Shown here: piece after piece, positions 1 to 64,000 of the stretch
Layout of the letters: each line of letters starts with the position of its first letter
Numbering within the stretch: position 1 is the first letter of the stretch
The notes under the pieces: generated by a model
The model's database searches: none
What the model was told of the DNA's origin: nothing
Seen by the model: only the letters and a program-made list of their open reading frames with translations
Translations under genes and position numbers: made by a program
Source: Actinomycetes bacterium
Lineage (GTDB): Bacteria > Actinomycetota > Acidimicrobiia > Acidimicrobiales > Ilumatobacteraceae
DNA: 64,000 bases
Direction of reading: 5' to 3'
Assembly: GCA_021414085.1 (NCBI GenBank)
Contig: JAIOPC010000017.1
Location: forward strand, 62,001-126,000

Positions 1-150
1 ACCCTCGGCGAAGTGCACCCACGCCAACCCGGCGTCGTAGCGATGGCCGCGGAACTCGCGGTCGTCGGTCGCCTTCGGCGGATGATCGGCGAGCAATGTG
101 TCGATCGCCTTGGTGACGAGTGCGAGCTGAGGATCGTCGGGGGTACTCAT
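1..150 (-). CDS. Acyl-CoA dehydrogenase, N-terminal fragment (runs off window)
   Basis: Only the first 50 codons are in the window, read leftwards from an ATG at 148-150. The peptide begins MSTPDDPQLALVTKA and contains the stretch DAGLAWVHFAEG. That stretch is typical of the N-terminal helical domain of actinobacterial FAD-dependent acyl-CoA dehydrogenases (FadE type), where it leads into the GLG part of the domain. The enzyme would oxidise an acyl-CoA to the 2-enoyl-CoA in the cytoplasm. It lies 59 nt downstream of prfC on the same strand. The catalytic domain is outside the window, so substrate and activity cannot be judged. Confidence 0.7.
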   Translation of the reverse strand, partial: MSTPDDPQLALVTKAIDTLLADHPPKATDDREFRGHRYDAGLAWVHFAEG

Positions 151-209
151 GGCGACAGTCTCGCCGTCGCGAACCGTCGAGTGCGAGTCCTGGTGCGGTC
201 GTCGGCGTT

Positions 210-1817
210 CTAGGACAGCGGAGTGGCGTCGGCGATGATCGGCTCGAGCGTCAGCTCTGGCTCGTCGCTCCTCAGCCGCTGCAACCGATAGCGGTTCTCG
301 AACAGGGCGACGAGCTCGCCGTCGCCGCGCGTGAGAATGCGGATGCCGCCGATCTGGCGTAGACGATCGGCCGATGCCTTGTCGGTGAGTCGAATCGCTT
401 GATATGGCGCCGACAGCAACTCGGTGGGCGCGCCGAACTCGCTGCCCAAGCGATGCACGAAGACCTCGAACTGCAGTTGGCCGACGGCGGCCAGCACGTT
501 CTCGATGTCGCCCATGTCGGGGTCGCGCAAGACCTGCACGACGCCCTCCTCGTCGAGTTGTTCCAAGCCCTTTCGGAACTGCTTGGCCTTCGCATTGTCG
601 AGTGGGCGGGCGCGGGCGAAGACCTCTGGTGCGAAGCGAGGAAGCGGGGGATACTCGACCGCCGAGCCGCTACTGCCCGCCTCGAACAACGTGTCGCCGA
701 TGTTGACGCCGCTGGCGTTGACCAGCCCGACCACGTCGCCCGGGAACGCATCGTCGACCGTTTCGCGGTCGGGACCAAATGCGGTTGTCGCATACTTGGT
801 CGTCATGTCGCGACCGGTGCGCGAGTTGGTCACTGACATGCCGCGCTCAAAGTGGCCCGAGCAGATGCGAGCGAAGGCAATGCGGTCGCGGTGCGACGGA
901 TCCATGTTTGCCTGCACCTTGAACACAAACGCGCTGAACGGCGCGGCAAGCGGGCGCGACTTGCCCTCGTTGTCGACGCGTGGCGATGGCGGCGGTGCTA
1001 GCTCGACGACGGCCTCCAGCAGCGTGCGCACGCCGAAGTTGGTGAGTGCCGACCCGATGAACACTGGCGTTGACTCGCCGGCAAGGAACGACGGCAGATC
1101 GAGGTCGGCGCCGATCGCTTGCAGCAGACCGATCTCGTCGATCGCTGTCTTCCATGCACGGCGACTCTCCGGCGGCGGATCGGCCGAAGCATCGGCGACA
1201 TCCGACGATTCCTCCAACGCCACCGACGCGCCGCGTGCGGTGCGCGTGAAACGCGTGTACCGGTTGTCGCGGCGGTCGATTAGCCCGACGAACTCCTCGC
1301 CGCTTCCCACCGGCCAGGTCACCGGTGTCGGACGCAGCTGGATCTGCGCCTCGATCTCGTCGAGTAACTCCAGCGGTTCGCGGCCGGGGCGGTCGTACTT
1401 GTTGAGGAACGTGATCACCGGCAGGTTGCGCGAACGGCAGACCTGGAACAGCTTGAGCGTCTGGCTCTCGATGCCCTTCGCGGCGTCGAGCACCATCACG
1501 ACTGCGTCGACCGCCGAAAGAACGCGATAGGTGTCCTCGCTGAAGTCGCGGTGGCCAGGCGTGTCGAGCAAGTTGATCGTGTGCTCGCCGTACGGGAACT
1601 GCAGCACGGTGGAACTGATCGAAATGCCGCGCTGCTGTTCGAGTTCCATCCAGTCGCTGCGTGCGCTGCGCCGACCTTCGCGGGCGTGCACCGCACCGGC
1701 TTCCTGGACCGCACCGCTGTACAGCAGGAACTTCTCGGTCAGCGTGGTCTTGCCCGCGTCGGGATGGCTGATGATGGCGAACGTGCGTCGCTGGCGGCTC
1801 TCGGCGATCACGTCCAT
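210..1817 (-). CDS. prfC: Peptide chain release factor 3
   Basis: Translational GTPase of 535 aa, the normal length for RF3. It recycles RF1/RF2 from the ribosome after termination. The G domain shows the P-loop HPDAGKTT at residues 18-25, the switch-II motif DTPGH at 85-89 and an NKYD guanine-specificity motif near residue 140. The RF3-type segment SDWMELEQQRGISI lies at 54-67, and the C-terminal RF3 domain (GQLQFEVFVHRL) is present. The start is the ATG at 1815-1817. It is divergent from the VOC gene on the right, with only 25 nt between starts. Nothing looks broken. Confidence 0.97.
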   Translation of the reverse strand: MDVIAESRQRRTFAIISHPDAGKTTLTEKFLLYSGAVQEAGAVHAREGRRSARSDWMELEQQRGISISSTVLQFPYGEHTINLLDTPGHRDFSEDTYRVLSAVDAVVMVLDAAKGIESQTLKLFQVCRSRNLPVITFLNKYDRPGREPLELLDEIEAQIQLRPTPVTWPVGSGEEFVGLIDRRDNRYTRFTRTARGASVALEESSDVADASADPPPESRRAWKTAIDEIGLLQAIGADLDLPSFLAGESTPVFIGSALTNFGVRTLLEAVVELAPPPSPRVDNEGKSRPLAAPFSAFVFKVQANMDPSHRDRIAFARICSGHFERGMSVTNSRTGRDMTTKYATTAFGPDRETVDDAFPGDVVGLVNASGVNIGDTLFEAGSSGSAVEYPPLPRFAPEVFARARPLDNAKAKQFRKGLEQLDEEGVVQVLRDPDMGDIENVLAAVGQLQFEVFVHRLGSEFGAPTELLSAPYQAIRLTDKASADRLRQIGGIRILTRGDGELVALFENRYRLQRLRSDEPELTLEPIIADATPLS

Positions 1818-1842
1818 GGCTGGACGAGGTTATCGTTTAGGC

Positions 1843-2202
1843 GTGAACGAAAGTCTGGGGATCGACTATCCGGTGCTCACACTCGATGTCGCCGATCTCG
1901 AGCGCCAGACGGCGTTCTGGTGCGCGGCGTTCGGCTACGAACACAAGGGCGGAATCGCGCAGTACCACGTGCTGGAGGACCCAACCGGCACATTGCCGAA
2001 GCTGTTGTTGCAGCGCGTGGCCGAGGCGAAGTCCGCCAAGAATCGACTGCACATGGATTTCCACGTTGCCGACGTCGAGGCGCAGGCCGCCCGCATCGAA
2101 GGGCTCGGCGCCACCCGCCTTGGTCGCACCGAAGAGTTCGGCATTCACTGGGTGACGTTGCTGGACCCAGAGGGAAACGAGTTCTGCCTCGTCGTTACTT
2201 GA
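1843..2202 (+). CDS. VOC (glyoxalase-like) family protein
   Basis: Protein of 119 aa with one vicinal-oxygen-chelate repeat pair. It begins with a beta strand and helix (TLDVADLERQTAFWCAAFGYE) and ends with the hallmark DPEGNEF strand. Such proteins bind metals or small ligands and include lyases, dioxygenases and resistance proteins; the substrate here cannot be told. I chose the GTG at 1843 because it begins just before the first conserved strand; the longer upstream reading frame is antisense to prfC. Its 3' end overlaps the convergent DUF1275 gene by 8 nt. Confidence 0.85.
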   Translation: MNESLGIDYPVLTLDVADLERQTAFWCAAFGYEHKGGIAQYHVLEDPTGTLPKLLLQRVAEAKSAKNRLHMDFHVADVEAQAARIEGLGATRLGRTEEFGIHWVTLLDPEGNEFCLVVT

Positions 2203-2911
2203 CGCTTGTCGCGTGATGCCGTCGCCGTTCGATGGCGCCCACCAGCGACACCGCGGCGGGAATGAGCAGCAGCATTGGATTGGCACTCGTCGAAGCAGCG
2301 GCGAATGCTCCGCCGACGTAGGCCATCAGCACAACTGAGAGAACCACGATTGATGTGCGGCGGCGATGCTCGTCGGGCCGCGGCGTCTTTCTGAAGGCCA
2401 GCGCGGTCTTTTCACTGACGCGCACAACAGCGCCTGTTCCGTACGTCGTTGATACGGCAACCTCACCCACACGTCGCAATGCGATCGCCTGCAATCCCAT
2501 CGCAGCCGCACCGATCAGGATCACCGGGTAGTCGGCAGCTTTCGTCGTTGGCGAATACGTGATGTTGGCGATCCGCAGAATGAACGCCAGCAAGGTCAGC
2601 AGACCGGTCTCGACGAAGAGCAGCGCTGACGAATCAAGCAGCCTCTCGGAGCGAACGTGCGTGTCTAGCCGCGCCGCGCCGGCAATCACTCCCGCGGAGA
2701 ATCCCACTAGCGCAACCAACGCCGCGGCCGCTTGGCGCCCGTCGCGCACACCCGCCGACATCCCCAGGCGCACCAGGTTTCCGCTCATGTTGGCGACAAA
2801 CACTGGCGTGACGTTCTGGAAGACAAACGCATCCACAAACCCGGCGGCGGCAGCGAGGGCGGCAACAAGCGACAGCCTGCCTGATGCGTGGTGTTTGAGT
2901 TCTGCAGGCAT
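2195..2911 (-). CDS. DUF1275 (YoaK-like) membrane protein
   Basis: Integral membrane protein of 238 aa with about six hydrophobic segments. The N-terminal pattern AAAAGFVDAF..FVANMSGN is the DUF1275/YoaK signature (Gly-Phe-hydrophobic-Asp, then a conserved MSGN). The function of the family is unknown. The start is the ATG at 2909-2911, whose A overlaps the TGA of the upstream regulator gene (TGATG), so the two are probably translationally coupled. A longer in-frame start 18 nt upstream is possible. The regulator next door suggests ligand-controlled expression of the pair. Confidence 0.85.
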   Translation of the reverse strand: MPAELKHHASGRLSLVAALAAAAGFVDAFVFQNVTPVFVANMSGNLVRLGMSAGVRDGRQAAAALVALVGFSAGVIAGAARLDTHVRSERLLDSSALLFVETGLLTLLAFILRIANITYSPTTKAADYPVILIGAAAMGLQAIALRRVGEVAVSTTYGTGAVVRVSEKTALAFRKTPRPDEHRRRTSIVVLSVVLMAYVGGAFAAASTSANPMLLLIPAAVSLVGAIERRRHHATSVK

Positions 2912-3732
2912 CAGGCGATGCTGCGCCATGCAGCGAGTCGTTCGGCGCTGTCGTCGCCGGGTACGGGTAACTGGCACACGACCTTCAGCCCCGGCCACTC
3001 GCTCGGTGTCAGTTGTTGATACTCGAACGCAAGGTCGCCGGCACGCGGGTGGCGGTAGCGCCGTACGCGAGTTTGAAATTGGGCAACGTCGACCTGCGCC
3101 CACAGCGCAGCGAATGCGGGACTCGTGGCGTGTAAACGGTCGACAAGCGCGACCACTTTCGGATCAGCCCGCAGCCCGGCCGTGCCGGCGCGAAACTCGG
3201 CAAGAATGCGACGCGCTTGCGTGTCCCAATCGGCGACCAGTTCGACAGCGGTGGGCTCGGCGAAGATGACCCACAATAGGTTGCGGTCCTCGGGCTGCAG
3301 ATGATCGATCATTGGATACAGGTGCGACTGCGCGCGATTCCATGCGAGAAACTCCCAACGCGGCCCCAACACGTACGCCGGCGACGGGTTCATCGATTCA
3401 ATCAACCGCACCAGCGCATCCGGCGCGTGCTCGACCTCCGGCGCTGGATCGCTGGCCGTTCTGGTCGCTAAGGCGAGGAGGTGCTGACGCTGCGCTTCAT
3501 CAAGACGTAAGTTGCGCGCCAGCGCTTCGAGCACGTCGACCGACGCGTTGATTGGTCGGCCCTGCTCGAGCCACGTGTACCAAGTCACCGACACGCCGGC
3601 AAGGAGTGCGATCTCCTCGCGGCGCAACCCCGGCGTGCGTCGGGCGCGCCCCTGCGGTAGCCCGACGTCGGCCGGCTGCAATGCCTCGCGACGAGCGCGC
3701 AAGAACGCAGCCAGCTCGTCTCGTCGATTCAT
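2911..3732 (-). CDS. XRE-family regulator with MmyB-like ligand-binding domain
   Basis: DNA-binding protein of 273 aa. Residues about 5-85 form an XRE helix-turn-helix with the family's characteristic TPGLRREEIALLAGVS and YTWLEQGR segments. The rest (about 95-265) is the MmyB-like PAS-type domain, with LNPSPAYVLGPRWEFLAWN-like sequence at its beginning. Relatives regulate adjacent metabolic or transport genes in response to small molecules or fatty acids. It ends in a TGA that overlaps the DUF1275 start, so it probably heads a two-gene operon and may be autoregulated. The effector is unknown. Confidence 0.92.
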   Translation of the reverse strand: MNRRDELAAFLRARREALQPADVGLPQGRARRTPGLRREEIALLAGVSVTWYTWLEQGRPINASVDVLEALARNLRLDEAQRQHLLALATRTASDPAPEVEHAPDALVRLIESMNPSPAYVLGPRWEFLAWNRAQSHLYPMIDHLQPEDRNLLWVIFAEPTAVELVADWDTQARRILAEFRAGTAGLRADPKVVALVDRLHATSPAFAALWAQVDVAQFQTRVRRYRHPRAGDLAFEYQQLTPSEWPGLKVVCQLPVPGDDSAERLAAWRSIA

Positions 3733-3836
3733 CCGGCTATTCGATCACGCGGACGGCCCATGGAGGTGCCCGCAGCAGTGCGGCGGAGGTGGTGGTAGTG
3801 GTACCCCGCAGGCGGTTTAGCGGGCAGACTGGGCAG

Positions 3837-4922
3837 ATGACGGATCTGCAGGCCATGCTCGACGACCTGGAACTCTTGGTCAACACCGAGTCGCCGTCGT
3901 TTGACGTGCCGCGGTTGACTGAATCGGCGAAGGCGGTCGCCCGCATGATGGAACATCGGTTGGGTTCGTCACCGCAGATCATTGATGGCCCCGCCGGCCC
4001 ACACGTGCATTGGATCGCAGGCGGAACTCCGAAGGTCCTCATCGTCGGCCATCACGACACAGTGTTCCCGGTCGGTTCGTGCGCGGCGCGTCCGTTCACC
4101 GTCGCGGATGGCAAAGCGACCGGACCTGGAGTGTTCGATATGAAGGGCGGCATCGTGCTGGCCGTGCACGCGGTCGCGGCGCTAGCGGATCGCAGCGGCA
4201 TCGAGATTTTGATCACCAGCGATGAGGAGGTCGGCAGCGATACGAGTCGCGAACTGATCGAGCGGCGCGCGAAGGCGTGCGGCAACGTGCTGGTATTCGA
4301 GCCGAGCGCCGACGGCGGCGCGCTCAAAACCGCGCGCAAGGGCACGGGCACGTTCGAAGTAGTTGTGCACGGCAAAGCTGCCCACGCCGGATTGGAACCC
4401 GAGAAGGGCATCAACTCGCTAGTCGCCGCGGCCGAGCTCATCACACACATCGCAACATTCGGCGATCCCGCAACTGCGACGACAGTTACGCCCACCGTTG
4501 CTGCGGCTGGCACCGTCGACAACGTCGTGCCCGCCGAGGCGCGCGTGCGCGTTGACGTGCGAGTCGAGCAACCTGGCGAGAAGGAGCGGCTAGAGGCGTT
4601 GTTTGCGTCGCTAACCACGACGGTGCCAGGAGCGACGATTGAGGTGCACGGTGGTATCACCCGGCCACCGATGCCCGCGACCGCATCGGCGAAGTTGTTC
4701 CCGCTAGCGCAAGCGGCGGCGACCGACATCGGCATCGCGGAAGTGACCGGTGTAGGCGTTGGTGGTGGCAGCGACGGCAACTTCACGGCCGCAATCGGCG
4801 TGCCGACTCTCGATGGCATGGGCGCGACCGGTGGCGGCGCACACGCCGATCACGAATACGTGTTGGTCGACACCATGGTTGACCGCGCCCGCCTCGTCAC
4901 CGCCCTCATTCAACGCCTCTGA
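3837..4922 (+). CDS. M20 family metallopeptidase (carboxypeptidase G2-like)
   Basis: Di-zinc hydrolase of 361 aa in the M20A / glutamate-carboxypeptidase group. The metal site is complete: GHHDTV (His72, Asp74), bridging Asp101 in FDMKGG, catalytic and ligand Glu130-Glu131 in SDEEVG, Glu155 in FEPS, and a C-terminal His in HADHE. The inserted dimerisation domain (KAAHAGLEPEKG) is also present. Relatives cleave C-terminal glutamate or other N-acyl amino acids. There is no signal peptide, so it is cytoplasmic. The ATG at 3837 was chosen because it starts at the family N-terminus. It converges on argG across a GGGGGTTTC repeat region. Confidence 0.92.
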   Translation: MTDLQAMLDDLELLVNTESPSFDVPRLTESAKAVARMMEHRLGSSPQIIDGPAGPHVHWIAGGTPKVLIVGHHDTVFPVGSCAARPFTVADGKATGPGVFDMKGGIVLAVHAVAALADRSGIEILITSDEEVGSDTSRELIERRAKACGNVLVFEPSADGGALKTARKGTGTFEVVVHGKAAHAGLEPEKGINSLVAAAELITHIATFGDPATATTVTPTVAAAGTVDNVVPAEARVRVDVRVEQPGEKERLEALFASLTTTVPGATIEVHGGITRPPMPATASAKLFPLAQAAATDIGIAEVTGVGVGGGSDGNFTAAIGVPTLDGMGATGGGAHADHEYVLVDTMVDRARLVTALIQRL

Positions 4923-5010
4923 CGACGGGGGTTTCGTGCCGCCGCGCATGCGACGGGGGTTTCGTACACGTTTGCGAGCATGAAACCCCCCGCCTGCAGC
5001 AAACCCCCCG
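4923..5010. terminator. Bidirectional terminator-like repeat between M20 peptidase and argG
   Basis: A 15-nt direct repeat, CGACGGGGGTTTCGT, occurs at 4923-4937 and 4951-4965. The complementary arm GAAACCCCC occurs at 4982-4990, and AAACCCCCCG at 5001-5010. GGGGGTTTC at 4955-4963 can pair with GAAACCCCC at 4982-4990 over an 18-nt loop, giving a GC-rich hairpin usable from either strand. It fills the whole gap between two convergent genes, which supports a terminator role. Which arms pair is inference. Confidence 0.55.
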
Positions 5011-7688
<2,678 letters not shown>

Positions 7689-7712
7689 AGCCGCGGGCGC
7701 GATAGGGCGGGG

Positions 7713-7718
7713 TAGAAT
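7713..7718 (+). promoter_or_regulatory. Candidate -10 element for the L,D-transpeptidase genes
   Basis: TAGAAT at 7713-7718 is a good match to the sigma-70-type -10 hexamer. It sits 28 nt before the GTG start at 7746, in the short gap after the glycosyltransferase, and is followed by a GGAG ribosome-binding site at 7737-7740. No convincing -35 box is visible. Confidence 0.35.
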
Positions 7719-7745
7719 TCGTCGTCCGAATACCCCGGAGCTTGC

Positions 7746-8978
7746 GTGAATTCTCGTCCCCCCAACTCACGACCGAACCAGCCACGACGCCCGCAGTCTG
7801 GCGCGCCCCGGCAGCACGCGCCCCAGCCCGGTCGGCCGGCGGCGCGCCCCGCGGGTGCCCGTCCACCGGCCCGGCGCCCGGCACAGGCCGGCCACTCCTC
7901 GATGGGTCGCTGGACGCCCGTCTTCGCGTCGGCCGCTGTACTGGCTGTCGTCATCTTCGTGGGGTTCTCAGGCGGCGACAAGAACGAAGCGAGCAATACA
8001 ACTTTCGATCAGAACGCCGGCGCGGTCAACGAGTCGCTGACCGTTCCGAGCAGCATCGGCGAGCAGGTCGTGATCCCCACCGACCCGGCGGTCGAAAAGA
8101 CGCAGTTGACTTCTGAACTCAAGATCAACTCCTCGGGCCTGGCGGTTGCGGCCTTGCAGAACCGGCTGAAGGAATTGGCTTTCGATCCAGGTCCGGCCGA
8201 CGGTTACTTCGGCAACCAAACTCGCCAGGCGGTTTGGGCATTCGAGAAGCTGGTCCTTGGTACCCCGATGACGGAAGCGACCGGCCACGTCACCAACGAG
8301 ATGTGGCAGCTCATGCAGGACCCGATTGAGATTGCGCCACGCCGCGTGAAGGCAGTGACCTACAACCAGCGCCCCACGCACGCCGAGATCTATCTCGACA
8401 AGCAAGTCATGATCATCTTCACGGACGACAAGCCGGTGCTGATTACGCACATTTCTTCGGGCAGCGGCGAGACGTGGTGCGAGATCGTGACGTACAGCAT
8501 CGACGCGAAGGGCGAACCCTTGCCCGAGCCGCGCACTGCCGACGAGTGTGGCGAGTCCAAGACACCCGGCGGCGTGTTCTCGTTCTACCTCCGCTACGAG
8601 GGCAATCGCCAAGGGCCGTTGGGCGGTATGTGGAACCCCGTGTTCTTCAACTACGGCATCGCGGTGCATGGCGCCGACGAAGTTCCGCTGCACCCTGCCT
8701 CGCATGGTTGCATTCGCATCCCAAACAAGATCGCCGACTACTTCCCGAGTCTGGTGCAGAACAAAGACCGGGTGTACGTGTGGGATGGCATCAAGGAGCC
8801 CGAGGAATACTCCAAGGAAGAGAAGAAGCCACCGGGCAACTACCCCAACCCGGCCGCAACCACCAGCACGTCGACGACGGTGAAGAAGACCACCTCGACG
8901 ACTGTTGTGACGGCCACGACCATCGCGCCGACGACCACTCCATCCGCCACGACAACGACCGTCCCCACCACCTCTTGA
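7746..8978 (+). CDS. L,D-transpeptidase with peptidoglycan-binding domain (copy 1)
   Basis: Protein of 410 aa anchored with its N-terminus inside. Residues 1-55 are Pro/Arg/Ala-rich and cytoplasmic, followed by one membrane helix at about 57-74. A peptidoglycan_binding_1 repeat follows at about 118-190 (ALQNRLKELAFDPGPADGYFG). The YkuD catalytic domain spans about 210-345, with the signature HPASHGCIRIP carrying the catalytic Cys and His. The last 45 residues are a Thr-rich low-complexity tail. YkuD enzymes form 3-3 peptidoglycan crosslinks or attach proteins to the wall. The start is a GTG with GGAG five bases upstream. It is followed 16 nt later by a paralogue. Confidence 0.95.
   Translation: MNSRPPNSRPNQPRRPQSGAPRQHAPQPGRPAARPAGARPPARRPAQAGHSSMGRWTPVFASAAVLAVVIFVGFSGGDKNEASNTTFDQNAGAVNESLTVPSSIGEQVVIPTDPAVEKTQLTSELKINSSGLAVAALQNRLKELAFDPGPADGYFGNQTRQAVWAFEKLVLGTPMTEATGHVTNEMWQLMQDPIEIAPRRVKAVTYNQRPTHAEIYLDKQVMIIFTDDKPVLITHISSGSGETWCEIVTYSIDAKGEPLPEPRTADECGESKTPGGVFSFYLRYEGNRQGPLGGMWNPVFFNYGIAVHGADEVPLHPASHGCIRIPNKIADYFPSLVQNKDRVYVWDGIKEPEEYSKEEKKPPGNYPNPAATTSTSTTVKKTTSTTVVTATTIAPTTTPSATTTTVPTTS
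8868..8975 (+). repeat. Low-complexity ACC/ACG-rich tract coding a Thr-rich tail
   Basis: The 3' end of the first L,D-transpeptidase gene is made of Thr codons with Ser, Pro, Ala and Val interspersed. The tract is imperfect, without a fixed repeat unit, and resembles surface-protein linkers that may be O-glycosylated. Confidence 0.7.
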
Positions 8979-8994
8979 TCCACCGCGAGCAGCC

Positions 8995-10155
8995 ATGACC
9001 GTTCGTCGAACGCTGCAAAGTCATCCGGTTGGGCGATGGACGCCGGTTCTCGCGGCGGGCGTGATGTTGACGGCGGTGGTGTTCGCTGGCTCGCGCAATG
9101 ACGATTCGTCGGCCGCTGCCACAACTACGGTCGGCTTCACGACCACAAGCGTGCTCGACACCACGACCAGCTCGGTGCGCGAGAACCCCGGCGACGTCGA
9201 CATCGGCACGGTTCCACCGAGCACGCAGCCGCAGGTCGTTATCCCGACGGATCCGGCAATCGTGAAGACGCAATTGGCGGCGTCGATCAAGTACAAGTCC
9301 AAGGGCGACGACGTGCTGTTGTTACAACAACGCCTCAAGGATCTCGGCTTCGATCCCGGGCCTATCGACGGCACCTTTGGGCGGGCCACGCAACAGGCGT
9401 TGTGGGCGTTTGAGAAGCTGATCTTGGGCACGCCGTCGGATGCGGCAACCGGCGTGCTGACCAACGAAATGTGGCAAACGATGCAAGACCCAATCGCGAT
9501 TCAGCCACTACGCGAAGTGGGCGAGGGCAAGACCCACATGGAGATCTTCCTCGACAAGCAGGTCGCCATCGTGTTCACCAACGACAAGCCGGTCTTGGTC
9601 ACGCACATCTCTTCGGGCACCGGCGAGACGTGGTGCGAGATTGCGAAGTACAACACCGACGATTTTGGCCAACCGTTGGAAGTGCCGATCGAGAAGGACA
9701 TCTGCGGCGTCTCGAAGACTCCGGGGGGCGTGTTCAAGTTCTATCGCCGTGTTGAGGGCGAGCGAATTGGTGCACTCGGCAGCATGTGGAACCCGGTGTA
9801 CTTCAACTACGGCATCGCCGTGCACGGCTCCAGGAACGTTCCGCTGCACCCGGCGTCCCACGGCTGCATCCGCATCTCAATGGACATCGCCGACTACTTC
9901 CCGAGTCTGGTGGCCAACGGCGACAAGGTGTACGTGTGGGATGGCGTCAAGGAACCCGAGGCGCAGACCAAAGCCGACCGCACCCCGCCTTTCAACTATC
10001 CCAACCCGGCGGCCACGACATCCACCACCAGCACCTCAACGACGCTGCCACCCAGCACGACCGCTGCACCCACGACCACGGCTGCGCCAACCACCACTAC
10101 GACGTCAAGCACGACAACCACGTCGACCTCGACAACGGTGCCAACACCGCCGTGA
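8995..10155 (+). CDS. L,D-transpeptidase with peptidoglycan-binding domain (copy 2)
   Basis: Paralogue of the preceding gene, 386 aa. It lacks the long Pro/Arg-rich cytoplasmic leader and starts MTVRRTLQSH. The membrane helix is at about 14-32, followed by a peptidoglycan_binding_1 repeat (LLLQQRLKDLGFDPGPIDGTFG) and a YkuD domain with HPASHGCIRIS. A Thr-rich tail of about 45 residues ends the protein. Shared stretches such as QVVIPTDPA, ALWAFEKLILGTP and GETWCEI show a tandem duplication. Both catalytic sites look intact, so the copies may differ in timing or partner. The start is the ATG at 8995. Confidence 0.94.
   Translation: MTVRRTLQSHPVGRWTPVLAAGVMLTAVVFAGSRNDDSSAAATTTVGFTTTSVLDTTTSSVRENPGDVDIGTVPPSTQPQVVIPTDPAIVKTQLAASIKYKSKGDDVLLLQQRLKDLGFDPGPIDGTFGRATQQALWAFEKLILGTPSDAATGVLTNEMWQTMQDPIAIQPLREVGEGKTHMEIFLDKQVAIVFTNDKPVLVTHISSGTGETWCEIAKYNTDDFGQPLEVPIEKDICGVSKTPGGVFKFYRRVEGERIGALGSMWNPVYFNYGIAVHGSRNVPLHPASHGCIRISMDIADYFPSLVANGDKVYVWDGVKEPEAQTKADRTPPFNYPNPAATTSTTSTSTTLPPSTTAAPTTTAAPTTTTTSSTTTTSTSTTVPTPP
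10015..10150 (+). repeat. Low-complexity Thr-codon tract (copy 2 tail)
   Basis: ACC/ACG/ACT-rich 3' end of the second L,D-transpeptidase gene, coding TTT, TST and AAPTTT-type strings. It parallels the tract at 8868-8975 but differs in sequence and length, as expected for fast-evolving low-complexity tails. Confidence 0.7.
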
Positions 10156-10169
10156 CCTAACTGGTTGAG

Positions 10170-11657
10170 TTACTGGCAGACGTTCAGTCCGCCGAGCACG
10201 CCCTTGCGGAATGCGTCGATCTTCTCGAAGGCGCTGCCGACCACGTTGGTGTCGGTGCTCACGTCGCTTCGGCCAACGGCCGTCACGACTGCTTCATCAA
10301 GATCGCCTGCCGAAAGTTGCAGCGTGTCCTCGCGAGCATTGAAATCGATGGGCGGCACGATGTACGCAACCCAAGCGCCCGTGAGGCAGTCGTTGAACAG
10401 TGCCCGTGTCTCGCCGGTGCGTGTGCTCGCTAGCGCCACCTGCACGGCCTCGCTGTAGGCGTTGGAGAACAGGTAGCCGACTGACATGTCGCCGGTGAGC
10501 TGATCAAGCGACAGCTCGAGCATCACGTCCTGGTCCCAATAAATGGTGTTGTCGCCCGGGCAATACAGGACGTTGCCTGAGTAAGCCGTTTCGTCGATGC
10601 CAGCGCACGACGGGAATGGACCACCGGTGGGGAATGGCACGAGCGTCGGTGGCGTGAACGCAACGGAGTTCGCCGCCGCCAGCTCAACCCAGAACAGCTG
10701 CAGGCTCAACGGAATCAGCGTGACAATGTCGACCGGGCCGTTAGTGGCATCGGGCGCCGGGTCGACCAGCGGCAGGTTGCCCGCGTTCGGGTCGCTTGGG
10801 TCGAACGGGATATCGACGAGGGGTGGCGGGTCGGTGAAGAACGGAACGCATCGCGTCGGACCGCCGACGAAGCCGTCTTGGAAGGCGCCGACGCGGTCGA
10901 AGCCGGTGCCGTGGGCGTTGGGGTCGTTGAGACCTTCACCCTCGATTGGGTCGCGGACGTAAATCATGGCGATCAGTCCGGCGCGCACATCGGCGTCGTC
11001 GAATGTGATCAGGTCGCTGCCACCGCTGGCAACATGTGCGGTCCACGCGCCGGCGAAGCAGTCGGCCTGCTGTTCTTTGTAGACCGTCTGGTTGTTCCAC
11101 TCGCCCGCACGCGCCTGAATGGCGTGGCCGAACTCGTGGGCCAACACGATGGCGACGGCCTCTTTGCCGAGCAGCTCGACAAGGCCAGGCAACGCGCCGG
11201 TGTCGTCGTATGCCATGAAGTCGCCATCGATGCAGTAGAACGCGGCGCCATCGGCAACGTCTTGATACGACGACTCGGGTTTGCCGCAGCCCGGGATTGG
11301 TGACTGTCGGTCGGGGTAGGCGGCGTAGATGCCACCGGACAGCGGTTCAAACGCCGCGCCGCCGTAGGCCTCGGGGAATGCTTCCGCCCAGAAGCTCTGG
11401 ATGTCGCCGAACGCGGCCGTGAGGAAGCCGTCGTATTCGGGGTGTTGCGGACCGGCCTCGCCGAAGTCGACCACGCCGTCGATCACTTCGTAGGTGCGCT
11501 CGACAGGCACGGTGTCGCCAGGTTGCGTGGACTCGGTGGGGATCAGGCCACCACCGTCTCTTTGCGAGCCGACGGCGGTGACGCCCGGTTCGGTGGCGCC
11601 GCAGGCGGCGGCGACGATGGCCAGTAAACCGGTGAGGAGAATGAAGCGACGTTGCAC
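10170..11657 (-). CDS. Neutral zinc metallopeptidase-like lipoprotein with an internal degenerate repeat
   Basis: Exported lipoprotein of 495 aa. The signal peptide ends in a lipobox, AAAC (Cys19). The first half carries a YpfJ/PF04228-type peptidase domain: HEFGH at 174-178 and, further on, EQQADCFAGAW, whose Glu is the expected third zinc ligand. The second half repeats the same pattern (LYCPGD, then NDCLTGAWVAY, then FEKIDAFRKGVLGG) but HExxH is replaced by NAYSE, so it looks like a dead copy. The GTG at 11657 was chosen because it places the signal peptide at the N-terminus; a GTG at 11675 is possible. It is divergent from the M24 peptidase gene. Confidence 0.85.
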   Translation of the reverse strand: MQRRFILLTGLLAIVAAACGATEPGVTAVGSQRDGGGLIPTESTQPGDTVPVERTYEVIDGVVDFGEAGPQHPEYDGFLTAAFGDIQSFWAEAFPEAYGGAAFEPLSGGIYAAYPDRQSPIPGCGKPESSYQDVADGAAFYCIDGDFMAYDDTGALPGLVELLGKEAVAIVLAHEFGHAIQARAGEWNNQTVYKEQQADCFAGAWTAHVASGGSDLITFDDADVRAGLIAMIYVRDPIEGEGLNDPNAHGTGFDRVGAFQDGFVGGPTRCVPFFTDPPPLVDIPFDPSDPNAGNLPLVDPAPDATNGPVDIVTLIPLSLQLFWVELAAANSVAFTPPTLVPFPTGGPFPSCAGIDETAYSGNVLYCPGDNTIYWDQDVMLELSLDQLTGDMSVGYLFSNAYSEAVQVALASTRTGETRALFNDCLTGAWVAYIVPPIDFNAREDTLQLSAGDLDEAVVTAVGRSDVSTDTNVVGSAFEKIDAFRKGVLGGLNVCQ

Positions 11658-11700
11658 GATGGCGAGCTTAGGCACACTGCGGCCGCCGATGTACGCCAGA

Positions 11701-12828
11701 ATGACCCGTATGCGCGTCGCCCCCGACTCACGAACCTTTCTCGACCGCGTCCGCCGGGCGCGTGCCGCCATGGAGCGCTCGGATGTCGACCTGCTGCTGG
11801 TCTCGGTCGGAAGCGATTTGCCCTACCTCACGGGCTATGAAGCGATGCCCTTGGAGCGGCTGACCATGCTGGTTGTGCCTCGCGATGGTGCGGCAACGCT
11901 GGTGATCCCCAGGCTGGAAGCACCCCGAGTGCACGAGCATCCCGACGTGTTCACATTGCTCCCCTGGAACGAAACCGACGACCCGGTTGCCCTTGTTGCC
12001 TCGCTGGTCGATCGCCCGCGGGTCGCTGCTGTCGGCGACACGATGTGGGCGCGCTTCCTTGTCGAGTTGCTGGTGCATTGGCCATCCGATACCACGCGTT
12101 ATGTGCGCGGCACGGTGGTGATGAACGAGCTGCGCATGCGTAAAGACGTGGCCGAGATATCGGCACTGCAGGCGGCCGGTGCCGCAGCCGATCGCGTGGC
12201 CACGCAACTGCAGGCAGGCGAGATCAAACTGGTCGGGCGCACGGAAGCTGCGGTCAGTGCCGACATCTCGGCGCGTCTTCTTGCCGAGGGCCACGACGTT
12301 GTCAATTTCGCGATCGTCGCTGCTGGCGAGAACGCTGCGTCGCCCCACCATCACGCGGGCGAGCGCGTCATCGTGGAGGGCGACCTTGTGCTGTGCGACT
12401 TTGGCGGCACGATGGCTGGCTATTGCAGCGACATCACGCGCTGCGTCTCGCTGGGCGAACCGCAGCCTGAGGTTGCCGAGGCGTATGCGGTGCTGCACGC
12501 GGCGCAGGCCGCCGGCGTCGCAGCCGGTGTCGTTGGCGCCAACTGCCAGGACGTCGATCGGGCGGCGCGACGCGTGATCAACGACGGCGGCTTCGGCGAC
12601 TACTTCATTCACCGCACCGGCCACGGCATTGGCATGGAAGCTCACGAGGACCCATACATGGTGGAAGGCAACTCGTTGCCGATCGCCGCCGGCCACGCTT
12701 TCAGCGTCGAGCCCGGAATCTACGTTCCCGGCAAGTGGGGCATGCGACTAGAAGACATCGTGGTCGCGACCGACGATGGTCCGCTCGCCATGAACCGCGT
12801 CAACCACGACCTTGTCGTTCTGGGGTGA
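11701..12828 (+). CDS. M24 family metallopeptidase (Xaa-Pro aminopeptidase-like)
   Basis: Cytoplasmic aminopeptidase of about 375 aa. The N-terminal creatinase-like domain (DLPYLTGYEAMPLERLTMLVV) is followed by a pita-bread catalytic domain. All five metal ligands are visible: Asp in LCDFGG, Asp in YCSDITR, His in HRTGHGIG, Glu in SVEPGIY and Glu in RLEDIVV. This is the pattern of Xaa-Pro dipeptidases/aminopeptidases that release the residue before proline. Starts at 11689, 11701 and 11710 are all possible; none has a clear ribosome-binding site, and 11701 is a compromise. Confidence 0.92.
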   Translation: MTRMRVAPDSRTFLDRVRRARAAMERSDVDLLLVSVGSDLPYLTGYEAMPLERLTMLVVPRDGAATLVIPRLEAPRVHEHPDVFTLLPWNETDDPVALVASLVDRPRVAAVGDTMWARFLVELLVHWPSDTTRYVRGTVVMNELRMRKDVAEISALQAAGAAADRVATQLQAGEIKLVGRTEAAVSADISARLLAEGHDVVNFAIVAAGENAASPHHHAGERVIVEGDLVLCDFGGTMAGYCSDITRCVSLGEPQPEVAEAYAVLHAAQAAGVAAGVVGANCQDVDRAARRVINDGGFGDYFIHRTGHGIGMEAHEDPYMVEGNSLPIAAGHAFSVEPGIYVPGKWGMRLEDIVVATDDGPLAMNRVNHDLVVLG

Positions 12829-12849
12829 CGGTCGTTGAGGGTGAAGGCT

Positions 12850-13068
12850 TTAACGGTTGCGAGGGTGTTGTGATGACAGGCGCTCATTCCCTCGGCGGTA
12901 GTTGCCGGTAAGGCGTGCCATCAGCGCCTGGTCGTCGGATGCACCGACGTCGTCGAGGAACAGCTTCGCCTTTGAGCCGCGCAACGTCGTCGCCACCTTG
13001 CCGTGGTGGAAGATGACAACGTCACCGGTCTTGCGGACCTCGTAGGTAAATCCGTGTGGATCGGGCAT
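12850..13068 (-). CDS. Small conserved-looking protein of unknown function
   Basis: Protein of 72 aa that I do not recognise. It starts MPDPHGFTYEVRKTGDVVIFHHGKVA. A compact beta-rich first half (alternating hydrophobics, then TTLRGSKAKLFL) is followed by a helical, basic C-terminus. There is no signal peptide or membrane helix. It lies 15 nt downstream of the lipoprotein gene on the same strand, so the two are likely cotranscribed. The coding call rests on codon bias and operon position. Confidence 0.65.
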   Translation of the reverse strand: MPDPHGFTYEVRKTGDVVIFHHGKVATTLRGSKAKLFLDDVGASDDQALMARLTGNYRRGNERLSSQHPRNR

Positions 13069-13083
13069 CGTTAGGTCGCGTCG

Positions 13084-13740
13084 TTACGGGTTGGGAGGCT
13101 GAAACTTGGCACCGTCGACCGTCGGCACTAGCAGTCCCAGAGTTATTGTCACGTCGCCGTCGTCCAGCTTGGCGATCATTCCGTTCAGCAACACGCAGTA
13201 CGTCGCGGTGCCGCCAGCCAAGGTCACCGCGACGCAAGTGGCGTCTTGATTGGCGATCACTTCTTGATGGCTAACAGCAGGTGCGAGTTCCGCTTGTGCA
13301 TCGCGCCGCAAGCGCTTAGCGGCCTCAGCGGCGTAGAAATCGATGGTGATGCCGGTGTCGCTAATGCGCGTCGGGTCGAATCCGACAGTGCAATCGGCAA
13401 CGGTTTCGGTATCCGTTTGAAGAGTGCACGTGAGTTGCTGTTCGCCGGTATCGAGGTAGCGCACGGAACCGACCTCGACGACGCGGCGATCACGATTCAG
13501 CGCAACGGTTGCCGACACGGTGGTCATGCCGAACTTGGTGAGCACGGTGTAAACGCCCGTTGCCGGTCCGTCCGTGACGAGGTCGAGCCTGCTCAGCACG
13601 TCGTCGATCGCTCCATCGCCGGTAGGGACTCCTTGCGCGAGGGGGTCGCTGTTGAAACTCGGTCGCTGGCCCGTGAAACAGCCACTGAGCACGAGTGTCG
13701 CCGCGAGTGTGCACAGACTGAGAGCGACGCGCCGGTTCAT
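13084..13740 (-). CDS. Putative lipoprotein of unknown function
   Basis: Protein of 218 aa with a classical lipoprotein signal: basic MNRRVA, a hydrophobic core, and the lipobox LSGC at 18-21. The mature part has alternating strands and a pair of cysteines in TCTLQ and DCTVG, with two more in TCVAV and YCVLL, which could form disulfides outside the cell. No named domain is recognised. It is divergent from the membrane-protein gene at 13779, with 38 nt between starts, and precedes the 72-aa gene. Confidence 0.8.
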   Translation of the reverse strand: MNRRVALSLCTLAATLVLSGCFTGQRPSFNSDPLAQGVPTGDGAIDDVLSRLDLVTDGPATGVYTVLTKFGMTTVSATVALNRDRRVVEVGSVRYLDTGEQQLTCTLQTDTETVADCTVGFDPTRISDTGITIDFYAAEAAKRLRRDAQAELAPAVSHQEVIANQDATCVAVTLAGGTATYCVLLNGMIAKLDDGDVTITLGLLVPTVDGAKFQPPNP

Positions 13741-13778
13741 CTGAATGAATCTAGGTCGCGAGCCGTAGTCTCGGCGTC

Positions 13779-14543
13779 GTGATCCGCCTCGATGCCGCCA
13801 CCGTGCTCTTGCAATGGGCCGCAGGCGGGTTGCTGTTTCTGTGGGTGACTACCCGGGGCCGCCAAGTTGGTGTTGGCTACGGCTGGCTGCTGCGGTCGGT
13901 CTTCGGTGTGATGGCGATCGGCGCAGCCGTGATTGGGTTCCGATCGGGAGCTATTCCGGTTCGGGAAGTCGCGTCGATTCTCACCGCCACGGCCGCTGCG
14001 GTGGCGCTGGCGGTATCGATTGTGCGCCGTCGAGATCTCGCAACGATTCCACCTGTGCTCGACCTGATCGCGCCCGTATTCGCGTCGGTGGGTCTGCTCG
14101 CGGGTGCGCTCGACGCCGCGGATGGTTCAGCGGCCGCGCTCTCGGTGCTGCGTGTGTTTGTTGGTGCTGCCTTTCTCGGAGTGGTGACCGACGCGATGTT
14201 GCTGGGGCATTGGTACTTGGTGCAGCCGGGCCTGCCGCGCAGGCACCTCAACGAGTTGGTTCGCCTGCTCGGGTTCGTGTGGCCGGTGGAAGTGACGGCG
14301 ATGTTGTTGCCAACCGGCATGGTGTCGGTGTGGACGGGCGCTATCGACGACGGGTGGAAGGGGCAACTGGGGTGGTTCTGGGGTGCCTCAGCTCTCAGCA
14401 CGATTGTGCTGGTGTTCGTGACGCGGGCGGCGTTGCGTGAGCGCTACTACTCGGCAGTGATGGCGGCCACCGGGTTCTTGTATCTCGCGATTCTCACGGC
14501 GTTCGGTACCGATCTGGTGGCGAGGGCAGTGCTGGCGGGCTAG
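13779..14543 (+). CDS. Multi-pass membrane protein of unknown function
   Basis: Protein of 254 aa with about seven or eight hydrophobic segments and no soluble domain. The central GHWYLVQPGLPRRHLNELVRLL resembles a conserved loop in uncharacterised actinobacterial membrane proteins, with a His and Trp near a membrane edge. The start is the GTG at 13779. Ku begins 41 nt downstream on the same strand, but that spacing does not require cotranscription. Confidence 0.75.
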   Translation: MIRLDAATVLLQWAAGGLLFLWVTTRGRQVGVGYGWLLRSVFGVMAIGAAVIGFRSGAIPVREVASILTATAAAVALAVSIVRRRDLATIPPVLDLIAPVFASVGLLAGALDAADGSAAALSVLRVFVGAAFLGVVTDAMLLGHWYLVQPGLPRRHLNELVRLLGFVWPVEVTAMLLPTGMVSVWTGAIDDGWKGQLGWFWGASALSTIVLVFVTRAALRERYYSAVMAATGFLYLAILTAFGTDLVARAVLAG

Positions 14544-14584
14544 CGCGCTGGTGATTTGGGCGATTCTCGGGCAGACTTTGGGCT

Positions 14585-15442
14585 ATGCCCAGACCTGTGT
14601 GGAGCGGAACAATCAGTTTCGGGCTCGTCGCCATCCCCATCAAGCTGTACAACGGCGTGAGCAAGAAGAGCGTGTCGTTCAACCAGCTCGACGACCGCAC
14701 CATGAGCCGTATCAAGTTACGCAAAGTGTCGGCCGAGAGTGGCGAAGAAGTCCCCGACGAGCACATCGTCAAGGGCTACGAAATCTCCAAGGGTCGCTAC
14801 GTCGTGGTTGATCCCGACGAGCTCGAGCCCTTCATTCCCAGCGCGACACGCAGTATCGATCTCGAAGAGTTCGTCGACCTGGACCAGATCGATCCGGTGT
14901 ATTTCGACTCCGCGTACATCGTCGCCCCCGACAAGACCCCTAAGCCATACGCGCTGCTCACACGCGCAATGGAGAAGGCTGGCAAGGTCGCGCTGGGTCG
15001 ATTCGTAATGCGCAACAAGCAGTACATCGCCGCGCTGCGGCCAGTCGACGGGCATTTGATGATGAGCACGATGGTGTTCGCCGACGAGGTAAATGCACCG
15101 TCAGCGATCGACGAGCTGGCCGAGCTCGACGATGTGAAGGTGAGCGACAAGGAAGTGCTGATGGCCGAAGCGCTGGTCGATTCGTTGTCGGCGGCCTTCG
15201 AACCGAACAAGTACCGCGACGAATATCGCGAGCAAGTGCTCGATCTGATCGAGCGCAAAGCGGCTGGCGAAGAATTCCAGTTGCCCGCGGCCACCACTTC
15301 AGCGCCAGCAGTAGTCGACCTGATGGCGGCGCTCGAGGCCAGCGTCAAAGCCGCGAAGAACGCACGCTCGCGACATCCCGCCGGTGGTCCCGAGGCTGTG
15401 GAGGCCGACGCCGCGCCAAAGCGTGTGCGAAAGTCGGCGTAG
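14585..15442 (+). CDS. ku: Non-homologous end-joining protein Ku
   Basis: DNA-end-binding protein of 285 aa, normal for bacterial Ku. It begins with the canonical MPRPVWSGTISFGLVAIPIKL and carries the Ku core, including VSAESGEEV, EEFVDLDQIDPVYFD and KPYALLTRAM. It ends in a basic Lys/Arg-rich tail (KNARSRHPA, KRVRKSA) as in Ku proteins that recruit LigD and bind DNA. It forms a ring-shaped homodimer on double-strand ends and recruits polymerase and ligase. The LigD-polymerase gene starts 6 nt after its stop, giving an NHEJ operon. Confidence 0.97.
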   Translation: MPRPVWSGTISFGLVAIPIKLYNGVSKKSVSFNQLDDRTMSRIKLRKVSAESGEEVPDEHIVKGYEISKGRYVVVDPDELEPFIPSATRSIDLEEFVDLDQIDPVYFDSAYIVAPDKTPKPYALLTRAMEKAGKVALGRFVMRNKQYIAALRPVDGHLMMSTMVFADEVNAPSAIDELAELDDVKVSDKEVLMAEALVDSLSAAFEPNKYRDEYREQVLDLIERKAAGEEFQLPAATTSAPAVVDLMAALEASVKAAKNARSRHPAGGPEAVEADAAPKRVRKSA

Positions 15443-15448
15443 CCCGCG

Positions 15449-16357
15449 GTGGCGACTAGCACGCGAACGACCGTCAAGGTCGGCGAACGCGAACTGAGTG
15501 TCAGCAACCTCGACAAGGTTCTGTATCCCGAAGCTGGCACGACTAAGTCGCAGATCATTGAGTACTACGCGCGCATCGCGCCGGTGATGATCCCGCACCT
15601 CACCGATCGTTGCATCACCTTGAAGCGCTTCCCCGATGGCGTTGAGAAGGATGGCTTCTTCGAGAAGCGTTGCCCGAAGCATCGCCCCGAGTGGGTTGGC
15701 ACGGCAGTTGGTCCCGGTGATCGGGGTGGCGACATTGGTTACTGCCTAATGGACGAGCCGGCGTCGTTGGTGTGGGCTGCCAACATGGCCGCGCTAGAAC
15801 TGCATGTGCCGATGGCGTTGGCTGAGGATCTCGAAACACCGCGTGCGGTTGTCTTCGACTTCGACCCAGGCGCACCGGCCGCCATGAAAGAGTGTTGCGA
15901 GATCGCGGTGTTGGTGCGCGACGTGCTTGCCTCGGTGAACTTGCAAGGTTTCGCGAAGACGTCGGGTTCGAAGGGGTTGCAGCTGTACGTGCCGCTGAAC
16001 ACGCCCTGCACGCACCAGCATGCAGCCGACTTCGCGCTAGCCGTCGGTCAGTTGCTGGAGCACCAACACCGTGACCGAGTCACGACGACGATGGCGAAGG
16101 CGGTGCGCCCGGCGAAGATCTTCGTCGATTGGAGCCAGAACGCACGCTTCAAGACGACGATCGGTGTGTACTCGATGCGCGCCCGGCCAGAACCAACTTG
16201 CAGCACGCCGGTGACATGGGACGAGGTTGCGGCCTGTGCTGCGGGTGGCCCCGAATTGCGTTTCCTGTGGCACGAAGTGTTGGCACGTGTGGAGGAACAC
16301 GGCGACTTGTTCGCACCGGTGCTGACGCTGCAACAGACGCTTCCAGGTGGTGGGTGA
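15449..16357 (+). CDS. ligD: Stand-alone LigD-type NHEJ polymerase/primase
   Basis: Protein of 302 aa covering only the archaeo-eukaryotic primase-like polymerase domain of LigD; no ligase or 3'-phosphoesterase domain is attached. Seen are LDKVLYPEAGTTK at the N-terminus, DRCITLKRFPDGV, the catalytic Asp pair in VFDFDPG, the nucleotide-binding KTSGSKGLQLYVPL, and the third acidic motif in KIFVDWSQN. It fills gaps and adds nucleotides, preferably ribonucleotides, at Ku-bound ends. The ligase must be encoded elsewhere. The start is the GTG at 15449. Confidence 0.94.
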   Translation: MATSTRTTVKVGERELSVSNLDKVLYPEAGTTKSQIIEYYARIAPVMIPHLTDRCITLKRFPDGVEKDGFFEKRCPKHRPEWVGTAVGPGDRGGDIGYCLMDEPASLVWAANMAALELHVPMALAEDLETPRAVVFDFDPGAPAAMKECCEIAVLVRDVLASVNLQGFAKTSGSKGLQLYVPLNTPCTHQHAADFALAVGQLLEHQHRDRVTTTMAKAVRPAKIFVDWSQNARFKTTIGVYSMRARPEPTCSTPVTWDEVAACAAGGPELRFLWHEVLARVEEHGDLFAPVLTLQQTLPGGG

Positions 16358-16804
16358 ATGAGCAATCCGACCGGTGACCTCGACTCGGTGACTCCACGTC
16401 TGACCACGTTGTTGCTCAGCGACTTTGCGCAGGTGCGCGATCGGCTGTTGTTTGTGAGTTCAGGCGGGATTAGTCGCGTAGTGCAAGGTACGTTTCCGGC
16501 TCACCCGCGGATTCACCTCGCGATGGTGGTGCACTTGCCGGTGAACACCCTTGGTCAGTCCCATCGAACTTTGATCAAACTGAAGTACCCAGACCACGCA
16601 GCGGTGATCGCGCAGATTGAGATCAAGATCAACCTCGACCAAGTTGCAGGAGCGAATCCGGGGGAGGGCATCAACGTGCCGCAAGCGATCGATCTCGCCC
16701 CGATTGCATTTGCGCACCCCGGCCAGGTCGATGTGCAGGTCTCGATCGACGATCAACCCGCGGGCGACCTGACGTTCTGGATGCTGCAAAAGCCAGCGAG
16801 CTGA
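16358..16804 (+). CDS. DUF6941-like small protein
   Basis: Protein of 148 aa starting at the base after the LigD stop (TGAATG), so it is part of the NHEJ transcript. Its layout, an N-terminal strand ending LLLSDFAQVRDRLLFVSSGGI followed by a beta-sandwich-like body and a final FWMLQK, resembles DUF6941 proteins, whose function is unknown. The match is by eye and tentative. There are no membrane or catalytic motifs. Its position suggests testing it as a repair accessory, but it may simply be a passenger. Confidence 0.65.
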   Translation: MSNPTGDLDSVTPRLTTLLLSDFAQVRDRLLFVSSGGISRVVQGTFPAHPRIHLAMVVHLPVNTLGQSHRTLIKLKYPDHAAVIAQIEIKINLDQVAGANPGEGINVPQAIDLAPIAFAHPGQVDVQVSIDDQPAGDLTFWMLQKPAS

Positions 16805-16851
16805 CTAGCTGTTACTCGCGGCCGGTTGCACCGCTGGGTAGCGTCGTTGAC

Positions 16852-17232
16852 ATGCCCGCGATCTCCGCTATCACCCTCTTCGTCGATGATCTCGCCCTCG
16901 CCCGCGACTGGTATTCCCGCGCGTTTGGACTGGCTGAGCACTTCTCCGACGACGTGTCGCTCGTGTTCCTGTTCGAGACGGTGATGGTGAATCTGCTGCA
17001 GATCTCGGAGGCTCCAGAGCTCATCGCTCCCGCCTCGGTGGGGAGTCACGGTGCTGGCGCCCGCGCGGTCTACACGTTGACGGTGCCAGATGTCGATGCC
17101 AGCGTCGAGCGACTCGTTGCGGCGGGCATCGGGGTGCTCAACGGTCCCGTCGATCGTCCGTGGGGTGTGCGCACGGCGGCGTTCGCTGACCCCTTCGGCC
17201 ACGTGTGGGAATTCGCCGCCCCGATCGTGTGA
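16852..17232 (+). CDS. VOC (glyoxalase-like) family protein
   Basis: Protein of 126 aa with two VOC half-repeats: ITLFVDDLALARDWYSRAFGL at the start and YTLTVPDVDASVERLVAAGI in the second half. It ends in the hallmark ADPFGHVWEFA, whose His and Glu are typical metal ligands. The metal site is thus likely functional, unlike many VOC proteins, but the substrate is unknown. It starts 47 nt after the DUF6941-like gene on the same strand and may share its transcript. Confidence 0.88.
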   Translation: MPAISAITLFVDDLALARDWYSRAFGLAEHFSDDVSLVFLFETVMVNLLQISEAPELIAPASVGSHGAGARAVYTLTVPDVDASVERLVAAGIGVLNGPVDRPWGVRTAAFADPFGHVWEFAAPIV

Positions 17233-17267
17233 GCTCGCCGCGTTGGGGGTTCGTGGCGGTCGCTCAG

Positions 17268-17804
17268 TTACCAGCAGTCGCCAGCGCGATCCTCGCAGGT
17301 GATCGGCAACGTCGGGTCGAGGTCGCTGAGGTGACCGGTCCGAAACACCATTATCAAGCCGTCGTCGTCGGGAGTTGGTTCGCGTCGGCCATCGTCGCGC
17401 ACGGTCCACGTGGAGCCGTGCCATCGTTCCCAGCCGAGTCGTTCGTAAAAGTCGAACTCGCCGGTGCCCAGCATGCCGAGTTCGAATTGCTCAGTGATGA
17501 CCTCGTCGATTGCTCGCATCACCGCTGATCCGAGGCCCAGTCGTTGTCGCGTGGGGGCTACGCCGACACTCTCGACGTAGCCCACACGGACAGAGCGCGT
17601 GCCGACAATGATCGTGCGTGCGACGACCGAAGCGTGTGCGAGTACCTGTTCGCCCTCAACGATCATGGCGTGCGTGCCGCCCAAGCCGTGTTCCCAATCG
17701 GTGTCGGCAAAGTCGCCGTCGAACGCCTGGTCAAGCATCTGTCGTGTAGCGGCCAGATGAGATGGCGAAACCTCAGCGGTCTTGCACAGCACTACGTCGG
17801 TCAT
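17268..17804 (-). CDS. AAC(2')-I-like aminoglycoside 2'-N-acetyltransferase (GNAT family)
   Basis: GNAT acetyltransferase of 178 aa, close in length to mycobacterial AAC(2')-Ic (181 aa). Family-specific segments are AFDGDFADTDWEHGLGGTHAMI, GYVESVGV, the acetyl-CoA loop RQRLGLGSAVM, TPDDDG and the C-terminal RAGDCW. The terminal Trp carboxylate contacts the drug in the known mycobacterial enzyme. The enzyme would acetylate the 2'-amino group of aminoglycosides, although the native substrate in environmental hosts is uncertain. Its ATG overlaps the TGA of the upstream MFS gene by four bases (ATGA), so it is the last gene of an amidase-MFS-acetyltransferase operon. Confidence 0.88.
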   Translation of the reverse strand: MTDVVLCKTAEVSPSHLAATRQMLDQAFDGDFADTDWEHGLGGTHAMIVEGEQVLAHASVVARTIIVGTRSVRVGYVESVGVAPTRQRLGLGSAVMRAIDEVITEQFELGMLGTGEFDFYERLGWERWHGSTWTVRDDGRREPTPDDDGLIMVFRTGHLSDLDPTLPITCEDRAGDCW

Positions 17805-19150
17805 GACAGCGATCGAATTCGTCTCGCGGCAAACGCGCCAAGCAGTGCCAGCATTGCGGCGAGCGCGAAGTTCGTGCCCAGCGCACCAGCGAGTGACCAC
17901 GACGTGCGATCTGCAAACGCGACTGTTGCGCCGCCGATGCCACCCATCAACGAGAAACCAACAGAGTCGGCGAGAGCTATCTGACCGCTGACCTCACCCT
18001 CATGCCCGTCCACGGCGTACGACATCGCCGCGACCGTTGCGGGGTTGAACAGCAGACCCATGCCGAGGCCGCCGACCGCCCATGCAAAGAAGGTCGCGAT
18101 CATCGGCCACGCCGACCACAACACCGGCGCCACCAGAACGAGCCCGAGCAACATCACCAAGAAGCCGTTGCGTATCGCCGTTGCGGGGTCGCCGAGCGGG
18201 CGGTGCGCGCTGATCCACGAGCCGGTCGTCCAACTCAGCGCGGCGCCGATGATGACGAACCCCTGTACAAGCGGCGGTTGGCCGTGAATGCGATCGGCAG
18301 CCAACGGGATGAAACTGTCGGCGCCAAGGAACGTCGCGGTGGCAAGAATGCGACACGCAACCACTGCAGCGAATCCGTGCCGCGCAGTCAGGTATCCCGC
18401 GGGGAACAGCCGACGCAGCGCTGGCAGTGCCAGCGCAATGCCCACCGCGGAGGCGGCGAGCAACACCAGCACGTTCGCCGATCGCAGACCGGTGACTAAT
18501 AGCCCGATTCCCGCAGCGGCCGCGATCGCCGTGGGTATGCGGCTGACCGTGCGCTCAATCTGTTGCGGCTGGAAGTGCGTCATCGGCCCGACTGCTAGTG
18601 CTCCGACAGCCACAGCGAATGGGATGAGACCGAGAAACACCCACTCCCAACCGAACGTGTCGGTGACCCAGCCCGACAGTGCAGGCGCAAACAGGCTGGG
18701 CAACACCCACCCCGCCGACAGATAGGCGTACACAATCGGTTGGCGATCGGCAGGGAAGGCTCGCTTGACCAACGAATAGGCGATCGGCGTGAAGCCACCC
18801 GTACCCGCGCCCTGCAGTGCCCGCCCGACGACGATCCACGTCATCGACGGTGCGGTGGCCGCGACGACCAGACCGATGATCAGGGTGGTGATGCACAACA
18901 CGAACGGCAGTGCTGGCCCACGACGGTCGGAGAACTCGCCAGTCGCGACCAGTGCTACCAAGTTCGCAAGCGTGTAGATGGACAACGTCACGCCGTACAA
19001 CGAGTCGCCACCAAGTTCGTCGGTGATCGTTGGCAGTGCAGTGATCACGGAGGTGACCTCGAACGCGACCAGCATCACCGCCAAAACCAATCCGGCCGCC
19101 AGGCGGCGCTGCTGTGCGGTGAGCGGTGTTCGGATGACTGGCGCGGTCAC
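17801..19150 (-). CDS. MFS transporter, probable drug/metabolite exporter
   Basis: Integral membrane protein of 449 aa with about 12-14 hydrophobic helices. Major-facilitator landmarks are the early VAFEVTSVITALPTI segment, the loop motif GEFSDRRGP, and GRALQGAGTGGFTPIAYSLV, which resembles motif C of drug:proton antiporters. A start at GTG 19150 gives a four-base GTGA overlap with the upstream amidase stop; the longer reading frame runs antisense-like through the amidase. The neighbouring AAC(2')-like gene fits export of aminoglycoside-like or acetylated compounds, but the substrate is inferred only from context. Confidence 0.92.
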   Translation of the reverse strand: MTAPVIRTPLTAQQRRLAAGLVLAVMLVAFEVTSVITALPTITDELGGDSLYGVTLSIYTLANLVALVATGEFSDRRGPALPFVLCITTLIIGLVVAATAPSMTWIVVGRALQGAGTGGFTPIAYSLVKRAFPADRQPIVYAYLSAGWVLPSLFAPALSGWVTDTFGWEWVFLGLIPFAVAVGALAVGPMTHFQPQQIERTVSRIPTAIAAAAGIGLLVTGLRSANVLVLLAASAVGIALALPALRRLFPAGYLTARHGFAAVVACRILATATFLGADSFIPLAADRIHGQPPLVQGFVIIGAALSWTTGSWISAHRPLGDPATAIRNGFLVMLLGLVLVAPVLWSAWPMIATFFAWAVGGLGMGLLFNPATVAAMSYAVDGHEGEVSGQIALADSVGFSLMGGIGGATVAFADRTSWSLAGALGTNFALAAMLALLGAFAARRIRSLS

Positions 19151-20556
19151 ACAGGCGCGCTTGGGGCGACGAGCGGCCACGGCCGGTTGCGTTCGACGGT
19201 CAGCGCAATGTCGAGTAACAACTGCTCGGTGAAGTGGCGGCCGACCACTTGCAGGCTGATCGGCAGCCCGTCGAGTGTGCCCGCCGGAATAGAGATTGCC
19301 GGATTGCCGTGCAGGTTCGCGGGGAAAGTCAGCCGACCGTTGTTGCCGGCGCCCGCGTCGACACCACCGAACACGCCCGGCAACGGCCCCTCGGCGGCAA
19401 ACGCAACATCGGGATTGGTGGCGGTGATCACGAAGTCGACGCCGTCGGTCGGATCGAACACCCGCGCCATTGCCTCGTTGAGCTCTGTGCGTCGCCGTTC
19501 GATCTTGGCGCGCGCCGCCGAGTTGTACTTGCCGACGGCCATCTCCATTCCGTACCGAATCTCCGGCGTCAGGTCGTCGGCGCACGCGGGCCACACGTCC
19601 ACGAGCTGCGCCTCGATGCCAAGGTTGCCGCTCAGGGCCCATGCCGCACCCATGCGCGGCAGCGTTGTATCGAACTGCTCAACGCGACGCATGCCAAGGT
19701 CGTCCCCGAGTTGCGCTCCAGCCGCTTCCAGCATCTCCCACATCACCGGCGCCACGACGGCGTTGCCCCAGGTTGGATCGATGGCTACGCGCGCTCCGCG
19801 CAGCGCGGCGAAGTGGTTGCCGAGCCCAGCTTCCCAGCCGCTCTCGTGCGGAAGGCTCAGGGGGTCGCGCGCATCGAAACCGTTGCACACGTCGAACCAG
19901 CGCGCGGTATCGCGCACCGAACGCGACAGGCAACCGACGGTGACGGTGAGGTTGCCGTACTGCGCCCACGGACCACGCGGAATGCGGCCGATCGTCGCCT
20001 TCAAGCCGACCAGTCCGGTGAAGCCTGCTGGTATGCGAATGCTGCCGCCACCGTCGCCACCGGTCGCAAGTGTGACTAGTCCGCCGGCAACCGCCGCTGC
20101 GGTGCCGCCGCTACTGCCGCCGGGTGTGCGACCGAGCTGCCACGGGTTGTGCGTGGCGCCGTGCAACTTCGTGCGTGTGACGTTCACACCACCGAATTCG
20201 CTCGCCGTCGTTTGACCAACCAGCACGGCACCGCCGATGTCGCGTGCTCGCGCCACATTGGTGCTGGTGTACGTCGCGATCTGATCCTTCAACGGCACCG
20301 ACGCGTGTGTGTCGGGCCAACCATCCACTTGGTCAAGTTCCTTCACACCGATCGGCACGCCACCAAACGGCTTGGAGACATCGGCTGCGACTGCGGCCGC
20401 TTGTGCTTGCTCGCGGGCGAGATAGCAAAACGCGTTCAGCTCGCTGGCATCGATTGCTGCGAATGTTGCTTGTAGCTCCTCGGCAGGCGATCGGCGACCG
20501 GCACGAAATTCTTCGACGAGCGAGCAGGCATCACCCTGCCACGGATTGTCAGCCAT
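19147..20556 (-). CDS. Amidase-signature family hydrolase
   Basis: Enzyme of 469 aa with the Ser-cisSer-Lys triad of the amidase-signature family. The Lys is near residue 72 in IGVKELDQV, the glycine/serine-rich core is PGGSSGGTAAAVAGG, and the nucleophile Ser is in GGDGGGSIRIPAG. The C-terminal NLHGNPAISIPAG is also typical. Relatives include GatA, aryl-acylamidases and 6-aminohexanoate hydrolases; the absence of GatB/GatC nearby argues against GatA. The ATG at 20554-20556 was chosen. It heads the operon with the MFS and acetyltransferase genes and diverges from the LLM oxidoreductase. Confidence 0.92.
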   Translation of the reverse strand: MADNPWQGDACSLVEEFRAGRRSPAEELQATFAAIDASELNAFCYLAREQAQAAAVAADVSKPFGGVPIGVKELDQVDGWPDTHASVPLKDQIATYTSTNVARARDIGGAVLVGQTTASEFGGVNVTRTKLHGATHNPWQLGRTPGGSSGGTAAAVAGGLVTLATGGDGGGSIRIPAGFTGLVGLKATIGRIPRGPWAQYGNLTVTVGCLSRSVRDTARWFDVCNGFDARDPLSLPHESGWEAGLGNHFAALRGARVAIDPTWGNAVVAPVMWEMLEAAGAQLGDDLGMRRVEQFDTTLPRMGAAWALSGNLGIEAQLVDVWPACADDLTPEIRYGMEMAVGKYNSAARAKIERRRTELNEAMARVFDPTDGVDFVITATNPDVAFAAEGPLPGVFGGVDAGAGNNGRLTFPANLHGNPAISIPAGTLDGLPISLQVVGRHFTEQLLLDIALTVERNRPWPLVAPSAPV

Positions 20557-20605
20557 GCGGTCACAGTACCGCGCAAGCCGCCGGGAACTTCTACGCTCGA
20601 CCACC

Positions 20606-21592
20606 ATGTCAACTCAACCAATTCGACCGGGAATGACGGTGCCGTTGCCCGGCCCGTTGCACAGTCATCGCGAGAAACTCGCTGAGCTCGCCGACCTGGG
20701 CTACACCGACATCTGGTCGGCGGAGAGCGACGGCGGCGATGGGTTCACGCCGCTCGCGCTCGCCGCCGCGTGGGAGCCGCGGCTGCGACTCGGCACTGCA
20801 ATCATTCCCGCGTTCACGCGCTCGCCAGCATGTTTCGCACAATGCGTCGCCTCGCTTGCCGATGCCGCGCCCGGCCGCTTCGCGATCGGCATTGGCACGA
20901 GCAGCGACGTGATTGTGCAACGGTGGAACGGCGTTCCGTTTGTCGAGCCGTACAAGAAGGTGCGCGATGTCGTGCGCTTCCTGCGCGACGCCTTCACGGG
21001 CGAGAAGATCTCCAAGAGCTACGACACGTTTACTGTCGACGGCTACCGCTTAGGCATACGGCCGGAACAACAACCGCCAATCTTGGTGGCCGCGCTACGA
21101 GAAGGAATGCTGCGACTCGCCGGCAGCGAAGGCGATGGCGCCATTCTCAACTGGCTCAGCCCGGAAGACGTGCCGCAAGCGACGGCTGTCGTGCGCGACG
21201 CAGCTGGGGGAGTGGACAAGGAAATCGTGGCTCGCATCTTCTGCTGCCCGAGCGAGAACGCCGACGTCGTGCGCGCCGGTGCGCGCTACGCAATCGCGGC
21301 GTACATGAACGTGCCGGTGTATGCCGCGTTTCAGAAGTGGGTCGGTCGCGGGCCATTGCTGCAACCGATGTGGGATGCGTGGCAGGCCGGCGATCGCAAG
21401 GCCGCTCTCGCCGCGATTCCGGATGAGGCAGTGGATCAGCTGGTCGTGCACGGCTCGCCCGCGCAATGCCGGGCGACGATTGCCCGCTACTTCGCGAACG
21501 GCGTGACGACGAGCTCGCTTGCGATTCTGCCGCTGGACCCCGACCTGAAGCACGCCGATGCTGTGCGTGCGCTCGCGCCAAGCGCCGGCTAG
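20606..21592 (+). CDS. LLM-class (F420-dependent) oxidoreductase
   Basis: Protein of 328 aa with a luciferase-like TIM barrel. Motifs include ELADLGYTDIWSAES near the N-terminus, RLRLGTAIIPAFTRSPA, FAIGIGTSSDVIV and GDGAILNW. In actinobacteria this group mostly uses cofactor F420 to reduce or oxidise varied substrates. The cofactor assignment is by family. The start is the ATG at 20606, 49 nt from the divergent amidase start. It ends directly against the convergent 61-aa gene. Confidence 0.9.
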   Translation: MSTQPIRPGMTVPLPGPLHSHREKLAELADLGYTDIWSAESDGGDGFTPLALAAAWEPRLRLGTAIIPAFTRSPACFAQCVASLADAAPGRFAIGIGTSSDVIVQRWNGVPFVEPYKKVRDVVRFLRDAFTGEKISKSYDTFTVDGYRLGIRPEQQPPILVAALREGMLRLAGSEGDGAILNWLSPEDVPQATAVVRDAAGGVDKEIVARIFCCPSENADVVRAGARYAIAAYMNVPVYAAFQKWVGRGPLLQPMWDAWQAGDRKAALAAIPDEAVDQLVVHGSPAQCRATIARYFANGVTTSSLAILPLDPDLKHADAVRALAPSAG

Positions 21593-21778
21593 TTACGCGG
21601 CGACCCGCTCGGCGGCGAGCGCCGACAGCTGTGCCCGAATAGCGGCGATGTGGGCCAGCCCACGCTCGCGGGTGCGCTGATCGAGCCGGAACTGCAGCGG
21701 CGGATCGCTGACCGTGAGCAGGGCCAACTGCTCGGGCGTCGTGCTGACTTCGGGGAGTGCTTCTGTGCTGGTAACCAT
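21593..21778 (-). CDS. Small conserved-looking actinobacterial protein
   Basis: Protein of 61 aa. The middle, PPLQFRLDQRTRERGLAHIAAIRAQL, matches a pattern I have seen in small uncharacterised actinobacterial proteins (FRLxxRTRxxGLAxIAxxR). It is soluble and mostly helical. The TAA stop abuts the stop of the LLM gene. No good ribosome-binding site is visible, so the start at 21778 is uncertain. Function unknown. Confidence 0.6.
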   Translation of the reverse strand: MVTSTEALPEVSTTPEQLALLTVSDPPLQFRLDQRTRERGLAHIAAIRAQLSALAAERVAA

Positions 21779-21801
21779 GCGATCAGTGTCGCAAAGGGGT
21801 G

Positions 21802-22116
21802 TTACAGGGTTAAGCGGAGGACGACTGCGAGTGGCTCATCCCCGTCCTCATCCTCGTCATCGAACGGATCCTCGCAACCGCAGCTGAATCGTTGACCGCC
21901 GCAGTTCCCACATGTCTCCATGTCGCACCCAGGGTGATGGAAGCCCCCGGGTTGCACACCGCAATCGCCGCAGGGAACGGGAGGCTGCCCGGGCCTCGGC
22001 TTGCGGTACGGCCTATACGTGACGCGATCTACGGTGCGCTCGCCGATCGTGACGCGGTCGGGAAGACAGGTCACTGCGTCGTTCATCTCTTGGCCACACA
22101 CATCGCAAATGCACAT
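21802..22116 (-). CDS. Small Cys-rich zinc-ribbon protein with acidic tail
   Basis: Protein of 104 aa with Cys at 2, 4, 7, 17, 49, 52, 64, 69, 72, 79 and 81 and a His pair at 60-61, consistent with two zinc knuckles (CDVCGQEM; CGDCG...HHPGCD; CGNCGGQ...CGC). The segment CGDCGVQPGGFHHPGCDME and the ending SCGCED match a widespread small bacterial family without a known function. The C-terminus is acidic (DDEDEDGDE). A clear GGAGG at 22122-22126, five bases upstream, fixes the ATG start. It opens the accessory-looking region. Confidence 0.8.
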   Translation of the reverse strand: MCICDVCGQEMNDAVTCLPDRVTIGERTVDRVTYRPYRKPRPGQPPVPCGDCGVQPGGFHHPGCDMETCGNCGGQRFSCGCEDPFDDEDEDGDEPLAVVLRLTL

Positions 22117-22121
22117 CGCAA

Positions 22122-22126
22122 CCTCC
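22122..22126 (-). promoter_or_regulatory. Strong Shine-Dalgarno GGAGG for the Cys-rich protein
   Basis: Reading on the minus strand, GGAGG precedes the ATG at 22114-22116 with five bases between. It supports this small gene as really translated. Confidence 0.7.
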
Positions 22127-22233
22127 AGGTAGTCGTCGGTGCCGATGGTCTACAGACTGGGTGTCACGCAATTCACAGACGCACACTCACCCGGGAGGGC
22201 ATCAACGCAGACCGGCTGAGGTTGACGAAGTAG

Positions 22234-22335
22234 GGCACACCTCAAGCGCCGGAACGCGACCCGATGGAACCGCCGAGCTTCTCAACCGGACTGCGAACTT
22301 GCACTGTCGCGCCATCGTGCCGCTTGAGGTTCGCC
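22234..22335. repeat. Imperfect 15-bp inverted repeat around a 72-bp segment
   Basis: ACCTCAAGCG at 22239-22248 is the exact reverse complement of CGCTTGAGGT at 22321-22330. Extending outward gives 13 of 15 matching pairs (22234-22248 with 22321-22335). A competing short hairpin, TGAGGT at 22217-22222, can also pair with ACCTCA at 22239-22244. The segment lies just downstream of the unrecognised gene at 22335-23024. It could be a terminator/attenuator or the ends of a small element; nothing decides this. The rest of 22117-22334 holds no gene I can support. Confidence 0.5.
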
Positions 22336-23024
22336 TAACTATCTGGTGATGCGTGCGTTCGCAGCTCGAACCCGTCTGGCGGCAGGTTGATCACGAAGTG
22401 ATCGTCGTAGTTCGCCGGGTCGAACTCGGCTACCAGGGGAGCATCGGGCCACAGGAAGCGAAGACGCCCCTCGTCCTGAGTGATTCGCTGAAGGAACATC
22501 ACGGCATCGAAGACGTGTTCGGTGACATTCAACTTGTGCGACAGCAATGCTAGAACGACATCACTTGGCGTGTACCGCCAATGCGTCGTGTAAAGGAGAA
22601 GGTGCTTCTCCCCGGTGGGTCGATTCGAGTATGAGCGTGACTTCGAGATGATCTTGTCGAACACTTGGTCGGCGAACGGTCTTGAGTACACAATCTTCTC
22701 CTGGCTCAAGTACGGAGACCCGGTCCCCTCCTTGAAGACCATCTCCATCAAATCCAGCTTCGCCTCCCGGCCAGGAAAGTGAAGCGTGAAGTCCAAGTCG
22801 TCTTCGGCATTCTGCGTGAAGGGGAGAATCGGCAGTTGTCCTTCCATGGACAGGGCCTGGGCAAACACCGCCATCACTTCCGCCTCGATCGTCGCCTTGT
22901 CAACCGAATAGGCGACAGGCACCACGTCCATCTTTGGCCCGTCATCACCAACCGTCAGGCGAACCGTTCCGTTCCGTCCGATTGGCTTGGCGTGGGTCTT
23001 TATCTTCCCGGATGCTTTCGTCAC
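22335..23024 (-). CDS. Unrecognised soluble protein in accessory region
   Basis: Protein of 229 aa that I do not recognise. It has an N-terminal basic stretch (MTKASGKIKTHAKP), a strand-rich middle with DDLDFTLHFPG and KLDLMEMV, and a helical part with LLLYTTHWRYTPSDVVLALLSHKL and FDAVMFLQRI. There is no signal peptide or membrane helix. The DFTL...LDLMEM pattern is reminiscent of the core strands of PD-(D/E)XK-like folds, but no complete active site can be defined. The start is a GTG at 23022-23024 without a visible ribosome-binding site. Codons are less GC-biased than in the flanking genes. Confidence 0.7.
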   Translation of the reverse strand: MTKASGKIKTHAKPIGRNGTVRLTVGDDGPKMDVVPVAYSVDKATIEAEVMAVFAQALSMEGQLPILPFTQNAEDDLDFTLHFPGREAKLDLMEMVFKEGTGSPYLSQEKIVYSRPFADQVFDKIISKSRSYSNRPTGEKHLLLYTTHWRYTPSDVVLALLSHKLNVTEHVFDAVMFLQRITQDEGRLRFLWPDAPLVAEFDPANYDDHFVINLPPDGFELRTHASPDS

Positions 23025-23174
23025 AGCAGATATTCAACCGACGAAACACCGCAAGCTGCGCACCACCCGCCGCAGAGCACTCTTGGGCGTAAGGGTCGTA
23101 CTAAGAGGGGACGAGGTTTGCTGATGCGAAGCCAAGTCGCGTGGTGTGAGTGAACACCCCCGGTCACGCAAGCT

Positions 23175-23180
23175 AGAGGA
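23175..23180 (+). promoter_or_regulatory. Ribosome-binding site supporting a TTG start
   Basis: AGAGGA at 23175-23180 is followed after six bases by TTG at 23187. This favours the TTG over the in-frame GTG at 23235, which has no such site. Confidence 0.5.
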
Positions 23181-23186
23181 AGCTCG

Positions 23187-24110
23187 TTGCGCCTGTTTAT
23201 CGACGAATACTCCTCGTGGGTCTACTGTCGTCAGGTGACTGACGATGCCTCTACGGACCTGCTGAGTCGATCGCTTGATCGTTGGGAACAAGATCTGCGA
23301 AAAGCTCACACTCAGAATGTCGCCACGGCCCGCACCGACTCGCAGAAGGCTGGACACGCCGCGGAGGGCATTTGGGTAAAGGTGATTGAGCGAATCCTGC
23401 CGCCCGGTTATCGAGTGTTGACCAGAAAGTACATGGGCACCGAGGTCGACATAGTGATCCTGCCTCCGTCGGCGCCCCGGTTTTATGACGACGCCGAAGT
23501 GACTGACATCCCTCCTGCCATTGCCAGCGCTGTCATCCATGTGAAGAACACCCTCAACAAGAAGGAGCTACGCGATGCGATGGAACGAGTACACGTGGCC
23601 AACAAGGACCAACGTCACTATCGTGCAACAGAGGCGCGCGAGCGTGAAGGTCTTCCGAGCGCCATCGTCGCGCTGGGCAGCGAATGGGCGGGCGAATTCA
23701 ACTCAGCAGTCACTGCCTTCTTGAACATCCTTCAAACAGAACTCCCGCCCTCGCATCCCAGTCAGATTCCCAGCTTCGTCGGAACGCCGGACTGGGACAT
23801 GCACAACCTAACTATTGATATGTGGCCGGTGCCCGGACATCTGCGCGCGCCGCACGAGGTGTACGACGAGCGTTGGGAGGTCGCCCACATCGTGAAGCTG
23901 ATTGATGTGAAGCCGAGCGGCAAGCCCATCCACTCCTTCGCGCAGTGGCTGTACACGTCGTGTGTCGCCTCGGATTTGACGCTGGAACCGATGCGCGTTG
24001 CTCTCGTACAACAGTTCAACTTGGCAGGCGAAGGACTTCCATGGCGATTTGATCGATCAGCGGTCTACTCGGACGCGACTCTTCAGGGTGGCCTCCTGCG
24101 GCAACGGTGA
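23187..24110 (+). CDS. DUF6602-like putative nuclease-fold protein
   Basis: Protein of 307 aa from a TTG start (291 aa from GTG 23235). Residues about 55-130 match the DUF6602 layout: HAAEGIWVKVIERILPPGY, then TEVDIVILPP, then ASAVIHVKNTLNKKELRDAM. In that family these correspond to a PD-(D/E)XK-type core with Glu, Asp and E-x-K. Here Glu60, Asp88 and Lys120 are present, but the E of E-x-K is His118, so catalysis is doubtful or altered. The C-terminal half (FVGTPDWDMHNLT onward) is unrecognised. DUF6602 genes are often seen in accessory or defence-type regions, which fits this setting. Confidence 0.75.
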   Translation: MRLFIDEYSSWVYCRQVTDDASTDLLSRSLDRWEQDLRKAHTQNVATARTDSQKAGHAAEGIWVKVIERILPPGYRVLTRKYMGTEVDIVILPPSAPRFYDDAEVTDIPPAIASAVIHVKNTLNKKELRDAMERVHVANKDQRHYRATEAREREGLPSAIVALGSEWAGEFNSAVTAFLNILQTELPPSHPSQIPSFVGTPDWDMHNLTIDMWPVPGHLRAPHEVYDERWEVAHIVKLIDVKPSGKPIHSFAQWLYTSCVASDLTLEPMRVALVQQFNLAGEGLPWRFDRSAVYSDATLQGGLLRQR

Positions 24111-24262
24111 CGATCAACGAGGTGTTCCCTGTGGGGCGCGATTGGGAGTCTCACGGGTTCGCCACGACCCATAGCTGAGGGCTAACGGTGGTGGGTGAGT
24201 TTCAAACGGCGCCATCACCAACCATTCGGCATCTGGAGCGTTGGCGCTAGCCTTCGATTCTT

Positions 24263-24880
24263 ATGCCAACTGGCTTTGCGCATTTGGGCGTCTCGTACTC
24301 AGACGCAAGTTCGAACCTACGGACTTCCACGGGAGACAGTCGCGCCTGGTTCAGTTATAGATGCCCCTGGTGTCTTGACTCCGTTTCTGGAGCCACGCTG
24401 GCCTTCATACCCGGGGAGAACAAAGTATTGACTCAGCGCTGGCTCCGATGCACCAGCTGCGGAAGGGGTGCCGTTGAGTTCGGTGGAGTTGTCTCACCAC
24501 CTGCGTTGGAAGGCAAGTCGATTGGCCATCTTCCGGAGGCAATTGGTCTGTTGTATCTCGAAGCTCGAAAGGCGCTCGGAGCAGGAGCCCCGACCGGTTG
24601 TGAGTTGGTTTGTCGAACGTTGCTGGGCCACATCGCGGGACACCTTGGTTGGGACGGAACCGGGCAGTTCGCCGGAGCAGTGCAACACATTGATTCAAGT
24701 GGATTCATCACCCCACCAATGCGAGTGTGGGTTGACCGCATTCGCCAACATGGCAACGAGGCTGCCCACGAAGTTGCCGCCGTCAACCCGCAGCGCGCCA
24801 CTGATACCCTCAGGTTTACCGCTGCGCTACTCGAGCTTGTATTTGAGTTGCCCGGCATCGAAGCGTCGCAGGGCGGTTAG
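24263..24880 (+). CDS. DUF4145 (HEPN-like) protein with zinc ribbon
   Basis: Protein of 205 aa. A zinc ribbon is formed by Cys34, Cys37, Cys63 and Cys66 (YRCPWC...LRCTSCG), the usual N-terminal part of DUF4145 proteins. The helical C-terminal domain includes LPEAIGLLYLEARKAL, CELVCRTLLGHI and the signature RQHGNEAAHEV (Arg161 to His169), which matches the R-X4-6-H type motif of HEPN RNases. DUF4145 domains often lie in restriction-modification or defence loci. The start at ATG 24263 is uncertain because no ribosome-binding site is seen. The 152-nt gap before it and the 165-nt gap after it hold nothing I recognise. Confidence 0.78.
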   Translation: MPTGFAHLGVSYSDASSNLRTSTGDSRAWFSYRCPWCLDSVSGATLAFIPGENKVLTQRWLRCTSCGRGAVEFGGVVSPPALEGKSIGHLPEAIGLLYLEARKALGAGAPTGCELVCRTLLGHIAGHLGWDGTGQFAGAVQHIDSSGFITPPMRVWVDRIRQHGNEAAHEVAAVNPQRATDTLRFTAALLELVFELPGIEASQGG

Positions 24881-25045
24881 TTTCACGTGCCCAAACAATC
24901 CACGCACAGTCTCCAAGCGCTGTTCCGGCGAACGGATGCGATTGGGCGTTGATCACGTTGCTGATGTCGGTGAGACTCGAGAGCACGATCATCTAGGCAC
25001 TGGGACGTGTGCAGGACCGAGGACGTCTCGCTGCGACTCGATGCT

Positions 25046-25921
25046 CTAGAGCGGGGGAACGCCGAAATCCAGCGTGTTCACGTAGAGAATGCTGGCGACC
25101 ACGCACACCACGCCGACGGCGATGGGCACGACGTACGGGACCCACTTGGGGATGGCGTGCCAGCGTGGCGCGAGCATCACGAACCCACAGATTCCGCCTG
25201 CGACGAGACCGCCGAGATGCCCACCGATTGAGATGCCGCTGATGCTGAACGTGATCACCAGGTTCAGCATCAGTGCAGTACCGATGCCGGTGCTGAAGAT
25301 GTTGATGCCGCGGCGATGCAATCCGACGGCGGCCGCGCCGAGGAGGCCGAAGACGGCCCCGCTCGCACCTGCCGTCAGGCTCGGGGTCGTTCCCTCAACC
25401 AACAAGGCGCCCAGCGATCCGCCGAGCAGCGCAGCGAAGTACAGCAGTGCGAACTGCACGTGCGGAACGGCCCGCTCGACGATTTGGCCCAACTGATACA
25501 GCGCAAACATGTTGAACGCGAGGTGGATGAAACCGAAGTGCACGAAACCAGAAGTAACCAGGCGGTACCACTCGTGATCGAACCTGAGAAACGGGGCGTA
25601 GAGCCCGAGGTCGACCTGCGACCGCGTGACGTCGCCGCTTCCGGCGCTGCTGTCCTGGATCATCATCCAGACGAACACTGCGATGTTGATCGCCATGAAC
25701 GCCATCGTCACCGGCGTCAGTTGCCGCGCATTCCAGATCTGCGCGCGTGACTTGATGTCGGGGCGCGCCGCCTTTGCGCAGTCAAGGCAATGCGAACCGA
25801 CAGTCGCCTGCACGAGGCAGTCGCTGCATGCCGGCTTGCCACAGCGGGTGCAGCTGCGTCCGGCCTCGCGATCAGGGTGGCGGTAACAACGAGGCAGCGT
25901 GGGCGGTGTGGGCAGCGACAC
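25046..25921 (-). CDS. Rhomboid intramembrane serine protease with N-terminal zinc finger
   Basis: Protein of 291 aa. The first 50 residues hold a B-box-like zinc finger (CYRHPDREAGRSCTRCGKPACSDCL, then HCLDC). Six or seven transmembrane helices follow, with the rhomboid marks LVTSGFVHFGFIHLAFNM, the catalytic Ser in GASGAVFGLLG and the catalytic His in GGHLGGL. It would cleave substrate helices within the membrane. This zinc-finger/rhomboid layout is common in actinobacteria. It is the last gene of a four-gene minus-strand run and lies 24 nt after a second intramembrane protease gene. Confidence 0.95.
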   Translation of the reverse strand: MSLPTPPTLPRCYRHPDREAGRSCTRCGKPACSDCLVQATVGSHCLDCAKAARPDIKSRAQIWNARQLTPVTMAFMAINIAVFVWMMIQDSSAGSGDVTRSQVDLGLYAPFLRFDHEWYRLVTSGFVHFGFIHLAFNMFALYQLGQIVERAVPHVQFALLYFAALLGGSLGALLVEGTTPSLTAGASGAVFGLLGAAAVGLHRRGINIFSTGIGTALMLNLVITFSISGISIGGHLGGLVAGGICGFVMLAPRWHAIPKWVPYVVPIAVGVVCVVASILYVNTLDFGVPPL

Positions 25922-25945
25922 GGGCGTCAGGCTAGCGAACGGTTC

Positions 25946-26593
25946 TCAGAGGATGGCGTCGAGCGCGAATGTGATGATGAGCATGGTCACGATCAGCCCG
26001 TTGTAAGCAGCGTGTGCGGTGGCCGATTCAATCAATGACTCGTCGCGTGACGCCGTTACTGCGAATCGGCGCAAGTACACCCTCATGAAGTAGGCGCCGC
26101 CGATCGAGAGAGCGAGCGCGGCGCCGATCGGAATTCCGATGAGGGCGTGAATCAATCCGAACTGAATGGTCTTGGCGGCGCGTCGGCCGAGTGACCAGTG
26201 CTCGGCGCCACCACGAAACATTCGTTCCTCCGCGTAGGCGAACAACGGCAGCGCGGGAACCAGAAGTGCCATGAACACGAGCGGGATCAGCCACTCCCAC
26301 ACGGTCCCGATCGTCGACTCTGACGACGCGAAGACGGGGTTGCCTTCGCCTCCCAGCGCTGACCACCAACCCCACGAGAGCCCAGGGATCGCGATCAATC
26401 CCGTGGCGACCGCGATAACCGTCGTCAAAAGCAGCGGCACGGGCCAGATGTGCCGCCAGCCGATGTTGCGCCAGATGCGCGTGGCGAGCGTGCGACCCGG
26501 TCCGGTGCGCGCTGTGCGGAGACCGCCGATGAGTCGAAATCCAACAAACCCGAGCACCAGGAATGTGACGGCGTTCGTGAGTTGGTCGTTCAC
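25946..26593 (-). CDS. CPBP-family (CAAX-like) intramembrane glutamic protease
   Basis: Membrane protein of 215 aa with about six hydrophobic segments. The three CPBP/ABI motifs are visible: EERMFRGG (EExxxR), FGLIHALIG (FxxxH) and HAAYNGL (HxxxN). These form the active site of Rce1-like proteases. Targets in bacteria are mostly unknown; roles include bacteriocin immunity and signalling. It is 17 nt downstream of the GGDEF-EAL gene and upstream of rhomboid, so two different intramembrane proteases share one transcript. Confidence 0.85.
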   Translation of the reverse strand: MNDQLTNAVTFLVLGFVGFRLIGGLRTARTGPGRTLATRIWRNIGWRHIWPVPLLLTTVIAVATGLIAIPGLSWGWWSALGGEGNPVFASSESTIGTVWEWLIPLVFMALLVPALPLFAYAEERMFRGGAEHWSLGRRAAKTIQFGLIHALIGIPIGAALALSIGGAYFMRVYLRRFAVTASRDESLIESATAHAAYNGLIVTMLIITFALDAIL

Positions 26594-26610
26594 CAGTTAG
26601 TCGTTCGTTG

Positions 26611-28686
26611 CTACCGCTGGTTGCCGAACATCTCGGCGGCAGTCGGCTCGCCGAGCAGCTTGCCCTGCACCAAGTCGCAGCCGAGAACTCGTAACCGCCG
26701 TAGTTGATCCTCGGAGGTCACCCATTCGGCGAGCACCTGCATGTCGAGTGCATGCGCCAGTTGCACGATCGCTCGCACGATCGGATCGTCGTCGCCGTTG
26801 CTGCCCAGCGTGCGCGCGACTGCGCCGTCCAGCTTCAGCACGTCGGCCTCGCACGTACGCAACGCGGTCAGCGATGAAATACCAGTTCCGAATCCGTCGA
26901 GCGCCAATTGCACGCCAACCCGGCGAAGCGCTTGCAACGACCGAATCGTTCCAGGCTGACCGTCGTTGAGAGTCTGCTCGTCGAAGTCGAGCGTCAGCTG
27001 ATGCGGGTTCATCTCGAGCAGTCGCACGGTGGCGAGCACGCGCTCGACGAATGAGCCCTCCGCCAACTGGCGGCCGGCGACATGGATGTGCATGCTGAAG
27101 CCACGGTCGACCAAACCCGAGTCGAGCCACGAACGTGTGTCGTTGCAGGCCTGGGTGATCATCCACTCGCCGATCGGCACGATGATGCCCGACTCCTCGG
27201 CCACGTGCATGAACTGCGCAGGCAGCATGACGCCGCGTTCGGGGTGATCCCAGCGCAGCAAGGCTTCGGCGCCAGCAGCGCGGCCGCTGTGCGTGGAGAT
27301 GATCGGCTGGTACACAAGGCGCAGTTGCCCGGCCGCCATTGCTCGTTCCAGGTCGCTCGCCAATTCTTTCTGATGGCGCGACTCGGCGCGCATCGCGTCG
27401 GTGTACAGCTCGCTGCGTGATCGCCCGCGTCGCTTGGCCTGGTACATCGCAATGTCGGCGTTACGCAGCAACTCGTTGGCCGCGTCGTGGCTGCTGACGC
27501 CCTGCATGTGTTGTGGCGTGGCGACGGCGACACCGGTGCTGACCGAAAGTTCGACTTCTACGCCGTGCACCATGATGCGACCGCTGAGGCCGAAGCGGAT
27601 GCGCTCGGCGAGATCGACGGCTGTGTGCTCGTCGATGTTGCCATCGCAGAGAACCACAAACTCGTCGCCGCCAATGCGAGCAACAACATCCGAGGGGCGA
27701 GTGGCTTGCGCGATGCGATGTGCAACCTGTGCGAGCAACGCGTCGCCGATTTCGTGACCGACCGTGTCGTTGACATCCTTCAGGCGATCAACGTCCATGA
27801 ACAGGATCGCGACGTTGTCTCGCGCGCCACGAATGCGATCAAGTGCCTCGGCAGCCGTGCGCAAGAGCAGCAGTCGATTGGGTAATCCGGTGAGCGGATC
27901 GTGGTTTGCCTGGCGGATCAACTCGCTCTGCAGGTGTTTCGTGGAGGTCACATCGCGCGCGACGCCACCCCAATACTCCACTGTGCCGTCGGCCGCCCGC
28001 TGCAACAGCACTTCGATGTCGAGCGTGCGTTCCATTCCGTCGCTGCCGCGGAAACCAACCTCGCCCGTCCACGACGACGACGTCGTGCCAGCCATAACTT
28101 CCCGGGGCACTTGGTCGCGAATTGCCTGCAACAGCCCACGGGCCGTCGGATCGCGTACAAGGTCGATCTCTTCAACGACGCCGAACAGGTTGCGCGCCGC
28201 TTGGTTGGTGTAGACCGGCGCACCGTTGCGGTCGACCACCAGCACGGCCTCGTCGGAGGCGCCGACGACAGTGACCATGCGGTCGAGTAGCTGGCGACGG
28301 ATGATGATGTCGGTGTGGTCGAGAGCTGTGCCTGCGTAACTGGTGGCCCGGCCGAACGAATCGAGCTCGGGATACGCGTCCATCCGCACCCAGGTCATGC
28401 GGCCTTCGCCCTGCCAGACACGAAACTCCAGGGTTACGGTGGCGTCGCCCGCCTCGACACCGCGCCGCCAAGCCAACTCTGCGCTCGCCCGGTCGCCAGG
28501 ATGGGCGCTGGCCCATGGGGGCAGGCCGACGCCATTGGCTCCTGTGCCCTGCACGAGCGCGCTGAATGCAGCATTGGCCGCGGTAACGCGACCGTCACGG
28601 TCAGCCTGAAAAAGGCCAACCGGCAGCTGGGGGAGCGCCTCGTTGATGTCCGCCATCCTTACGGGGGGTTTATCTTTCAACAGCAT
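26611..28686 (-). CDS. PAS-PAS-GGDEF-EAL protein with degenerate EAL domain
   Basis: Cyclic-di-GMP signalling protein of 691 aa with no membrane segment. Two PAS domains (about 12-130 and 135-250) are followed by a GGDEF domain with intact RIGGDEF and an inhibitory-site RPSD five residues before it, so diguanylate cyclase activity and product inhibition are expected. The EAL domain keeps EALLRW, LKLDG and QG, but the canonical Asn of NxS is His (IHVAG), ELTE reads DFDE and DDFG reads DGFG. Phosphodiesterase activity is therefore doubtful. The start at 28686 is supported by GGAGG at 28698-28702. It follows the PEBP gene stop by 7 nt. Confidence 0.94.
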   Translation of the reverse strand: MLLKDKPPVRMADINEALPQLPVGLFQADRDGRVTAANAAFSALVQGTGANGVGLPPWASAHPGDRASAELAWRRGVEAGDATVTLEFRVWQGEGRMTWVRMDAYPELDSFGRATSYAGTALDHTDIIIRRQLLDRMVTVVGASDEAVLVVDRNGAPVYTNQAARNLFGVVEEIDLVRDPTARGLLQAIRDQVPREVMAGTTSSSWTGEVGFRGSDGMERTLDIEVLLQRAADGTVEYWGGVARDVTSTKHLQSELIRQANHDPLTGLPNRLLLLRTAAEALDRIRGARDNVAILFMDVDRLKDVNDTVGHEIGDALLAQVAHRIAQATRPSDVVARIGGDEFVVLCDGNIDEHTAVDLAERIRFGLSGRIMVHGVEVELSVSTGVAVATPQHMQGVSSHDAANELLRNADIAMYQAKRRGRSRSELYTDAMRAESRHQKELASDLERAMAAGQLRLVYQPIISTHSGRAAGAEALLRWDHPERGVMLPAQFMHVAEESGIIVPIGEWMITQACNDTRSWLDSGLVDRGFSMHIHVAGRQLAEGSFVERVLATVRLLEMNPHQLTLDFDEQTLNDGQPGTIRSLQALRRVGVQLALDGFGTGISSLTALRTCEADVLKLDGAVARTLGSNGDDDPIVRAIVQLAHALDMQVLAEWVTSEDQLRRLRVLGCDLVQGKLLGEPTAAEMFGNQR

Positions 28687-28693
28687 TTATCGG

Positions 28694-29356
28694 TCATCCT
28701 CCGGCGCGACTGAAGGTACCTGTGACCTCGGCTGTAGCGACCTCAGCCGTGGCAATGCTGGCAAACAATTCGTCCCCCGGAACCCCGTCGAGCAGCCCGG
28801 TGGGCACCCCCAGGTAGTGGACAGTGATCAGGTAGAGATGTTCGGCGCCGGCGGGCGGACACGGGCCGGTGTAGCCCAGGTCGCCGAGCCCATTGGTGGC
28901 CTCGTACGCCCCAATCGGGACACTTCCTTCGTCGATCGAGACGGCGTCGGGTGAGATGCCGGCGATGATCCAGTGCACAAAAGTCGGCGCGTCGAGATCC
29001 TCGAACGTGATGGCGATTTCGGCGGTGCCCAACGGCGCGGCGGTCCACGACAACGCCGGCGCTACGTTCAGCCCCTCGCAGGTGTAGCGAGAGTCGATTG
29101 CGTCGCCCTCGGCCCACGGGGCCGAAACGAAGTCGGTCGCCTCGACCGGGGGGAACGTTTCCTCGGGCGGGACCGTCTCGTCGGGCGCCAGCGTGTCGAA
29201 CCCCGCGTCGTCGGTGCCGTCGGGTGCTGATGTGGTTGAGATCGACACGTTCTCAAAACCTGGGGTCGGCTCACGCATTGTGCGGCCATCGTGACGGCAG
29301 CTCGACGCCACAACGAGCATTGCAACTGCGGAAGTTAGAAGCACTAGGCGGCGCAC
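28694..29356 (-). CDS. YbhB/YbcL-type PEBP (Raf-kinase-inhibitor-like) lipoprotein
   Basis: Exported protein of 220 aa. The signal peptide ends at a Cys within VASSC, consistent with a lipobox. About 50 acidic/Pro/Thr-rich linker residues follow, then a phosphatidylethanolamine-binding-protein fold: YTCEGLNVAPALSW, ITFEDLDAPTFVHWIIAGI and YTGPCPPAGAEHLYLITVHYL, the last two being ligand-pocket signatures. The molecular role of bacterial PEBPs is unclear. It is the first gene of the run leading to the cyclic-di-GMP protein and two intramembrane proteases. Confidence 0.92.
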   Translation of the reverse strand: MRRLVLLTSAVAMLVVASSCRHDGRTMREPTPGFENVSISTTSAPDGTDDAGFDTLAPDETVPPEETFPPVEATDFVSAPWAEGDAIDSRYTCEGLNVAPALSWTAAPLGTAEIAITFEDLDAPTFVHWIIAGISPDAVSIDEGSVPIGAYEATNGLGDLGYTGPCPPAGAEHLYLITVHYLGVPTGLLDGVPGDELFASIATAEVATAEVTGTFSRAGG

Positions 29357-29411
29357 AGGCCCAGCCTACGTGGCGAGGCGTCGATCGGGTGGCGCGGGTA
29401 TCGTGCCCGTC

Positions 29412-30332
29412 GTGGATGCCGAACCAACCGAAGCGCTGTGCGTTCTTACCGTGCACGCCCACCCCGACGATGAAGCCTCGAAGGGCGCGCCGACGATTGC
29501 CAAGTACCACGCCGCGGGCGTCCACACCGTGCTCGTGTGCTGCACCGGTGGCGAAGAAGGCGACTTGCAGAACCCGCGTCTGCGCGAGCCGGGGCAGCCG
29601 TTCCACGATGTAACGCCCGAGCGGGAGAAGCAGCTGATGGCCGAACTCCGGCCGCACGAGCTGGCGCGCTCGGCTGAGATCATCGGTTACGACGAAGTCG
29701 TCATGCTCGGCTACCGCGATTCGGGCATGCTCGACAGCGAACCGAACAACAACCCCGACTGCTTCCATATGGCGCCGCTCGATGAGGCCGTTGGTCGCTT
29801 GGTGGCAGTGATTCGGCGCACTCGCCCGCAAGTCATCATCACCTATGGCGACGACCAAAGCGGCTACCCGCACCCAGATCACGTGAAAGTGCACGACATT
29901 TCCGGCCCGGCGTTCGAGCGTGCTGGCGACCCCGCGTGGTACCCGGAACTCGGTGCGCCGTGGCAGGTGCAGAAGATGTACTACACGATCTGGTCGAAAG
30001 CGCGACTGATCGCTGTCCACGAGGGCCTGCTGCACCATCGTGGCGAATCGCCGTTCGACGATGGCTGGTTCGATCGTCCGGACAATGATCACCGCATCAC
30101 GACTCGCATCGACGTCGCCGACTTCTTGTGGGCGCGCAGCGGAGCGTTACGAGCGCATGCCACGCAGGTCGATGCCGACGAACCGTTCTGGTTTGGTCTC
30201 TCCGACGAGCAGTTGGCCGAGATCTACCCGTGGGAAGACTGGGTGCTCGCTCGCTCGCTTGTCGATACGCCTGCCACCGACCAGCACGAGAACGACATTT
30301 TCTTTGGCGTTCAGGTCGGCGTCAGCCGGTGA
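29412..30332 (+). CDS. mca: Mycothiol S-conjugate amidase
   Basis: Zinc hydrolase of 306 aa in the LmbE/MshB family. It cleaves mycothiol-toxin conjugates so that the mercapturic acid can be excreted. The metal site AHPDDE near the N-terminus, CCTGGEEGDLQNPRL, and the PHPDHVKVHD segment with the third ligand His identify Mca-type proteins rather than MshB. This implies that the host makes mycothiol. GTG starts at 29403 and 29412 are both possible. The TGA stop overlaps the GTG of a small downstream gene. Confidence 0.93.
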   Translation: MDAEPTEALCVLTVHAHPDDEASKGAPTIAKYHAAGVHTVLVCCTGGEEGDLQNPRLREPGQPFHDVTPEREKQLMAELRPHELARSAEIIGYDEVVMLGYRDSGMLDSEPNNNPDCFHMAPLDEAVGRLVAVIRRTRPQVIITYGDDQSGYPHPDHVKVHDISGPAFERAGDPAWYPELGAPWQVQKMYYTIWSKARLIAVHEGLLHHRGESPFDDGWFDRPDNDHRITTRIDVADFLWARSGALRAHATQVDADEPFWFGLSDEQLAEIYPWEDWVLARSLVDTPATDQHENDIFFGVQVGVSR

Positions 30333-30556
30333 GCATTCAGTACCGCGTCGCGTTCGGTAAGAACGACGAAGCTGTCGATGGTGCCGACGACGCGGCGGTA
30401 GTCGTCAGCATCGCGGCGGCCGACGCAGGGCTGGCGCCAACCGTTGCGTTCATGCAAGGCAAGCTGAAGAACACAGGGCCGACTGGGCCATTGCTGCAGG
30501 CACTGCGCGACGGCAGCGCGGCAGCGGCAATCACCCGGCTCGCATCGCGTCCCTGA
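30329..30556 (+). CDS. Small protein coupled to mca
   Basis: Protein of 75 aa that I cannot assign. Its GTG overlaps the mca TGA by four bases (GTGA), which strongly suggests translation. It contains a predicted strand (IQYRVAFGKND), an alanine-rich stretch (DDAAVVVSIAAADAGL), and a Gly/Thr turn followed by a helix (GPTGPLLQALRDG). No signal peptide or cysteine is present. The 3' end overlaps the convergent YdjC gene by 26 nt. Confidence 0.7.
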   Translation: MSIQYRVAFGKNDEAVDGADDAAVVVSIAAADAGLAPTVAFMQGKLKNTGPTGPLLQALRDGSAAAAITRLASRP

Positions 30557-31367
30557 GCGAGCGGTAGCCGATCGGTGTCGCACCCGAATCGGCCAACAGT
30601 GTGCGCAGTGTGGCGTCGGCGGTTATGAGGTTGTAGTCGTCGACGTAGAGCGCAGCCGCGTCGGTGAGCGCTCGCACCTCAGGTGTGTCGATCACCGGTT
30701 GCACATGAATTTCGGTGACGCCAGGCTGCAGATTTCTGATGGCCTCGTACACGCGCTCACGACTACCCGCGCGCCAGTCGTGGTCGAAGTGGTCGGGGAA
30801 GAGAACGCCCTCGTCGGCTGCGAGCTTGCGGAACGGAAACCCGGCTTGCTCGGCCGTGATTGTCGACGGCAGTCGAATCGGCAGCCGAAACTCGGCCGCT
30901 AGTTCGAGGTAGATGTCGAAGAACTCTGGTCGCAACGTGATGACCGAAAGGTGCGGTGCGAGGTGCGTGACATCGATTTCCCACGCGATCGCACGCTCGA
31001 TCTGTGCCCTGCACTCGCGCAGTACTTCAGCCGGGTCGGCGTGGTTCCAAAGGTCGTCGACCTCGCGGGGGAAGCCGCCCTCGCCAGACAACAGCGACGG
31101 TGCGTGAGTGATCGGGCCGAACCGGTACGACTGGTACTCGCAGTTCAACGTCAGATGCACGCCGATGTCGTCGGTGGCGAGGCAGCGGCGAGCGGCGTCG
31201 CGGGCCCACGGAGCCGGCACCATCAGGCTGGCGCACGTCGCCACACCGTGATGCAGTGCACTGAGCACGCCCTCGTTGGCGGCATGGCAACTGCCCAGGT
31301 CGTCGCAGGAGATGATGACGAGACGCGCGTCGGCCCTATGGCCGAGACGTTCGGCAAGCGTGGTCAT
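30531..31367 (-). CDS. YdjC/ChbG-like carbohydrate deacetylase
   Basis: Cytoplasmic metal-dependent deacetylase of 278 aa. The family marks are the early SCDDLGSCHAANEGVL (metal Asp), DIGVHLTLNCEY (metal His) and HLAPHLSV. ChbG-type enzymes remove an N-acetyl group from chito-oligosaccharides or related sugars. The start at ATG 31367 was preferred because it precedes the first conserved strand; a longer frame overlaps the upstream nuclease gene. It follows that gene by 10 nt. Confidence 0.9.
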   Translation of the reverse strand: MTTLAERLGHRADARLVIISCDDLGSCHAANEGVLSALHHGVATCASLMVPAPWARDAARRCLATDDIGVHLTLNCEYQSYRFGPITHAPSLLSGEGGFPREVDDLWNHADPAEVLRECRAQIERAIAWEIDVTHLAPHLSVITLRPEFFDIYLELAAEFRLPIRLPSTITAEQAGFPFRKLAADEGVLFPDHFDHDWRAGSRERVYEAIRNLQPGVTEIHVQPVIDTPEVRALTDAAALYVDDYNLITADATLRTLLADSGATPIGYRSLRDAMRAG

Positions 31368-31377
31368 CGCGGCGACG

Positions 31378-31899
31378 CTATCCGCTGCATGCGGCCCATA
31401 GCCCGACGTTGTCGCGTTCTGCATCGCGGGCGGCCTGAACGAATTCCGAGCTGTGGGCAACGTTGGGCGGAATCGTCAGCGTTTGTGCGTATCCCTCGCG
31501 CACGATCGCAAGGTTGACGAACGCTCCCGTTTCGACCACATATGCGTACGCGAGCAGTCGGCCGTAAATGTCGCGGGCTTCGACGTCGCGTTCCAGATAC
31601 ACGGCGGTGCCCTCAGGAAGTAGTGACTGCGTGTAGGCCGTCGCTTCCGGTCCGAAGCACTGAACCGGCGTATTCGCCTTCTTGGTCTCGGGGGTGTCGA
31701 TGCCAATCAGGCGCACCCGTTCCTCGACACCGTCGATGGTCATGTCGACTGTGTCGCCGTCGACCACGTAGTCGACCGTGGCATTTGCCGCGAGTCCGGT
31801 TGCCGGAAGTTCGGTTGCAGGTGTCGGTGCCGATGACGCCGTCCGAGAACCGTTCGTGCAGGCGGCGAGGATCAATAGTGCCAGGGCGATCCGTCGCAT
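31378..31899 (-). CDS. Staphylococcal-nuclease-like (thermonuclease) lipoprotein
   Basis: Exported nuclease of 173 aa. The signal peptide ends in the lipobox LAAC at 12-15. The SNase OB-fold shows VDGDTVDM, VRLIGIDTPE with the catalytic Arg and Asp, a following Glu in FGPEA, and YGRLLAYAY with the second catalytic Arg. The enzyme would cut DNA or RNA at the cell surface with calcium. It is cotranscribed with the YdjC deacetylase downstream, which may reflect nutrient scavenging. It is divergent from nudC. Confidence 0.92.
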   Translation of the reverse strand: MRRIALALLILAACTNGSRTASSAPTPATELPATGLAANATVDYVVDGDTVDMTIDGVEERVRLIGIDTPETKKANTPVQCFGPEATAYTQSLLPEGTAVYLERDVEARDIYGRLLAYAYVVETGAFVNLAIVREGYAQTLTIPPNVAHSSEFVQAARDAERDNVGLWAACSG

Positions 31900-31950
31900 T
31901 CGGTCGTTCTATCTGGCCTCTCGCCGAAGCGTGCGGTCTACCGTGGTGGC

Positions 31951-32739
31951 ATGGCGAGCTTCCTTCCAGCGTTGGCACCCGTGGCGGACCCGAGCGCGCA
32001 CCGCTACTTTCACGTGATCGGTTCGTCGATTTTTGTCGACGATCGTGCTGCTGGCGATTGGCCGGCGCACTTCTTGGGCATGCTCGGTGAGGAAGCGTGC
32101 TGGGGTGTCGATGTTCCCGCCGACGACGATCCTTCCTACGGCTCAGCGCTCGACCTGTACTCATACTTCGGTCACGCAAGTGAGACCGAGTGGATGGTCG
32201 CCGGCCGCGCGGTGCAGCTGGTCGAGTGGTCGCGCACGCATCGTTTCTGTGGTCGCTGCGCGGCGCCAACCGAAATGTCGGGTGGTGATCGGTCGATGCG
32301 TTGCCCGGCGTGTGGTCTGCTTGCCTACCCGCGCCTTGCGCCAGCGATGATCACGTTGGTGACCAAGGGTGAACCGGGGCCGGAACAACAAGTCTTGTTA
32401 GCGCGCGGCGTGCAGTTTCGCTCACCCGTGTATTCGTGCCTCGCCGGCTTTGTCGAGCCCGGCGAATCGCTCGAGTCGGCGGTGCAGCGCGAGGTCTACG
32501 AAGAGGTGGGTGTCGAGGTAGCCGACGTGCAGTATCGCGGCAGCCAACCGTGGCCTTTTCCGCACAGTTTGATGATCGGATTTCGCGCTCGCTGGACGGC
32601 GGGCGAAATCGTGTGCGATACCACGGAGATCGTCGATGCACAGTGGTACACGCGTGACGCGCTGCCGCCGATTCCGCCGGCGATCTCAATCGCCCGCCGA
32701 CTGATTGACGAGTGGGTTGCCGCCGATACCGAAGGGTGA
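31951..32739 (+). CDS. nudC: NADH pyrophosphatase (NAD-capped RNA hydrolase)
   Basis: Nudix hydrolase of 262 aa. A zinc ribbon (FCGRCAAPT...MRCPACGLLAYPR) sits in the middle, followed by the Nudix box GFVEPGESLE...REVYEEVGV and the NudC-specific SQPWPFPHSLMIGF. It splits NAD(H) to NMN(H) and AMP and removes NAD caps from RNA. The normal start is the ATG at 31951. It is convergent with the S9 peptidase, with only 3 nt between stops. Confidence 0.95.
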   Translation: MASFLPALAPVADPSAHRYFHVIGSSIFVDDRAAGDWPAHFLGMLGEEACWGVDVPADDDPSYGSALDLYSYFGHASETEWMVAGRAVQLVEWSRTHRFCGRCAAPTEMSGGDRSMRCPACGLLAYPRLAPAMITLVTKGEPGPEQQVLLARGVQFRSPVYSCLAGFVEPGESLESAVQREVYEEVGVEVADVQYRGSQPWPFPHSLMIGFRARWTAGEIVCDTTEIVDAQWYTRDALPPIPPAISIARRLIDEWVAADTEG

Positions 32740-32742
32740 TCC

Positions 32743-34779
32743 CTAAGGGTTCAGATGCTTCGCAAAGAAGTCGAGAATGATCTCGGCCCGTTGACGCCGG
32801 TGAATCGGTGACCCGCTACGCGACAACTCGTGGCTCTCTCCGGGGAAGCGGTAGAAGGTGACGTCCTTCTTCAACAGGCGCAGCGCGACGAACAACTCCT
32901 CGGCCTGGCTGATCGGGCAGCGGAAGTCTTCCTCGCTGTGCACCAGCAGCATCGGGCAGTTGATGTCGCGCACGTAACGAATCGGCGACATGCGTAAGTA
33001 CTCTTCGGGGTCGTCGAGGTGGGCCAGGCCGTGTTCAACACGAAACACGGTTGCGATGTCGCTGGTGAATTCCTCGGTGAGCAGGTTGTTGACGGAGCGC
33101 TCGCTGCAAATCGCTTTGAAGCGATCGCTGTATAAACCCGCCAGCATCGTGGCCATGTAGCCGCCGTAGCTTCCGCCTTGCATGCCTACTCGGCTGGCAT
33201 CGCAGAACGGGTAGCGAGCCAGCGCGGTATCCAGCACGGCCATCACGTCGGCGACATCAACGCTGCCCCAACCCTTGCCCGGTACGCGCGGGTGGTTCGG
33301 GCCGAGAATTGCTTGCCCCCACGTCTGCTCGCGCCCGCTGCCGCCACGCGGGTTGCTCATCAGTACGACGAACCCGGCTGCGACTTGGAACTGCGCTTCG
33401 TCGAAGTAGGTCTCGCCGTACTGCGTGTGCGGGCCGCCGTGCACGTTCACAATCACTGGGTACTTGCGCGACTCGTCGAAGCCGACCGGTCGCATGATCC
33501 ACGCATCGATTTCGCCACTGCCGTCAGTGCATGGGACGGCGAACCGTTCCCATTGCTGCGGATGAACGGCGCTTTGGTAGTTGGCGGCGAAGTTGGTGAG
33601 TCGGCGCGGCTTGCCCTTGCCGGAAACAGGTAGGACGAACAGGTCCGAGACCTCGTCGACAGCGCCAGCACAGAATGCAATGGTGCCGCCTGCCTCATCG
33701 ATCGACTTGACAGTGATTGGCCCGGTCGTGACTGCCTCCGGTGCCTTCCCGTCGAGGTGCACGCGGTACAGGTGGGTTTGGCCGCGATCTTCGGCCGTGC
33801 ACAGGAGTGTGTCGTCGTCGATCCAGCGTGGCCGTTGCGCACCGGCCGTTGTCTCGAACGTGCGATCAAGCTTGCTGCTGATCCAACGATGCGCACCGCC
33901 GCCGGCGGGGACCACGCCGATGGAAACGTTCTGCGGGTAGGTGTCTGGGTTGTCAGCACCCATAAACGCGATCGCGTCTCCCTTCGGTGACGGCGACGGA
34001 AGCGAATAGGTTCCGGTCTGGCTAGTCAGCGCGCGGATCTCGCCATCGAGTGGAACGACGAACAAGTCGCCGGCAAGGTCGCGGTCCCAGGTTTCGTGAC
34101 GCACTGTCGACGTAGTGAGACCCGAGGAATCGGGGAGCCATGCGATGCCGTCGTGCTGGAACTCGCCAGGCGTCAGGTTGCGTGGTGTGCCCGTGCCGTC
34201 GGCGGCGACGACGTAGATATGCGCTGGCCGATCGAACACCCAATCTTCGTCGTTCAGCCTGCTGAAGAACCGCTCGATCTTGCGCGGCGCGCGCCAGCTG
34301 TCGTCTTCGGCTTCGTAGCGCTCGTGCGGAGTGCGGCTGATGAACGCAATCCAGCGACCGTCGGGGCTGAACTCGACGTTGCTCAGGCCGTCTTTCATCG
34401 AGGCAATGGTGCGCGTCTCGCCAGCAGCGCCAGCAGGCATCACATGCAGCGTGGCTTCACCCTTCTTCTCGCTGCGTCGCGAAGTGAAGGCCAGCGATGA
34501 TCCATCGGGGCTCCAGGTTGGGTTGCCATCGTGTTCTCCACCGGTGATCGGGTGCGGTGGATGGCTGCCGTCGGTGTCGGCCAGCCAGACCTGCGAGAAA
34601 TACTTGTTCTTGGCCATGTCGATCCGGCCGACCACGAACGCCACTTGTCGCCCATCGGGTGAAACAGCTGGCGCGGCTGCCTGCACAAGGTTGCCGATGA
34701 TCTTCTCCGCGATGGCCGCGTGACGGCTCGGTGCAGGTGAAGCGGAAGTTTCGGCGGGCGCAGTTGGTGCGGGTGACAT
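32743..34779 (-). CDS. S9 family (prolyl-oligopeptidase-like) peptidase
   Basis: Serine peptidase of 678 aa. The N-terminal part (about 20-400) is a WD/TolB-type beta-propeller with repeated SPDGRxIAF-like motifs. The C-terminal alpha/beta-hydrolase domain has the nucleophile in GGSYGGYM, an Asp in HSEEDFRCP and a His in FPGESHELSR. Such enzymes (acylaminoacyl-peptidase group) cleave short peptides. There is no signal peptide. The ATG at 34777-34779 was chosen; the longer frame is antisense to the next gene's promoter and start. It is divergent from the MDMPI-type gene by 50 nt. Confidence 0.94.
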   Translation of the reverse strand: MSPAPTAPAETSASPAPSRHAAIAEKIIGNLVQAAAPAVSPDGRQVAFVVGRIDMAKNKYFSQVWLADTDGSHPPHPITGGEHDGNPTWSPDGSSLAFTSRRSEKKGEATLHVMPAGAAGETRTIASMKDGLSNVEFSPDGRWIAFISRTPHERYEAEDDSWRAPRKIERFFSRLNDEDWVFDRPAHIYVVAADGTGTPRNLTPGEFQHDGIAWLPDSSGLTTSTVRHETWDRDLAGDLFVVPLDGEIRALTSQTGTYSLPSPSPKGDAIAFMGADNPDTYPQNVSIGVVPAGGGAHRWISSKLDRTFETTAGAQRPRWIDDDTLLCTAEDRGQTHLYRVHLDGKAPEAVTTGPITVKSIDEAGGTIAFCAGAVDEVSDLFVLPVSGKGKPRRLTNFAANYQSAVHPQQWERFAVPCTDGSGEIDAWIMRPVGFDESRKYPVIVNVHGGPHTQYGETYFDEAQFQVAAGFVVLMSNPRGGSGREQTWGQAILGPNHPRVPGKGWGSVDVADVMAVLDTALARYPFCDASRVGMQGGSYGGYMATMLAGLYSDRFKAICSERSVNNLLTEEFTSDIATVFRVEHGLAHLDDPEEYLRMSPIRYVRDINCPMLLVHSEEDFRCPISQAEELFVALRLLKKDVTFYRFPGESHELSRSGSPIHRRQRAEIILDFFAKHLNP

Positions 34780-34829
34780 GGCGAAAGACGGTAGCCGGTC
34801 GCACGCATCGTTGTGACAGCATCTGGCCG

Positions 34830-35558
34830 ATGCAACACACCGAACATCTGGCGGCGCTTTCTCGCGATGGCGCGGCCTTCGCAAACGCGTGTGAAGTCGC
34901 TGGGCTCGCGACCAGCGTGGACTCATGCCCGGGCTGGTCGGTCGCTGACCTCGTGTGGCACCTCACCGAGGTGCACCAGTTCTGGCGCACAATCGTCGGC
35001 GAGCAACGATCGACCTGGGAAGGCTTCGAACAAACGGCGCGGCCGAGCGACAACGTTCTGCTGGACACCTATCGCGCCGGGTTCAACGACACCCTGGCTG
35101 TGCTGTCAGCAGCCGATCCCGAGCAGCCGAACTGGACATGGTCGTCGGATCACAGCGCCAGGTTCGTTATCCGTCGGATGGCCCACGAGACGGCAGTGCA
35201 CCGTTGGGACGCAGACGCAGCAGCTGGGCGCCGCGCGGCGATCGATTCGGAGTTGGCAAGCGACGGGATCGATGAATTCCTCACACACATGCTTGGCGAC
35301 GCGACCGCCGACGCATCGACTGTTGGTGGCTCTGTGCATTTGCATTGCACCGACGTCGCTGGCGAGTGGACCGTCCGCGAGAGCGACGACGGAGGACGTG
35401 TCGTAACACGTGAGCACGCGAAGGGCGACGCGGCTCTGCGCGGCACGGCGAGTGATCTACTGCTCGCGTTGTGGAGACGCCAGGACCTAGCGGGCCTCGA
35501 CGTGATAGGCGACGTGGCGATCGCCGCGAGGTTCATTGCCATCGCCGCACTCGACTGA
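34830..35558 (+). CDS. Maleylpyruvate isomerase-type (MDMPI/DinB) mycothiol-dependent enzyme
   Basis: Protein of 242 aa. The N-terminal DinB-like four-helix bundle carries metal-site histidines in LVWHLTEVHQFW and RRMAHETAVHRWDA, the pattern of mycothiol-dependent maleylpyruvate isomerases. The C-terminal part, from about 170, is the MDMPI C-terminal domain. Family members use mycothiol as cofactor, in line with mca in the same window. The substrate is unknown, since no aromatic-degradation genes are nearby. Confidence 0.88.
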   Translation: MQHTEHLAALSRDGAAFANACEVAGLATSVDSCPGWSVADLVWHLTEVHQFWRTIVGEQRSTWEGFEQTARPSDNVLLDTYRAGFNDTLAVLSAADPEQPNWTWSSDHSARFVIRRMAHETAVHRWDADAAAGRRAAIDSELASDGIDEFLTHMLGDATADASTVGGSVHLHCTDVAGEWTVRESDDGGRVVTREHAKGDAALRGTASDLLLALWRRQDLAGLDVIGDVAIAARFIAIAALD

Positions 35559-35588
35559 TCGCACTGTTCGCGGATCGCTAGTGGGCAA

Positions 35589-36650
35589 TCAGCCCTTCTT
35601 GCGTCGCCAGCCCTTGGTAGGCGCTTGTGGCGCGCTAATGCCAGCTCGGGGATCTGGTTTCTTGCCATCATCGAAGATGTCGTCGACCATCTCCCAGATC
35701 TGAACGGCGGCCATGTTCTTCGACGAGCTGCCCCACGGCTCTGATGGCGCCGTCGCGTTGGTGAGCTCTCGCTTCAAGTCGTTGACAGACATCGGACCGG
35801 CGGCCAACTTCGGTAGCACCGGATCGCTCGCCGAGGGTGGTACCGGCTCGAATGGATTGACCGGAGGTTGAATGGCAGCCGGCGGGATTTGGATGCTGTG
35901 CAGCGAAGCGAGCTGTGGCAAGTGGGCTGATTCGATCGGAACCACAGGAATTGCCACCGGCTCGTCGCTCTTGACCGGACCATCGACGATTGGCGCAAGT
36001 TCGCGCGCGTCGGCGGGAACGACCCACATCGGTTCGTCGTCGGCGCGCGGCCATTCGGGCACCGCCGTTTCAGTGGGAACTGTTGGCGCCGGAAACCCTG
36101 CGACGGTTGGAGGCGACGCGGGCTGCGGCGTGAGGTCGGGCATCGGCGGCTCGACAGCGATGAACGGTGCTGGCGCGTCCGCGACGGGTGCGACTTCTTC
36201 GTCGGGAATCGTTGGCGGCGCGCCACGCAGCCAGTGATGGAGACCCGCCGGATGGTGACGGAGAGGAAACACCTCCGGCATCCCGACCGGTTTGTCAGCA
36301 ATGGAGGCGAGGAGTGACTCGGTGGATGCTTGGACAGTGAGTTCGACAGCGTCGCGGTCGATCGTGGCGTCGCGCTGAAACAACCGAGCGAGCGATTCGT
36401 GGCCGCCGGCGTTCACTGCGCCGCGAGCAAGTTGGTTTGCCGAAAGTGCGCGGCAATTCACCAACCGGGTCCCGACGGGGGCATCATCCTCACGCTCAGC
36501 GAAGTAGATGCGGCCTTCGACCGCGAACAGTCGCACTCGCGGATCAAGGCCCACCGCGGCTTCACCCGTGAACAGCTCCGAAGCGACCAATGCGACGAAA
36601 CCCCATGTGGGATCACTGCCGCTATATGCGCTGAGTTGGCTCTGCACCAT
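35589..36650 (-). CDS. DUF4388-like protein with long Pro-rich linker, divergent from the conservon
   Basis: Protein of 353 aa. Residues 10-120 resemble the DUF4388/PatA N-terminal fold: ALVASELFTGEAAVG, RVRLFAVEGRIYFAERED and GRLFQRD-type helices with IDRDAVEL. A 150-residue Pro/Val/Ala-rich linker follows. A conserved-looking C-terminus has MSVNDLKRELTN and SKNMAAVQIWEMVDDIFDD, then a basic end. The role is unknown; DUF4388 is found in signalling and gliding/type IV pilus-linked proteins. It is transcribed away from cvnA with a shared 187-nt intergenic region, suggesting joint regulation. Confidence 0.75.
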   Translation of the reverse strand: MVQSQLSAYSGSDPTWGFVALVASELFTGEAAVGLDPRVRLFAVEGRIYFAEREDDAPVGTRLVNCRALSANQLARGAVNAGGHESLARLFQRDATIDRDAVELTVQASTESLLASIADKPVGMPEVFPLRHHPAGLHHWLRGAPPTIPDEEVAPVADAPAPFIAVEPPMPDLTPQPASPPTVAGFPAPTVPTETAVPEWPRADDEPMWVVPADARELAPIVDGPVKSDEPVAIPVVPIESAHLPQLASLHSIQIPPAAIQPPVNPFEPVPPSASDPVLPKLAAGPMSVNDLKRELTNATAPSEPWGSSSKNMAAVQIWEMVDDIFDDGKKPDPRAGISAPQAPTKGWRRKKG

Positions 36651-36824
36651 CAAAGGGACCCTTCTCCCGTTCGGAATTCGATCGTTTGACGCCTTCTTTG
36701 TGTACCCGTGGCATCCACATCGTGTTTCGGCTTGCGAGCTCGCCACCTTGAGGAAAATCAAACGAAGTCTCAAGTCGGCTGTCAGGGCAACCGATCACAA
36801 CGTCGTCAAGATTTCGAACAGAAC

Positions 36825-36837
36825 GGAAGGCGGGGAG
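36825..36837 (+). promoter_or_regulatory. Shine-Dalgarno region deciding the cvnA start
   Basis: GGAAGG at 36825-36830 lies seven bases before the ATG at 36838, followed by GGGGAG directly against it. This fixes the start at 36838 and excludes the longer upstream reading frame, which runs back into the divergent gene. Confidence 0.6.
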
Positions 36838-38811
36838 ATGCTTCGGCGACTCAAGATCGGCGGCAGAGTGAACACACTCATTGCCGTGCCTCTATTGGCG
36901 CTCATCGCGTTTGCCGCGGTTGGGTACTTCGCACTGCAGCGCTCGAGCGTGCGCGGCGACGAGTACAAGGCGTTGAAGCAGGCGCAAGACCTTCGCGCCG
37001 ACGTGCTTCCGCCGCCTGCCAGCCTGTTGGAGGCGTGGGCAACCGTCAACCACATCGGCGTTATCGCAGCCTCGGCCGATGGGTTCTCCCCTGACAACGT
37101 GGCCGAGATTGACGGTGAGCTGGCAGCACTCGCGTCCTCGCAGGTGCAGTTCGAAGCTTCGATGGCCTATTGGAGCCAGCAGGGCCTTGATGAGCGAGTG
37201 GACATCCGGTTGATCCAGATTGGTGGCCGGACTGGCACTCGCTTCTTCCAAGTGATCGAGGACGAGCTGAAGCCAGCGGTTGCTGCGCAGGACGTCCAGG
37301 GGGTTATCGAAGTGGTGCGCTCGATGGAGTGGCGCTTCGAGTTGCAGCAGACAGGCGTCGACCGTGCGAACGTGTGGGCCGAACGTGAAGTGCGGGCTCG
37401 AGAAGTCAGTACCTCCAACTACGTCGACCAGATCGTGGTCTATGCCGGCGCTGGTGCTGCTGTGATCTTGCTGCTCACCTTGCTGCTGTCGGTGTTCGTG
37501 CGACGCTCGATCGTGAGTCCGATTCGCCTCTTGGCGAGCCGCGCGAAGTCCGTTGCCAGCAACGAGTTGCCGGCGGCCGTGCAATATGCGCAGCAACTCG
37601 CGCCTGATGCGCCCGCTCCGCACTTGGCACCTTTCGATATTGGTACGCGCGACGAACTCGCCGAACTCGGCGCCAGCTTCAACTCGGTGCAGGACGCGGC
37701 CGTCGACCTCGCTGTCGAGCAAGCGATGGCTCGTCGCGTCGTGTCCGAGAACCTGGTCAACATCGCTCGTCGAAACCAGAACCTGCTCGGACGAACCCTT
37801 GGATTCATTTCGACGTTGGAGCAGGGCGAACGAGATCCAGAGGCGCTGGACAATCTCTTCCGCCTCGATCACCTGAGCACTCGTATGCGCCGAAACGCGC
37901 AGTCGCTGCTCGTGCTCGCTGGCGCGGAGCCGACTCGGCTGTGGGCGCCCGCTGTCTCGTTGGGCGACGTGGTTCGCGCCGCGCTCTCCGAGGTGGAGAA
38001 CTACGGCCAGGTCGAACTCGCAGTGCTCGGCGACATCGGCGTACAGGGAGCGGTCGCCAGTGAGATCGCTCACCTTCTGGCCGAACTGCTCGAGAACGCC
38101 ACCAGCTTCTCGCCTCCCAACACCGCGGTGACCGTTGTCGGTCGTGCGGTGCCCGACGGCCATCAGTTGGCGATCTTCGACTACGGCCTCGGCATGTCGA
38201 CCGAAGACCTCGCGGAAGCGAATCGTCGCTTGAACCAGGTGTCATCCTTCGACCGTGAGAGCAACAAGATGCTCGGCTTCCAAGTGGTTGCACGACTGGC
38301 GGCTCGCCACCAAGTCAAGGTGATGCTGACAACCACGCCCGGCGGTACCGGTGTGACAGCGATCGTGCGGCTGCCAAAGTCGATTCTGGAAGCGGTCGGT
38401 GCCCCCGGCGCGACCGTTCCGCCGGTGGAGGTGCCAGCGATGGCGCACCGGCTGAGTGAGCCGTTGACGGTGAATGCCGGACCGCCGCCAATCTCGATCC
38501 CGCCGCAGGTTCATGTGCCGTCGGAGATGACCGACGAGGCATTGTGGGCCGCGATGTCGCCCAGCGTTGCTTCAACGGAGAGCAACGGAATGTCGCCGCA
38601 AGTTGGGCTGCAACCGCCGACCGTCGCAGTCGGGCAGATGCCGATTGCGACCGACGCTCTGTCGAAGCGCGTGCCAGGTGCACAGCTGCCCGACCTTGGC
38701 CGTGCGCAGCCCGAGACGATGCCCACGCGTGCCGCCGATGACGTGCGTTCGACGCTCACCAGCTTGCAGCGCGGCGTCGAGTTGGGTCGAAACCACGAGC
38801 AGAAGTCGTAA
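36838..38811 (+). CDS. cvnA: Conservon sensor kinase-like protein CvnA
   Basis: Membrane histidine-kinase-like protein of 657 aa. A first helix lies at about 15-33. An extracellular, mostly helical nitrate/nitrite-sensor-like domain extends to about 192. A second helix lies at about 194-216, then HAMP. The dimerisation segment is NLFRLDHLSTRMRRNAQSLLVLAG. The ATPase domain has ELLENATSFSPP and DYGLGM, and the last 130 residues are Pro-rich. In Streptomyces conservons CvnA works with the downstream CvnB, CvnC and CvnD proteins as a GPCR-like membrane complex. Whether it phosphorylates a partner is uncertain, and no response regulator is adjacent. Confidence 0.92.
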   Translation: MLRRLKIGGRVNTLIAVPLLALIAFAAVGYFALQRSSVRGDEYKALKQAQDLRADVLPPPASLLEAWATVNHIGVIAASADGFSPDNVAEIDGELAALASSQVQFEASMAYWSQQGLDERVDIRLIQIGGRTGTRFFQVIEDELKPAVAAQDVQGVIEVVRSMEWRFELQQTGVDRANVWAEREVRAREVSTSNYVDQIVVYAGAGAAVILLLTLLLSVFVRRSIVSPIRLLASRAKSVASNELPAAVQYAQQLAPDAPAPHLAPFDIGTRDELAELGASFNSVQDAAVDLAVEQAMARRVVSENLVNIARRNQNLLGRTLGFISTLEQGERDPEALDNLFRLDHLSTRMRRNAQSLLVLAGAEPTRLWAPAVSLGDVVRAALSEVENYGQVELAVLGDIGVQGAVASEIAHLLAELLENATSFSPPNTAVTVVGRAVPDGHQLAIFDYGLGMSTEDLAEANRRLNQVSSFDRESNKMLGFQVVARLAARHQVKVMLTTTPGGTGVTAIVRLPKSILEAVGAPGATVPPVEVPAMAHRLSEPLTVNAGPPPISIPPQVHVPSEMTDEALWAAMSPSVASTESNGMSPQVGLQPPTVAVGQMPIATDALSKRVPGAQLPDLGRAQPETMPTRAADDVRSTLTSLQRGVELGRNHEQKS

Positions 38812-38826
38812 AGACGGCAGCGCGAC

Positions 38827-39249
38827 ATGGAACTTTCAGAGAAGGCGAACAACGTCAACTGGCTAATGGTCAACTTCGTGCGGAGCACGCCCGGGGTTGA
38901 CCACGCCCTCGCGGTCTCGTCTGACGGTCTCTTGATCGCACTGAGCTCCAGCCTCGATCGTGGTGCCGCAGACAAACTGGCAGCGATCATTACTGGAGTG
39001 CGGTCGCTTGCCTACGGGGCAAGTGGAGAGCTGAATACGGGTCAGGTGATGCAGGTGCTCATCGAGATGACCGGCGGCTATCTGTTCGTCACCGCCATCT
39101 CCGGCGGCTCGACGCTGGGCGTTGTGACGACTCGTGATTGCGACTTGGGCTTGGTTGGGTTCGAGATCACCTTGCTCGTCGAGCGCGTCGGAGCACAACT
39201 CACACCTACCCTGATCACTGAGCTGAAGAACGCTCTGGTCGCGGTGTGA
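38827..39249 (+). CDS. cvnB: Conservon Roadblock/LC7 protein CvnB
   Basis: Protein of 140 aa with a Roadblock/LC7 fold: NNVNWLMVNFVRSTPGVDHALAVSSDGLLIA at the start, then GGYLFVTAISGGSTLGVV and a C-terminal helix. In conservons and in the Myxococcus MglAB system such proteins act as GTPase-activating partners of the small GTPase. It begins 15 nt after cvnA and ends one base before cvnC, as in a single operon. Confidence 0.95.
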   Translation: MELSEKANNVNWLMVNFVRSTPGVDHALAVSSDGLLIALSSSLDRGAADKLAAIITGVRSLAYGASGELNTGQVMQVLIEMTGGYLFVTAISGGSTLGVVTTRDCDLGLVGFEITLLVERVGAQLTPTLITELKNALVAV

Positions 39250-39250
39250 G

Positions 39251-39691
39251 ATGACGGGTCCGGGCGCGGATGATCCGCACGACCAACTTGTAAGGCCGTT
39301 CCTCGACCGGAAGCAGCCCCTGCCGCCGCTGTCACCCGACTCGGACATGCCGGGTGCTGGCTCCGCCGTACGCGCGTACGCGATGACAGGCGGTCGCGCT
39401 CACACGTCGGTGCACCTCGAATTCGAAACAATGCTGCAGGCCACCGCCGACGGTCGGGAGGCGCTGACGGCAGTTCGCTTCGAACGCGCCGACATTGTGC
39501 GACTCTGTCAGAGCGATCCGCAGTCCGTTGCTGAGTTGTCGGCGCGGTTGCATGTGCCGATTGGCGTCGTTCGCGTCGTTGCGAGCGATCTCATTGCTGA
39601 GGGTTACTTGGAAGCATTCCATCCGAGCACGAACGTTGCCGACGACGTGCTCCTCATCACAAGGTTGATCGCGGGTGTCCGTGCTCTCTGA
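39251..39691 (+). CDS. cvnC: Conservon DUF742 protein CvnC
   Basis: Protein of 146 aa. After a disordered leader, the DUF742 signature is clear: VRAYAMTGGRAHTSVHLEFE, then DIVRLCQSDPQSVAELSARLHVPIGVVRVVASDLIAEGY, which is a winged-helix-like part. It is the third member of the conservon complex; its biochemical role is not well defined. Its end overlaps cvnD by 17 nt. Confidence 0.94.
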   Translation: MTGPGADDPHDQLVRPFLDRKQPLPPLSPDSDMPGAGSAVRAYAMTGGRAHTSVHLEFETMLQATADGREALTAVRFERADIVRLCQSDPQSVAELSARLHVPIGVVRVVASDLIAEGYLEAFHPSTNVADDVLLITRLIAGVRAL

Positions 39692-40286
39692 TCCGACTAC
39701 CAAACTTGGCAAAGGCCCGATCCCGGTCAAGCTCGTCGTCGCTGGTGGCTTCGGCGTTGGCAAGACCACCTTCGTGGGTGCAATCTCAGACATCAAGCCG
39801 CTGACCACCGAGGCCGCAATGACCTCGTACGGTGAAGGTGTCGACAACCGCGGCGATGTCAGCACCAAGACCACCACCACCGTGGCGATGGACTTCGGTC
39901 GCGTTGCGGTCGACGACGCAATTGTGCTCTACCTGTTCGGTACGCCGGGGCAAGATCGCTTTGGGTTCATGTGGAATGACCTGATTCAAGGCGCCCTTGG
40001 TGCGGTCGTGTTAGTCGACAGTCGACGCATCGAAGACTCGTTCCCATCGATTGACTACTTCGAAAGTCGTAGCGTGCCGTTCGTTGTGGCTGTCAATCGT
40101 TTCGGCGGACAAATGTTCCACACGGTCGATCAGGTGCGTGAAGCGCTTTCGATTTCGCCTGGTGTGCCGGTGACCTCCACCGATGCGCGTGGGCGGCTGG
40201 CGGTCAAGGAGACAGTGCTGAGTCTGCTCGATGTGGTGTTGCAGCGAGCGATGGCGAAGTCGAAGTCCACTAGCCAACTCGTGTAG
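39675..40286 (+). CDS. cvnD: Conservon Ras-like GTPase CvnD
   Basis: Small GTPase of 203 aa. The P-loop GGFGVGKTT is at 24-32, switch threonines lie in STKTTTTVAMDFG, G3 reads FGTPGQDRF in place of DxxGQ, and G4 reads NRFGG in place of NKxD. These are the usual changes in CvnD/MglA-like proteins. It acts as the output switch of the conservon at the membrane. The GTG at 39675 overlaps cvnC. No cytochrome P450 (CvnE) follows; the next gene encodes a DUF1203 protein. Confidence 0.95.
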   Translation: MSVLSDPTTKLGKGPIPVKLVVAGGFGVGKTTFVGAISDIKPLTTEAAMTSYGEGVDNRGDVSTKTTTTVAMDFGRVAVDDAIVLYLFGTPGQDRFGFMWNDLIQGALGAVVLVDSRRIEDSFPSIDYFESRSVPFVVAVNRFGGQMFHTVDQVREALSISPGVPVTSTDARGRLAVKETVLSLLDVVLQRAMAKSKSTSQLV

Positions 40287-40359
40287 CAACTCGGACCGTC
40301 GGGACTGTCACGTCCGAAAGCCGCTTGCGAACGTCGACTCGCGTGCCGAGACTGGCGAC

Positions 40360-40845
40360 ATGAATAATCAGATCGTCTTCAACGGCATCGATTCCGATGA
40401 ACTCACCTCGGTGTTGGCGCGCGGGATCGACCACGGTGGCAATCGCATCGCGCCATTCGTCGATGACGAGGGCGGCTGGCCACTGCGCTGCTGCCTGCAG
40501 GATTCCAAGAGCGGTGACGAGATCGCGATCATCGCCTGGTCGCCCTTCGAGTGGGACGGTCCGTATCGTGAAACGGGTCCGATTGTCGTGCATACCGGCG
40601 ACTGTGCGCGAAGTGCCACCTTCAATGATCTGCCGGAAAACCTGAATCGCCACCCGATGACGCTGCGACCGTACGGTCGTGAGCACACGATCCTGTACGG
40701 GTTGGTCGAACATCTTCCCGAAGGCGACGACCTGACGAAGCGGACCCGTGCGTTGTTCACCAACGACGATGTAGTCGAGGTCTACGCAAAGAATGCAACG
40801 GGCGGCTGCTTCGCGTTTGTTGCTCGTCGCAACCCGCCCACCTGA
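40360..40845 (+). CDS. DUF1203-like protein
   Basis: Protein of 161 aa. The DUF1203 pattern is present: LRCCLQDSKSGDEIAIIAWSPFEWDGPYRETGPIVVHTGDC, and later LRPYGREHTILYG. Family function is unknown. It follows cvnD by 73 nt on the same strand and could be cotranscribed. ATG 40360 was chosen as the start of the conserved part. It abuts the stop of the convergent small gene on its right. Confidence 0.85.
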   Translation: MNNQIVFNGIDSDELTSVLARGIDHGGNRIAPFVDDEGGWPLRCCLQDSKSGDEIAIIAWSPFEWDGPYRETGPIVVHTGDCARSATFNDLPENLNRHPMTLRPYGREHTILYGLVEHLPEGDDLTKRTRALFTNDDVVEVYAKNATGGCFAFVARRNPPT

Positions 40846-41115
40846 TCACCAGAGTTGTAGTTGCTCCCAGGTGATCGCGACGTCGCTGACGGTTTGCCAC
40901 GTCAGCCGACCACGACCGCCGGGTCGACGGACCTCGACGCGTTCGGGACGCAAGCTGCGCGCAGCACCGTTCGCGTCGTAGATCGTGATGCTGCCATCGA
41001 TTGCAACGCCCGACATCTTGCCGGCGAACCAACGCCCGGTCTCGCCCTTGCGGAACCGCACAGGCTCACCGGCCTTGAGCCCTAACAGCTGCAGCGTGGC
41101 CGCGTCGATGATCAC
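40846..41115 (-). CDS. Small conserved-looking protein after SDR
   Basis: Protein of 89 aa that I do not recognise. It has strand-rich sequence (VIIDAATLQLLGLKAGEPVRFRKGE, SITIYDANGAARSLRP) and a Trp-rich end (TWEQLQLW), suggesting a small beta-barrel. An ATG at 41160 would add 15 residues inside the SDR gene. The GTG at 41115 gives a four-base GTGA overlap with the SDR stop and is preferred. Cotranscribed with the SDR. Confidence 0.65.
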   Translation of the reverse strand: MIIDAATLQLLGLKAGEPVRFRKGETGRWFAGKMSGVAIDGSITIYDANGAARSLRPERVEVRRPGGRGRLTWQTVSDVAITWEQLQLW

Positions 41116-41924
41116 GGGGCCAGCATTCGTGCCTGCAGCTTGCGCATCCCAGCTAGCCATCGGTCGTAATCGCCTGTCTTGCGTTGCAGATAGGTGAGCA
41201 CTTCTGGGTGCGGCAGGATCAGAAATGCTTCGGCTCGGATGCTGGCGACCACAACTTCGGCGACCTCTTCGGGCTCCAAGACCCTGCCGGCGGCACGCAC
41301 AACGCTGCTGCCCGGCCCGGCGCCCGGCTCGTCACCGCCGCGCAGCATCGCCGTGTTCACGCCTTGTGGGCAGAGGCAACTGACCCTCAATCCAGCGTCG
41401 CCATGCGTGATGCTCAACCACTCAGCAAAGGCCACTGCCGCATGTTTCGTCAGCGCGTATGGCGCGGAGCCGATTTGGCTGAGCAGTCCTGCGGCGGAGG
41501 CGGTGGAGCAGAAGTAGCCCTCGCCTCTCGCGATCCAACCGGGCACGAGGTACTTCGCCGCCCAGCGATGGGCGTGCACATTGACGTTGAACGCAGTTTC
41601 CCACTCGGACTCGGGGGTCTCCAGTCCGCGGCCGACGGCAACGCCCGCGTTCGCGAAGAACAAGTCGATCGGCCCGAACGCTTCCTCGGCTGCAGCGACC
41701 AGTGCCTGATTACCGCGCTCGGTGGTCACGTCGGCGGCGATCGCGGCTGCGCTTGACGAACGAGCGAGATTCATGCGCGCTGCGTTCGCTTCGACGACGG
41801 CGATGTTGGACGCGAGGTCGGATCCCACTACCCGCGCGCCTTCGGCGTGGAAGCGAGCAACGAGCGCGGAGCCGATTCCGCCCCCGGCGCCGGTGACCAC
41901 GACATTCTTTCCAGCCAGTTCCAT
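41112..41924 (-). CDS. Short-chain dehydrogenase/reductase
   Basis: NAD(P)-dependent oxidoreductase of 270 aa with a classical SDR fold. The cofactor loop TGAGGGIG is at about 11-18, followed by NAG (FFANAGVAVG), the catalytic Ser in STASAAG and YALTK for Tyr-xxx-Lys. Asp after strand 2 (VVGSDLA) favours NAD over NADP. The substrate is unknown. ATG 41924 starts at the normal N-terminus (MELAGKNVVVTG). It precedes the small gene with a four-base overlap. Confidence 0.92.
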   Translation of the reverse strand: MELAGKNVVVTGAGGGIGSALVARFHAEGARVVGSDLASNIAVVEANAARMNLARSSSAAAIAADVTTERGNQALVAAAEEAFGPIDLFFANAGVAVGRGLETPESEWETAFNVNVHAHRWAAKYLVPGWIARGEGYFCSTASAAGLLSQIGSAPYALTKHAAVAFAEWLSITHGDAGLRVSCLCPQGVNTAMLRGGDEPGAGPGSSVVRAAGRVLEPEEVAEVVVASIRAEAFLILPHPEVLTYLQRKTGDYDRWLAGMRKLQARMLAP

Positions 41925-42055
41925 CGCGTGAATCGTAGGTGGTATGGGTGTGACGGAATGGGAAACGCTGGTGCAGGAAAATACCGGTACCATGCCATCA
42001 GAGCTTGCTGCGCGCGAGATACGTTCGCGACAAGCCCTATTGCGAGGAGACAACC

Positions 42056-42253
42056 GTGACCGAGACGACCGAGAAGCCGACTACAGGCAGCGAGACAACC
42101 GAGTTCGTCATTCACGAGGCACTCACCGTGATCGACAAGGCGCTGTCTCAGATGATGAGTCGCGAACTCGTTTCATCCGGCGAGATCACCGACGTGCTGC
42201 TTGATGTGCGCACGTTGCTCACCGCGCCGGCCACCGTTGCTGCGGGTGTGTAG
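42056..42253 (+). CDS. Small conserved-looking protein
   Basis: Protein of 65 aa that I do not recognise. A Thr/Glu-rich leader (TETTEKPTTGSETTE) is followed by an amphipathic helical part (HEALTVIDKALSQMMSRELVSSGEITDVLLDVRTLL). The start is fixed by GAGGAG at 42044-42049, six bases before the GTG. It is isolated between divergent and convergent neighbours; the 131-nt upstream gap probably carries its promoter. Confidence 0.65.
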   Translation: MTETTEKPTTGSETTEFVIHEALTVIDKALSQMMSRELVSSGEITDVLLDVRTLLTAPATVAAGV

Positions 42254-42278
42254 CACCCTTTAGTCGACGGCAGGCTCG

Positions 42279-43673
42279 CTAGCTGGCAGCCGCTAGGTCG
42301 TTGAACGCGCGCTGCAAGCAGTCGCGCAACCGCTCAGGTTCGGCCACGGCCGCCGTGTCGATGTTGATTCCCATGTCGAGGCTGTGGTTGTAGCTCAGCA
42401 GCGTCAGGTTGAAAGCCACGCCTCCGAGCGGTCCGACCGGATAGTTCTCCAACAGTTCGGCACCCGCCATGTACAGCGGGATTGGCGCCGCACGTACGTT
42501 GCTTGTCGCGAAGTCGACGGTTTGCGCCTGTTGCCGAGCTAGCCGCGTGATCAGACTGGTTGGCAACGCGGCCGCAACTGCGGCGAGTGTTTCTAACGAA
42601 GCGGTAGCTGACGCTTCTTTGGCGGCCGCCGCTGCTGTCTGGATGGCGGCGATTCGATCGCCGATTGGCATGTCACCGGAAGGGACCAGCATGCGTGCCA
42701 ACGAAAATGCATTGGCGCCGGATGTATCGGTGCGCGTGCTGATCGCCATGCTCGCACGCAGTTCTTCGACAGGTGCGCCGAGCTCGCGGTGATAGCGACC
42801 GGCCGCGTCGGCCGCTGCGGCGATAAACGCGGTGTTCAGGGTTCCACCGAGCCGCTTGGCGGCCTCTTTGGTCGGCTTGAACGGGGCGCGCAGCACCTCC
42901 ATACGGCGGCCCAGTGATCGTTTGGTCCACAGCGGCGAACGAGCGGAATCCGTATCGCTGAGTTGTTGCATGACGCCGCGCATCGTGTCGGCGGCGGCAG
43001 TGCCAGCTTCGGAGATTCCTGCCGGATCGGCGAGCAGGTCTCGTATCTGCTTTAACAGACCGAGGGGCAGGCGCAAGCTGCCGCCGAGCAACTCCATCAG
43101 CAGGTCGGGCGTTCGAGTGTCGTGCTCTGCCGCTTGCTGCGCCGCCGCGATCACTTCCGGGTCGAGTGGGGGAGGTTCAACGGCATTGCGTTCGAAGTCG
43201 AGGAACTGCAGTGAGAGCTGAACGCCGCCTTCGCCGTCGACGATTGTGTGATGCAGCTTCTGAATCAGTGCCGCCTTGCCATCGTGCAATCCGTCGACTA
43301 CGACGAACTGCCACAGTGGACGTGTGCGGTCGTAGGCGTCGCACGCGATCAAGCTGGCGAGGTCGAGCAATTGGCGCATGCTGCCGGGCGGCGGTAGCGC
43401 GATGTGGCGCACGTGATAGCGCAGATCGAAGTTAGAGTCGTCGACCCACATCGGTGCGGTCAAGTTGAACGGCGCTGGCTGCACGCGCTGCCGCAGACGT
43501 GGGACGGCGTACGTCGCGTTTTCGAGTCGGCGCAACAGGCGGTCGAAGTCGGGAGAGCGATCGAGAATCGTGACATTGGCAAACGTGCTACTGAGGTGTG
43601 CGTCCTTCTCAAGCCGCCACATCAGTCCTTCGGCGTCGCTCATCTTTCGATCAAAGTGCGGCAGGTCAGCCAT
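42279..43673 (-). CDS. Wax ester synthase / diacylglycerol acyltransferase
   Basis: WS/DGAT enzyme of 464 aa. The catalytic HHxxxDG motif is HHTIVDG at 141-147, and the C-terminal domain has SNVRAAPIPLYMAGA and YNHSLDMGINID, both typical. It transfers an acyl group from acyl-CoA to diacylglycerol or a fatty alcohol at the inner face of the membrane, making triacylglycerol or wax ester droplets. It is the last gene of a minus-strand run containing a PAP2 phosphatase and an acyl-CoA synthetase, which can supply its two substrates. Confidence 0.95.
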   Translation of the reverse strand: MADLPHFDRKMSDAEGLMWRLEKDAHLSSTFANVTILDRSPDFDRLLRRLENATYAVPRLRQRVQPAPFNLTAPMWVDDSNFDLRYHVRHIALPPPGSMRQLLDLASLIACDAYDRTRPLWQFVVVDGLHDGKAALIQKLHHTIVDGEGGVQLSLQFLDFERNAVEPPPLDPEVIAAAQQAAEHDTRTPDLLMELLGGSLRLPLGLLKQIRDLLADPAGISEAGTAAADTMRGVMQQLSDTDSARSPLWTKRSLGRRMEVLRAPFKPTKEAAKRLGGTLNTAFIAAAADAAGRYHRELGAPVEELRASMAISTRTDTSGANAFSLARMLVPSGDMPIGDRIAAIQTAAAAAKEASATASLETLAAVAAALPTSLITRLARQQAQTVDFATSNVRAAPIPLYMAGAELLENYPVGPLGGVAFNLTLLSYNHSLDMGINIDTAAVAEPERLRDCLQRAFNDLAAAS

Positions 43674-43691
43674 GCAGCGAGACTAGCTGTG

Positions 43692-44216
43692 CTAGCCGAA
43701 TGCCCGTAATGCCACCACCGCAGCCCAACCGAGTGCAAGACCGACCATCGCTCCGCCGATGATGTCGGAAGGGTGATGAATGCGCACGTAGGCGCGACTG
43801 ATCGCGACTACGAGGGCAACCGCGAACCACGCGGGCGCCCAGGCAATGCCACTCCAGTACGTCAGCACGGTTGCCGCGAAGAATGCCGCCGACGCGTGGC
43901 CACTCGGGAAGCTGCTGGTGGCCGGCTTGCGGACGGGGAAGCGAGGATCGCCGGCTTCTGTTGGGCGCGCTCGCCGGAACAGCCGCTTGATCCCTTGATT
44001 GACGATCAGGCTTTCAGCTGCGATGAGCGCGAAGAAGGCAAACGCCTGATTGGCGCGTGAGTTGCTGGTGAGTCCGCGCGTGGCGCCGATCAGATGCCAG
44101 ATCAGGCTGAAATCACCGAGCACGCTGGCGGTGGTGAAGAGCCTGTCGGTGAACCGGTTGCCGCGCAGACGCTCTAGTCCGGCGTCGGCCCAAGTGTCGA
44201 ACGCAGCAACCTTCAC
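43692..44216 (-). CDS. PAP2-family membrane phosphatase
   Basis: Protein of 174 aa with several hydrophobic helices and the full type-2 phosphatidate-phosphatase motif: KRLFRRARP, then SFPSGHA with the catalytic His, then SRAYVRIHHPSDI. It could make diacylglycerol from phosphatidate, or act on undecaprenyl pyrophosphate. The GTG at 44216 overlaps the upstream nuclease stop by four bases. It lies 18 nt before the WS/DGAT gene, which favours a role in diacylglycerol supply. Confidence 0.9.
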   Translation of the reverse strand: MKVAAFDTWADAGLERLRGNRFTDRLFTTASVLGDFSLIWHLIGATRGLTSNSRANQAFAFFALIAAESLIVNQGIKRLFRRARPTEAGDPRFPVRKPATSSFPSGHASAAFFAATVLTYWSGIAWAPAWFAVALVVAISRAYVRIHHPSDIIGGAMVGLALGWAAVVALRAFG

Positions 44217-45034
44217 GCGGCTGCCAGCGGACGGAAGCGCGCGGGCGCCTCGACGGCCGCAAGCGCGGGGTCGCCGCCGAATGCGGGGCACCACGGCTGA
44301 TACGCGCACGATGTGCAAAGCGCACCGGGCTTGGGGCGAAAGTCGCCCGTCTGGCACGCCTTCTCAACGGCCTTCCACACAGCGGTGGTGCGAGTGGTGA
44401 TGAACTTGACCGATTGCGCAGACGGAGTGGCCGTGATCGTTTCGCCGGTGCGCAGGTACATCAGTCGAATCGCCGCCGGCCGTTGACCGAAAACTGCTTC
44501 GCACAAGAACGAGTAGAAGTGGACACCCGATAGCCGACTCTGCTCGTACTTCAGACCCGGTGCGCGACCAGTCTTGTAGTCGGTGACGACCAGCCCGCCG
44601 TTGGCGTCGAGCTCGAGCCGATCGATGATGCCGCGCAGCGTAAGGTCGCCGACCTGCGCTTCCAGGCGTAACTCCAGGCCGATCTCGCGCACGGTGGTCG
44701 GGTCTTCCATTTCGAAGTACGCCTGCGTCAGTGACCAGCAATCAGCGAAGAACGCCTGCTCTTGCGCTTCGTTGAGCGCCAGCAATGTGAACTCGGGATC
44801 GAGCCGATACTCGGCAACCGCCTGATCGAACGCCGGTGTTGCGGTTACGAGTGTTCGTGTTGCGGCTGGCTGCATGTACAGCAACTCGAGCACGCGGTGC
44901 ACCAGCGAACCCTTGGTCATGTGCGCACTGGGTGGTTCCGGCAGCTTCTCGATGCTGGCAAAGCGAAACGCCATGGGGCACGAGGTAAATGCCTCGACCC
45001 GACTTGGCGACATGCTGGTTGGCACCGGATACAT
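44213..45034 (-). CDS. RecB/Cas4-like PD-(D/E)XK nuclease with Fe-S cysteines
   Basis: Protein of 273 aa. The PDDEXK core shows SLVHRVLE (His), GIIDRLELD (Asp) and VVTDYKTGRAP (D-Y-K in place of E-x-K). Four cysteines, one near the start in SCPMAFRF and three at the end in LCTSCAYQPWC, match the iron-sulfur cluster layout of Cas4/AddB-type nucleases. It probably acts in DNA repair; there is no CRISPR array or cas gene in the window. It sits in the middle of the minus-strand run and overlaps the PAP2 start by four bases. Confidence 0.9.
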   Translation of the reverse strand: MYPVPTSMSPSRVEAFTSCPMAFRFASIEKLPEPPSAHMTKGSLVHRVLELLYMQPAATRTLVTATPAFDQAVAEYRLDPEFTLLALNEAQEQAFFADCWSLTQAYFEMEDPTTVREIGLELRLEAQVGDLTLRGIIDRLELDANGGLVVTDYKTGRAPGLKYEQSRLSGVHFYSFLCEAVFGQRPAAIRLMYLRTGETITATPSAQSVKFITTRTTAVWKAVEKACQTGDFRPKPGALCTSCAYQPWCPAFGGDPALAAVEAPARFRPLAAA

Positions 45035-45080
45035 GCGGCCATCGTAGAGAAGAGGTGCGCGCTAGTAGGACTACTTGCGT

Positions 45081-45917
45081 TCAGCCGAACTCGGCGCGCA
45101 CGATCGCGGCGCATTCGACCGGGTGGGTCATCGGGCCAAAATGATCAAGATCGTCGCGTTGCAGGTACCGACCGTTGGGCAGCCGTTCAGCAACCTGGGC
45201 GGCGATCATCGACGGACTCATCTCCTGCAGCCGACCGCTGATCACCAACACGTCGGTGGCAATCTCGGGCAGTCGATCCCACGTGTCGTGCAACCCGCCA
45301 GTCGCGAATGTTCCAGCCTCGGTGTCGGGCGAGCACTTCAGTCGCACAGAACCGTCGGGCTCCAACGCGAAACCGTGGCGCACGTAGGCCTCGAGCGCCT
45401 CGGGCGTGAAGGCGTTGAGTGGTGGCTTGGACGCGAAGTTCGCAATCGCCTCATCGAGGGATTGGAACGACGTTCGTCGGCGGCGAGCACTCGCCACCAT
45501 CGGGCTCTCAAACTCGCTGGACTCGGCATGCTCGAACGGCGGGAACACGATCGGTTCGAACGCAACGATGCGCCGAAACAGGGACGGTTCGCGGTGTGCT
45601 GCCATCAGCAGGCACGCGCCACCCATCGAATGTCCGAACGCAACGATTGGCTCGCCAACTTGCTCCGCCAGCCACGTGGCCATTGCGGTGGCATCGTCGC
45701 CATACCGCTGCCAGTCGATTTCTGCTGGGGGACGTGGCGTGTCGCCGTGACCGCGATAATCGAACGCCACGCAACGAGCAACGTCGGTGAGTTCGCTGGC
45801 CATCGGCTGATAGCAGCGGCCGTGAAACCCGGTCGCATGAGAGAACAGGATGGGCGAGCCGCTGCCGCCCAACTCGAACACCGCTAGCTCGACGCCGTCG
45901 GAAGACGGAACGCGCAT
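45081..45917 (-). CDS. Alpha/beta hydrolase
   Basis: Hydrolase of 278 aa with the canonical fold: oxyanion region FSHATGFHG, FDYRGHGD, nucleophile Ser97 in GHSMGG, and a C-terminal His in LDHFGPMTHP. There is no signal peptide. The substrate is unknown; in this gene run an ester or lipid is plausible. It begins 3 nt after the lapA-like gene stop, so the two are cotranscribed. Confidence 0.92.
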   Translation of the reverse strand: MRVPSSDGVELAVFELGGSGSPILFSHATGFHGRCYQPMASELTDVARCVAFDYRGHGDTPRPPAEIDWQRYGDDATAMATWLAEQVGEPIVAFGHSMGGACLLMAAHREPSLFRRIVAFEPIVFPPFEHAESSEFESPMVASARRRRTSFQSLDEAIANFASKPPLNAFTPEALEAYVRHGFALEPDGSVRLKCSPDTEAGTFATGGLHDTWDRLPEIATDVLVISGRLQEMSPSMIAAQVAERLPNGRYLQRDDLDHFGPMTHPVECAAIVRAEFG

Positions 45918-45920
45918 CGG

Positions 45921-46184
45921 CTAGCTGTTCTTCTTGGTGCCCCGCCGGCGCCACCAGATGCTGAAGATCCGGTCGATCAAGATGCCCAGCGCCACTGCCA
46001 TCAGAAGCGACCACCGAATGGTGGTTTCCTTCTCGAAGACCAGAAAGTCGATCGGGACCGTCTCGCTGTTTTGGAGGAAGAACACTGCCGCGAGCCCAAT
46101 CACGACCAAGAAGAAAATGAGGGTGATGCTCGGGCCACTACGGCCGTTTGATACGCCACCGGGGATTGGTTGTTCGTCGGTCAT
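45921..46184 (-). CDS. LapA-domain (DUF1049) small membrane protein
   Basis: Protein of 87 aa with two hydrophobic helices: ITLIFFLVVIGLAAVFFLQN, then SLLMAVALGILIDRIF. Between them lies the NSETVPIDFLVF linker, typical of LapA/DUF1049 proteins. The C-terminus is basic. In other bacteria LapA works with LapB in envelope assembly; in actinobacteria its role is unknown. Located between the acyl-CoA synthetase and hydrolase genes. Confidence 0.88.
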   Translation of the reverse strand: MTDEQPIPGGVSNGRSGPSITLIFFLVVIGLAAVFFLQNSETVPIDFLVFEKETTIRWSLLMAVALGILIDRIFSIWWRRRGTKKNS

Positions 46185-46196
46185 CGGATGCCTTTC

Positions 46197-46206
46197 GTTC
46201 GCGAAC
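46197..46206. promoter_or_regulatory. 10-bp palindrome upstream of the lapA-like gene
   Basis: GTTCGCGAAC is a perfect palindrome in the 31-nt gap between the acyl-CoA synthetase and lapA-like genes. It may be an operator or chance; a 10-bp palindrome in GC-rich DNA is weak evidence. Confidence 0.2.
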
Positions 46207-46215
46207 CTGTACCCA

Positions 46216-47865
46216 TCATGCCTGGTTTGCTAAACCCGCGGCGACATCAAGCTGGCGGAGCGCCTCGTCGCGCAGACGCTTGTAGTCGAGCTTGCCGTTG
46301 GCTGCACGCCCGATGGTTTCGACGACGAGTACGTGCTTGGGTGCTTTGAACGCTGCGAGAGTTGTGCGTACGTGGGCGATGAGGGCCGCAGAGTCGATCA
46401 CTGTGCCCGCGTGCGGTTCGACAAGAGCCGTGATCGCCTCGCCGAAGCGATCGTCGGGTACGCCGACAACGGCCGCGTCGGCGACGCTGCTATGTAGCTT
46501 CAATGCTTCCTCGACTTCTTCGGGGTACACCTTCTCGCCACCCGTGTTGATGCATTGGCTGCCACGCCCGTAAAGCTTGAGCGTGCCATCGGCTTCGACT
46601 TCGGCCCAGTCGCCCGGGATGCTCCAGCGCACGCCGTCGTGCATCACGAACGTCGCCGCCGTTTTCGCCTCGTCCTTGTAGTAGCCCATCGGCATTCGAC
46701 CGCGTAGCGCTACACGACCGCGTTCGCCGCTGCCGGGTACGACCTCGCGGCCGTCTTCGGTGAGCACCTTCGTGCTCGGCGCCGCCCGAAACGTTGCGGT
46801 CGTGCTCGACGAGTCGGCGGTCACTGTGCTGCTGGCCATTCCGATTGCCTCGCTGCTGCCGAGACTGTCGACCATGATCAGCCGTTCGTTGTGACGCAAC
46901 AGGCCGGCTTTCGTATCGGCCGCCCAGATCACACCGCTACTGAAGATCACGCGCAGCGATGTGATGTCCCAACGCTTCGGTTCCGCATCGAGTGCGCGCA
47001 GGATGGGTTTTGCGAACGCATCGCCGACGATCGAGATGCTGTTGACCCTGTTTGCTTCAATCGTGTCGAGCAACTCGGTGGGGTCGAAGTGGCGGTTGGT
47101 CAGCGTGACGATCGACCCGCCGAGTACCAAGTTCCACATCGCATTGAATGCTCCGGTGCCGTGCATCAGCGGCGCGGCCGGCAAGTTGCGCGGTCCGGGC
47201 TTGGCGAAGCGTGCGTCGAACACGTCCCAGTCCGGTACGTCGGGCAACGGGTTCTTCGACGCACTGTCGAGCGTAAGAACGAGGTCGTCCTGGCGCCACA
47301 TCACGCCCTTTGGCATGCCGGTGGTGCCGCCGGTGTAGAGGATGTAGAGATCGTCGGGGCTGCGACCCCACGTCGGGATCACACGATTCGTCGCACTGGC
47401 GGCGGCCGTCTCGTATGCGATGGCCCAGTCGGGGCATGGTCCGCTGCCATCGTCGACCCACATCCACGTGTGCACCTTCGGAACTCGCGGGCGCAGTTCC
47501 GCGCAGCGATCGGCGAACACGCCGTGAAAGACGACTGCCACTGCGTCGCAGTTGTCCCAGAGGTAGGCCAACTCGTCGACGGTGTAGCGGTAGTTGGTGT
47601 TGACCGGAACGAGTCCGGCTTTGTAGAGCCCGAACATGCTTTCCATGTACTCGGCGCAGTTGTAGAGGTAGTGCGCCACCTTGTCTTGATGCTGTGCTCC
47701 GGCTTTCAGGAGCGTCGCGGCGATGCCATCGGCCCGGCGGTCGAACTCAGCCCAGGTGAAGAATCGATCGGCTTGTTGCTGCGCCGGCGCGTCGGGAAAG
47801 CGATCGGCGTTGTGTTCCCATATCTCGGCAAGGTTCCAGCCCGCCGTTCCTCCGCTTCCAGTCAC
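46216..47865 (-). CDS. Acyl-CoA synthetase (FadD19-like AMP-forming ligase)
   Basis: AMP-forming ligase of 549 aa. The phosphate-binding motif is YTGGTTGMPKG, with further ANL motifs VDSLGSSEA, a GDWAEVEADG hinge region, and YGRGSQCINTGGEKVYPEEVE. The C-terminal catalytic Lys is in GKLDYKRLR. It activates fatty acids (or a sterol side chain, by similarity to FadD19-type enzymes) to acyl-CoA. The start is a GTG at 47863-47865. It is the first gene of the run ending in WS/DGAT and is divergent from an acyl-CoA dehydrogenase. Confidence 0.93.
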   Translation of the reverse strand: MTGSGGTAGWNLAEIWEHNADRFPDAPAQQQADRFFTWAEFDRRADGIAATLLKAGAQHQDKVAHYLYNCAEYMESMFGLYKAGLVPVNTNYRYTVDELAYLWDNCDAVAVVFHGVFADRCAELRPRVPKVHTWMWVDDGSGPCPDWAIAYETAAASATNRVIPTWGRSPDDLYILYTGGTTGMPKGVMWRQDDLVLTLDSASKNPLPDVPDWDVFDARFAKPGPRNLPAAPLMHGTGAFNAMWNLVLGGSIVTLTNRHFDPTELLDTIEANRVNSISIVGDAFAKPILRALDAEPKRWDITSLRVIFSSGVIWAADTKAGLLRHNERLIMVDSLGSSEAIGMASSTVTADSSSTTATFRAAPSTKVLTEDGREVVPGSGERGRVALRGRMPMGYYKDEAKTAATFVMHDGVRWSIPGDWAEVEADGTLKLYGRGSQCINTGGEKVYPEEVEEALKLHSSVADAAVVGVPDDRFGEAITALVEPHAGTVIDSAALIAHVRTTLAAFKAPKHVLVVETIGRAANGKLDYKRLRDEALRQLDVAAGLANQA

Positions 47866-47923
47866 GGGTGCCGACCGTAGCCGTAGCTGGCAGTGCAGGT
47901 CACGGTTGTAGCGTCAGGCTTGC

Positions 47924-49141
47924 ATGGATTTTGAGCTCTTGGCCGAAAGTGATCCCCGACGCCTCGCGGTGCGCGACTGGCTTGCCGCGAATCCAAAACC
48001 AACTGGTCGGCAGTTGGCCGAAGCTGGCTACGTCGCACCCCACTGGCCGGCGCCGTGGGGACTGGGCGCCGATGCGATGCACCAACTGATCATCGACGAC
48101 GAGTTGCGCCGCGCAGGGGTTCGGCGACCGATCAACCCGATCGGCATCGGTTGGGCGGGGCCGACTCTGTTGTACGCCGGTACCGACGAGCAGAAGCAGC
48201 GTTACCTGATGCCGATCCTGTCTGGCGAGGAGTTCTGGTGCCAGCTGTTCAGCGAACCCAACGCAGGTAGCGACCTCGCCAACCTCGGTACGCGAGCGGT
48301 GCGCGATGGTGACGAGTTCATCATCAACGGTTCGAAGATTTGGACGAGCGGTGCGCAGCACTCGAAGTACGGAATCCTGATTGCGCGCACCGACCCAGAG
48401 CTTCCGAAACACAAGGGCGTTTCGTATTTCGTGTGCCCAATGGATCTGCCCGGCATCGAGGTTCGCAAGATCATCGAGATGACCGGTGGTCACACGTTTA
48501 ACGAGGTCTTCCTCACCGATGTTCGAATACCAGCTGCGAACCTTGTTGGCGATCTCAACGATGGTTGGCGGTTGGCGAAGGTGACGTTGGGCAACGAGCG
48601 CGTGTCGCTCAGCACCGGCGGTGTGTTGTGGGGCAACGGCCCCACCGCGTTGGAGTTGATCGAGAGCATTCGCGAGCGCGGTCCGGTCACCGACGTGCAT
48701 CTCCGCCAACGCATTGCGGCCGTTTATACAGAGCACAAGGTGCTCGACCTCATTCGCCTGCGCATGCTCACTGCCACGCTGAAGGGCCAACAGCCCGGTC
48801 CAGAAGCGAGCATTCGCAAACTGATGGCCGACGAACATGGCCAACACGTGATGACACTCGCACGCGACTGCGTGGGTGCGGCGGCGATGCTGACCGGCGG
48901 TAGCGGCGAAGGCGCTGTCGCGAACGACAATCCGCGCAGCCTCGGACCCGATAAGCCAGAGGGTGGGCTGCTCCACCCCGGCTGGCACGACGGGTTTCTA
49001 TTCAGTCAGGCGCTGACGATCGGTGGCGGCACTGCCGATGTGCAGCGCAACATCATCGGCGAGCGCGTGCTCGGGCTTCCGCGCGATGTTGACGTGTCGA
49101 TCGGGCTGAGTTGGTCGGAAGCACAGCGCGCTCGTAGTTGA
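47924..49141 (+). CDS. Acyl-CoA dehydrogenase (FadE type)
   Basis: Flavoenzyme of 405 aa with a full acyl-CoA dehydrogenase fold. The N-terminal helical domain has PHWPAPWGLGADA. The middle FAD-contact region is GEEFWCQLFSEPNAGSDLA and INGSKIWTSGAQHS. The C-terminal domain ends with GGGTADVQRNIIGERVLGLP. The aligned position of the catalytic Glu should be checked before assuming homomeric activity, because some actinobacterial FadE proteins act as alpha2beta2 partners. Divergent from the acyl-CoA synthetase, 58 nt between starts; the pair fits a fatty-acid or sterol side-chain pathway. Confidence 0.94.
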   Translation: MDFELLAESDPRRLAVRDWLAANPKPTGRQLAEAGYVAPHWPAPWGLGADAMHQLIIDDELRRAGVRRPINPIGIGWAGPTLLYAGTDEQKQRYLMPILSGEEFWCQLFSEPNAGSDLANLGTRAVRDGDEFIINGSKIWTSGAQHSKYGILIARTDPELPKHKGVSYFVCPMDLPGIEVRKIIEMTGGHTFNEVFLTDVRIPAANLVGDLNDGWRLAKVTLGNERVSLSTGGVLWGNGPTALELIESIRERGPVTDVHLRQRIAAVYTEHKVLDLIRLRMLTATLKGQQPGPEASIRKLMADEHGQHVMTLARDCVGAAAMLTGGSGEGAVANDNPRSLGPDKPEGGLLHPGWHDGFLFSQALTIGGGTADVQRNIIGERVLGLPRDVDVSIGLSWSEAQRARS

Positions 49142-49160
49142 GCCCTTAGTTAGCGATCGG

Positions 49161-49970
49161 CTACGCGGAGGCGCCGTCGTAGCGGCGCAGACCGCGCCGC
49201 CAGAACCAGCGCGAGAAGACGATCATTCCGACCGTCGTGGCCCCCGCAACCGCAACTGCCTGCCAGGTCAGGCGACCGGTCACAGCCTCGGAAGGCACCG
49301 TGATCGCGAAGGCCAGCGGAACCAAGAACGTGAGGCCGTACTTCAGCCAACCGGGATAGATGCCCACCGGGTATTGCCCAGCGCGGTAGATGCCGTCGAA
49401 GAGCTCCTGCACTTCGTTCATACGAATCAGCCAGAAGGAAGCCGACGCGAGCATCAGCCAGAAGCAATAGATGGTGACGAGTCCCACGAGCAGCACGCCG
49501 ATGAACACCGCTAGATCGCGCGCACTCACTGAATCGCCGATCTGCACCAGCGCGACGATCAGCACGACCAGTCCGACGATCACGTCGGTGAGTTGCCAAA
49601 AGCGAACGTCGCGAACGCTGACCAACACTTGGGCGTCGGCGGGCTTCGTGAGCGCAAAGTCCAGACGGCCTTCGCGAACGTCTTCAACCACGCGCTGCAT
49701 GTTCGGCTGAATGACAGTGCGAATCAGCCCACCGACCATCGTGAACACGCCCATTACTGCGAGCAGCTGCGGTTTGGTCCACCCGCCCAGTTCGTCTGTG
49801 TGCGAGAAGACCAGTGCCAATGCGGTGAGGCCGGTAGCGATGGTGAGCAACGACTGCACCAGTTGGATGAAGAAGTTGATGCGGTACTGCACCTCGTTCA
49901 TCACGCCGACGCGCAAGAACGTCGCTGCTAGCCGAACCGCGCCGGTGCGTTGATCGTCGCGGCGAGTCAT
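49161..49970 (-). CDS. ABC-2 type exporter permease (COG3694-like)
   Basis: Membrane protein of 269 aa with about six helices. The sequence MNEVQYRINFFIQLVQSLLTIATGL, GRLDFALTKPADAQVLVS and YPVGIYPGWLKYGLTFLVPLAF matches the DUF990/COG3694 family. It pairs with the second permease upstream to form a heterodimeric channel for the ABC ATPase. The ATG overlaps the preceding TGA by one base (TGATG). Substrate unknown. Confidence 0.9.
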   Translation of the reverse strand: MTRRDDQRTGAVRLAATFLRVGVMNEVQYRINFFIQLVQSLLTIATGLTALALVFSHTDELGGWTKPQLLAVMGVFTMVGGLIRTVIQPNMQRVVEDVREGRLDFALTKPADAQVLVSVRDVRFWQLTDVIVGLVVLIVALVQIGDSVSARDLAVFIGVLLVGLVTIYCFWLMLASASFWLIRMNEVQELFDGIYRAGQYPVGIYPGWLKYGLTFLVPLAFAITVPSEAVTGRLTWQAVAVAGATTVGMIVFSRWFWRRGLRRYDGASA

Positions 49971-50815
49971 CAGCCACCTACCGAACTGAAGCGGGCGACG
50001 GCGCGCCGCCACACAAGCATCACCACGATCGTCCCGACGCCGATCCACAGCGCCTGCATGGCGAGGCCTTCCAGCAACTCGCGTTCGCTGATTGGGCCGG
50101 TCAGGGCGGTGATCGGGAAGGCGAAGGTCCAGCGGAACGGGAATGCCCACGACAAGGTCTGTGCCCAACGGGGCATCAGCTGCATGGGTACCAAACGACC
50201 CGACAACAACAACTCGGCGAGGAAGTACGCCTCGTACAGCGCGCTGACACGCGTTGTCCAGAACGTGATCAGCCCCAGTGCCCACAACACGAGCGAGCGG
50301 ATCAGGTAGGCACCCCAGATCGCAAGGAAGAACACCCCGCATTGCAGCAGCGATGGATGCAGCGACGGGTGGAAGATCAGCGAAAGGGCAAGCGCAATTG
50401 GCAGCCACAAGATGATGACCACCAACTTGCCGCCGGCGAACTCGGCAAGGTCGTAGTGGATCGGGTGCACAGGCTTCAGTAGCTGCGAAGCAAAGTTGCC
50501 TTCCTTGATGCGCCATTCCCAACCGAAGGGGGTGAACACGATGTTGACGTTGCGTACCAGCATCCACACGATGTAGTAGGCGGCGAACGTGCCAGGGGTG
50601 AAGCCAGCGACTTCACCGCCATGGCTGCGGGCGATCGTGCTCCACACGATCAGGTAGATCACCGGCTCGACAACCATGCCGATCATGTAGAAGTAGGCCG
50701 CGGCGCGGTATTGGAACTGCGAGATGATCGAGGTGCGCATCAGCGTGAGGTACATCGACCCCATTGCATGGGTCTTGCTCTCGGCGCCAAGTGAGCCGTT
50801 CGGAGAGACAGTCAC
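49970..50815 (-). CDS. ABC-2 type exporter permease (COG4587-like)
   Basis: Membrane protein of 281 aa with about six helices. It includes YRAAAYFYMIGMVVEPVIYLIVW, GNFASQLLKPVHPIHYDLA and PMQLMPRWAQTLSWAFPFRW, as in the COG4587 partner of COG3694 permeases. The GTG at 50815 overlaps the ATPase TGA by four bases (GTGA). Together the three genes make a complete exporter. Confidence 0.9.
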   Translation of the reverse strand: MTVSPNGSLGAESKTHAMGSMYLTLMRTSIISQFQYRAAAYFYMIGMVVEPVIYLIVWSTIARSHGGEVAGFTPGTFAAYYIVWMLVRNVNIVFTPFGWEWRIKEGNFASQLLKPVHPIHYDLAEFAGGKLVVIILWLPIALALSLIFHPSLHPSLLQCGVFFLAIWGAYLIRSLVLWALGLITFWTTRVSALYEAYFLAELLLSGRLVPMQLMPRWAQTLSWAFPFRWTFAFPITALTGPISERELLEGLAMQALWIGVGTIVVMLVWRRAVARFSSVGG

Positions 50816-51753
50816 TTAGCGGGCTCCGACTCGAAGAGTCGCTCGATGACGTCCTCGATAGGCGCGTCTTCGATTGTCAGGTCGACCACATCATTTTCGG
50901 CTAGCAGCTTGCCGGTTGCGGCGGCGATCTCGCCGCGGGGCGCGTTGACCTTGATCTCTTCGCCGTCGGCGAGTCGAACGGTGACGGTTTTATCGAGGGA
51001 GAAGCGCTCGGCGAGCGACGCAAGCGCGCCGTCGAACAGAATGCGGCCGTGATGGATCACGATCACGCGCTTACACAACGCCTGGACGTCGGCCATGTAG
51101 TGACTGGTGAGCATGACGGTGGCGCCGTAGCGCTTGTTGTAATCGGCCACGAACGAGCGGATCCGCTTCTGCATCGTGATGTCGAGCCCGATGGTCGGTT
51201 CGTCGAGGAACAACACCTTCGGTTGATGCAACAACGAGCCCGCAATCTCCACCTTCATACGCTCGCCGAGCGACAGGTTGCGAACCGGCTTGTCGACCAG
51301 CGTTTGCAGCTCTAGGAGTTCGATCAACTCGTCGCGCAGGCGCAGGAAGTCGGCACGTGGTATGCGGTAGATCGCGCGGTTCAGTTCGAACGAATCGAGC
51401 GCGGGTAGATCCCACTGCAATTGGTTGCGGTTGCCCATCACGAGTGTGATCTGCCGCAGCAGTGCGGCCGGTCGTCCCTTGGGCTCGTGGCCGAGCACAC
51501 TGCAATTGCCGCTGGTGGGGTGCAGCAGGCCGGCGAGCATTTTGAGCGTTGTTGTTTTGCCGGCGCCATTGGGGCCGAGGAAGCCAACCACCTCGCCGGG
51601 CTCGATTCGAAAACTGACAGCGTCGACGGCAACAACAGCGCGCGTCTCGCGATGCAACAGGCTCTTCAGCGAGGCTCGCAAGCCTGGTTCGCGAACCGGC
51701 ACCTGGAAGACCTTGCCCAATTGTTCGACGACAACGACGGGTTCGGTAGGCAT
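50812..51753 (-). CDS. ABC exporter ATP-binding protein (COG4586-like)
   Basis: ATPase of 313 aa. Walker A is GPNGAGKTT, the Q-loop and NRNQLQWDLPALDSFELN are typical of COG4586, the signature is LSLGERMK, Walker B is VLFLDEP and the switch His is in LTSHYM. A C-terminal accessory domain of about 80 residues follows. It powers export through the two downstream permeases. ATG 51753 was chosen; an in-frame GTG lies six codons upstream. Divergent from larE. Confidence 0.95.
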   Translation of the reverse strand: MPTEPVVVVEQLGKVFQVPVREPGLRASLKSLLHRETRAVVAVDAVSFRIEPGEVVGFLGPNGAGKTTTLKMLAGLLHPTSGNCSVLGHEPKGRPAALLRQITLVMGNRNQLQWDLPALDSFELNRAIYRIPRADFLRLRDELIELLELQTLVDKPVRNLSLGERMKVEIAGSLLHQPKVLFLDEPTIGLDITMQKRIRSFVADYNKRYGATVMLTSHYMADVQALCKRVIVIHHGRILFDGALASLAERFSLDKTVTVRLADGEEIKVNAPRGEIAAATGKLLAENDVVDLTIEDAPIEDVIERLFESEPAK

Positions 51754-51814
51754 CGTTTCATCATGCCCGACGCTCGTCCGCCCAAGGTCCTCCTTTTGCG
51801 CGTAGCGTCTTGGT

Positions 51815-52597
51815 GTGGCGAGTTTGCAAGCACTGGAGACTGAATTGCGGCGACTTGGTCGTGTTGTCGTCGCCTTCAGCGGTGGTGCCGATTCGGCGTT
51901 TCTTGCGGCTGTTGCGCATCGCACGCTGGGTTCGCAGAACGTGCATGCAGTCACAGCCGTATCGCCGTCGCTCGCCGGTGACGAGGAGGCCGATTGCCGT
52001 GCCCTTGCGCAAGAGTGGGGCTTGCGCTGGACGCCGATCGAAACGTTCGAGATGGAACGGGCGGCGTACCGCCTGAACGACAGCGACCGCTGCTTTCACT
52101 GCAAGGCAGAACTGATGGATGTTGTCGCGCCGATTGCGGCCGCTGAAAGCGCGACCGTCGTGCTCGGGGTCAACCTCGACGACCTCGGCGAGCATCGGCC
52201 GGGTCAGAAGGCGGCGGCCGATGGTGGTGCGGCTTTTCCGTTAGTGACCGCTGGCTACACCAAGGACGACATTCGTGCGGAGTCGCGCGCGCTTGGTCTG
52301 CGCACATGGGACAAGCCGGCCATGGCCTGCCTGGCGAGTCGTATTCCGTACGGCACGGAAGTGTCGATGGGTTTGTTGAGTCAGGTCGATCGTGCGGAGG
52401 CCGCACTGCGACGCCTCGGTCTGCGTCAACTGCGCGTTCGTCATTACGGCGACACGGCGCGTCTGGAAGTTCCGCTTGCCGATCTTGATGTGGTCGTCGC
52501 CCAACGTGAGGCTGTTGTGCAGGCCGTGCGCGCGCAGGGCTATCGCTACGTCACGCTCGATCTCGAGGGCTTTCGCTCTGGCAATTTGAACCCCTGA
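51815..52597 (+). CDS. larE: ATP-dependent sulfur transferase LarE
   Basis: PP-loop enzyme of 260 aa. The ATP motif SGGADS is at 22-27. Cys172 in AMACLASRIPYG is the equivalent of the sacrificial cysteine of lactobacillar LarE, and Cys93 and Cys96 (DRCFHCK) add a second conserved pair. LarE inserts sulfur into the nickel-pincer nucleotide precursor of lactate racemase-type enzymes. No larA, larB or larC is in the window. Whether the three Cys bind a cluster is unknown. Start GTG at 51815. Confidence 0.93.
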   Translation: MASLQALETELRRLGRVVVAFSGGADSAFLAAVAHRTLGSQNVHAVTAVSPSLAGDEEADCRALAQEWGLRWTPIETFEMERAAYRLNDSDRCFHCKAELMDVVAPIAAAESATVVLGVNLDDLGEHRPGQKAAADGGAAFPLVTAGYTKDDIRAESRALGLRTWDKPAMACLASRIPYGTEVSMGLLSQVDRAEAALRRLGLRQLRVRHYGDTARLEVPLADLDVVVAQREAVVQAVRAQGYRYVTLDLEGFRSGNLNP

Positions 52598-52619
52598 CCG
52601 CACGGCTACTCTCCGTCAG

Positions 52620-53441
52620 ATGGCCAACGTTCTGATCACAGGGTGCAGTAGCGGGTTCGGCGAGCTCGCAGCAATCACGTTTGCGGATCGAGGGCATCGC
52701 GTCTTCGCCACCATGCGCACGCCCGGCAAGTCGGCTGCGCTGAACGCGCGTGACGACATCACGCAGTTACCGCTCGATGTCTGCAATAGCGACAGCGTGG
52801 TAGCGGCAGTCAACGCGGCAATTGCCGCGGCTGGCCAGCTCGACATCGTGGTCAACAACGCGGGCATTGAGGTGTTTGGCGCAGTGCACTTGCTGTCCGA
52901 CGAGGAAGTGATGGGTCAGCTCGACACCAACGTGGTGGGTGTGATTCGTGTCGTGCGCGCAGTTGTGCCGCACATGCTCGCCGCGGGCGGAGGAACGATC
53001 GTGACGGTTGGCTCCCTTGCCGGACTTGTCGGCCCGCCGTACAGCGGGATCTACGCGGCCAGCAAGCACGCGGTCGAGGCCCTCAGCGAGGCGATGCACT
53101 TTGAGCTGTCGCAGCAGGGAATCAAGGTGCGCGTCGTTGAGCCCGGCCAGTTCGCCACCGAGTTGGGAAGTAACAGCATCTACGCGGCGGCGATGTCTGC
53201 TGAAACGCCAGAGCGTCAGCGCTACGAGCGTTTCCGCACCGCAATGCGCTCACTCGTAAACGGCACACCGCCCAGCGCACAAGTCGTGGCCGACGCGATC
53301 TACACAGCAGCCACGGAGGAGCCCGGCCACCTGCGGCATCCGGTCGGCGACGACGCCGCGCTGGTGATCGCAGTCAAGTCGCAGATGAGCTTCGAAGATT
53401 TCGATCAAGCGATGCGCACCACGTTGAACTGGTTTGAGTGA
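52620..53441 (+). CDS. Short-chain dehydrogenase/reductase
   Basis: Oxidoreductase of 273 aa. It has the SDR cofactor loop TGCSSGFG at 7-14, NNAG (VVNNAGIEVFG), the catalytic Ser in VGSLAG and YAASK. An Arg in ATMRTPG after strand 2 favours NADP. The C-terminus is longer than in minimal SDRs. It follows larE by 22 nt; a functional link is not evident. It ends before a strong hairpin. Confidence 0.92.
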   Translation: MANVLITGCSSGFGELAAITFADRGHRVFATMRTPGKSAALNARDDITQLPLDVCNSDSVVAAVNAAIAAAGQLDIVVNNAGIEVFGAVHLLSDEEVMGQLDTNVVGVIRVVRAVVPHMLAAGGGTIVTVGSLAGLVGPPYSGIYAASKHAVEALSEAMHFELSQQGIKVRVVEPGQFATELGSNSIYAAAMSAETPERQRYERFRTAMRSLVNGTPPSAQVVADAIYTAATEEPGHLRHPVGDDAALVIAVKSQMSFEDFDQAMRTTLNWFE

Positions 53442-53449
53442 CAGACGCG

Positions 53450-53482
53450 AATGTGGCCCACCCCGCCGGGGTGGGCCACATT
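53450..53482. terminator. Perfect 15-bp hairpin, bidirectional terminator
   Basis: Arms 53450-53464 and 53468-53482 are perfectly complementary over 15 bp with a three-base GCC loop, ending in ATT/AAT. It lies between the convergent SDR and DUF4333 genes. A 10-nt direct repeat ACTTGAACTG follows at 53491-53500 and 53506-53515, before the DUF4333 stop. Confidence 0.85.
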
Positions 53483-53516
53483 GCGTTACTACTTGAACTG
53501 CTACGACTTGAACTGA

Positions 53517-53810
53517 TTACTGGCGGGGTGCGCCGTCGGTGATCTCGTAGGAGTTCTCCGACTTGACGGTCAGGTTGAAGTCCCAGGTCAAGCCGTCGGC
53601 GTCGACCGCGGTGCAAGTGAACGTCTCGCCAGCTTCCACCTTGGCGGGCTCGGTGCAGGCTGCCTCGGTGAATGTCGTGCCCGCTTGCGTCTCGACTTCG
53701 GTGCTCTGGATGAACGCCTCGGCGTTCTCCTTAAAGTCCTTGCTGTCGTTGCTGCAGGCAGCAAGCAGGAAGATTCCGGTGCTGGCCGCGGCGATGATCA
53801 GTTTCTTCAT
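53517..53810 (-). CDS. DUF4333-domain lipoprotein
   Basis: Protein of 97 aa. The signal peptide has the lipobox LAAC at 16-19. The mature domain has two cysteines (AACTEP and FTCTAV) spaced as in DUF4333, where they form a disulfide, and ends DFNLTVKSENSYEI. Such proteins occur in actinobacterial envelopes; function unknown. It lies downstream of rarD on the same strand, with 66 nt between. Confidence 0.85.
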   Translation of the reverse strand: MKKLIIAAASTGIFLLAACSNDSKDFKENAEAFIQSTEVETQAGTTFTEAACTEPAKVEAGETFTCTAVDADGLTWDFNLTVKSENSYEITDGAPRQ

Positions 53811-53876
53811 TGTTTGGTCTGCCTTTCGGAGTGGGTCAGTTCTTGACGGTATCAGGCGGCCGGTATCGAAACGGAA

Positions 53877-54788
53877 CTACGTAGCGAAGGACATGCGCGA
53901 CCGGTGGGCGCGCCTCACCGAGTCGGTTGTCATGATCGCTAATCCTGTCCATACGAGCGCAAAACCGACGATACGCAGCGGTGGCAGCGCCTCGTCGTAG
54001 AGCAGCCAGCCGATGAGGAAGTTCATCGACGGAACGGTGTACTGCATCGGGCCGATGATGGTGAGCGGCACTCGCTGCGCGGCGTATGCGAACAACATCA
54101 GTGGGGCGACCGTCGCCGCACCGGTCAGTACCGCGTACGTGAGCTCGACACCGGACGCGCTGCTCGGGATGCTGGTGGCTCGATTGGCAAGTGCGATCGC
54201 CAAGGCGGCGGCCGGTACCACGAGCACGAAGCTCTCTGCAGCCATGCTCTCAAGCGGCGAGAGCGGGATCTGCTTCTTCAGATACCCGTAGAGCGTCCAC
54301 GTCGTTGCCATGGCGAGGGCGATCCACGGAACGCTGCCGTTGGAGATGGTCAGCACCACCACCGCAGCAGCCGCCAGCCCAAGTGCCACTCGCTGAGCGA
54401 TTCGAAGCGGCTCGTGCAGCACCAGCACACCGACGGCGACGGTGCCGAGTGGGGCAATGAAGTAGCCAAGAGCGGTCTCCAGCACGTGACCATTGACCAC
54501 GGCCCACACGTACGTCGTCCAGTTGACGCTCAGCAAGATGGCTGCCGCGACAACGCGGATCAGCAGCCCACGATCGCGGCGCAGCACAGCGAGGTGACCC
54601 CAGCGGCGCGTGCCAGTGAGAGCGATCGTCATGAGCACGGCTGATGCTGAGATACGCCAGCCAATTAGCTCAAACGCGTTGAAGTGGTGGAGCTGTTTCC
54701 AATAGATGGTCAGCAGACCCCACACCAGGTATGCGGACGCGCCAGCGATGATGCCAGCGCGTTGTTCGGGGTGTTCGGGTTGGTGCAT
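53877..54788 (-). CDS. rarD: EamA-family permease RarD
   Basis: Protein of 303 aa with ten predicted helices. The RarD signature YLVWGLLTIYWKQL...ELIGWRISAS occurs at the start, and ETALGYFIAPLG and QYTVPSMNFLIGWLL later. It belongs to the drug/metabolite transporter group; RarD was linked to chloramphenicol sensitivity in E. coli, but its substrate is unknown. Normal length. Divergent from pgl. Confidence 0.92.
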   Translation of the reverse strand: MHQPEHPEQRAGIIAGASAYLVWGLLTIYWKQLHHFNAFELIGWRISASAVLMTIALTGTRRWGHLAVLRRDRGLLIRVVAAAILLSVNWTTYVWAVVNGHVLETALGYFIAPLGTVAVGVLVLHEPLRIAQRVALGLAAAAVVVLTISNGSVPWIALAMATTWTLYGYLKKQIPLSPLESMAAESFVLVVPAAALAIALANRATSIPSSASGVELTYAVLTGAATVAPLMLFAYAAQRVPLTIIGPMQYTVPSMNFLIGWLLYDEALPPLRIVGFALVWTGLAIMTTDSVRRAHRSRMSFAT

Positions 54789-54837
54789 GAGCGATTCCTA
54801 CAGTAGGTGCAAGGCCGGTTCGTGAAAGGCTACGGGG

Positions 54838-55518
54838 GTGGAGATTCGGGTCACGGTCGACGCTGCCGCCGCTGCCTCTGATGCTGCTGGGTGGGTCGCT
54901 GGCAAGTTGCGCAACGCGATTCTTCGGCGCGGCGAAGCATCGTTGGCCGTGAGCGGGGGAACGACGCCTACACGGATGTTTGCGGAGTTGTCGACTCTTG
55001 GGGTGGCGTGGCCGGAAGTCACCGTTTGGCAAGTCGACGAACGAATCGCGCCGGACGGGAGCGTTGATCGCAACGCGCCAATGCTCGCCGTGTTCGACGA
55101 AATCGGTGCCAGCGTTCGGCTGATGCCGGTTGTAGATCGGGACCTGCATACGGCCGCGCGCCGATACGGCGATGGGCTGCCGGCTCGCTTCGACGTTGTT
55201 CACCTCGGCCTCGGCGACGATGGCCATACGGCATCTTGGGCTCCAGGCGACGCCGTCATCGATCAAGTCGAGCCCGTCGCGTTGTCGGGCGAATACCGCG
55301 GCACACGTCGGATGACGTTGACGCCACCGGTCGTCAACGGTGCCCGCAGTCGACTGGTACTCGCGACAGGCGCCGACAAGGCCGCCCCAATGCGAGGCTG
55401 GCTGTTGCACAACGAAACGCTGCCGATCGAACGCTTGCATCGCACTGGAACTGTCGTGGTGCTCGACGCGGCGGCAGCGGGCCAGCTGCCGCTGGCGACT
55501 CCGCGGCACGGCAGGTAA
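54838..55518 (+). CDS. pgl: 6-phosphogluconolactonase
   Basis: Enzyme of 226 aa that hydrolyses 6-phosphogluconolactone in the oxidative pentose phosphate pathway. Family motifs are SLAVSGGTTPTRMF, VTVWQVDERIAP and VVHLGLGDDGHTASWAPG. Start GTG at 54838. The pgi gene follows 15 nt later; zwf is not in the window. Confidence 0.93.
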   Translation: MEIRVTVDAAAAASDAAGWVAGKLRNAILRRGEASLAVSGGTTPTRMFAELSTLGVAWPEVTVWQVDERIAPDGSVDRNAPMLAVFDEIGASVRLMPVVDRDLHTAARRYGDGLPARFDVVHLGLGDDGHTASWAPGDAVIDQVEPVALSGEYRGTRRMTLTPPVVNGARSRLVLATGADKAAPMRGWLLHNETLPIERLHRTGTVVVLDAAAAGQLPLATPRHGR

Positions 55519-55533
55519 GTAGCGTCGGCGACG

Positions 55534-57135
55534 ATGGACATCACCACGACCGCTGAGTGGGCTGCGCTGCTCGCTGCCAAACCGCCGGCGCACCTTCGCG
55601 AGCTATTCCAGACCGACAGCCAGCGGGCCGAGCGCTATGTGCTCGTCGCTGGGGATTTGCGCATCGACTACTCGAAGAACCTGATCGACGACCGGGTGCT
55701 GGCGGTGTTGCAGAAGGTTGCTGCGGCTGCCAAGGTCGAAGCGCGACGCGACGCGATGTTTGCGGGGGCGCACATCAACGCCACGGAAGACCGCGCCGTG
55801 CTGCACACGGCGCTGCGGGCGCTTCGCTCAGCCGAGCTTGTCGTCGACGGCCACGATGTTGTCGCCGACGTTCATAGCGTGCTCGATCGCATGGAGGCCT
55901 TCGCGCGGCGGGTGCGCAGCGGAGATTGGCTCGGTGCCACCGGGAAGCGCATTGAGACGATCGTCAACATTGGGATCGGTGGCAGCGACCTTGGCCCGGC
56001 GATGGCATATCTGGCCACCGAATCGTTCGCGCAGCCAGGCTTGCACTGCCGATTCGTGAGCAACGTGGACGGTGCCGACATCGCGTCGAACCTCGCCGAT
56101 CTCGAACCCGCAACGACGCTCGTGGTGGTGAGCTCGAAGACGTTCACCACCATCGAAACCCTCACCAACGCGAGCGAGGCGCGGCGCTGGGTTGTGGACT
56201 CTCTCGGTGCGGAAGCGGTGGCGAAGCATTTCGTCGCCGTCAGTACCAATGCTGCGAAGGTGGCGGAATTCGGCATCGATGTCGAGAACATGTTCGAGTT
56301 CTGGGATTGGGTCGGTGGCCGCTACTCGGTGGACTCGGCGATCGGGCTCTCGTTGATGATCGCGATCGGACCACCTGCGTTTCGCGACTTCCTCGCTGGC
56401 TTCCACACCATCGACGAGCACTTTCGTTCAGCCCCACCCGCAAACAATGCGCCGATGGTGATGGCGCTCTTAGGTGTTTGGTATCACAACGTGCTTGGCG
56501 CCGAAACGAAGGCGGTGCTGCCGTATGCACACGAGTTGCGCCGCTTCCCGGCGTACCTGCAGCAGTTGGACATGGAGAGCAATGGCAAGAGCGTGCGCCT
56601 CGATGGCGGCGAAGTGGCAACCACCACGGGTCCAATTGTGTGGGGCGAGCCAGGTACCAACGGGCAACACGCCTTCTACCAACTGCTGCATCAGGGCACG
56701 CGACTCGTCCCGATCGACTTCATTGGGTTCGCGCAACCGAACCGCGGACCTGCTGCGCAGCACGACTTGTTGATGGCGAATCTGTTTGCGCAGGGCGAAG
56801 CGCTCGCGTTCGGCAAGACACTCGCAGAGGTCGTCGCGGAAGGCGTTCCTGCGCATCAGCAAGCGCATCGTGTCTTTCCTGGTGACCGTCCTTCGACAAC
56901 GATTCTGGCGCCGCGGCTGACACCAGGCGTGCTCGGTCAGCTGATCGCGCTGTATGAACACATCGTGTTCGTGCAGGGCGTGGTGTGGGGCGTCAATAGC
57001 TTCGATCAGTGGGGCGTTGAGTTGGGAAAGGTGTTGGCCACTCGCATCTCGCCCGAACTGACGACGACGGCCGCGCTGAGCCACGACTCGAGCACAAACT
57101 CGTTGATCGATTGGTATCGAGCCAACCGCGCCTGA
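55534..57135 (+). CDS. pgi: Glucose-6-phosphate isomerase
   Basis: Enzyme of 533 aa interconverting glucose-6-P and fructose-6-P. Signatures are [12 protein letters not shown]-like ([14 protein letters not shown]), [11 protein letters not shown], the catalytic region [11 protein letters not shown], and [18 protein letters not shown]. The length is near the normal bacterial value. It is cotranscribed with pgl, so the pair sits at the branch between glycolysis and the pentose phosphate pathway. Confidence 0.97.
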
Positions 57136-57184
57136 CGCACCACCCCAGAACTCGTTGCCCTCTGGGTCGGCCATCTTGGCGACG
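57136..57184 (-). pseudogene. Possible fossil of a VOC-protein C-terminus
   Basis: Read on the minus strand, this gap encodes VAKMADPEGNEFWGG, which matches the C-terminal ADPEGNEF strand of VOC proteins (compare DPEGNEF in the gene at 1843-2202). No upstream part of a VOC gene remains, since the PhoD stop lies right next to it. Only about 14 codons survive, so the call is tentative. Confidence 0.35.
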
Positions 57185-58798
57185 TTACGGCGCTGGTGCG
57201 ACGGTGTTGCTTCCCGACTCCACGACATAGGTGCTGTAGGTGGTCACTTCGCTGTCGAGCGATGCGACATCGGTGACAACGCGGTACTCGGCCGTCCACA
57301 GGTCGGGCGTCACAGTGTGCAACGTGTAGCCGCGATGCGCGAGTTCGGCGTCGACGAGGTCGGGAAAGCTCTTCAGGAGATCCGTGAGCTGCGGATCGAG
57401 ATTGGCACCCGAGCTGATCGAAGTGGTGACGAACTCAACACCAACTGCGGCGTCGTCGGTGCGCAGGTGTGCGACAGCGGCCAGATGGATGTCGCCTGTG
57501 ACGACGATCAGGTTCTGGATGCCCGCTGTATCGAGGCTTGCCAGCAACCGTTCGCGGGCAACCGGGTAGCCATCCCACTGGTCATAGTTCAACACCGCGC
57601 CGTTGAGGGTTGCGTTAGCCATCACGACCTGGTTGCCGATCACGTTCCACTGCGCACTTGAGTCAGTCAGTGTGTCGACGAGCCATTGCTCCTGTGCGTC
57701 GCCGAGCATTGTCCTGCTCGGATCGGCGGCTTCGGCGCATGCCGGTTCAAGGTCCAAGACCGCGTCGCCGCACGCCTGATCGGATCGGTATTGGCGACCA
57801 TCGAGCAGTACCAGAGTCAACAGTTCGCCCCACGTCGCGTCGCGGTAGATGCGGTATTCCTCGCCCGCTGCCGCCGGAGGGGGCAGCCGAACCGGTTGAT
57901 GTTCCCACCACGCGGTGTAGGCCGCGAAGCGGCGCGCTTCGAATTCCGAGAGGTCGTCGGGTTCTTGTGGAAGCAGACCGGCGTAGTTGTTCTCGACTTC
58001 GTGGTCGTCCCAGATGACGAACCACGGGCACGACGCGTGCGCAGCTTGCAGATTGGCATCGGTCTTGTAGCGCGCGTAGCGATTGCGATACTGCTCGAGC
58101 GTCGTTGGCTCGGCGTCGAGATGGATGCGCGCCGCGGGATCGCCGCCAACGGTCCCCGCGTCCTCGTAGATGTAGTCGCCGAGCCACAGCGTGAAGTCGG
58201 GGGCGTGTTCGGCGAGGTCACGGTGTGCTGCGTAGTAGCCCGCTTCGTAGTGCTGGCAGCTGGCAGCGGCGAATCGCACCTCAGTTGCGTCGGTCGGCGC
58301 CACGCGTGTGATTCCTGTGGGGCTGGTGTATTGACCGACGCGGAAGCGGTAGAACCACGTCCCCTGCGGTAACTCTGCGAACGCGTGCACGCTGTGGCCA
58401 CTGTCGGCCTTGGCAACCTCTTGACCACTTGCAGCAATGCTGGCGAAGTCGTCAGTGGCACTGGCTTCCCACAGCACTGGCACGTCGTCGGCCGGCATGC
58501 CGCCACCTTCCAGTGGGAGCGGCGCCAACCTCGTCCACAGCACCACGCTGTCCGTATCGGGATCGCCAGACGCGACACCCAATGTGAACGGATCTGCTGC
58601 TAGCTCGATTGATGGCAGCGTGGTAGCGCTGGTGGTCGTCGTTGACGCCGTCGTAGATGACGGCTTGGTTGGCGCGGCGTTGGTTGAAGTTGTGGGTGCG
58701 CTGGGCGTGCTGTCATCGGAGCAGGCAGTAACGGCGACGGCTGCGGCACCAGCCAGGAACATTCGCCGTGAGATCGCGTCCCGTGAGATCGGAGTCAT
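57185..58798 (-). CDS. phoD: PhoD-type alkaline phosphatase/phosphodiesterase
   Basis: Exported metalloenzyme of 537 aa. The leader has a twin-arginine-like SRRMFLAG and a following VTAC lipobox, so it is probably a Tat-exported lipoprotein. A Thr/Ser-rich linker follows (about 28-60). The PhoD domain shows FTLGVASGDPD, VRFAAASCQHYEAGY, LWLGDYIYEDAG, WDDHEVENNYAG and VVTGDIHLA. It uses iron and calcium in known members and releases phosphate from organic phosphates. Downstream of the RlmI-like gene by 27 nt. No Pho box was identified. Confidence 0.93.
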   Translation of the reverse strand: MTPISRDAISRRMFLAGAAAVAVTACSDDSTPSAPTTSTNAAPTKPSSTTASTTTTSATTLPSIELAADPFTLGVASGDPDTDSVVLWTRLAPLPLEGGGMPADDVPVLWEASATDDFASIAASGQEVAKADSGHSVHAFAELPQGTWFYRFRVGQYTSPTGITRVAPTDATEVRFAAASCQHYEAGYYAAHRDLAEHAPDFTLWLGDYIYEDAGTVGGDPAARIHLDAEPTTLEQYRNRYARYKTDANLQAAHASCPWFVIWDDHEVENNYAGLLPQEPDDLSEFEARRFAAYTAWWEHQPVRLPPPAAAGEEYRIYRDATWGELLTLVLLDGRQYRSDQACGDAVLDLEPACAEAADPSRTMLGDAQEQWLVDTLTDSSAQWNVIGNQVVMANATLNGAVLNYDQWDGYPVARERLLASLDTAGIQNLIVVTGDIHLAAVAHLRTDDAAVGVEFVTTSISSGANLDPQLTDLLKSFPDLVDAELAHRGYTLHTVTPDLWTAEYRVVTDVASLDSEVTTYSTYVVESGSNTVAPAP

Positions 58799-58825
58799 AG
58801 GTCGACAGTCTGCACGCTAGAAGCG

Positions 58826-60076
58826 TCAGGGAACTCGCGCGAGCACAGCTTTCAGGTACGCACCCTGCGCGAAGCCAACCGGATGGTCGATCGCGTGGCC
58901 GGTTCGGCGCAGCTCGTCCAAGGGTCGGCCAGCGCGTGCAGCCGCGTGCGACACCGTGATGTGAAACTCGTCGGCAGTCACACGACTACTGCACGATGCC
59001 AGTAAGAGGAGACCATCGGGGCGCACGAGCTTCACCGCCCGCTCGGCGAGCATGGTGTACGACTGAAGTGCTTTCTCGACACTGGTCTGGCGGGGAGTGA
59101 ACGAGGGCGGGTCGACGATCACGATCTCGAATCGTTCGCCTTTGCGTGCGTATCGATCCATCACCTCAAACGCGTCGCCGGTTTCGGTGCGAAAGGCGCA
59201 CGCGGCCACTTCGTTGCGCGTGAGGTTGTGAGCCATGTTGCGGGATGCGGCGGCCAATGCCGGCGCGCTGCTGTCGACCGCTACGACCTCGCGGGCACCG
59301 CCGGCGGCTGCGTGAACGCTGAAACCACCGGTGTTGGCGAACATGTCGAGCACGCGGCAGTCGTCGGCGTTGGTGCCGATGAGCGCACGGTTGTCGCGCT
59401 GATCCAAGAAGTGGCCGGTCTTCTGCCCGCGCACGACGTCGGCCTCGAAGGTGAGCCCGCACTCGGTGAACAGGATCGGGTCGGCGGGCGAAACACCAAT
59501 CAGCGCGTCGCCTTCCTCTAATCCATGCAATGGAGCGCCGTGCATGTTGCGCGCCAACCGCAGCACCAGTGCCTCGGGATGAAACGCGTCGGCGATGGCA
59601 GGTACGACATCGGCCAGGTGCGGTAGCCACATCGCGGAGTACAGCTTGAGGACCAGAGTGTCCGAGTACCGATCGAGCACGAGCCCGGGCATGCTGTCGT
59701 TCTCGCCGTGTACTAGTCGGTAGCCGGTCGTGTCGCCGCGATCGATCAATGAGCGGCGACGTTCTTGCGCGGCGAGAAACTGCTGCGTCCAGAAGGCGCG
59801 ATCAATTGCCGTTGGTTTGCCGCGGTGGACCAGTTTCACCCGGATTGGGCTCGCCGGGTCGTAGAGCCCGATGGCCACGAAGTTGCGGTCGTCGTCGAAC
59901 ACAACCGCCAGGTCGCCGCTGGCGCCTGTGCCGTTGAGGGAAGGGCCTTTGACGGAGGTGATCGATGCCTCGTACACCCACGGGTGACCGCCACGGATCT
60001 GGCGTAGTGCATCGGGCGTTACCCGCACCGCCAAGCGACTGGCTGATGGCCGTGGGAGTTGGGCGAACAAAGACAC
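58826..60076 (-). CDS. RlmI-like class I rRNA methyltransferase with PUA domain
   Basis: Protein of 416 aa. An N-terminal PUA domain begins with RVTPDALRQIRGGHPWVYEASI, then an EEHUD-like middle (YRLVHGENDSMPGLVLDRY). The Rossmann methyltransferase has LDMFANTGGFSVHAA and IVDPPSFTPRQTS. The layout is that of RlmI (m5C1962 of 23S rRNA). It starts at an ATG 49 nt from the divergent hydroxyacyl-CoA dehydrogenase, across a 9-bp inverted repeat. Confidence 0.9.
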   Translation of the reverse strand: MSLFAQLPRPSASRLAVRVTPDALRQIRGGHPWVYEASITSVKGPSLNGTGASGDLAVVFDDDRNFVAIGLYDPASPIRVKLVHRGKPTAIDRAFWTQQFLAAQERRRSLIDRGDTTGYRLVHGENDSMPGLVLDRYSDTLVLKLYSAMWLPHLADVVPAIADAFHPEALVLRLARNMHGAPLHGLEEGDALIGVSPADPILFTECGLTFEADVVRGQKTGHFLDQRDNRALIGTNADDCRVLDMFANTGGFSVHAAAGGAREVVAVDSSAPALAAASRNMAHNLTRNEVAACAFRTETGDAFEVMDRYARKGERFEIVIVDPPSFTPRQTSVEKALQSYTMLAERAVKLVRPDGLLLLASCSSRVTADEFHITVSHAAARAGRPLDELRRTGHAIDHPVGFAQGAYLKAVLARVP

Positions 60077-60087
60077 TGCAACAGGGT

Positions 60088-60111
60088 ACGGCCGTTACGG
60101 GAAACGGCCGT
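60088..60111. promoter_or_regulatory. 9-bp perfect inverted repeat in a divergent promoter region
   Basis: ACGGCCGTT at 60088-60096 and AACGGCCGT at 60103-60111 are perfect reverse complements over a six-base spacer. They fill half of the 49-nt gap between two divergent genes and end 14 nt before the ATG at 60126. They could be a regulator binding site or a hairpin in the dehydrogenase leader. Confidence 0.45.
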
Positions 60112-60125
60112 GGATAAGGCACAGT

Positions 60126-61025
60126 ATGGGAGTGACTAGTAGCGAGAACGACAGGATCGAACACGTAGGCGTGGTCGGTGCGGGGCTGATGGGCTCAGGC
60201 ATCGCCGAGGTGTGTGCCCGTGCAGGGTGCGACGTGACGGTGCTGGAGGTCAATGCTGAAGCATGTGAACGTGGTCGCACGCGAGTCGTGGGCAGCCTCG
60301 ATCGGGGCGTCCGCTCCGGCAAGCTGGGCGAAGCCGATCGCGACGCCGCCTTCGCTCGACTGGCGTTCACCACCGACTATGGCGATCTCGCCCAATCTGA
60401 TCTGGTGGTCGAAGCCGTTATCGAGGACGAGAAGTTGAAGTCCACCGTGTTTCGTGAACTCGATCGTGTCGTCAGCAGCCCCGACGCGATCCTTGCAAGC
60501 AACACCAGCTCGATACCGATCATGAAGCTTGGTATTGCTACGCAACGGCCCGAGCATGTCATCGGCATCCACTTCTTCAACCCGGTGCCTGTCTTGCGTC
60601 TCGTCGAGTTGGTGACCTCGCTGTTGACGTCGCCCGAGACCACCGAGCGCGCAAGCCGGTTTGCCGCCGACGTGTTGGGCAAGCGCGTGATCCGTAGCCA
60701 GGACCGAGCTGGCTTCATCGTCAACGCTCTCCTTATCCCTTACCTACTGTCGGCGATTCGCATGATGGAGTCCGGCTTTGCGACGGCCGACGACATCGAT
60801 GCCGGAATGATGGAGGGGTGTAACCACCCGATGGGCCCGCTACGTCTCGCCGACCTGATCGGGCTCGACACGACGATGGCGGTCGCCGACAGTTTGTACA
60901 CCGAGTTCAAGGAGCCGCTGTACGCGTCGCCCCCTCTGTTGTCGCGCATGGTGGAAGCCGGGCTGCTGGGTCGCAAGACGGGGCGCGGCTTCTACGACTA
61001 TCACGCACCTGCAACCGTCAAGTGA
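60126..61025 (+). CDS. 3-hydroxybutyryl-CoA (3-hydroxyacyl-CoA) dehydrogenase
   Basis: Enzyme of 299 aa. The NAD motif is VGVVGAGLMGSGIAEV. The catalytic His lies in GIHFFNPVPVLRLVE with the preceding SNTSSIP, and the C-terminal helical domain has NHPMGPLRLADLIGLDT. It oxidises 3-hydroxyacyl-CoA in beta-oxidation or the butanoate/PHB pathway. It precedes pafB by 10 nt, although a functional link is not known. Confidence 0.95.
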   Translation: MGVTSSENDRIEHVGVVGAGLMGSGIAEVCARAGCDVTVLEVNAEACERGRTRVVGSLDRGVRSGKLGEADRDAAFARLAFTTDYGDLAQSDLVVEAVIEDEKLKSTVFRELDRVVSSPDAILASNTSSIPIMKLGIATQRPEHVIGIHFFNPVPVLRLVELVTSLLTSPETTERASRFAADVLGKRVIRSQDRAGFIVNALLIPYLLSAIRMMESGFATADDIDAGMMEGCNHPMGPLRLADLIGLDTTMAVADSLYTEFKEPLYASPPLLSRMVEAGLLGRKTGRGFYDYHAPATVK

Positions 61026-61035
61026 TGCGCGGCCG

Positions 61036-61959
61036 ATGACCGACGCGCTCGAGCGTGTAACGAATCTCGTCGCGCTACTGATGTCGACTCGCGTTCCGCT
61101 GACGCTCGAGCAGATCGCAGGCGAGCTGACCGGCCAATACCCGGTGGGCGAATCCGCCCTGCGCGGCGCGTTCGAGCGCGACAAGGCGTTGCTGCGCGAG
61201 ATCGGGGTACCGCTGGAGACCGAAGTGCTCGGTGGCAGCGACGCCGGCCGAACGGCGTATCGCATTGACCGAGCGCGCTATGAACTCGCCGATCTCGCGT
61301 TGGCTCCGGATGAACAGGCCGCTCTGCAACTTGCTGTCGCTGCGGCGCGTCTGGCCGATGCGCAGTTCGGATTGCTGAAGCTCGGCGGTGATCGCAGCTC
61401 GGTGCCGGTCGTGGTTGCCAACATCCCCGAACTGGAAGCGTTGCCTGCTCTGCGAGAAGCGGCAGCCGCTCGCGCCGAGGTGTCGTTCGGCTACCACGGT
61501 TCTCCGCGCACGCTGCAGCCATACGCACTGTTGCTGCGGGAACGGTTTTGGTACGTGATCGGCCACGACATCGACCGCTCCGAGTTGCGTACATACCGCG
61601 TCGACCGGATTGAGGGTGATCCGGTCGTTGGCGAATCGGGCTCCTTTCAGCGTCCGGCAGGTTTCGACCCTCGTGCGGTTTTTCCATCCGACCCGAAGCT
61701 GCTCGGCGACGAGCCGACCGCTCGCGCGCAGGTTTGGGTGGGTGAAGCGCGAGCCGACGCAATCGAACGCGAGCTCGGAGACTCAGCAGTTCGCGAACGA
61801 CGCGACGATGGCTCCTTGGTGGTGGAGGTTCCGTGCGCGAACGAAGAGGCGTTTCGCTCGTGGCTGTTCGGCCTCGGTGTGCACGCAGAAGTGCTGGCGC
61901 CGGCTGAGTTGCGCTCATCCATCGTCAGCTGGCTGCGCGCGCTGGCGGGTGCGGAGTGA
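61036..61959 (+). CDS. pafB: WYL-domain regulator PafB
   Basis: Protein of 307 aa. The N-terminal winged HTH (ERVTNLVALLMSTRVPLTLEQIA, then FERDKALLREIGVPLE) and the WYL domain (RFWYVIGHDIDRSELRTYRVDRI) match PafB. PafB and PafC activate the mycobacterial DNA-damage response independently of LexA. Here pafC overlaps by four bases. The proteasome genes, often nearby in other actinobacteria, are not in the window. Confidence 0.9.
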   Translation: MTDALERVTNLVALLMSTRVPLTLEQIAGELTGQYPVGESALRGAFERDKALLREIGVPLETEVLGGSDAGRTAYRIDRARYELADLALAPDEQAALQLAVAAARLADAQFGLLKLGGDRSSVPVVVANIPELEALPALREAAAARAEVSFGYHGSPRTLQPYALLLRERFWYVIGHDIDRSELRTYRVDRIEGDPVVGESGSFQRPAGFDPRAVFPSDPKLLGDEPTARAQVWVGEARADAIERELGDSAVRERRDDGSLVVEVPCANEEAFRSWLFGLGVHAEVLAPAELRSSIVSWLRALAGAE

Positions 61960-62891
61960 GCGCCCGTCGCGGGCCGCGGCCTACCGGTGACCGCTTGCGC
62001 CGACTGTTGGTCATGCTGCCGTGGTTGATGGAGCGCGGCGAAGCGTCACTGGCAGAGATGAGCGAGCGCTTCGAGGTCACAGAATCGGAACTGGTCAAAG
62101 ATCTCGAGCTCGCCGCGATGTGCGGGCTGCCGCCGTTCGTCGACGAAATGGTCGACGTTTTTATCGATGACGGCACCGTGTTTGCCGGTGTGCCGCGACT
62201 GTTCACGCGACCACTGCGGCTGACGGCGCCGGAAGGCTTTGCGTTGCTCGCCGCGGCGCGAGTAGCGATGCAGTTGCCGGGGGCCGACGCCGGGGGAGCG
62301 TTGGCTCGGGCGCTCGCGAAGTTGGCAGCTGCGCTCGGCGACGACGCGGTGGTGGTCGACTCGCCGCAACCACCGGCGACCGCGGCCGTTGCCGAAGCGG
62401 CGACGAAATGCGAACGGCTGCGCATTCACTATTGGTCGCCCGCAGCGGATCGACGCAGCGACCGCGAGATCACTCCCCGGCGTGTCTTCGTTGACGGCGG
62501 CGCTTGGTATGTGATTGCCGACGATCACCTCAGCGGCGAATCGCGCACGTTTCGGATTGATCGCATTGAACAGCTGGAGGCAACCGGGGTCATCGATGAG
62601 CCACGCGACGTAGAAGTTCCGGCGGGAGGCACATGGTTTGCCGACGCCGATTTACCGACCGCTCGTTTGCGCGTTCCGGCGTCGGAGACGTGGGTGGCCG
62701 AGCGTTACCCGACGCGTTCCGTGACAGCCATTAAGAACGGTTGGGAGTTGGTCGTCAGCGTCGCGAGCGAGCACTGGCTGGAGCAGTTGTTGCTGCGATT
62801 GGGCGCCGATGCGAAAGTCGTGGACCCTGCGGAGTGGAAGGACCTTGGTGCGCGCGCGGCGCGCGCACTTCTGGCTAACTACGGCTCGTGA
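61956..62891 (+). CDS. pafC: WYL-domain regulator PafC
   Basis: Protein of 311 aa. PafC-like features are the N-terminal LRRLLVMLPWLMERGEASLAEMSERFEVTESELVKDLELAAMCGLPPF, LFTRPLRLTAPEGFALLAA, and the WYL domain GGAWYVIADDHLSGESRTFRIDRIEQL. It forms a heterodimer with PafB. The GTG at 61956 overlaps the pafB TGA (GTGA), so the pair is made in step. It converges on the exonuclease gene, with one base between. Confidence 0.9.
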   Translation: MSARRGPRPTGDRLRRLLVMLPWLMERGEASLAEMSERFEVTESELVKDLELAAMCGLPPFVDEMVDVFIDDGTVFAGVPRLFTRPLRLTAPEGFALLAAARVAMQLPGADAGGALARALAKLAAALGDDAVVVDSPQPPATAAVAEAATKCERLRIHYWSPAADRRSDREITPRRVFVDGGAWYVIADDHLSGESRTFRIDRIEQLEATGVIDEPRDVEVPAGGTWFADADLPTARLRVPASETWVAERYPTRSVTAIKNGWELVVSVASEHWLEQLLLRLGADAKVVDPAEWKDLGARAARALLANYGS

Positions 62892-62892
62892 C

Positions 62893-63486
62893 CTACGGCG
62901 TCGGCACCCACGCCGGCAGTTGGTCGACAGTGGCGATGCTGTGCGCCTGCAGCAGAAAGGGAAGCACCGCTGCAGTGGCGTCGGCATCGGCGAGAGCATC
63001 GTGTGGCTTGGCAAGTTGAATGCCGCACCGCTCGCACAAGTCGCCGAGGCGGTGCGACATCGTTCGTTCGGGGTCGAGCTGACGCGAGAGGCGCAATGTG
63101 CACAGCGGATCGTTGAGCTGCAGTTGCACGCCCACGCGCTTCGCGGCCTTACGCAGAAACGCCAAATCGAACTCGGCATTGTGCGCCACAAAGCGGGCGC
63201 CGCTGAGCTTGCTGGCAAGTTCGGTGATAACGGTCGCTGCCGGTGGCGCGGTGCGAACGTCGCGACGGTGAATGCCATGCAGCCACGTCGGCCCCACCCG
63301 AAACCAAAGACGCGAGCGCGGTGCCAGCAGGCTGCTCCAGCGATCGAGCACTGTGCCCGACCCGTCGATCACTACGACCCCGACTTGCAGCACGTGATGG
63401 CGGCGGATCGATAGCCCCGAGGTTTCGACATCGACTACAGCGAAACGCTGTGAGCTGATGGGGCCAGATTCCGAAGGTCCGGACAT
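62893..63486 (-). CDS. DEDDh 3'-5' exonuclease (DnaQ/epsilon-like)
   Basis: Protein of 197 aa with the DnaQ exonuclease core. ExoI is VVDVETSG (Asp, Glu), ExoII is HNAEFDLAFL (Asp), and ExoIII is HDALADADAT (His, Asp), so all five acidic/His residues of DEDDh are present. It trims 3' ends in repair or proofreading. ATG 63484-63486 was chosen as the start; a longer upstream frame runs into the intergenic gap. Downstream of the PhoH-like gene. Confidence 0.9.
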   Translation of the reverse strand: MSGPSESGPISSQRFAVVDVETSGLSIRRHHVLQVGVVVIDGSGTVLDRWSSLLAPRSRLWFRVGPTWLHGIHRRDVRTAPPAATVITELASKLSGARFVAHNAEFDLAFLRKAAKRVGVQLQLNDPLCTLRLSRQLDPERTMSHRLGDLCERCGIQLAKPHDALADADATAAVLPFLLQAHSIATVDQLPAWVPTP

Positions 63487-63535
63487 GTGCAGCACCTTAG
63501 GGCAGGGGTCTGACACCAGAGTCGCTGGGAACCTG

Positions 63536-64000
63536 TTACAGAAGTTCGGCCGCGAGGCTGGCCACGTTGCTGCGCTCACAGGCGCTCAGCGTCAAGTGGC
63601 CGAAACAAGTCTGACCGCCAAAGGCTTGGATCAACACCGCCAGTGCGTTGTTCGACTCGCCGAGGTAGGGCGCATCGATCTGGCTGGTGTCGCCGGTGAA
63701 GATGACCTTGGTTCCCTCACCGATGCGGGTGAGCACCGTCTTCAGAGTCGTCGGCTCCAGGTTTTGAGCCTCGTCGACAACCACAAACTGGCGATGCAGG
63801 CTGCGCCCACGCAGGAACGTCACCGACTCGAGCGACAACTGATTCCGGCCCACCAGCTCGTCGACCAATCGATTCGCATCATGCTGGCTGCGTTGATCGG
63901 TGAGCGCGACGATGGCGTCGTGGATGGCCGACATCCACGGGTCGAGCTTCTCGTCGAGACCGCCGGGCAGGAAGCCCACGTCGGCGCGACCCACCGGCAC
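63536..64000 (-). CDS. PhoH-like ATPase, C-terminal part (5' end outside the window)
   Basis: The last 154 residues of a PhoH-family P-loop ATPase. Visible are VGFLPGGLDEKLDPWM, the Walker B region FVVVDEAQN, LEPTTLKTVLTRIGEGTKVIFTGDTSQID, and LTLSACERSNVASLAAELL at the end. The family is linked to RNA metabolism, often with a PIN domain at the N-terminus (YlaK/PhoH2 type). The Walker A and any PIN domain lie beyond base 64000, so the subtype cannot be fixed. Confidence 0.85.
   Translation of the reverse strand: MPVGRADVGFLPGGLDEKLDPWMSAIHDAIVALTDQRSQHDANRLVDELVGRNQLSLESVTFLRGRSLHRQFVVVDEAQNLEPTTLKTVLTRIGEGTKVIFTGDTSQIDAPYLGESNNALAVLIQAFGGQTCFGHLTLSACERSNVASLAAELL

Follow-up and report, generated by a model that had tools for sequence, protein, structure and literature searches.

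YpfJ of K. pneumoniae (KPN_02809) carries one zinc per molecule and is inhibited by EDTA and DTT, and its H171S mutant loses almost all activity on casein, according to PMC3269727. The protein studied here is encoded in the window, by which we mean the whole stretch of 64,000 nucleotides that was analysed. It is like YpfJ in that its N-terminal half falls in the same Pfam family and shares the HExGH...E..AD motif and cysteines, and it differs from the single-domain YpfJ by a second, inactive domain and by a lipoprotein-type signal. The mycobacterial LpqM proteins (Rv0419, of about 500 aa, MSMEG_4913, MAB_1470c and MAB_1466c) are also like the window protein, since they combine a lipobox with HExxH. 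M. smegmatis reportedly requires LpqM to conjugate (Nguyen 2009, cited by PMC4202316), and the deletion of two LpqM-like lipoproteins left M. abscessus impaired in macrophages (accessible text of PMC11064476). The same text marks the lipobox and HExxH in the LpqM-like proteins, with one zinc motif and no description of a second domain, and the knock-out PCR fragments that it gives imply that about 1.4–1.5 kb were removed, a length with room for two domains. Among the likely members of the tandem group described below LpqM is the best characterised, as compared by description and not by sequence.

A few families are known to have pseudopeptidase halves (PMC11266112). In the M16 peptidases the inactive homologous half is critical for the whole enzyme, and M16A and M16C resemble the window protein in joining an active and an inactive homologous half in one chain, whereas the zinc motif of M16, including the mitochondrial processing peptidase, is the inverted HxxEH and the family is another one (PMC11266112). 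We infer that this likeness is parallel and not inherited; the M16 inactive halves are the closest functional precedent. Carboxypeptidase D (M14) also has tandem peptidase domains with an inactive third and last one (PMC11266112), but it belongs to a different family with a different zinc motif, is eukaryotic and has two active domains. For the elastase FP0506 of Flavobacterium psychrophilum, PF04228 was the first HHpred match and M48 the second, and the available portion of PMC6414381, on whose description alone we compare it, mentions no second domain. A second inactive domain in the PF04228 family was not named in the titles and abstract openings listed by searches of the open-licence literature.

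The tandem peptidase gene and its two halves

The gene occupies positions 10170–11657 on the minus strand, as a frame open from a GTG start to the stop codon at 10170–10172, with a coding part (10173–11657) that specifies 495 aa; the start was placed at the point where the alignments of homologues begin. A scan at the gene found no promoter-like site, and a terminator scan found one terminator-like site, on the plus strand, with shuffled sequences giving as many. The signal sequence and the presumed lipobox cysteine C19 are encoded at 11601–11657 (minus strand), with a helix predicted at residues 2–19 at low confidence. Since the hydrophobic N-terminal segment ends in C19, which is nearly invariant among relatives (at least 90% of 36 alignment rows), the peptidase is likely a lipoprotein.

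Compared with PF04228 (Zn_peptidase), the whole protein scored 45.5 bits against a curated cut-off of 23.2, with the best stretch at residues 140–270. Its score of 71.8 bits with NF050010, the equivalog model of KPN_02809/YpfJ, lies far under the cut-off of 250 bits. Another contig of the same genome encodes an ordinary single-domain YpfJ-type peptidase (G000:C13:18275–19126), with 247 bits against Pfam PF04228.

The N half (residues 68–275; 10833–11456, minus strand) scores above the PF04228 cut-off and would be the catalytic domain. It contains the zinc-binding and catalytic motif HEFGH at residues 174–178 (11124–11138, minus strand) and, at the start of EQQADCFAGAW (residues 195–205), the EQQADC segment (11058–11075, minus strand) with the presumed third zinc ligand E195 followed by D199 and C200; FDRVGAFQDGF begins at residue 253. 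Every one of the 36 rows of the window's family has HE[FYW]GH and EQQ[AS]DC in its N half. We also collected 95 distinct tandem proteins (see below), one of which (L056) is cut before the N-half motifs, so that N-site counts are given out of 94. H174, E175, H178, E195, D199, H249 and R255 are each found in all 94 of these N halves. Zinc binding and proteolysis by the N half would follow by analogy with the PF04228 family.

The C half (residues 303–495; 10173–10751, minus strand) is probably a pseudopeptidase domain that shares its descent and its predicted fold with the N half. In place of HExxH it has NAYSE at residues 399–403 (10449–10463, minus strand), aligned to HEFGH, and in ALFNDCLTGAW, residues 419–429 (10371–10403, minus strand), the third ligand is replaced by A419 while DC and GAW are kept, so that all three zinc ligands are gone. 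NDCLTGAW begins at residue 422 and FEKIDAFRKG at 477. None of the 36 rows of the family alignment has histidine at either ligand position of its C half, and the second of these positions is Glu or Asp in every row. Taken alone, the C half scored 17.9 bits against PF04228 (E 0.0023), under the curated cut-off of 23.2 bits.

Other positions of the C half are strongly conserved. D390 and D452 occur in 94 of 94 C halves and G389 in 93 of 94. GDLDE, the hallmark of the C half (residues 451–455; 10293–10307, minus strand), is kept at G451 in 90, D452 in 94, L453 in 90, D454 in 86 and E455 in 92 of the 94. The cysteines C351, C366, C424 and C494 (89, 89, 93 and 91 of 94) match C124, C142, C200 and C270 of the N half (93, 84, 94 and 94 of 94), and these matched cysteines may form disulphides. 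Nei-Gojobori dN/dS values for six pairs of relatives ranged from 0.159 to 0.252 in the N half and from 0.151 to 0.560 in the C half. In three of the six pairs constraint was weaker on the C half than on the N half, by a factor of about two in two pairs (0.489 and 0.560), and in the other three its dN/dS was equal to or below that of the N half. Because both halves retain the four cysteines and the core glycine and aspartate residues, the C half has the appearance of a pseudopeptidase that is being maintained, not of debris.

Relationship between the two halves

To compare the two halves we aligned residues 56–276 with residues 300–495 by hhalign, using an alignment of 36 rows (the window protein and 35 relatives). 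The halves matched with a probability of 98.8, an E-value of 5.6e-17 and a score of 110.8 over 177 columns, well above the background given by 50 column shuffles of the C half (at most 21.6) and by the reversed C half (17.2). The 495-aa predicted lipoprotein is thus, as judged from its sequence, two tandem PF04228 (YpfJ-type) domains. The same comparison in four groups of tandem proteins gave scores of 114.4, 49.2, 349.1 and 227.9, with shuffled maxima of 19.6–22.6; the weakest value belongs to the set from mycobacteria and group f114 (at most 22.3 in 30 shuffles) and the strongest to group f62. Five unrelated proteins from the window, run as controls in this comparison, scored 12.5–20.5. The identity between halves is graded, from 52% in f62 through 34% to 23% both in the window's family and in the mycobacterial/f114 set. 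A cross-match of the family N half with the mycobacterial/f114 C half was weak (probability 57, score 35.2).

An earlier note on this DNA had proposed a tandem duplication with an inactivated second domain, and the profiles, the predicted structure and the 95 tandem proteins all agree with it. The profile alignment puts NAYSE opposite HEFGH and NDCLTGAW opposite ADCFAGAW, in agreement with the note. The note's repeated YCxGD is only partly in register: the YC pairs align, but the GD of YCIDGD and that of YCPGDN occupy different columns.

Predicted structure

AlphaFold2 without templates modelled the full protein with a mean pLDDT of 88.2 and a pTM of 0.86, and the C half alone with 92.4 and 0.90. 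The linker (residues 276–302; 10752–10832, minus strand) is modelled as ordered, with block means of pLDDT of 83–90 over residues 271–300 in the full-protein model, and its F285, G293 and N294 are each at least 90% conserved in the 36 rows. This ordered, conserved linker and the pTM of the full model suggest one fixed arrangement of the two halves.

The C-half model was compared with solved structures by VIA-align, with Z values that are middling by the tool's own note. The best match listed was BepA (M48; Z 8.8, rmsd 3.8, 132 residues aligned), followed by PepO (8.1 and 8.0), a Haemonchus glycoprotein (7.5), the Zn-dependent peptidase 3c37 (7.5), a putative lipoprotein of Colwellia (7.4), YbeY (7.4), and then, among others, ERAP1 and archaeal metallopeptidase zymogens. 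The leading rows are mostly zinc metallopeptidases. Foldseek found no solved structure for the full model at E of 0.001 or below (best E 1.3), and phmmer found no relative of the window protein in the PDB. Given the middling Z values and the lack of a Foldseek match at E 0.001, the fold match backs the sequence result but would not be sufficient by itself.

Distribution of the two-domain form

Of the 101 genomes in the window's family, 50 gave a match at E 0.001, and in 47 of the 101 the match extends across both halves (in G012 in two pieces); contig ends truncate the matches of G035 and G054, and the match of G087 is single-domain only. The tandem form was also found elsewhere in the window's class. 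Outside the class, we examined a phylum sample of 396 genomes with up to eight candidates scored per genome, and among the matches listed the tandem form is confined to group f114, where it occurs in 12 of the 14 genomes listed with a match; G512 and G831 have three tandem genes each.

On plasmids, 38 records matched the window protein. Eleven of them, from Mycobacterium (6) and Mycolicibacterium (5), match over at least 80% of the query with 28–32% identity, and the remaining 27 cover 26–45% of it, in the N half. A DNA comparison of one f114 locus with plasmids yielded no mycobacterial match among the organisms counted, and the tandem examples with organism names are those of the plasmid records. 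The statement of the earlier note that such proteins normally have one domain fits these 27 N-half records. Since the two-domain form is common in the window's family and on mycobacterial plasmids, the window protein is not an isolated case: the tandem is a subfamily design that occurs in the window's class and in mycobacteria. When three tandem proteins of f114 or mycobacteria were scanned, Pfam and NCBIfam marked the N half only.

All six Mycobacterium/Mycolicibacterium plasmid copies whose flanks were inspected (L115, L116, L117, L143, L144 and L145) have genes annotated as 'sensor domain-containing' nearby, and five of the six also have an FHA-domain gene. On an M. arabiense plasmid (L117:9852–12004) the tandem gene is adjoined by two short 'neutral zinc metallopeptidase' genes, perhaps a split second copy.

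Variation of the second zinc site and origin of the duplication

The 95 distinct tandem proteins comprise the window protein, sets of 14, 21, 27, 18 and 11, and three from plasmids; 46 of them are less than 55% identical to each other. The loci of the sets of 27, 18 and 11 were found with the C-half profile and the best ones were taken, so the collection is biased to C halves like those of the window's family. All 94 proteins that include the N half have an intact site there, and one C half in 95, that of L061, retains the complete zinc triad. The C-half zinc positions vary widely among the other proteins, and single residues are kept here and there: histidine at position 399 in three more, histidine at 403 in one and glutamate at 400 in six. 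Three further plasmid proteins have an intact N site and a lost C site.

The exception, L061:1495–3024, has HExxH and the third glutamate in both halves and comes from a genome with 6% contamination; its N terminus resembles a membrane helix more closely than it does a lipoprotein signal. We considered it as a protein with two live halves and set this aside: its C half keeps H, E, H and E, but without an equivalent of the otherwise invariant H249. Because that equivalent is missing, the L061 C half may bind zinc without being a normal enzyme.

After exclusion of the active-site columns, a domain tree was built by a quick method from 12 single-domain proteins, 46 N halves and 46 C halves. All 46 C halves lie on one side of a branch with an SH-aLRT of 94, short of a star, and the single-domain proteins stand beside the N halves; the N halves need two changes on the tree, since L084_N falls apart. 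Under AU tests a separate duplication stayed acceptable both for the window's family (p 0.072) and for L061 (p 0.055). From the tree, a single old duplication is favoured. L061_C groups (97, starred) with L070_C, in which the site is gone; should this grouping hold and regain be excluded, the site would have been lost more than once.

We also considered a reciprocal loss, in which the C halves keep exactly what the N halves lost. This seemed to be the case on the 12 single-domain rows, a pattern that is biased because seven of them were found with the C-half profile. The less biased set has 39 single-domain rows, 30 of them found through PF04228 and nine plasmid genes found with the whole window protein. 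Of the 57 columns conserved in at least 80% of these rows, 13 were kept in the N half and lost in the C half and one the reverse, at a difference of 40 points, and the idea was rejected in its general form. Aspartate at 390 is present in 46 of 46 C halves, 18 of 46 N halves and 24 of the 39 single-domain rows, and glutamate at 455 in 44 of 46, 5 of 46 and 23 of 39, with aspartate in 11 more single-domain rows. D390 and E455 remain a partial case of reciprocal loss.

Role of the inactive half

The arrangement that best explains the data, and that we hold to be somewhat probable as a whole, is a covalent pair of an active and an inactive half, with the dead half shaping the access of substrates or acting as a gate to it. 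An extracytoplasmic, probably lipid-anchored YpfJ-type zinc peptidase would have arisen by tandem duplication. Its N half would be the working enzyme, with HExxH and the distal glutamate binding zinc, and would cleave proteins outside the membrane. Zinc binding and catalysis would have been lost from the C half, which would have kept its fold, its four cysteines and its GD...GDLDE core and would now be an integral, inactive partner packed rigidly onto the N half, most likely as part of the substrate-binding groove or as a gate to it, as in the M16 peptidases. As this architecture is found again in many actinobacteria, mycobacteria among them, the inactive half probably assists the active one.

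The same pattern of data would be produced if the C half acted otherwise. It could be a free-standing binding module derived from a peptidase, for the cell wall, a partner protein or the substrate, that does not act on the N half, a reading that we find rather unlikely. An L,D-transpeptidase gene lies downstream in 13 of 14 loci of the window's family, as would fit such a module, but this neighbour was not seen in 23 loci outside the family, so that it may reflect simple shared gene order, and the conserved, ordered linker also argues against such a module. The C half could instead be an inhibitory latency domain that keeps the active site of the N half shielded until it is freed by a partner or by a cut. 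One of two homologous domains could block or cap the other, and the high pTM fits a tightly packed pair, but the ordered linker with conserved residues does not suggest a hinge or a cleavage site, and we regard such latency as quite unlikely. Both alternatives stand beside the preferred reading of a partner that shapes or gates access.

Two further readings appear far less probable. In a decaying relic without function the catalytic positions would vary freely, as they do, and the halves of the mycobacterial/f114 set, with their score of 49.2, are harder to align. However, the C half is kept in 95 tandem proteins, with the two aspartates invariant and the four cysteines in 89–93 of 94, it is modelled confidently, and its dN/dS is below 1 in all six pairs; since it is under purifying selection, the relic reading is disfavoured and we think it very improbable. 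It is also hard to credit that the C half has become an enzyme in its own right, with its active site rebuilt for another metal or reaction. Its acidic residue at the second histidine position in all family rows and its nearly invariant GD and GDLDE would be compatible with that, but the old-site positions have no common new pattern across the 95 proteins, and D390 and the acidic residue at 455, common in single-domain members too, look structural.

A wider form of the preferred reading, of an active half paired with an inactive partner, is possible, and we put it forward only tentatively. An actinobacterial subfamily of gluzincin type, including LpqM, would consist of covalent enzyme/pseudoenzyme pairs from one old duplication, with a design like that of M16 reached independently. 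The dead half would complete or gate the active site, and the C half would have kept the GD...GDLDE core that is common in single-domain members and that most N halves dropped. If this were true of LpqM, the C-terminal half of a protein linked to conjugation and intracellular survival would be a pseudopeptidase that has so far gone unread. That 95 distinct related bacterial proteins keep one live and one dead copy per chain makes the role of the dead half a testable question.

Gene neighbourhood

Two adjacent and similar L,D-transpeptidase genes (YkuD with PG_binding_1) lie on the plus strand at 7746–8978 and 8995–10155 and end just beside the peptidase gene. In the 13 family loci the L,D-transpeptidase gene is in the opposite orientation at a distance of less than 0.1 to about 3 kb, and in the 14th the stretch ends at the peptidase gene; the 23 loci outside the family include some short ones. 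We considered a functional link between the peptidase and the L,D-transpeptidase and, given these counts within and outside the family, treated the association as shared gene order, so that the gene context gives a weak hint of a role in the cell envelope. Further along the window, at 14585–16357 on the plus strand, genes for Ku and a LigD primase-polymerase stand side by side, a bacterial end-joining set.
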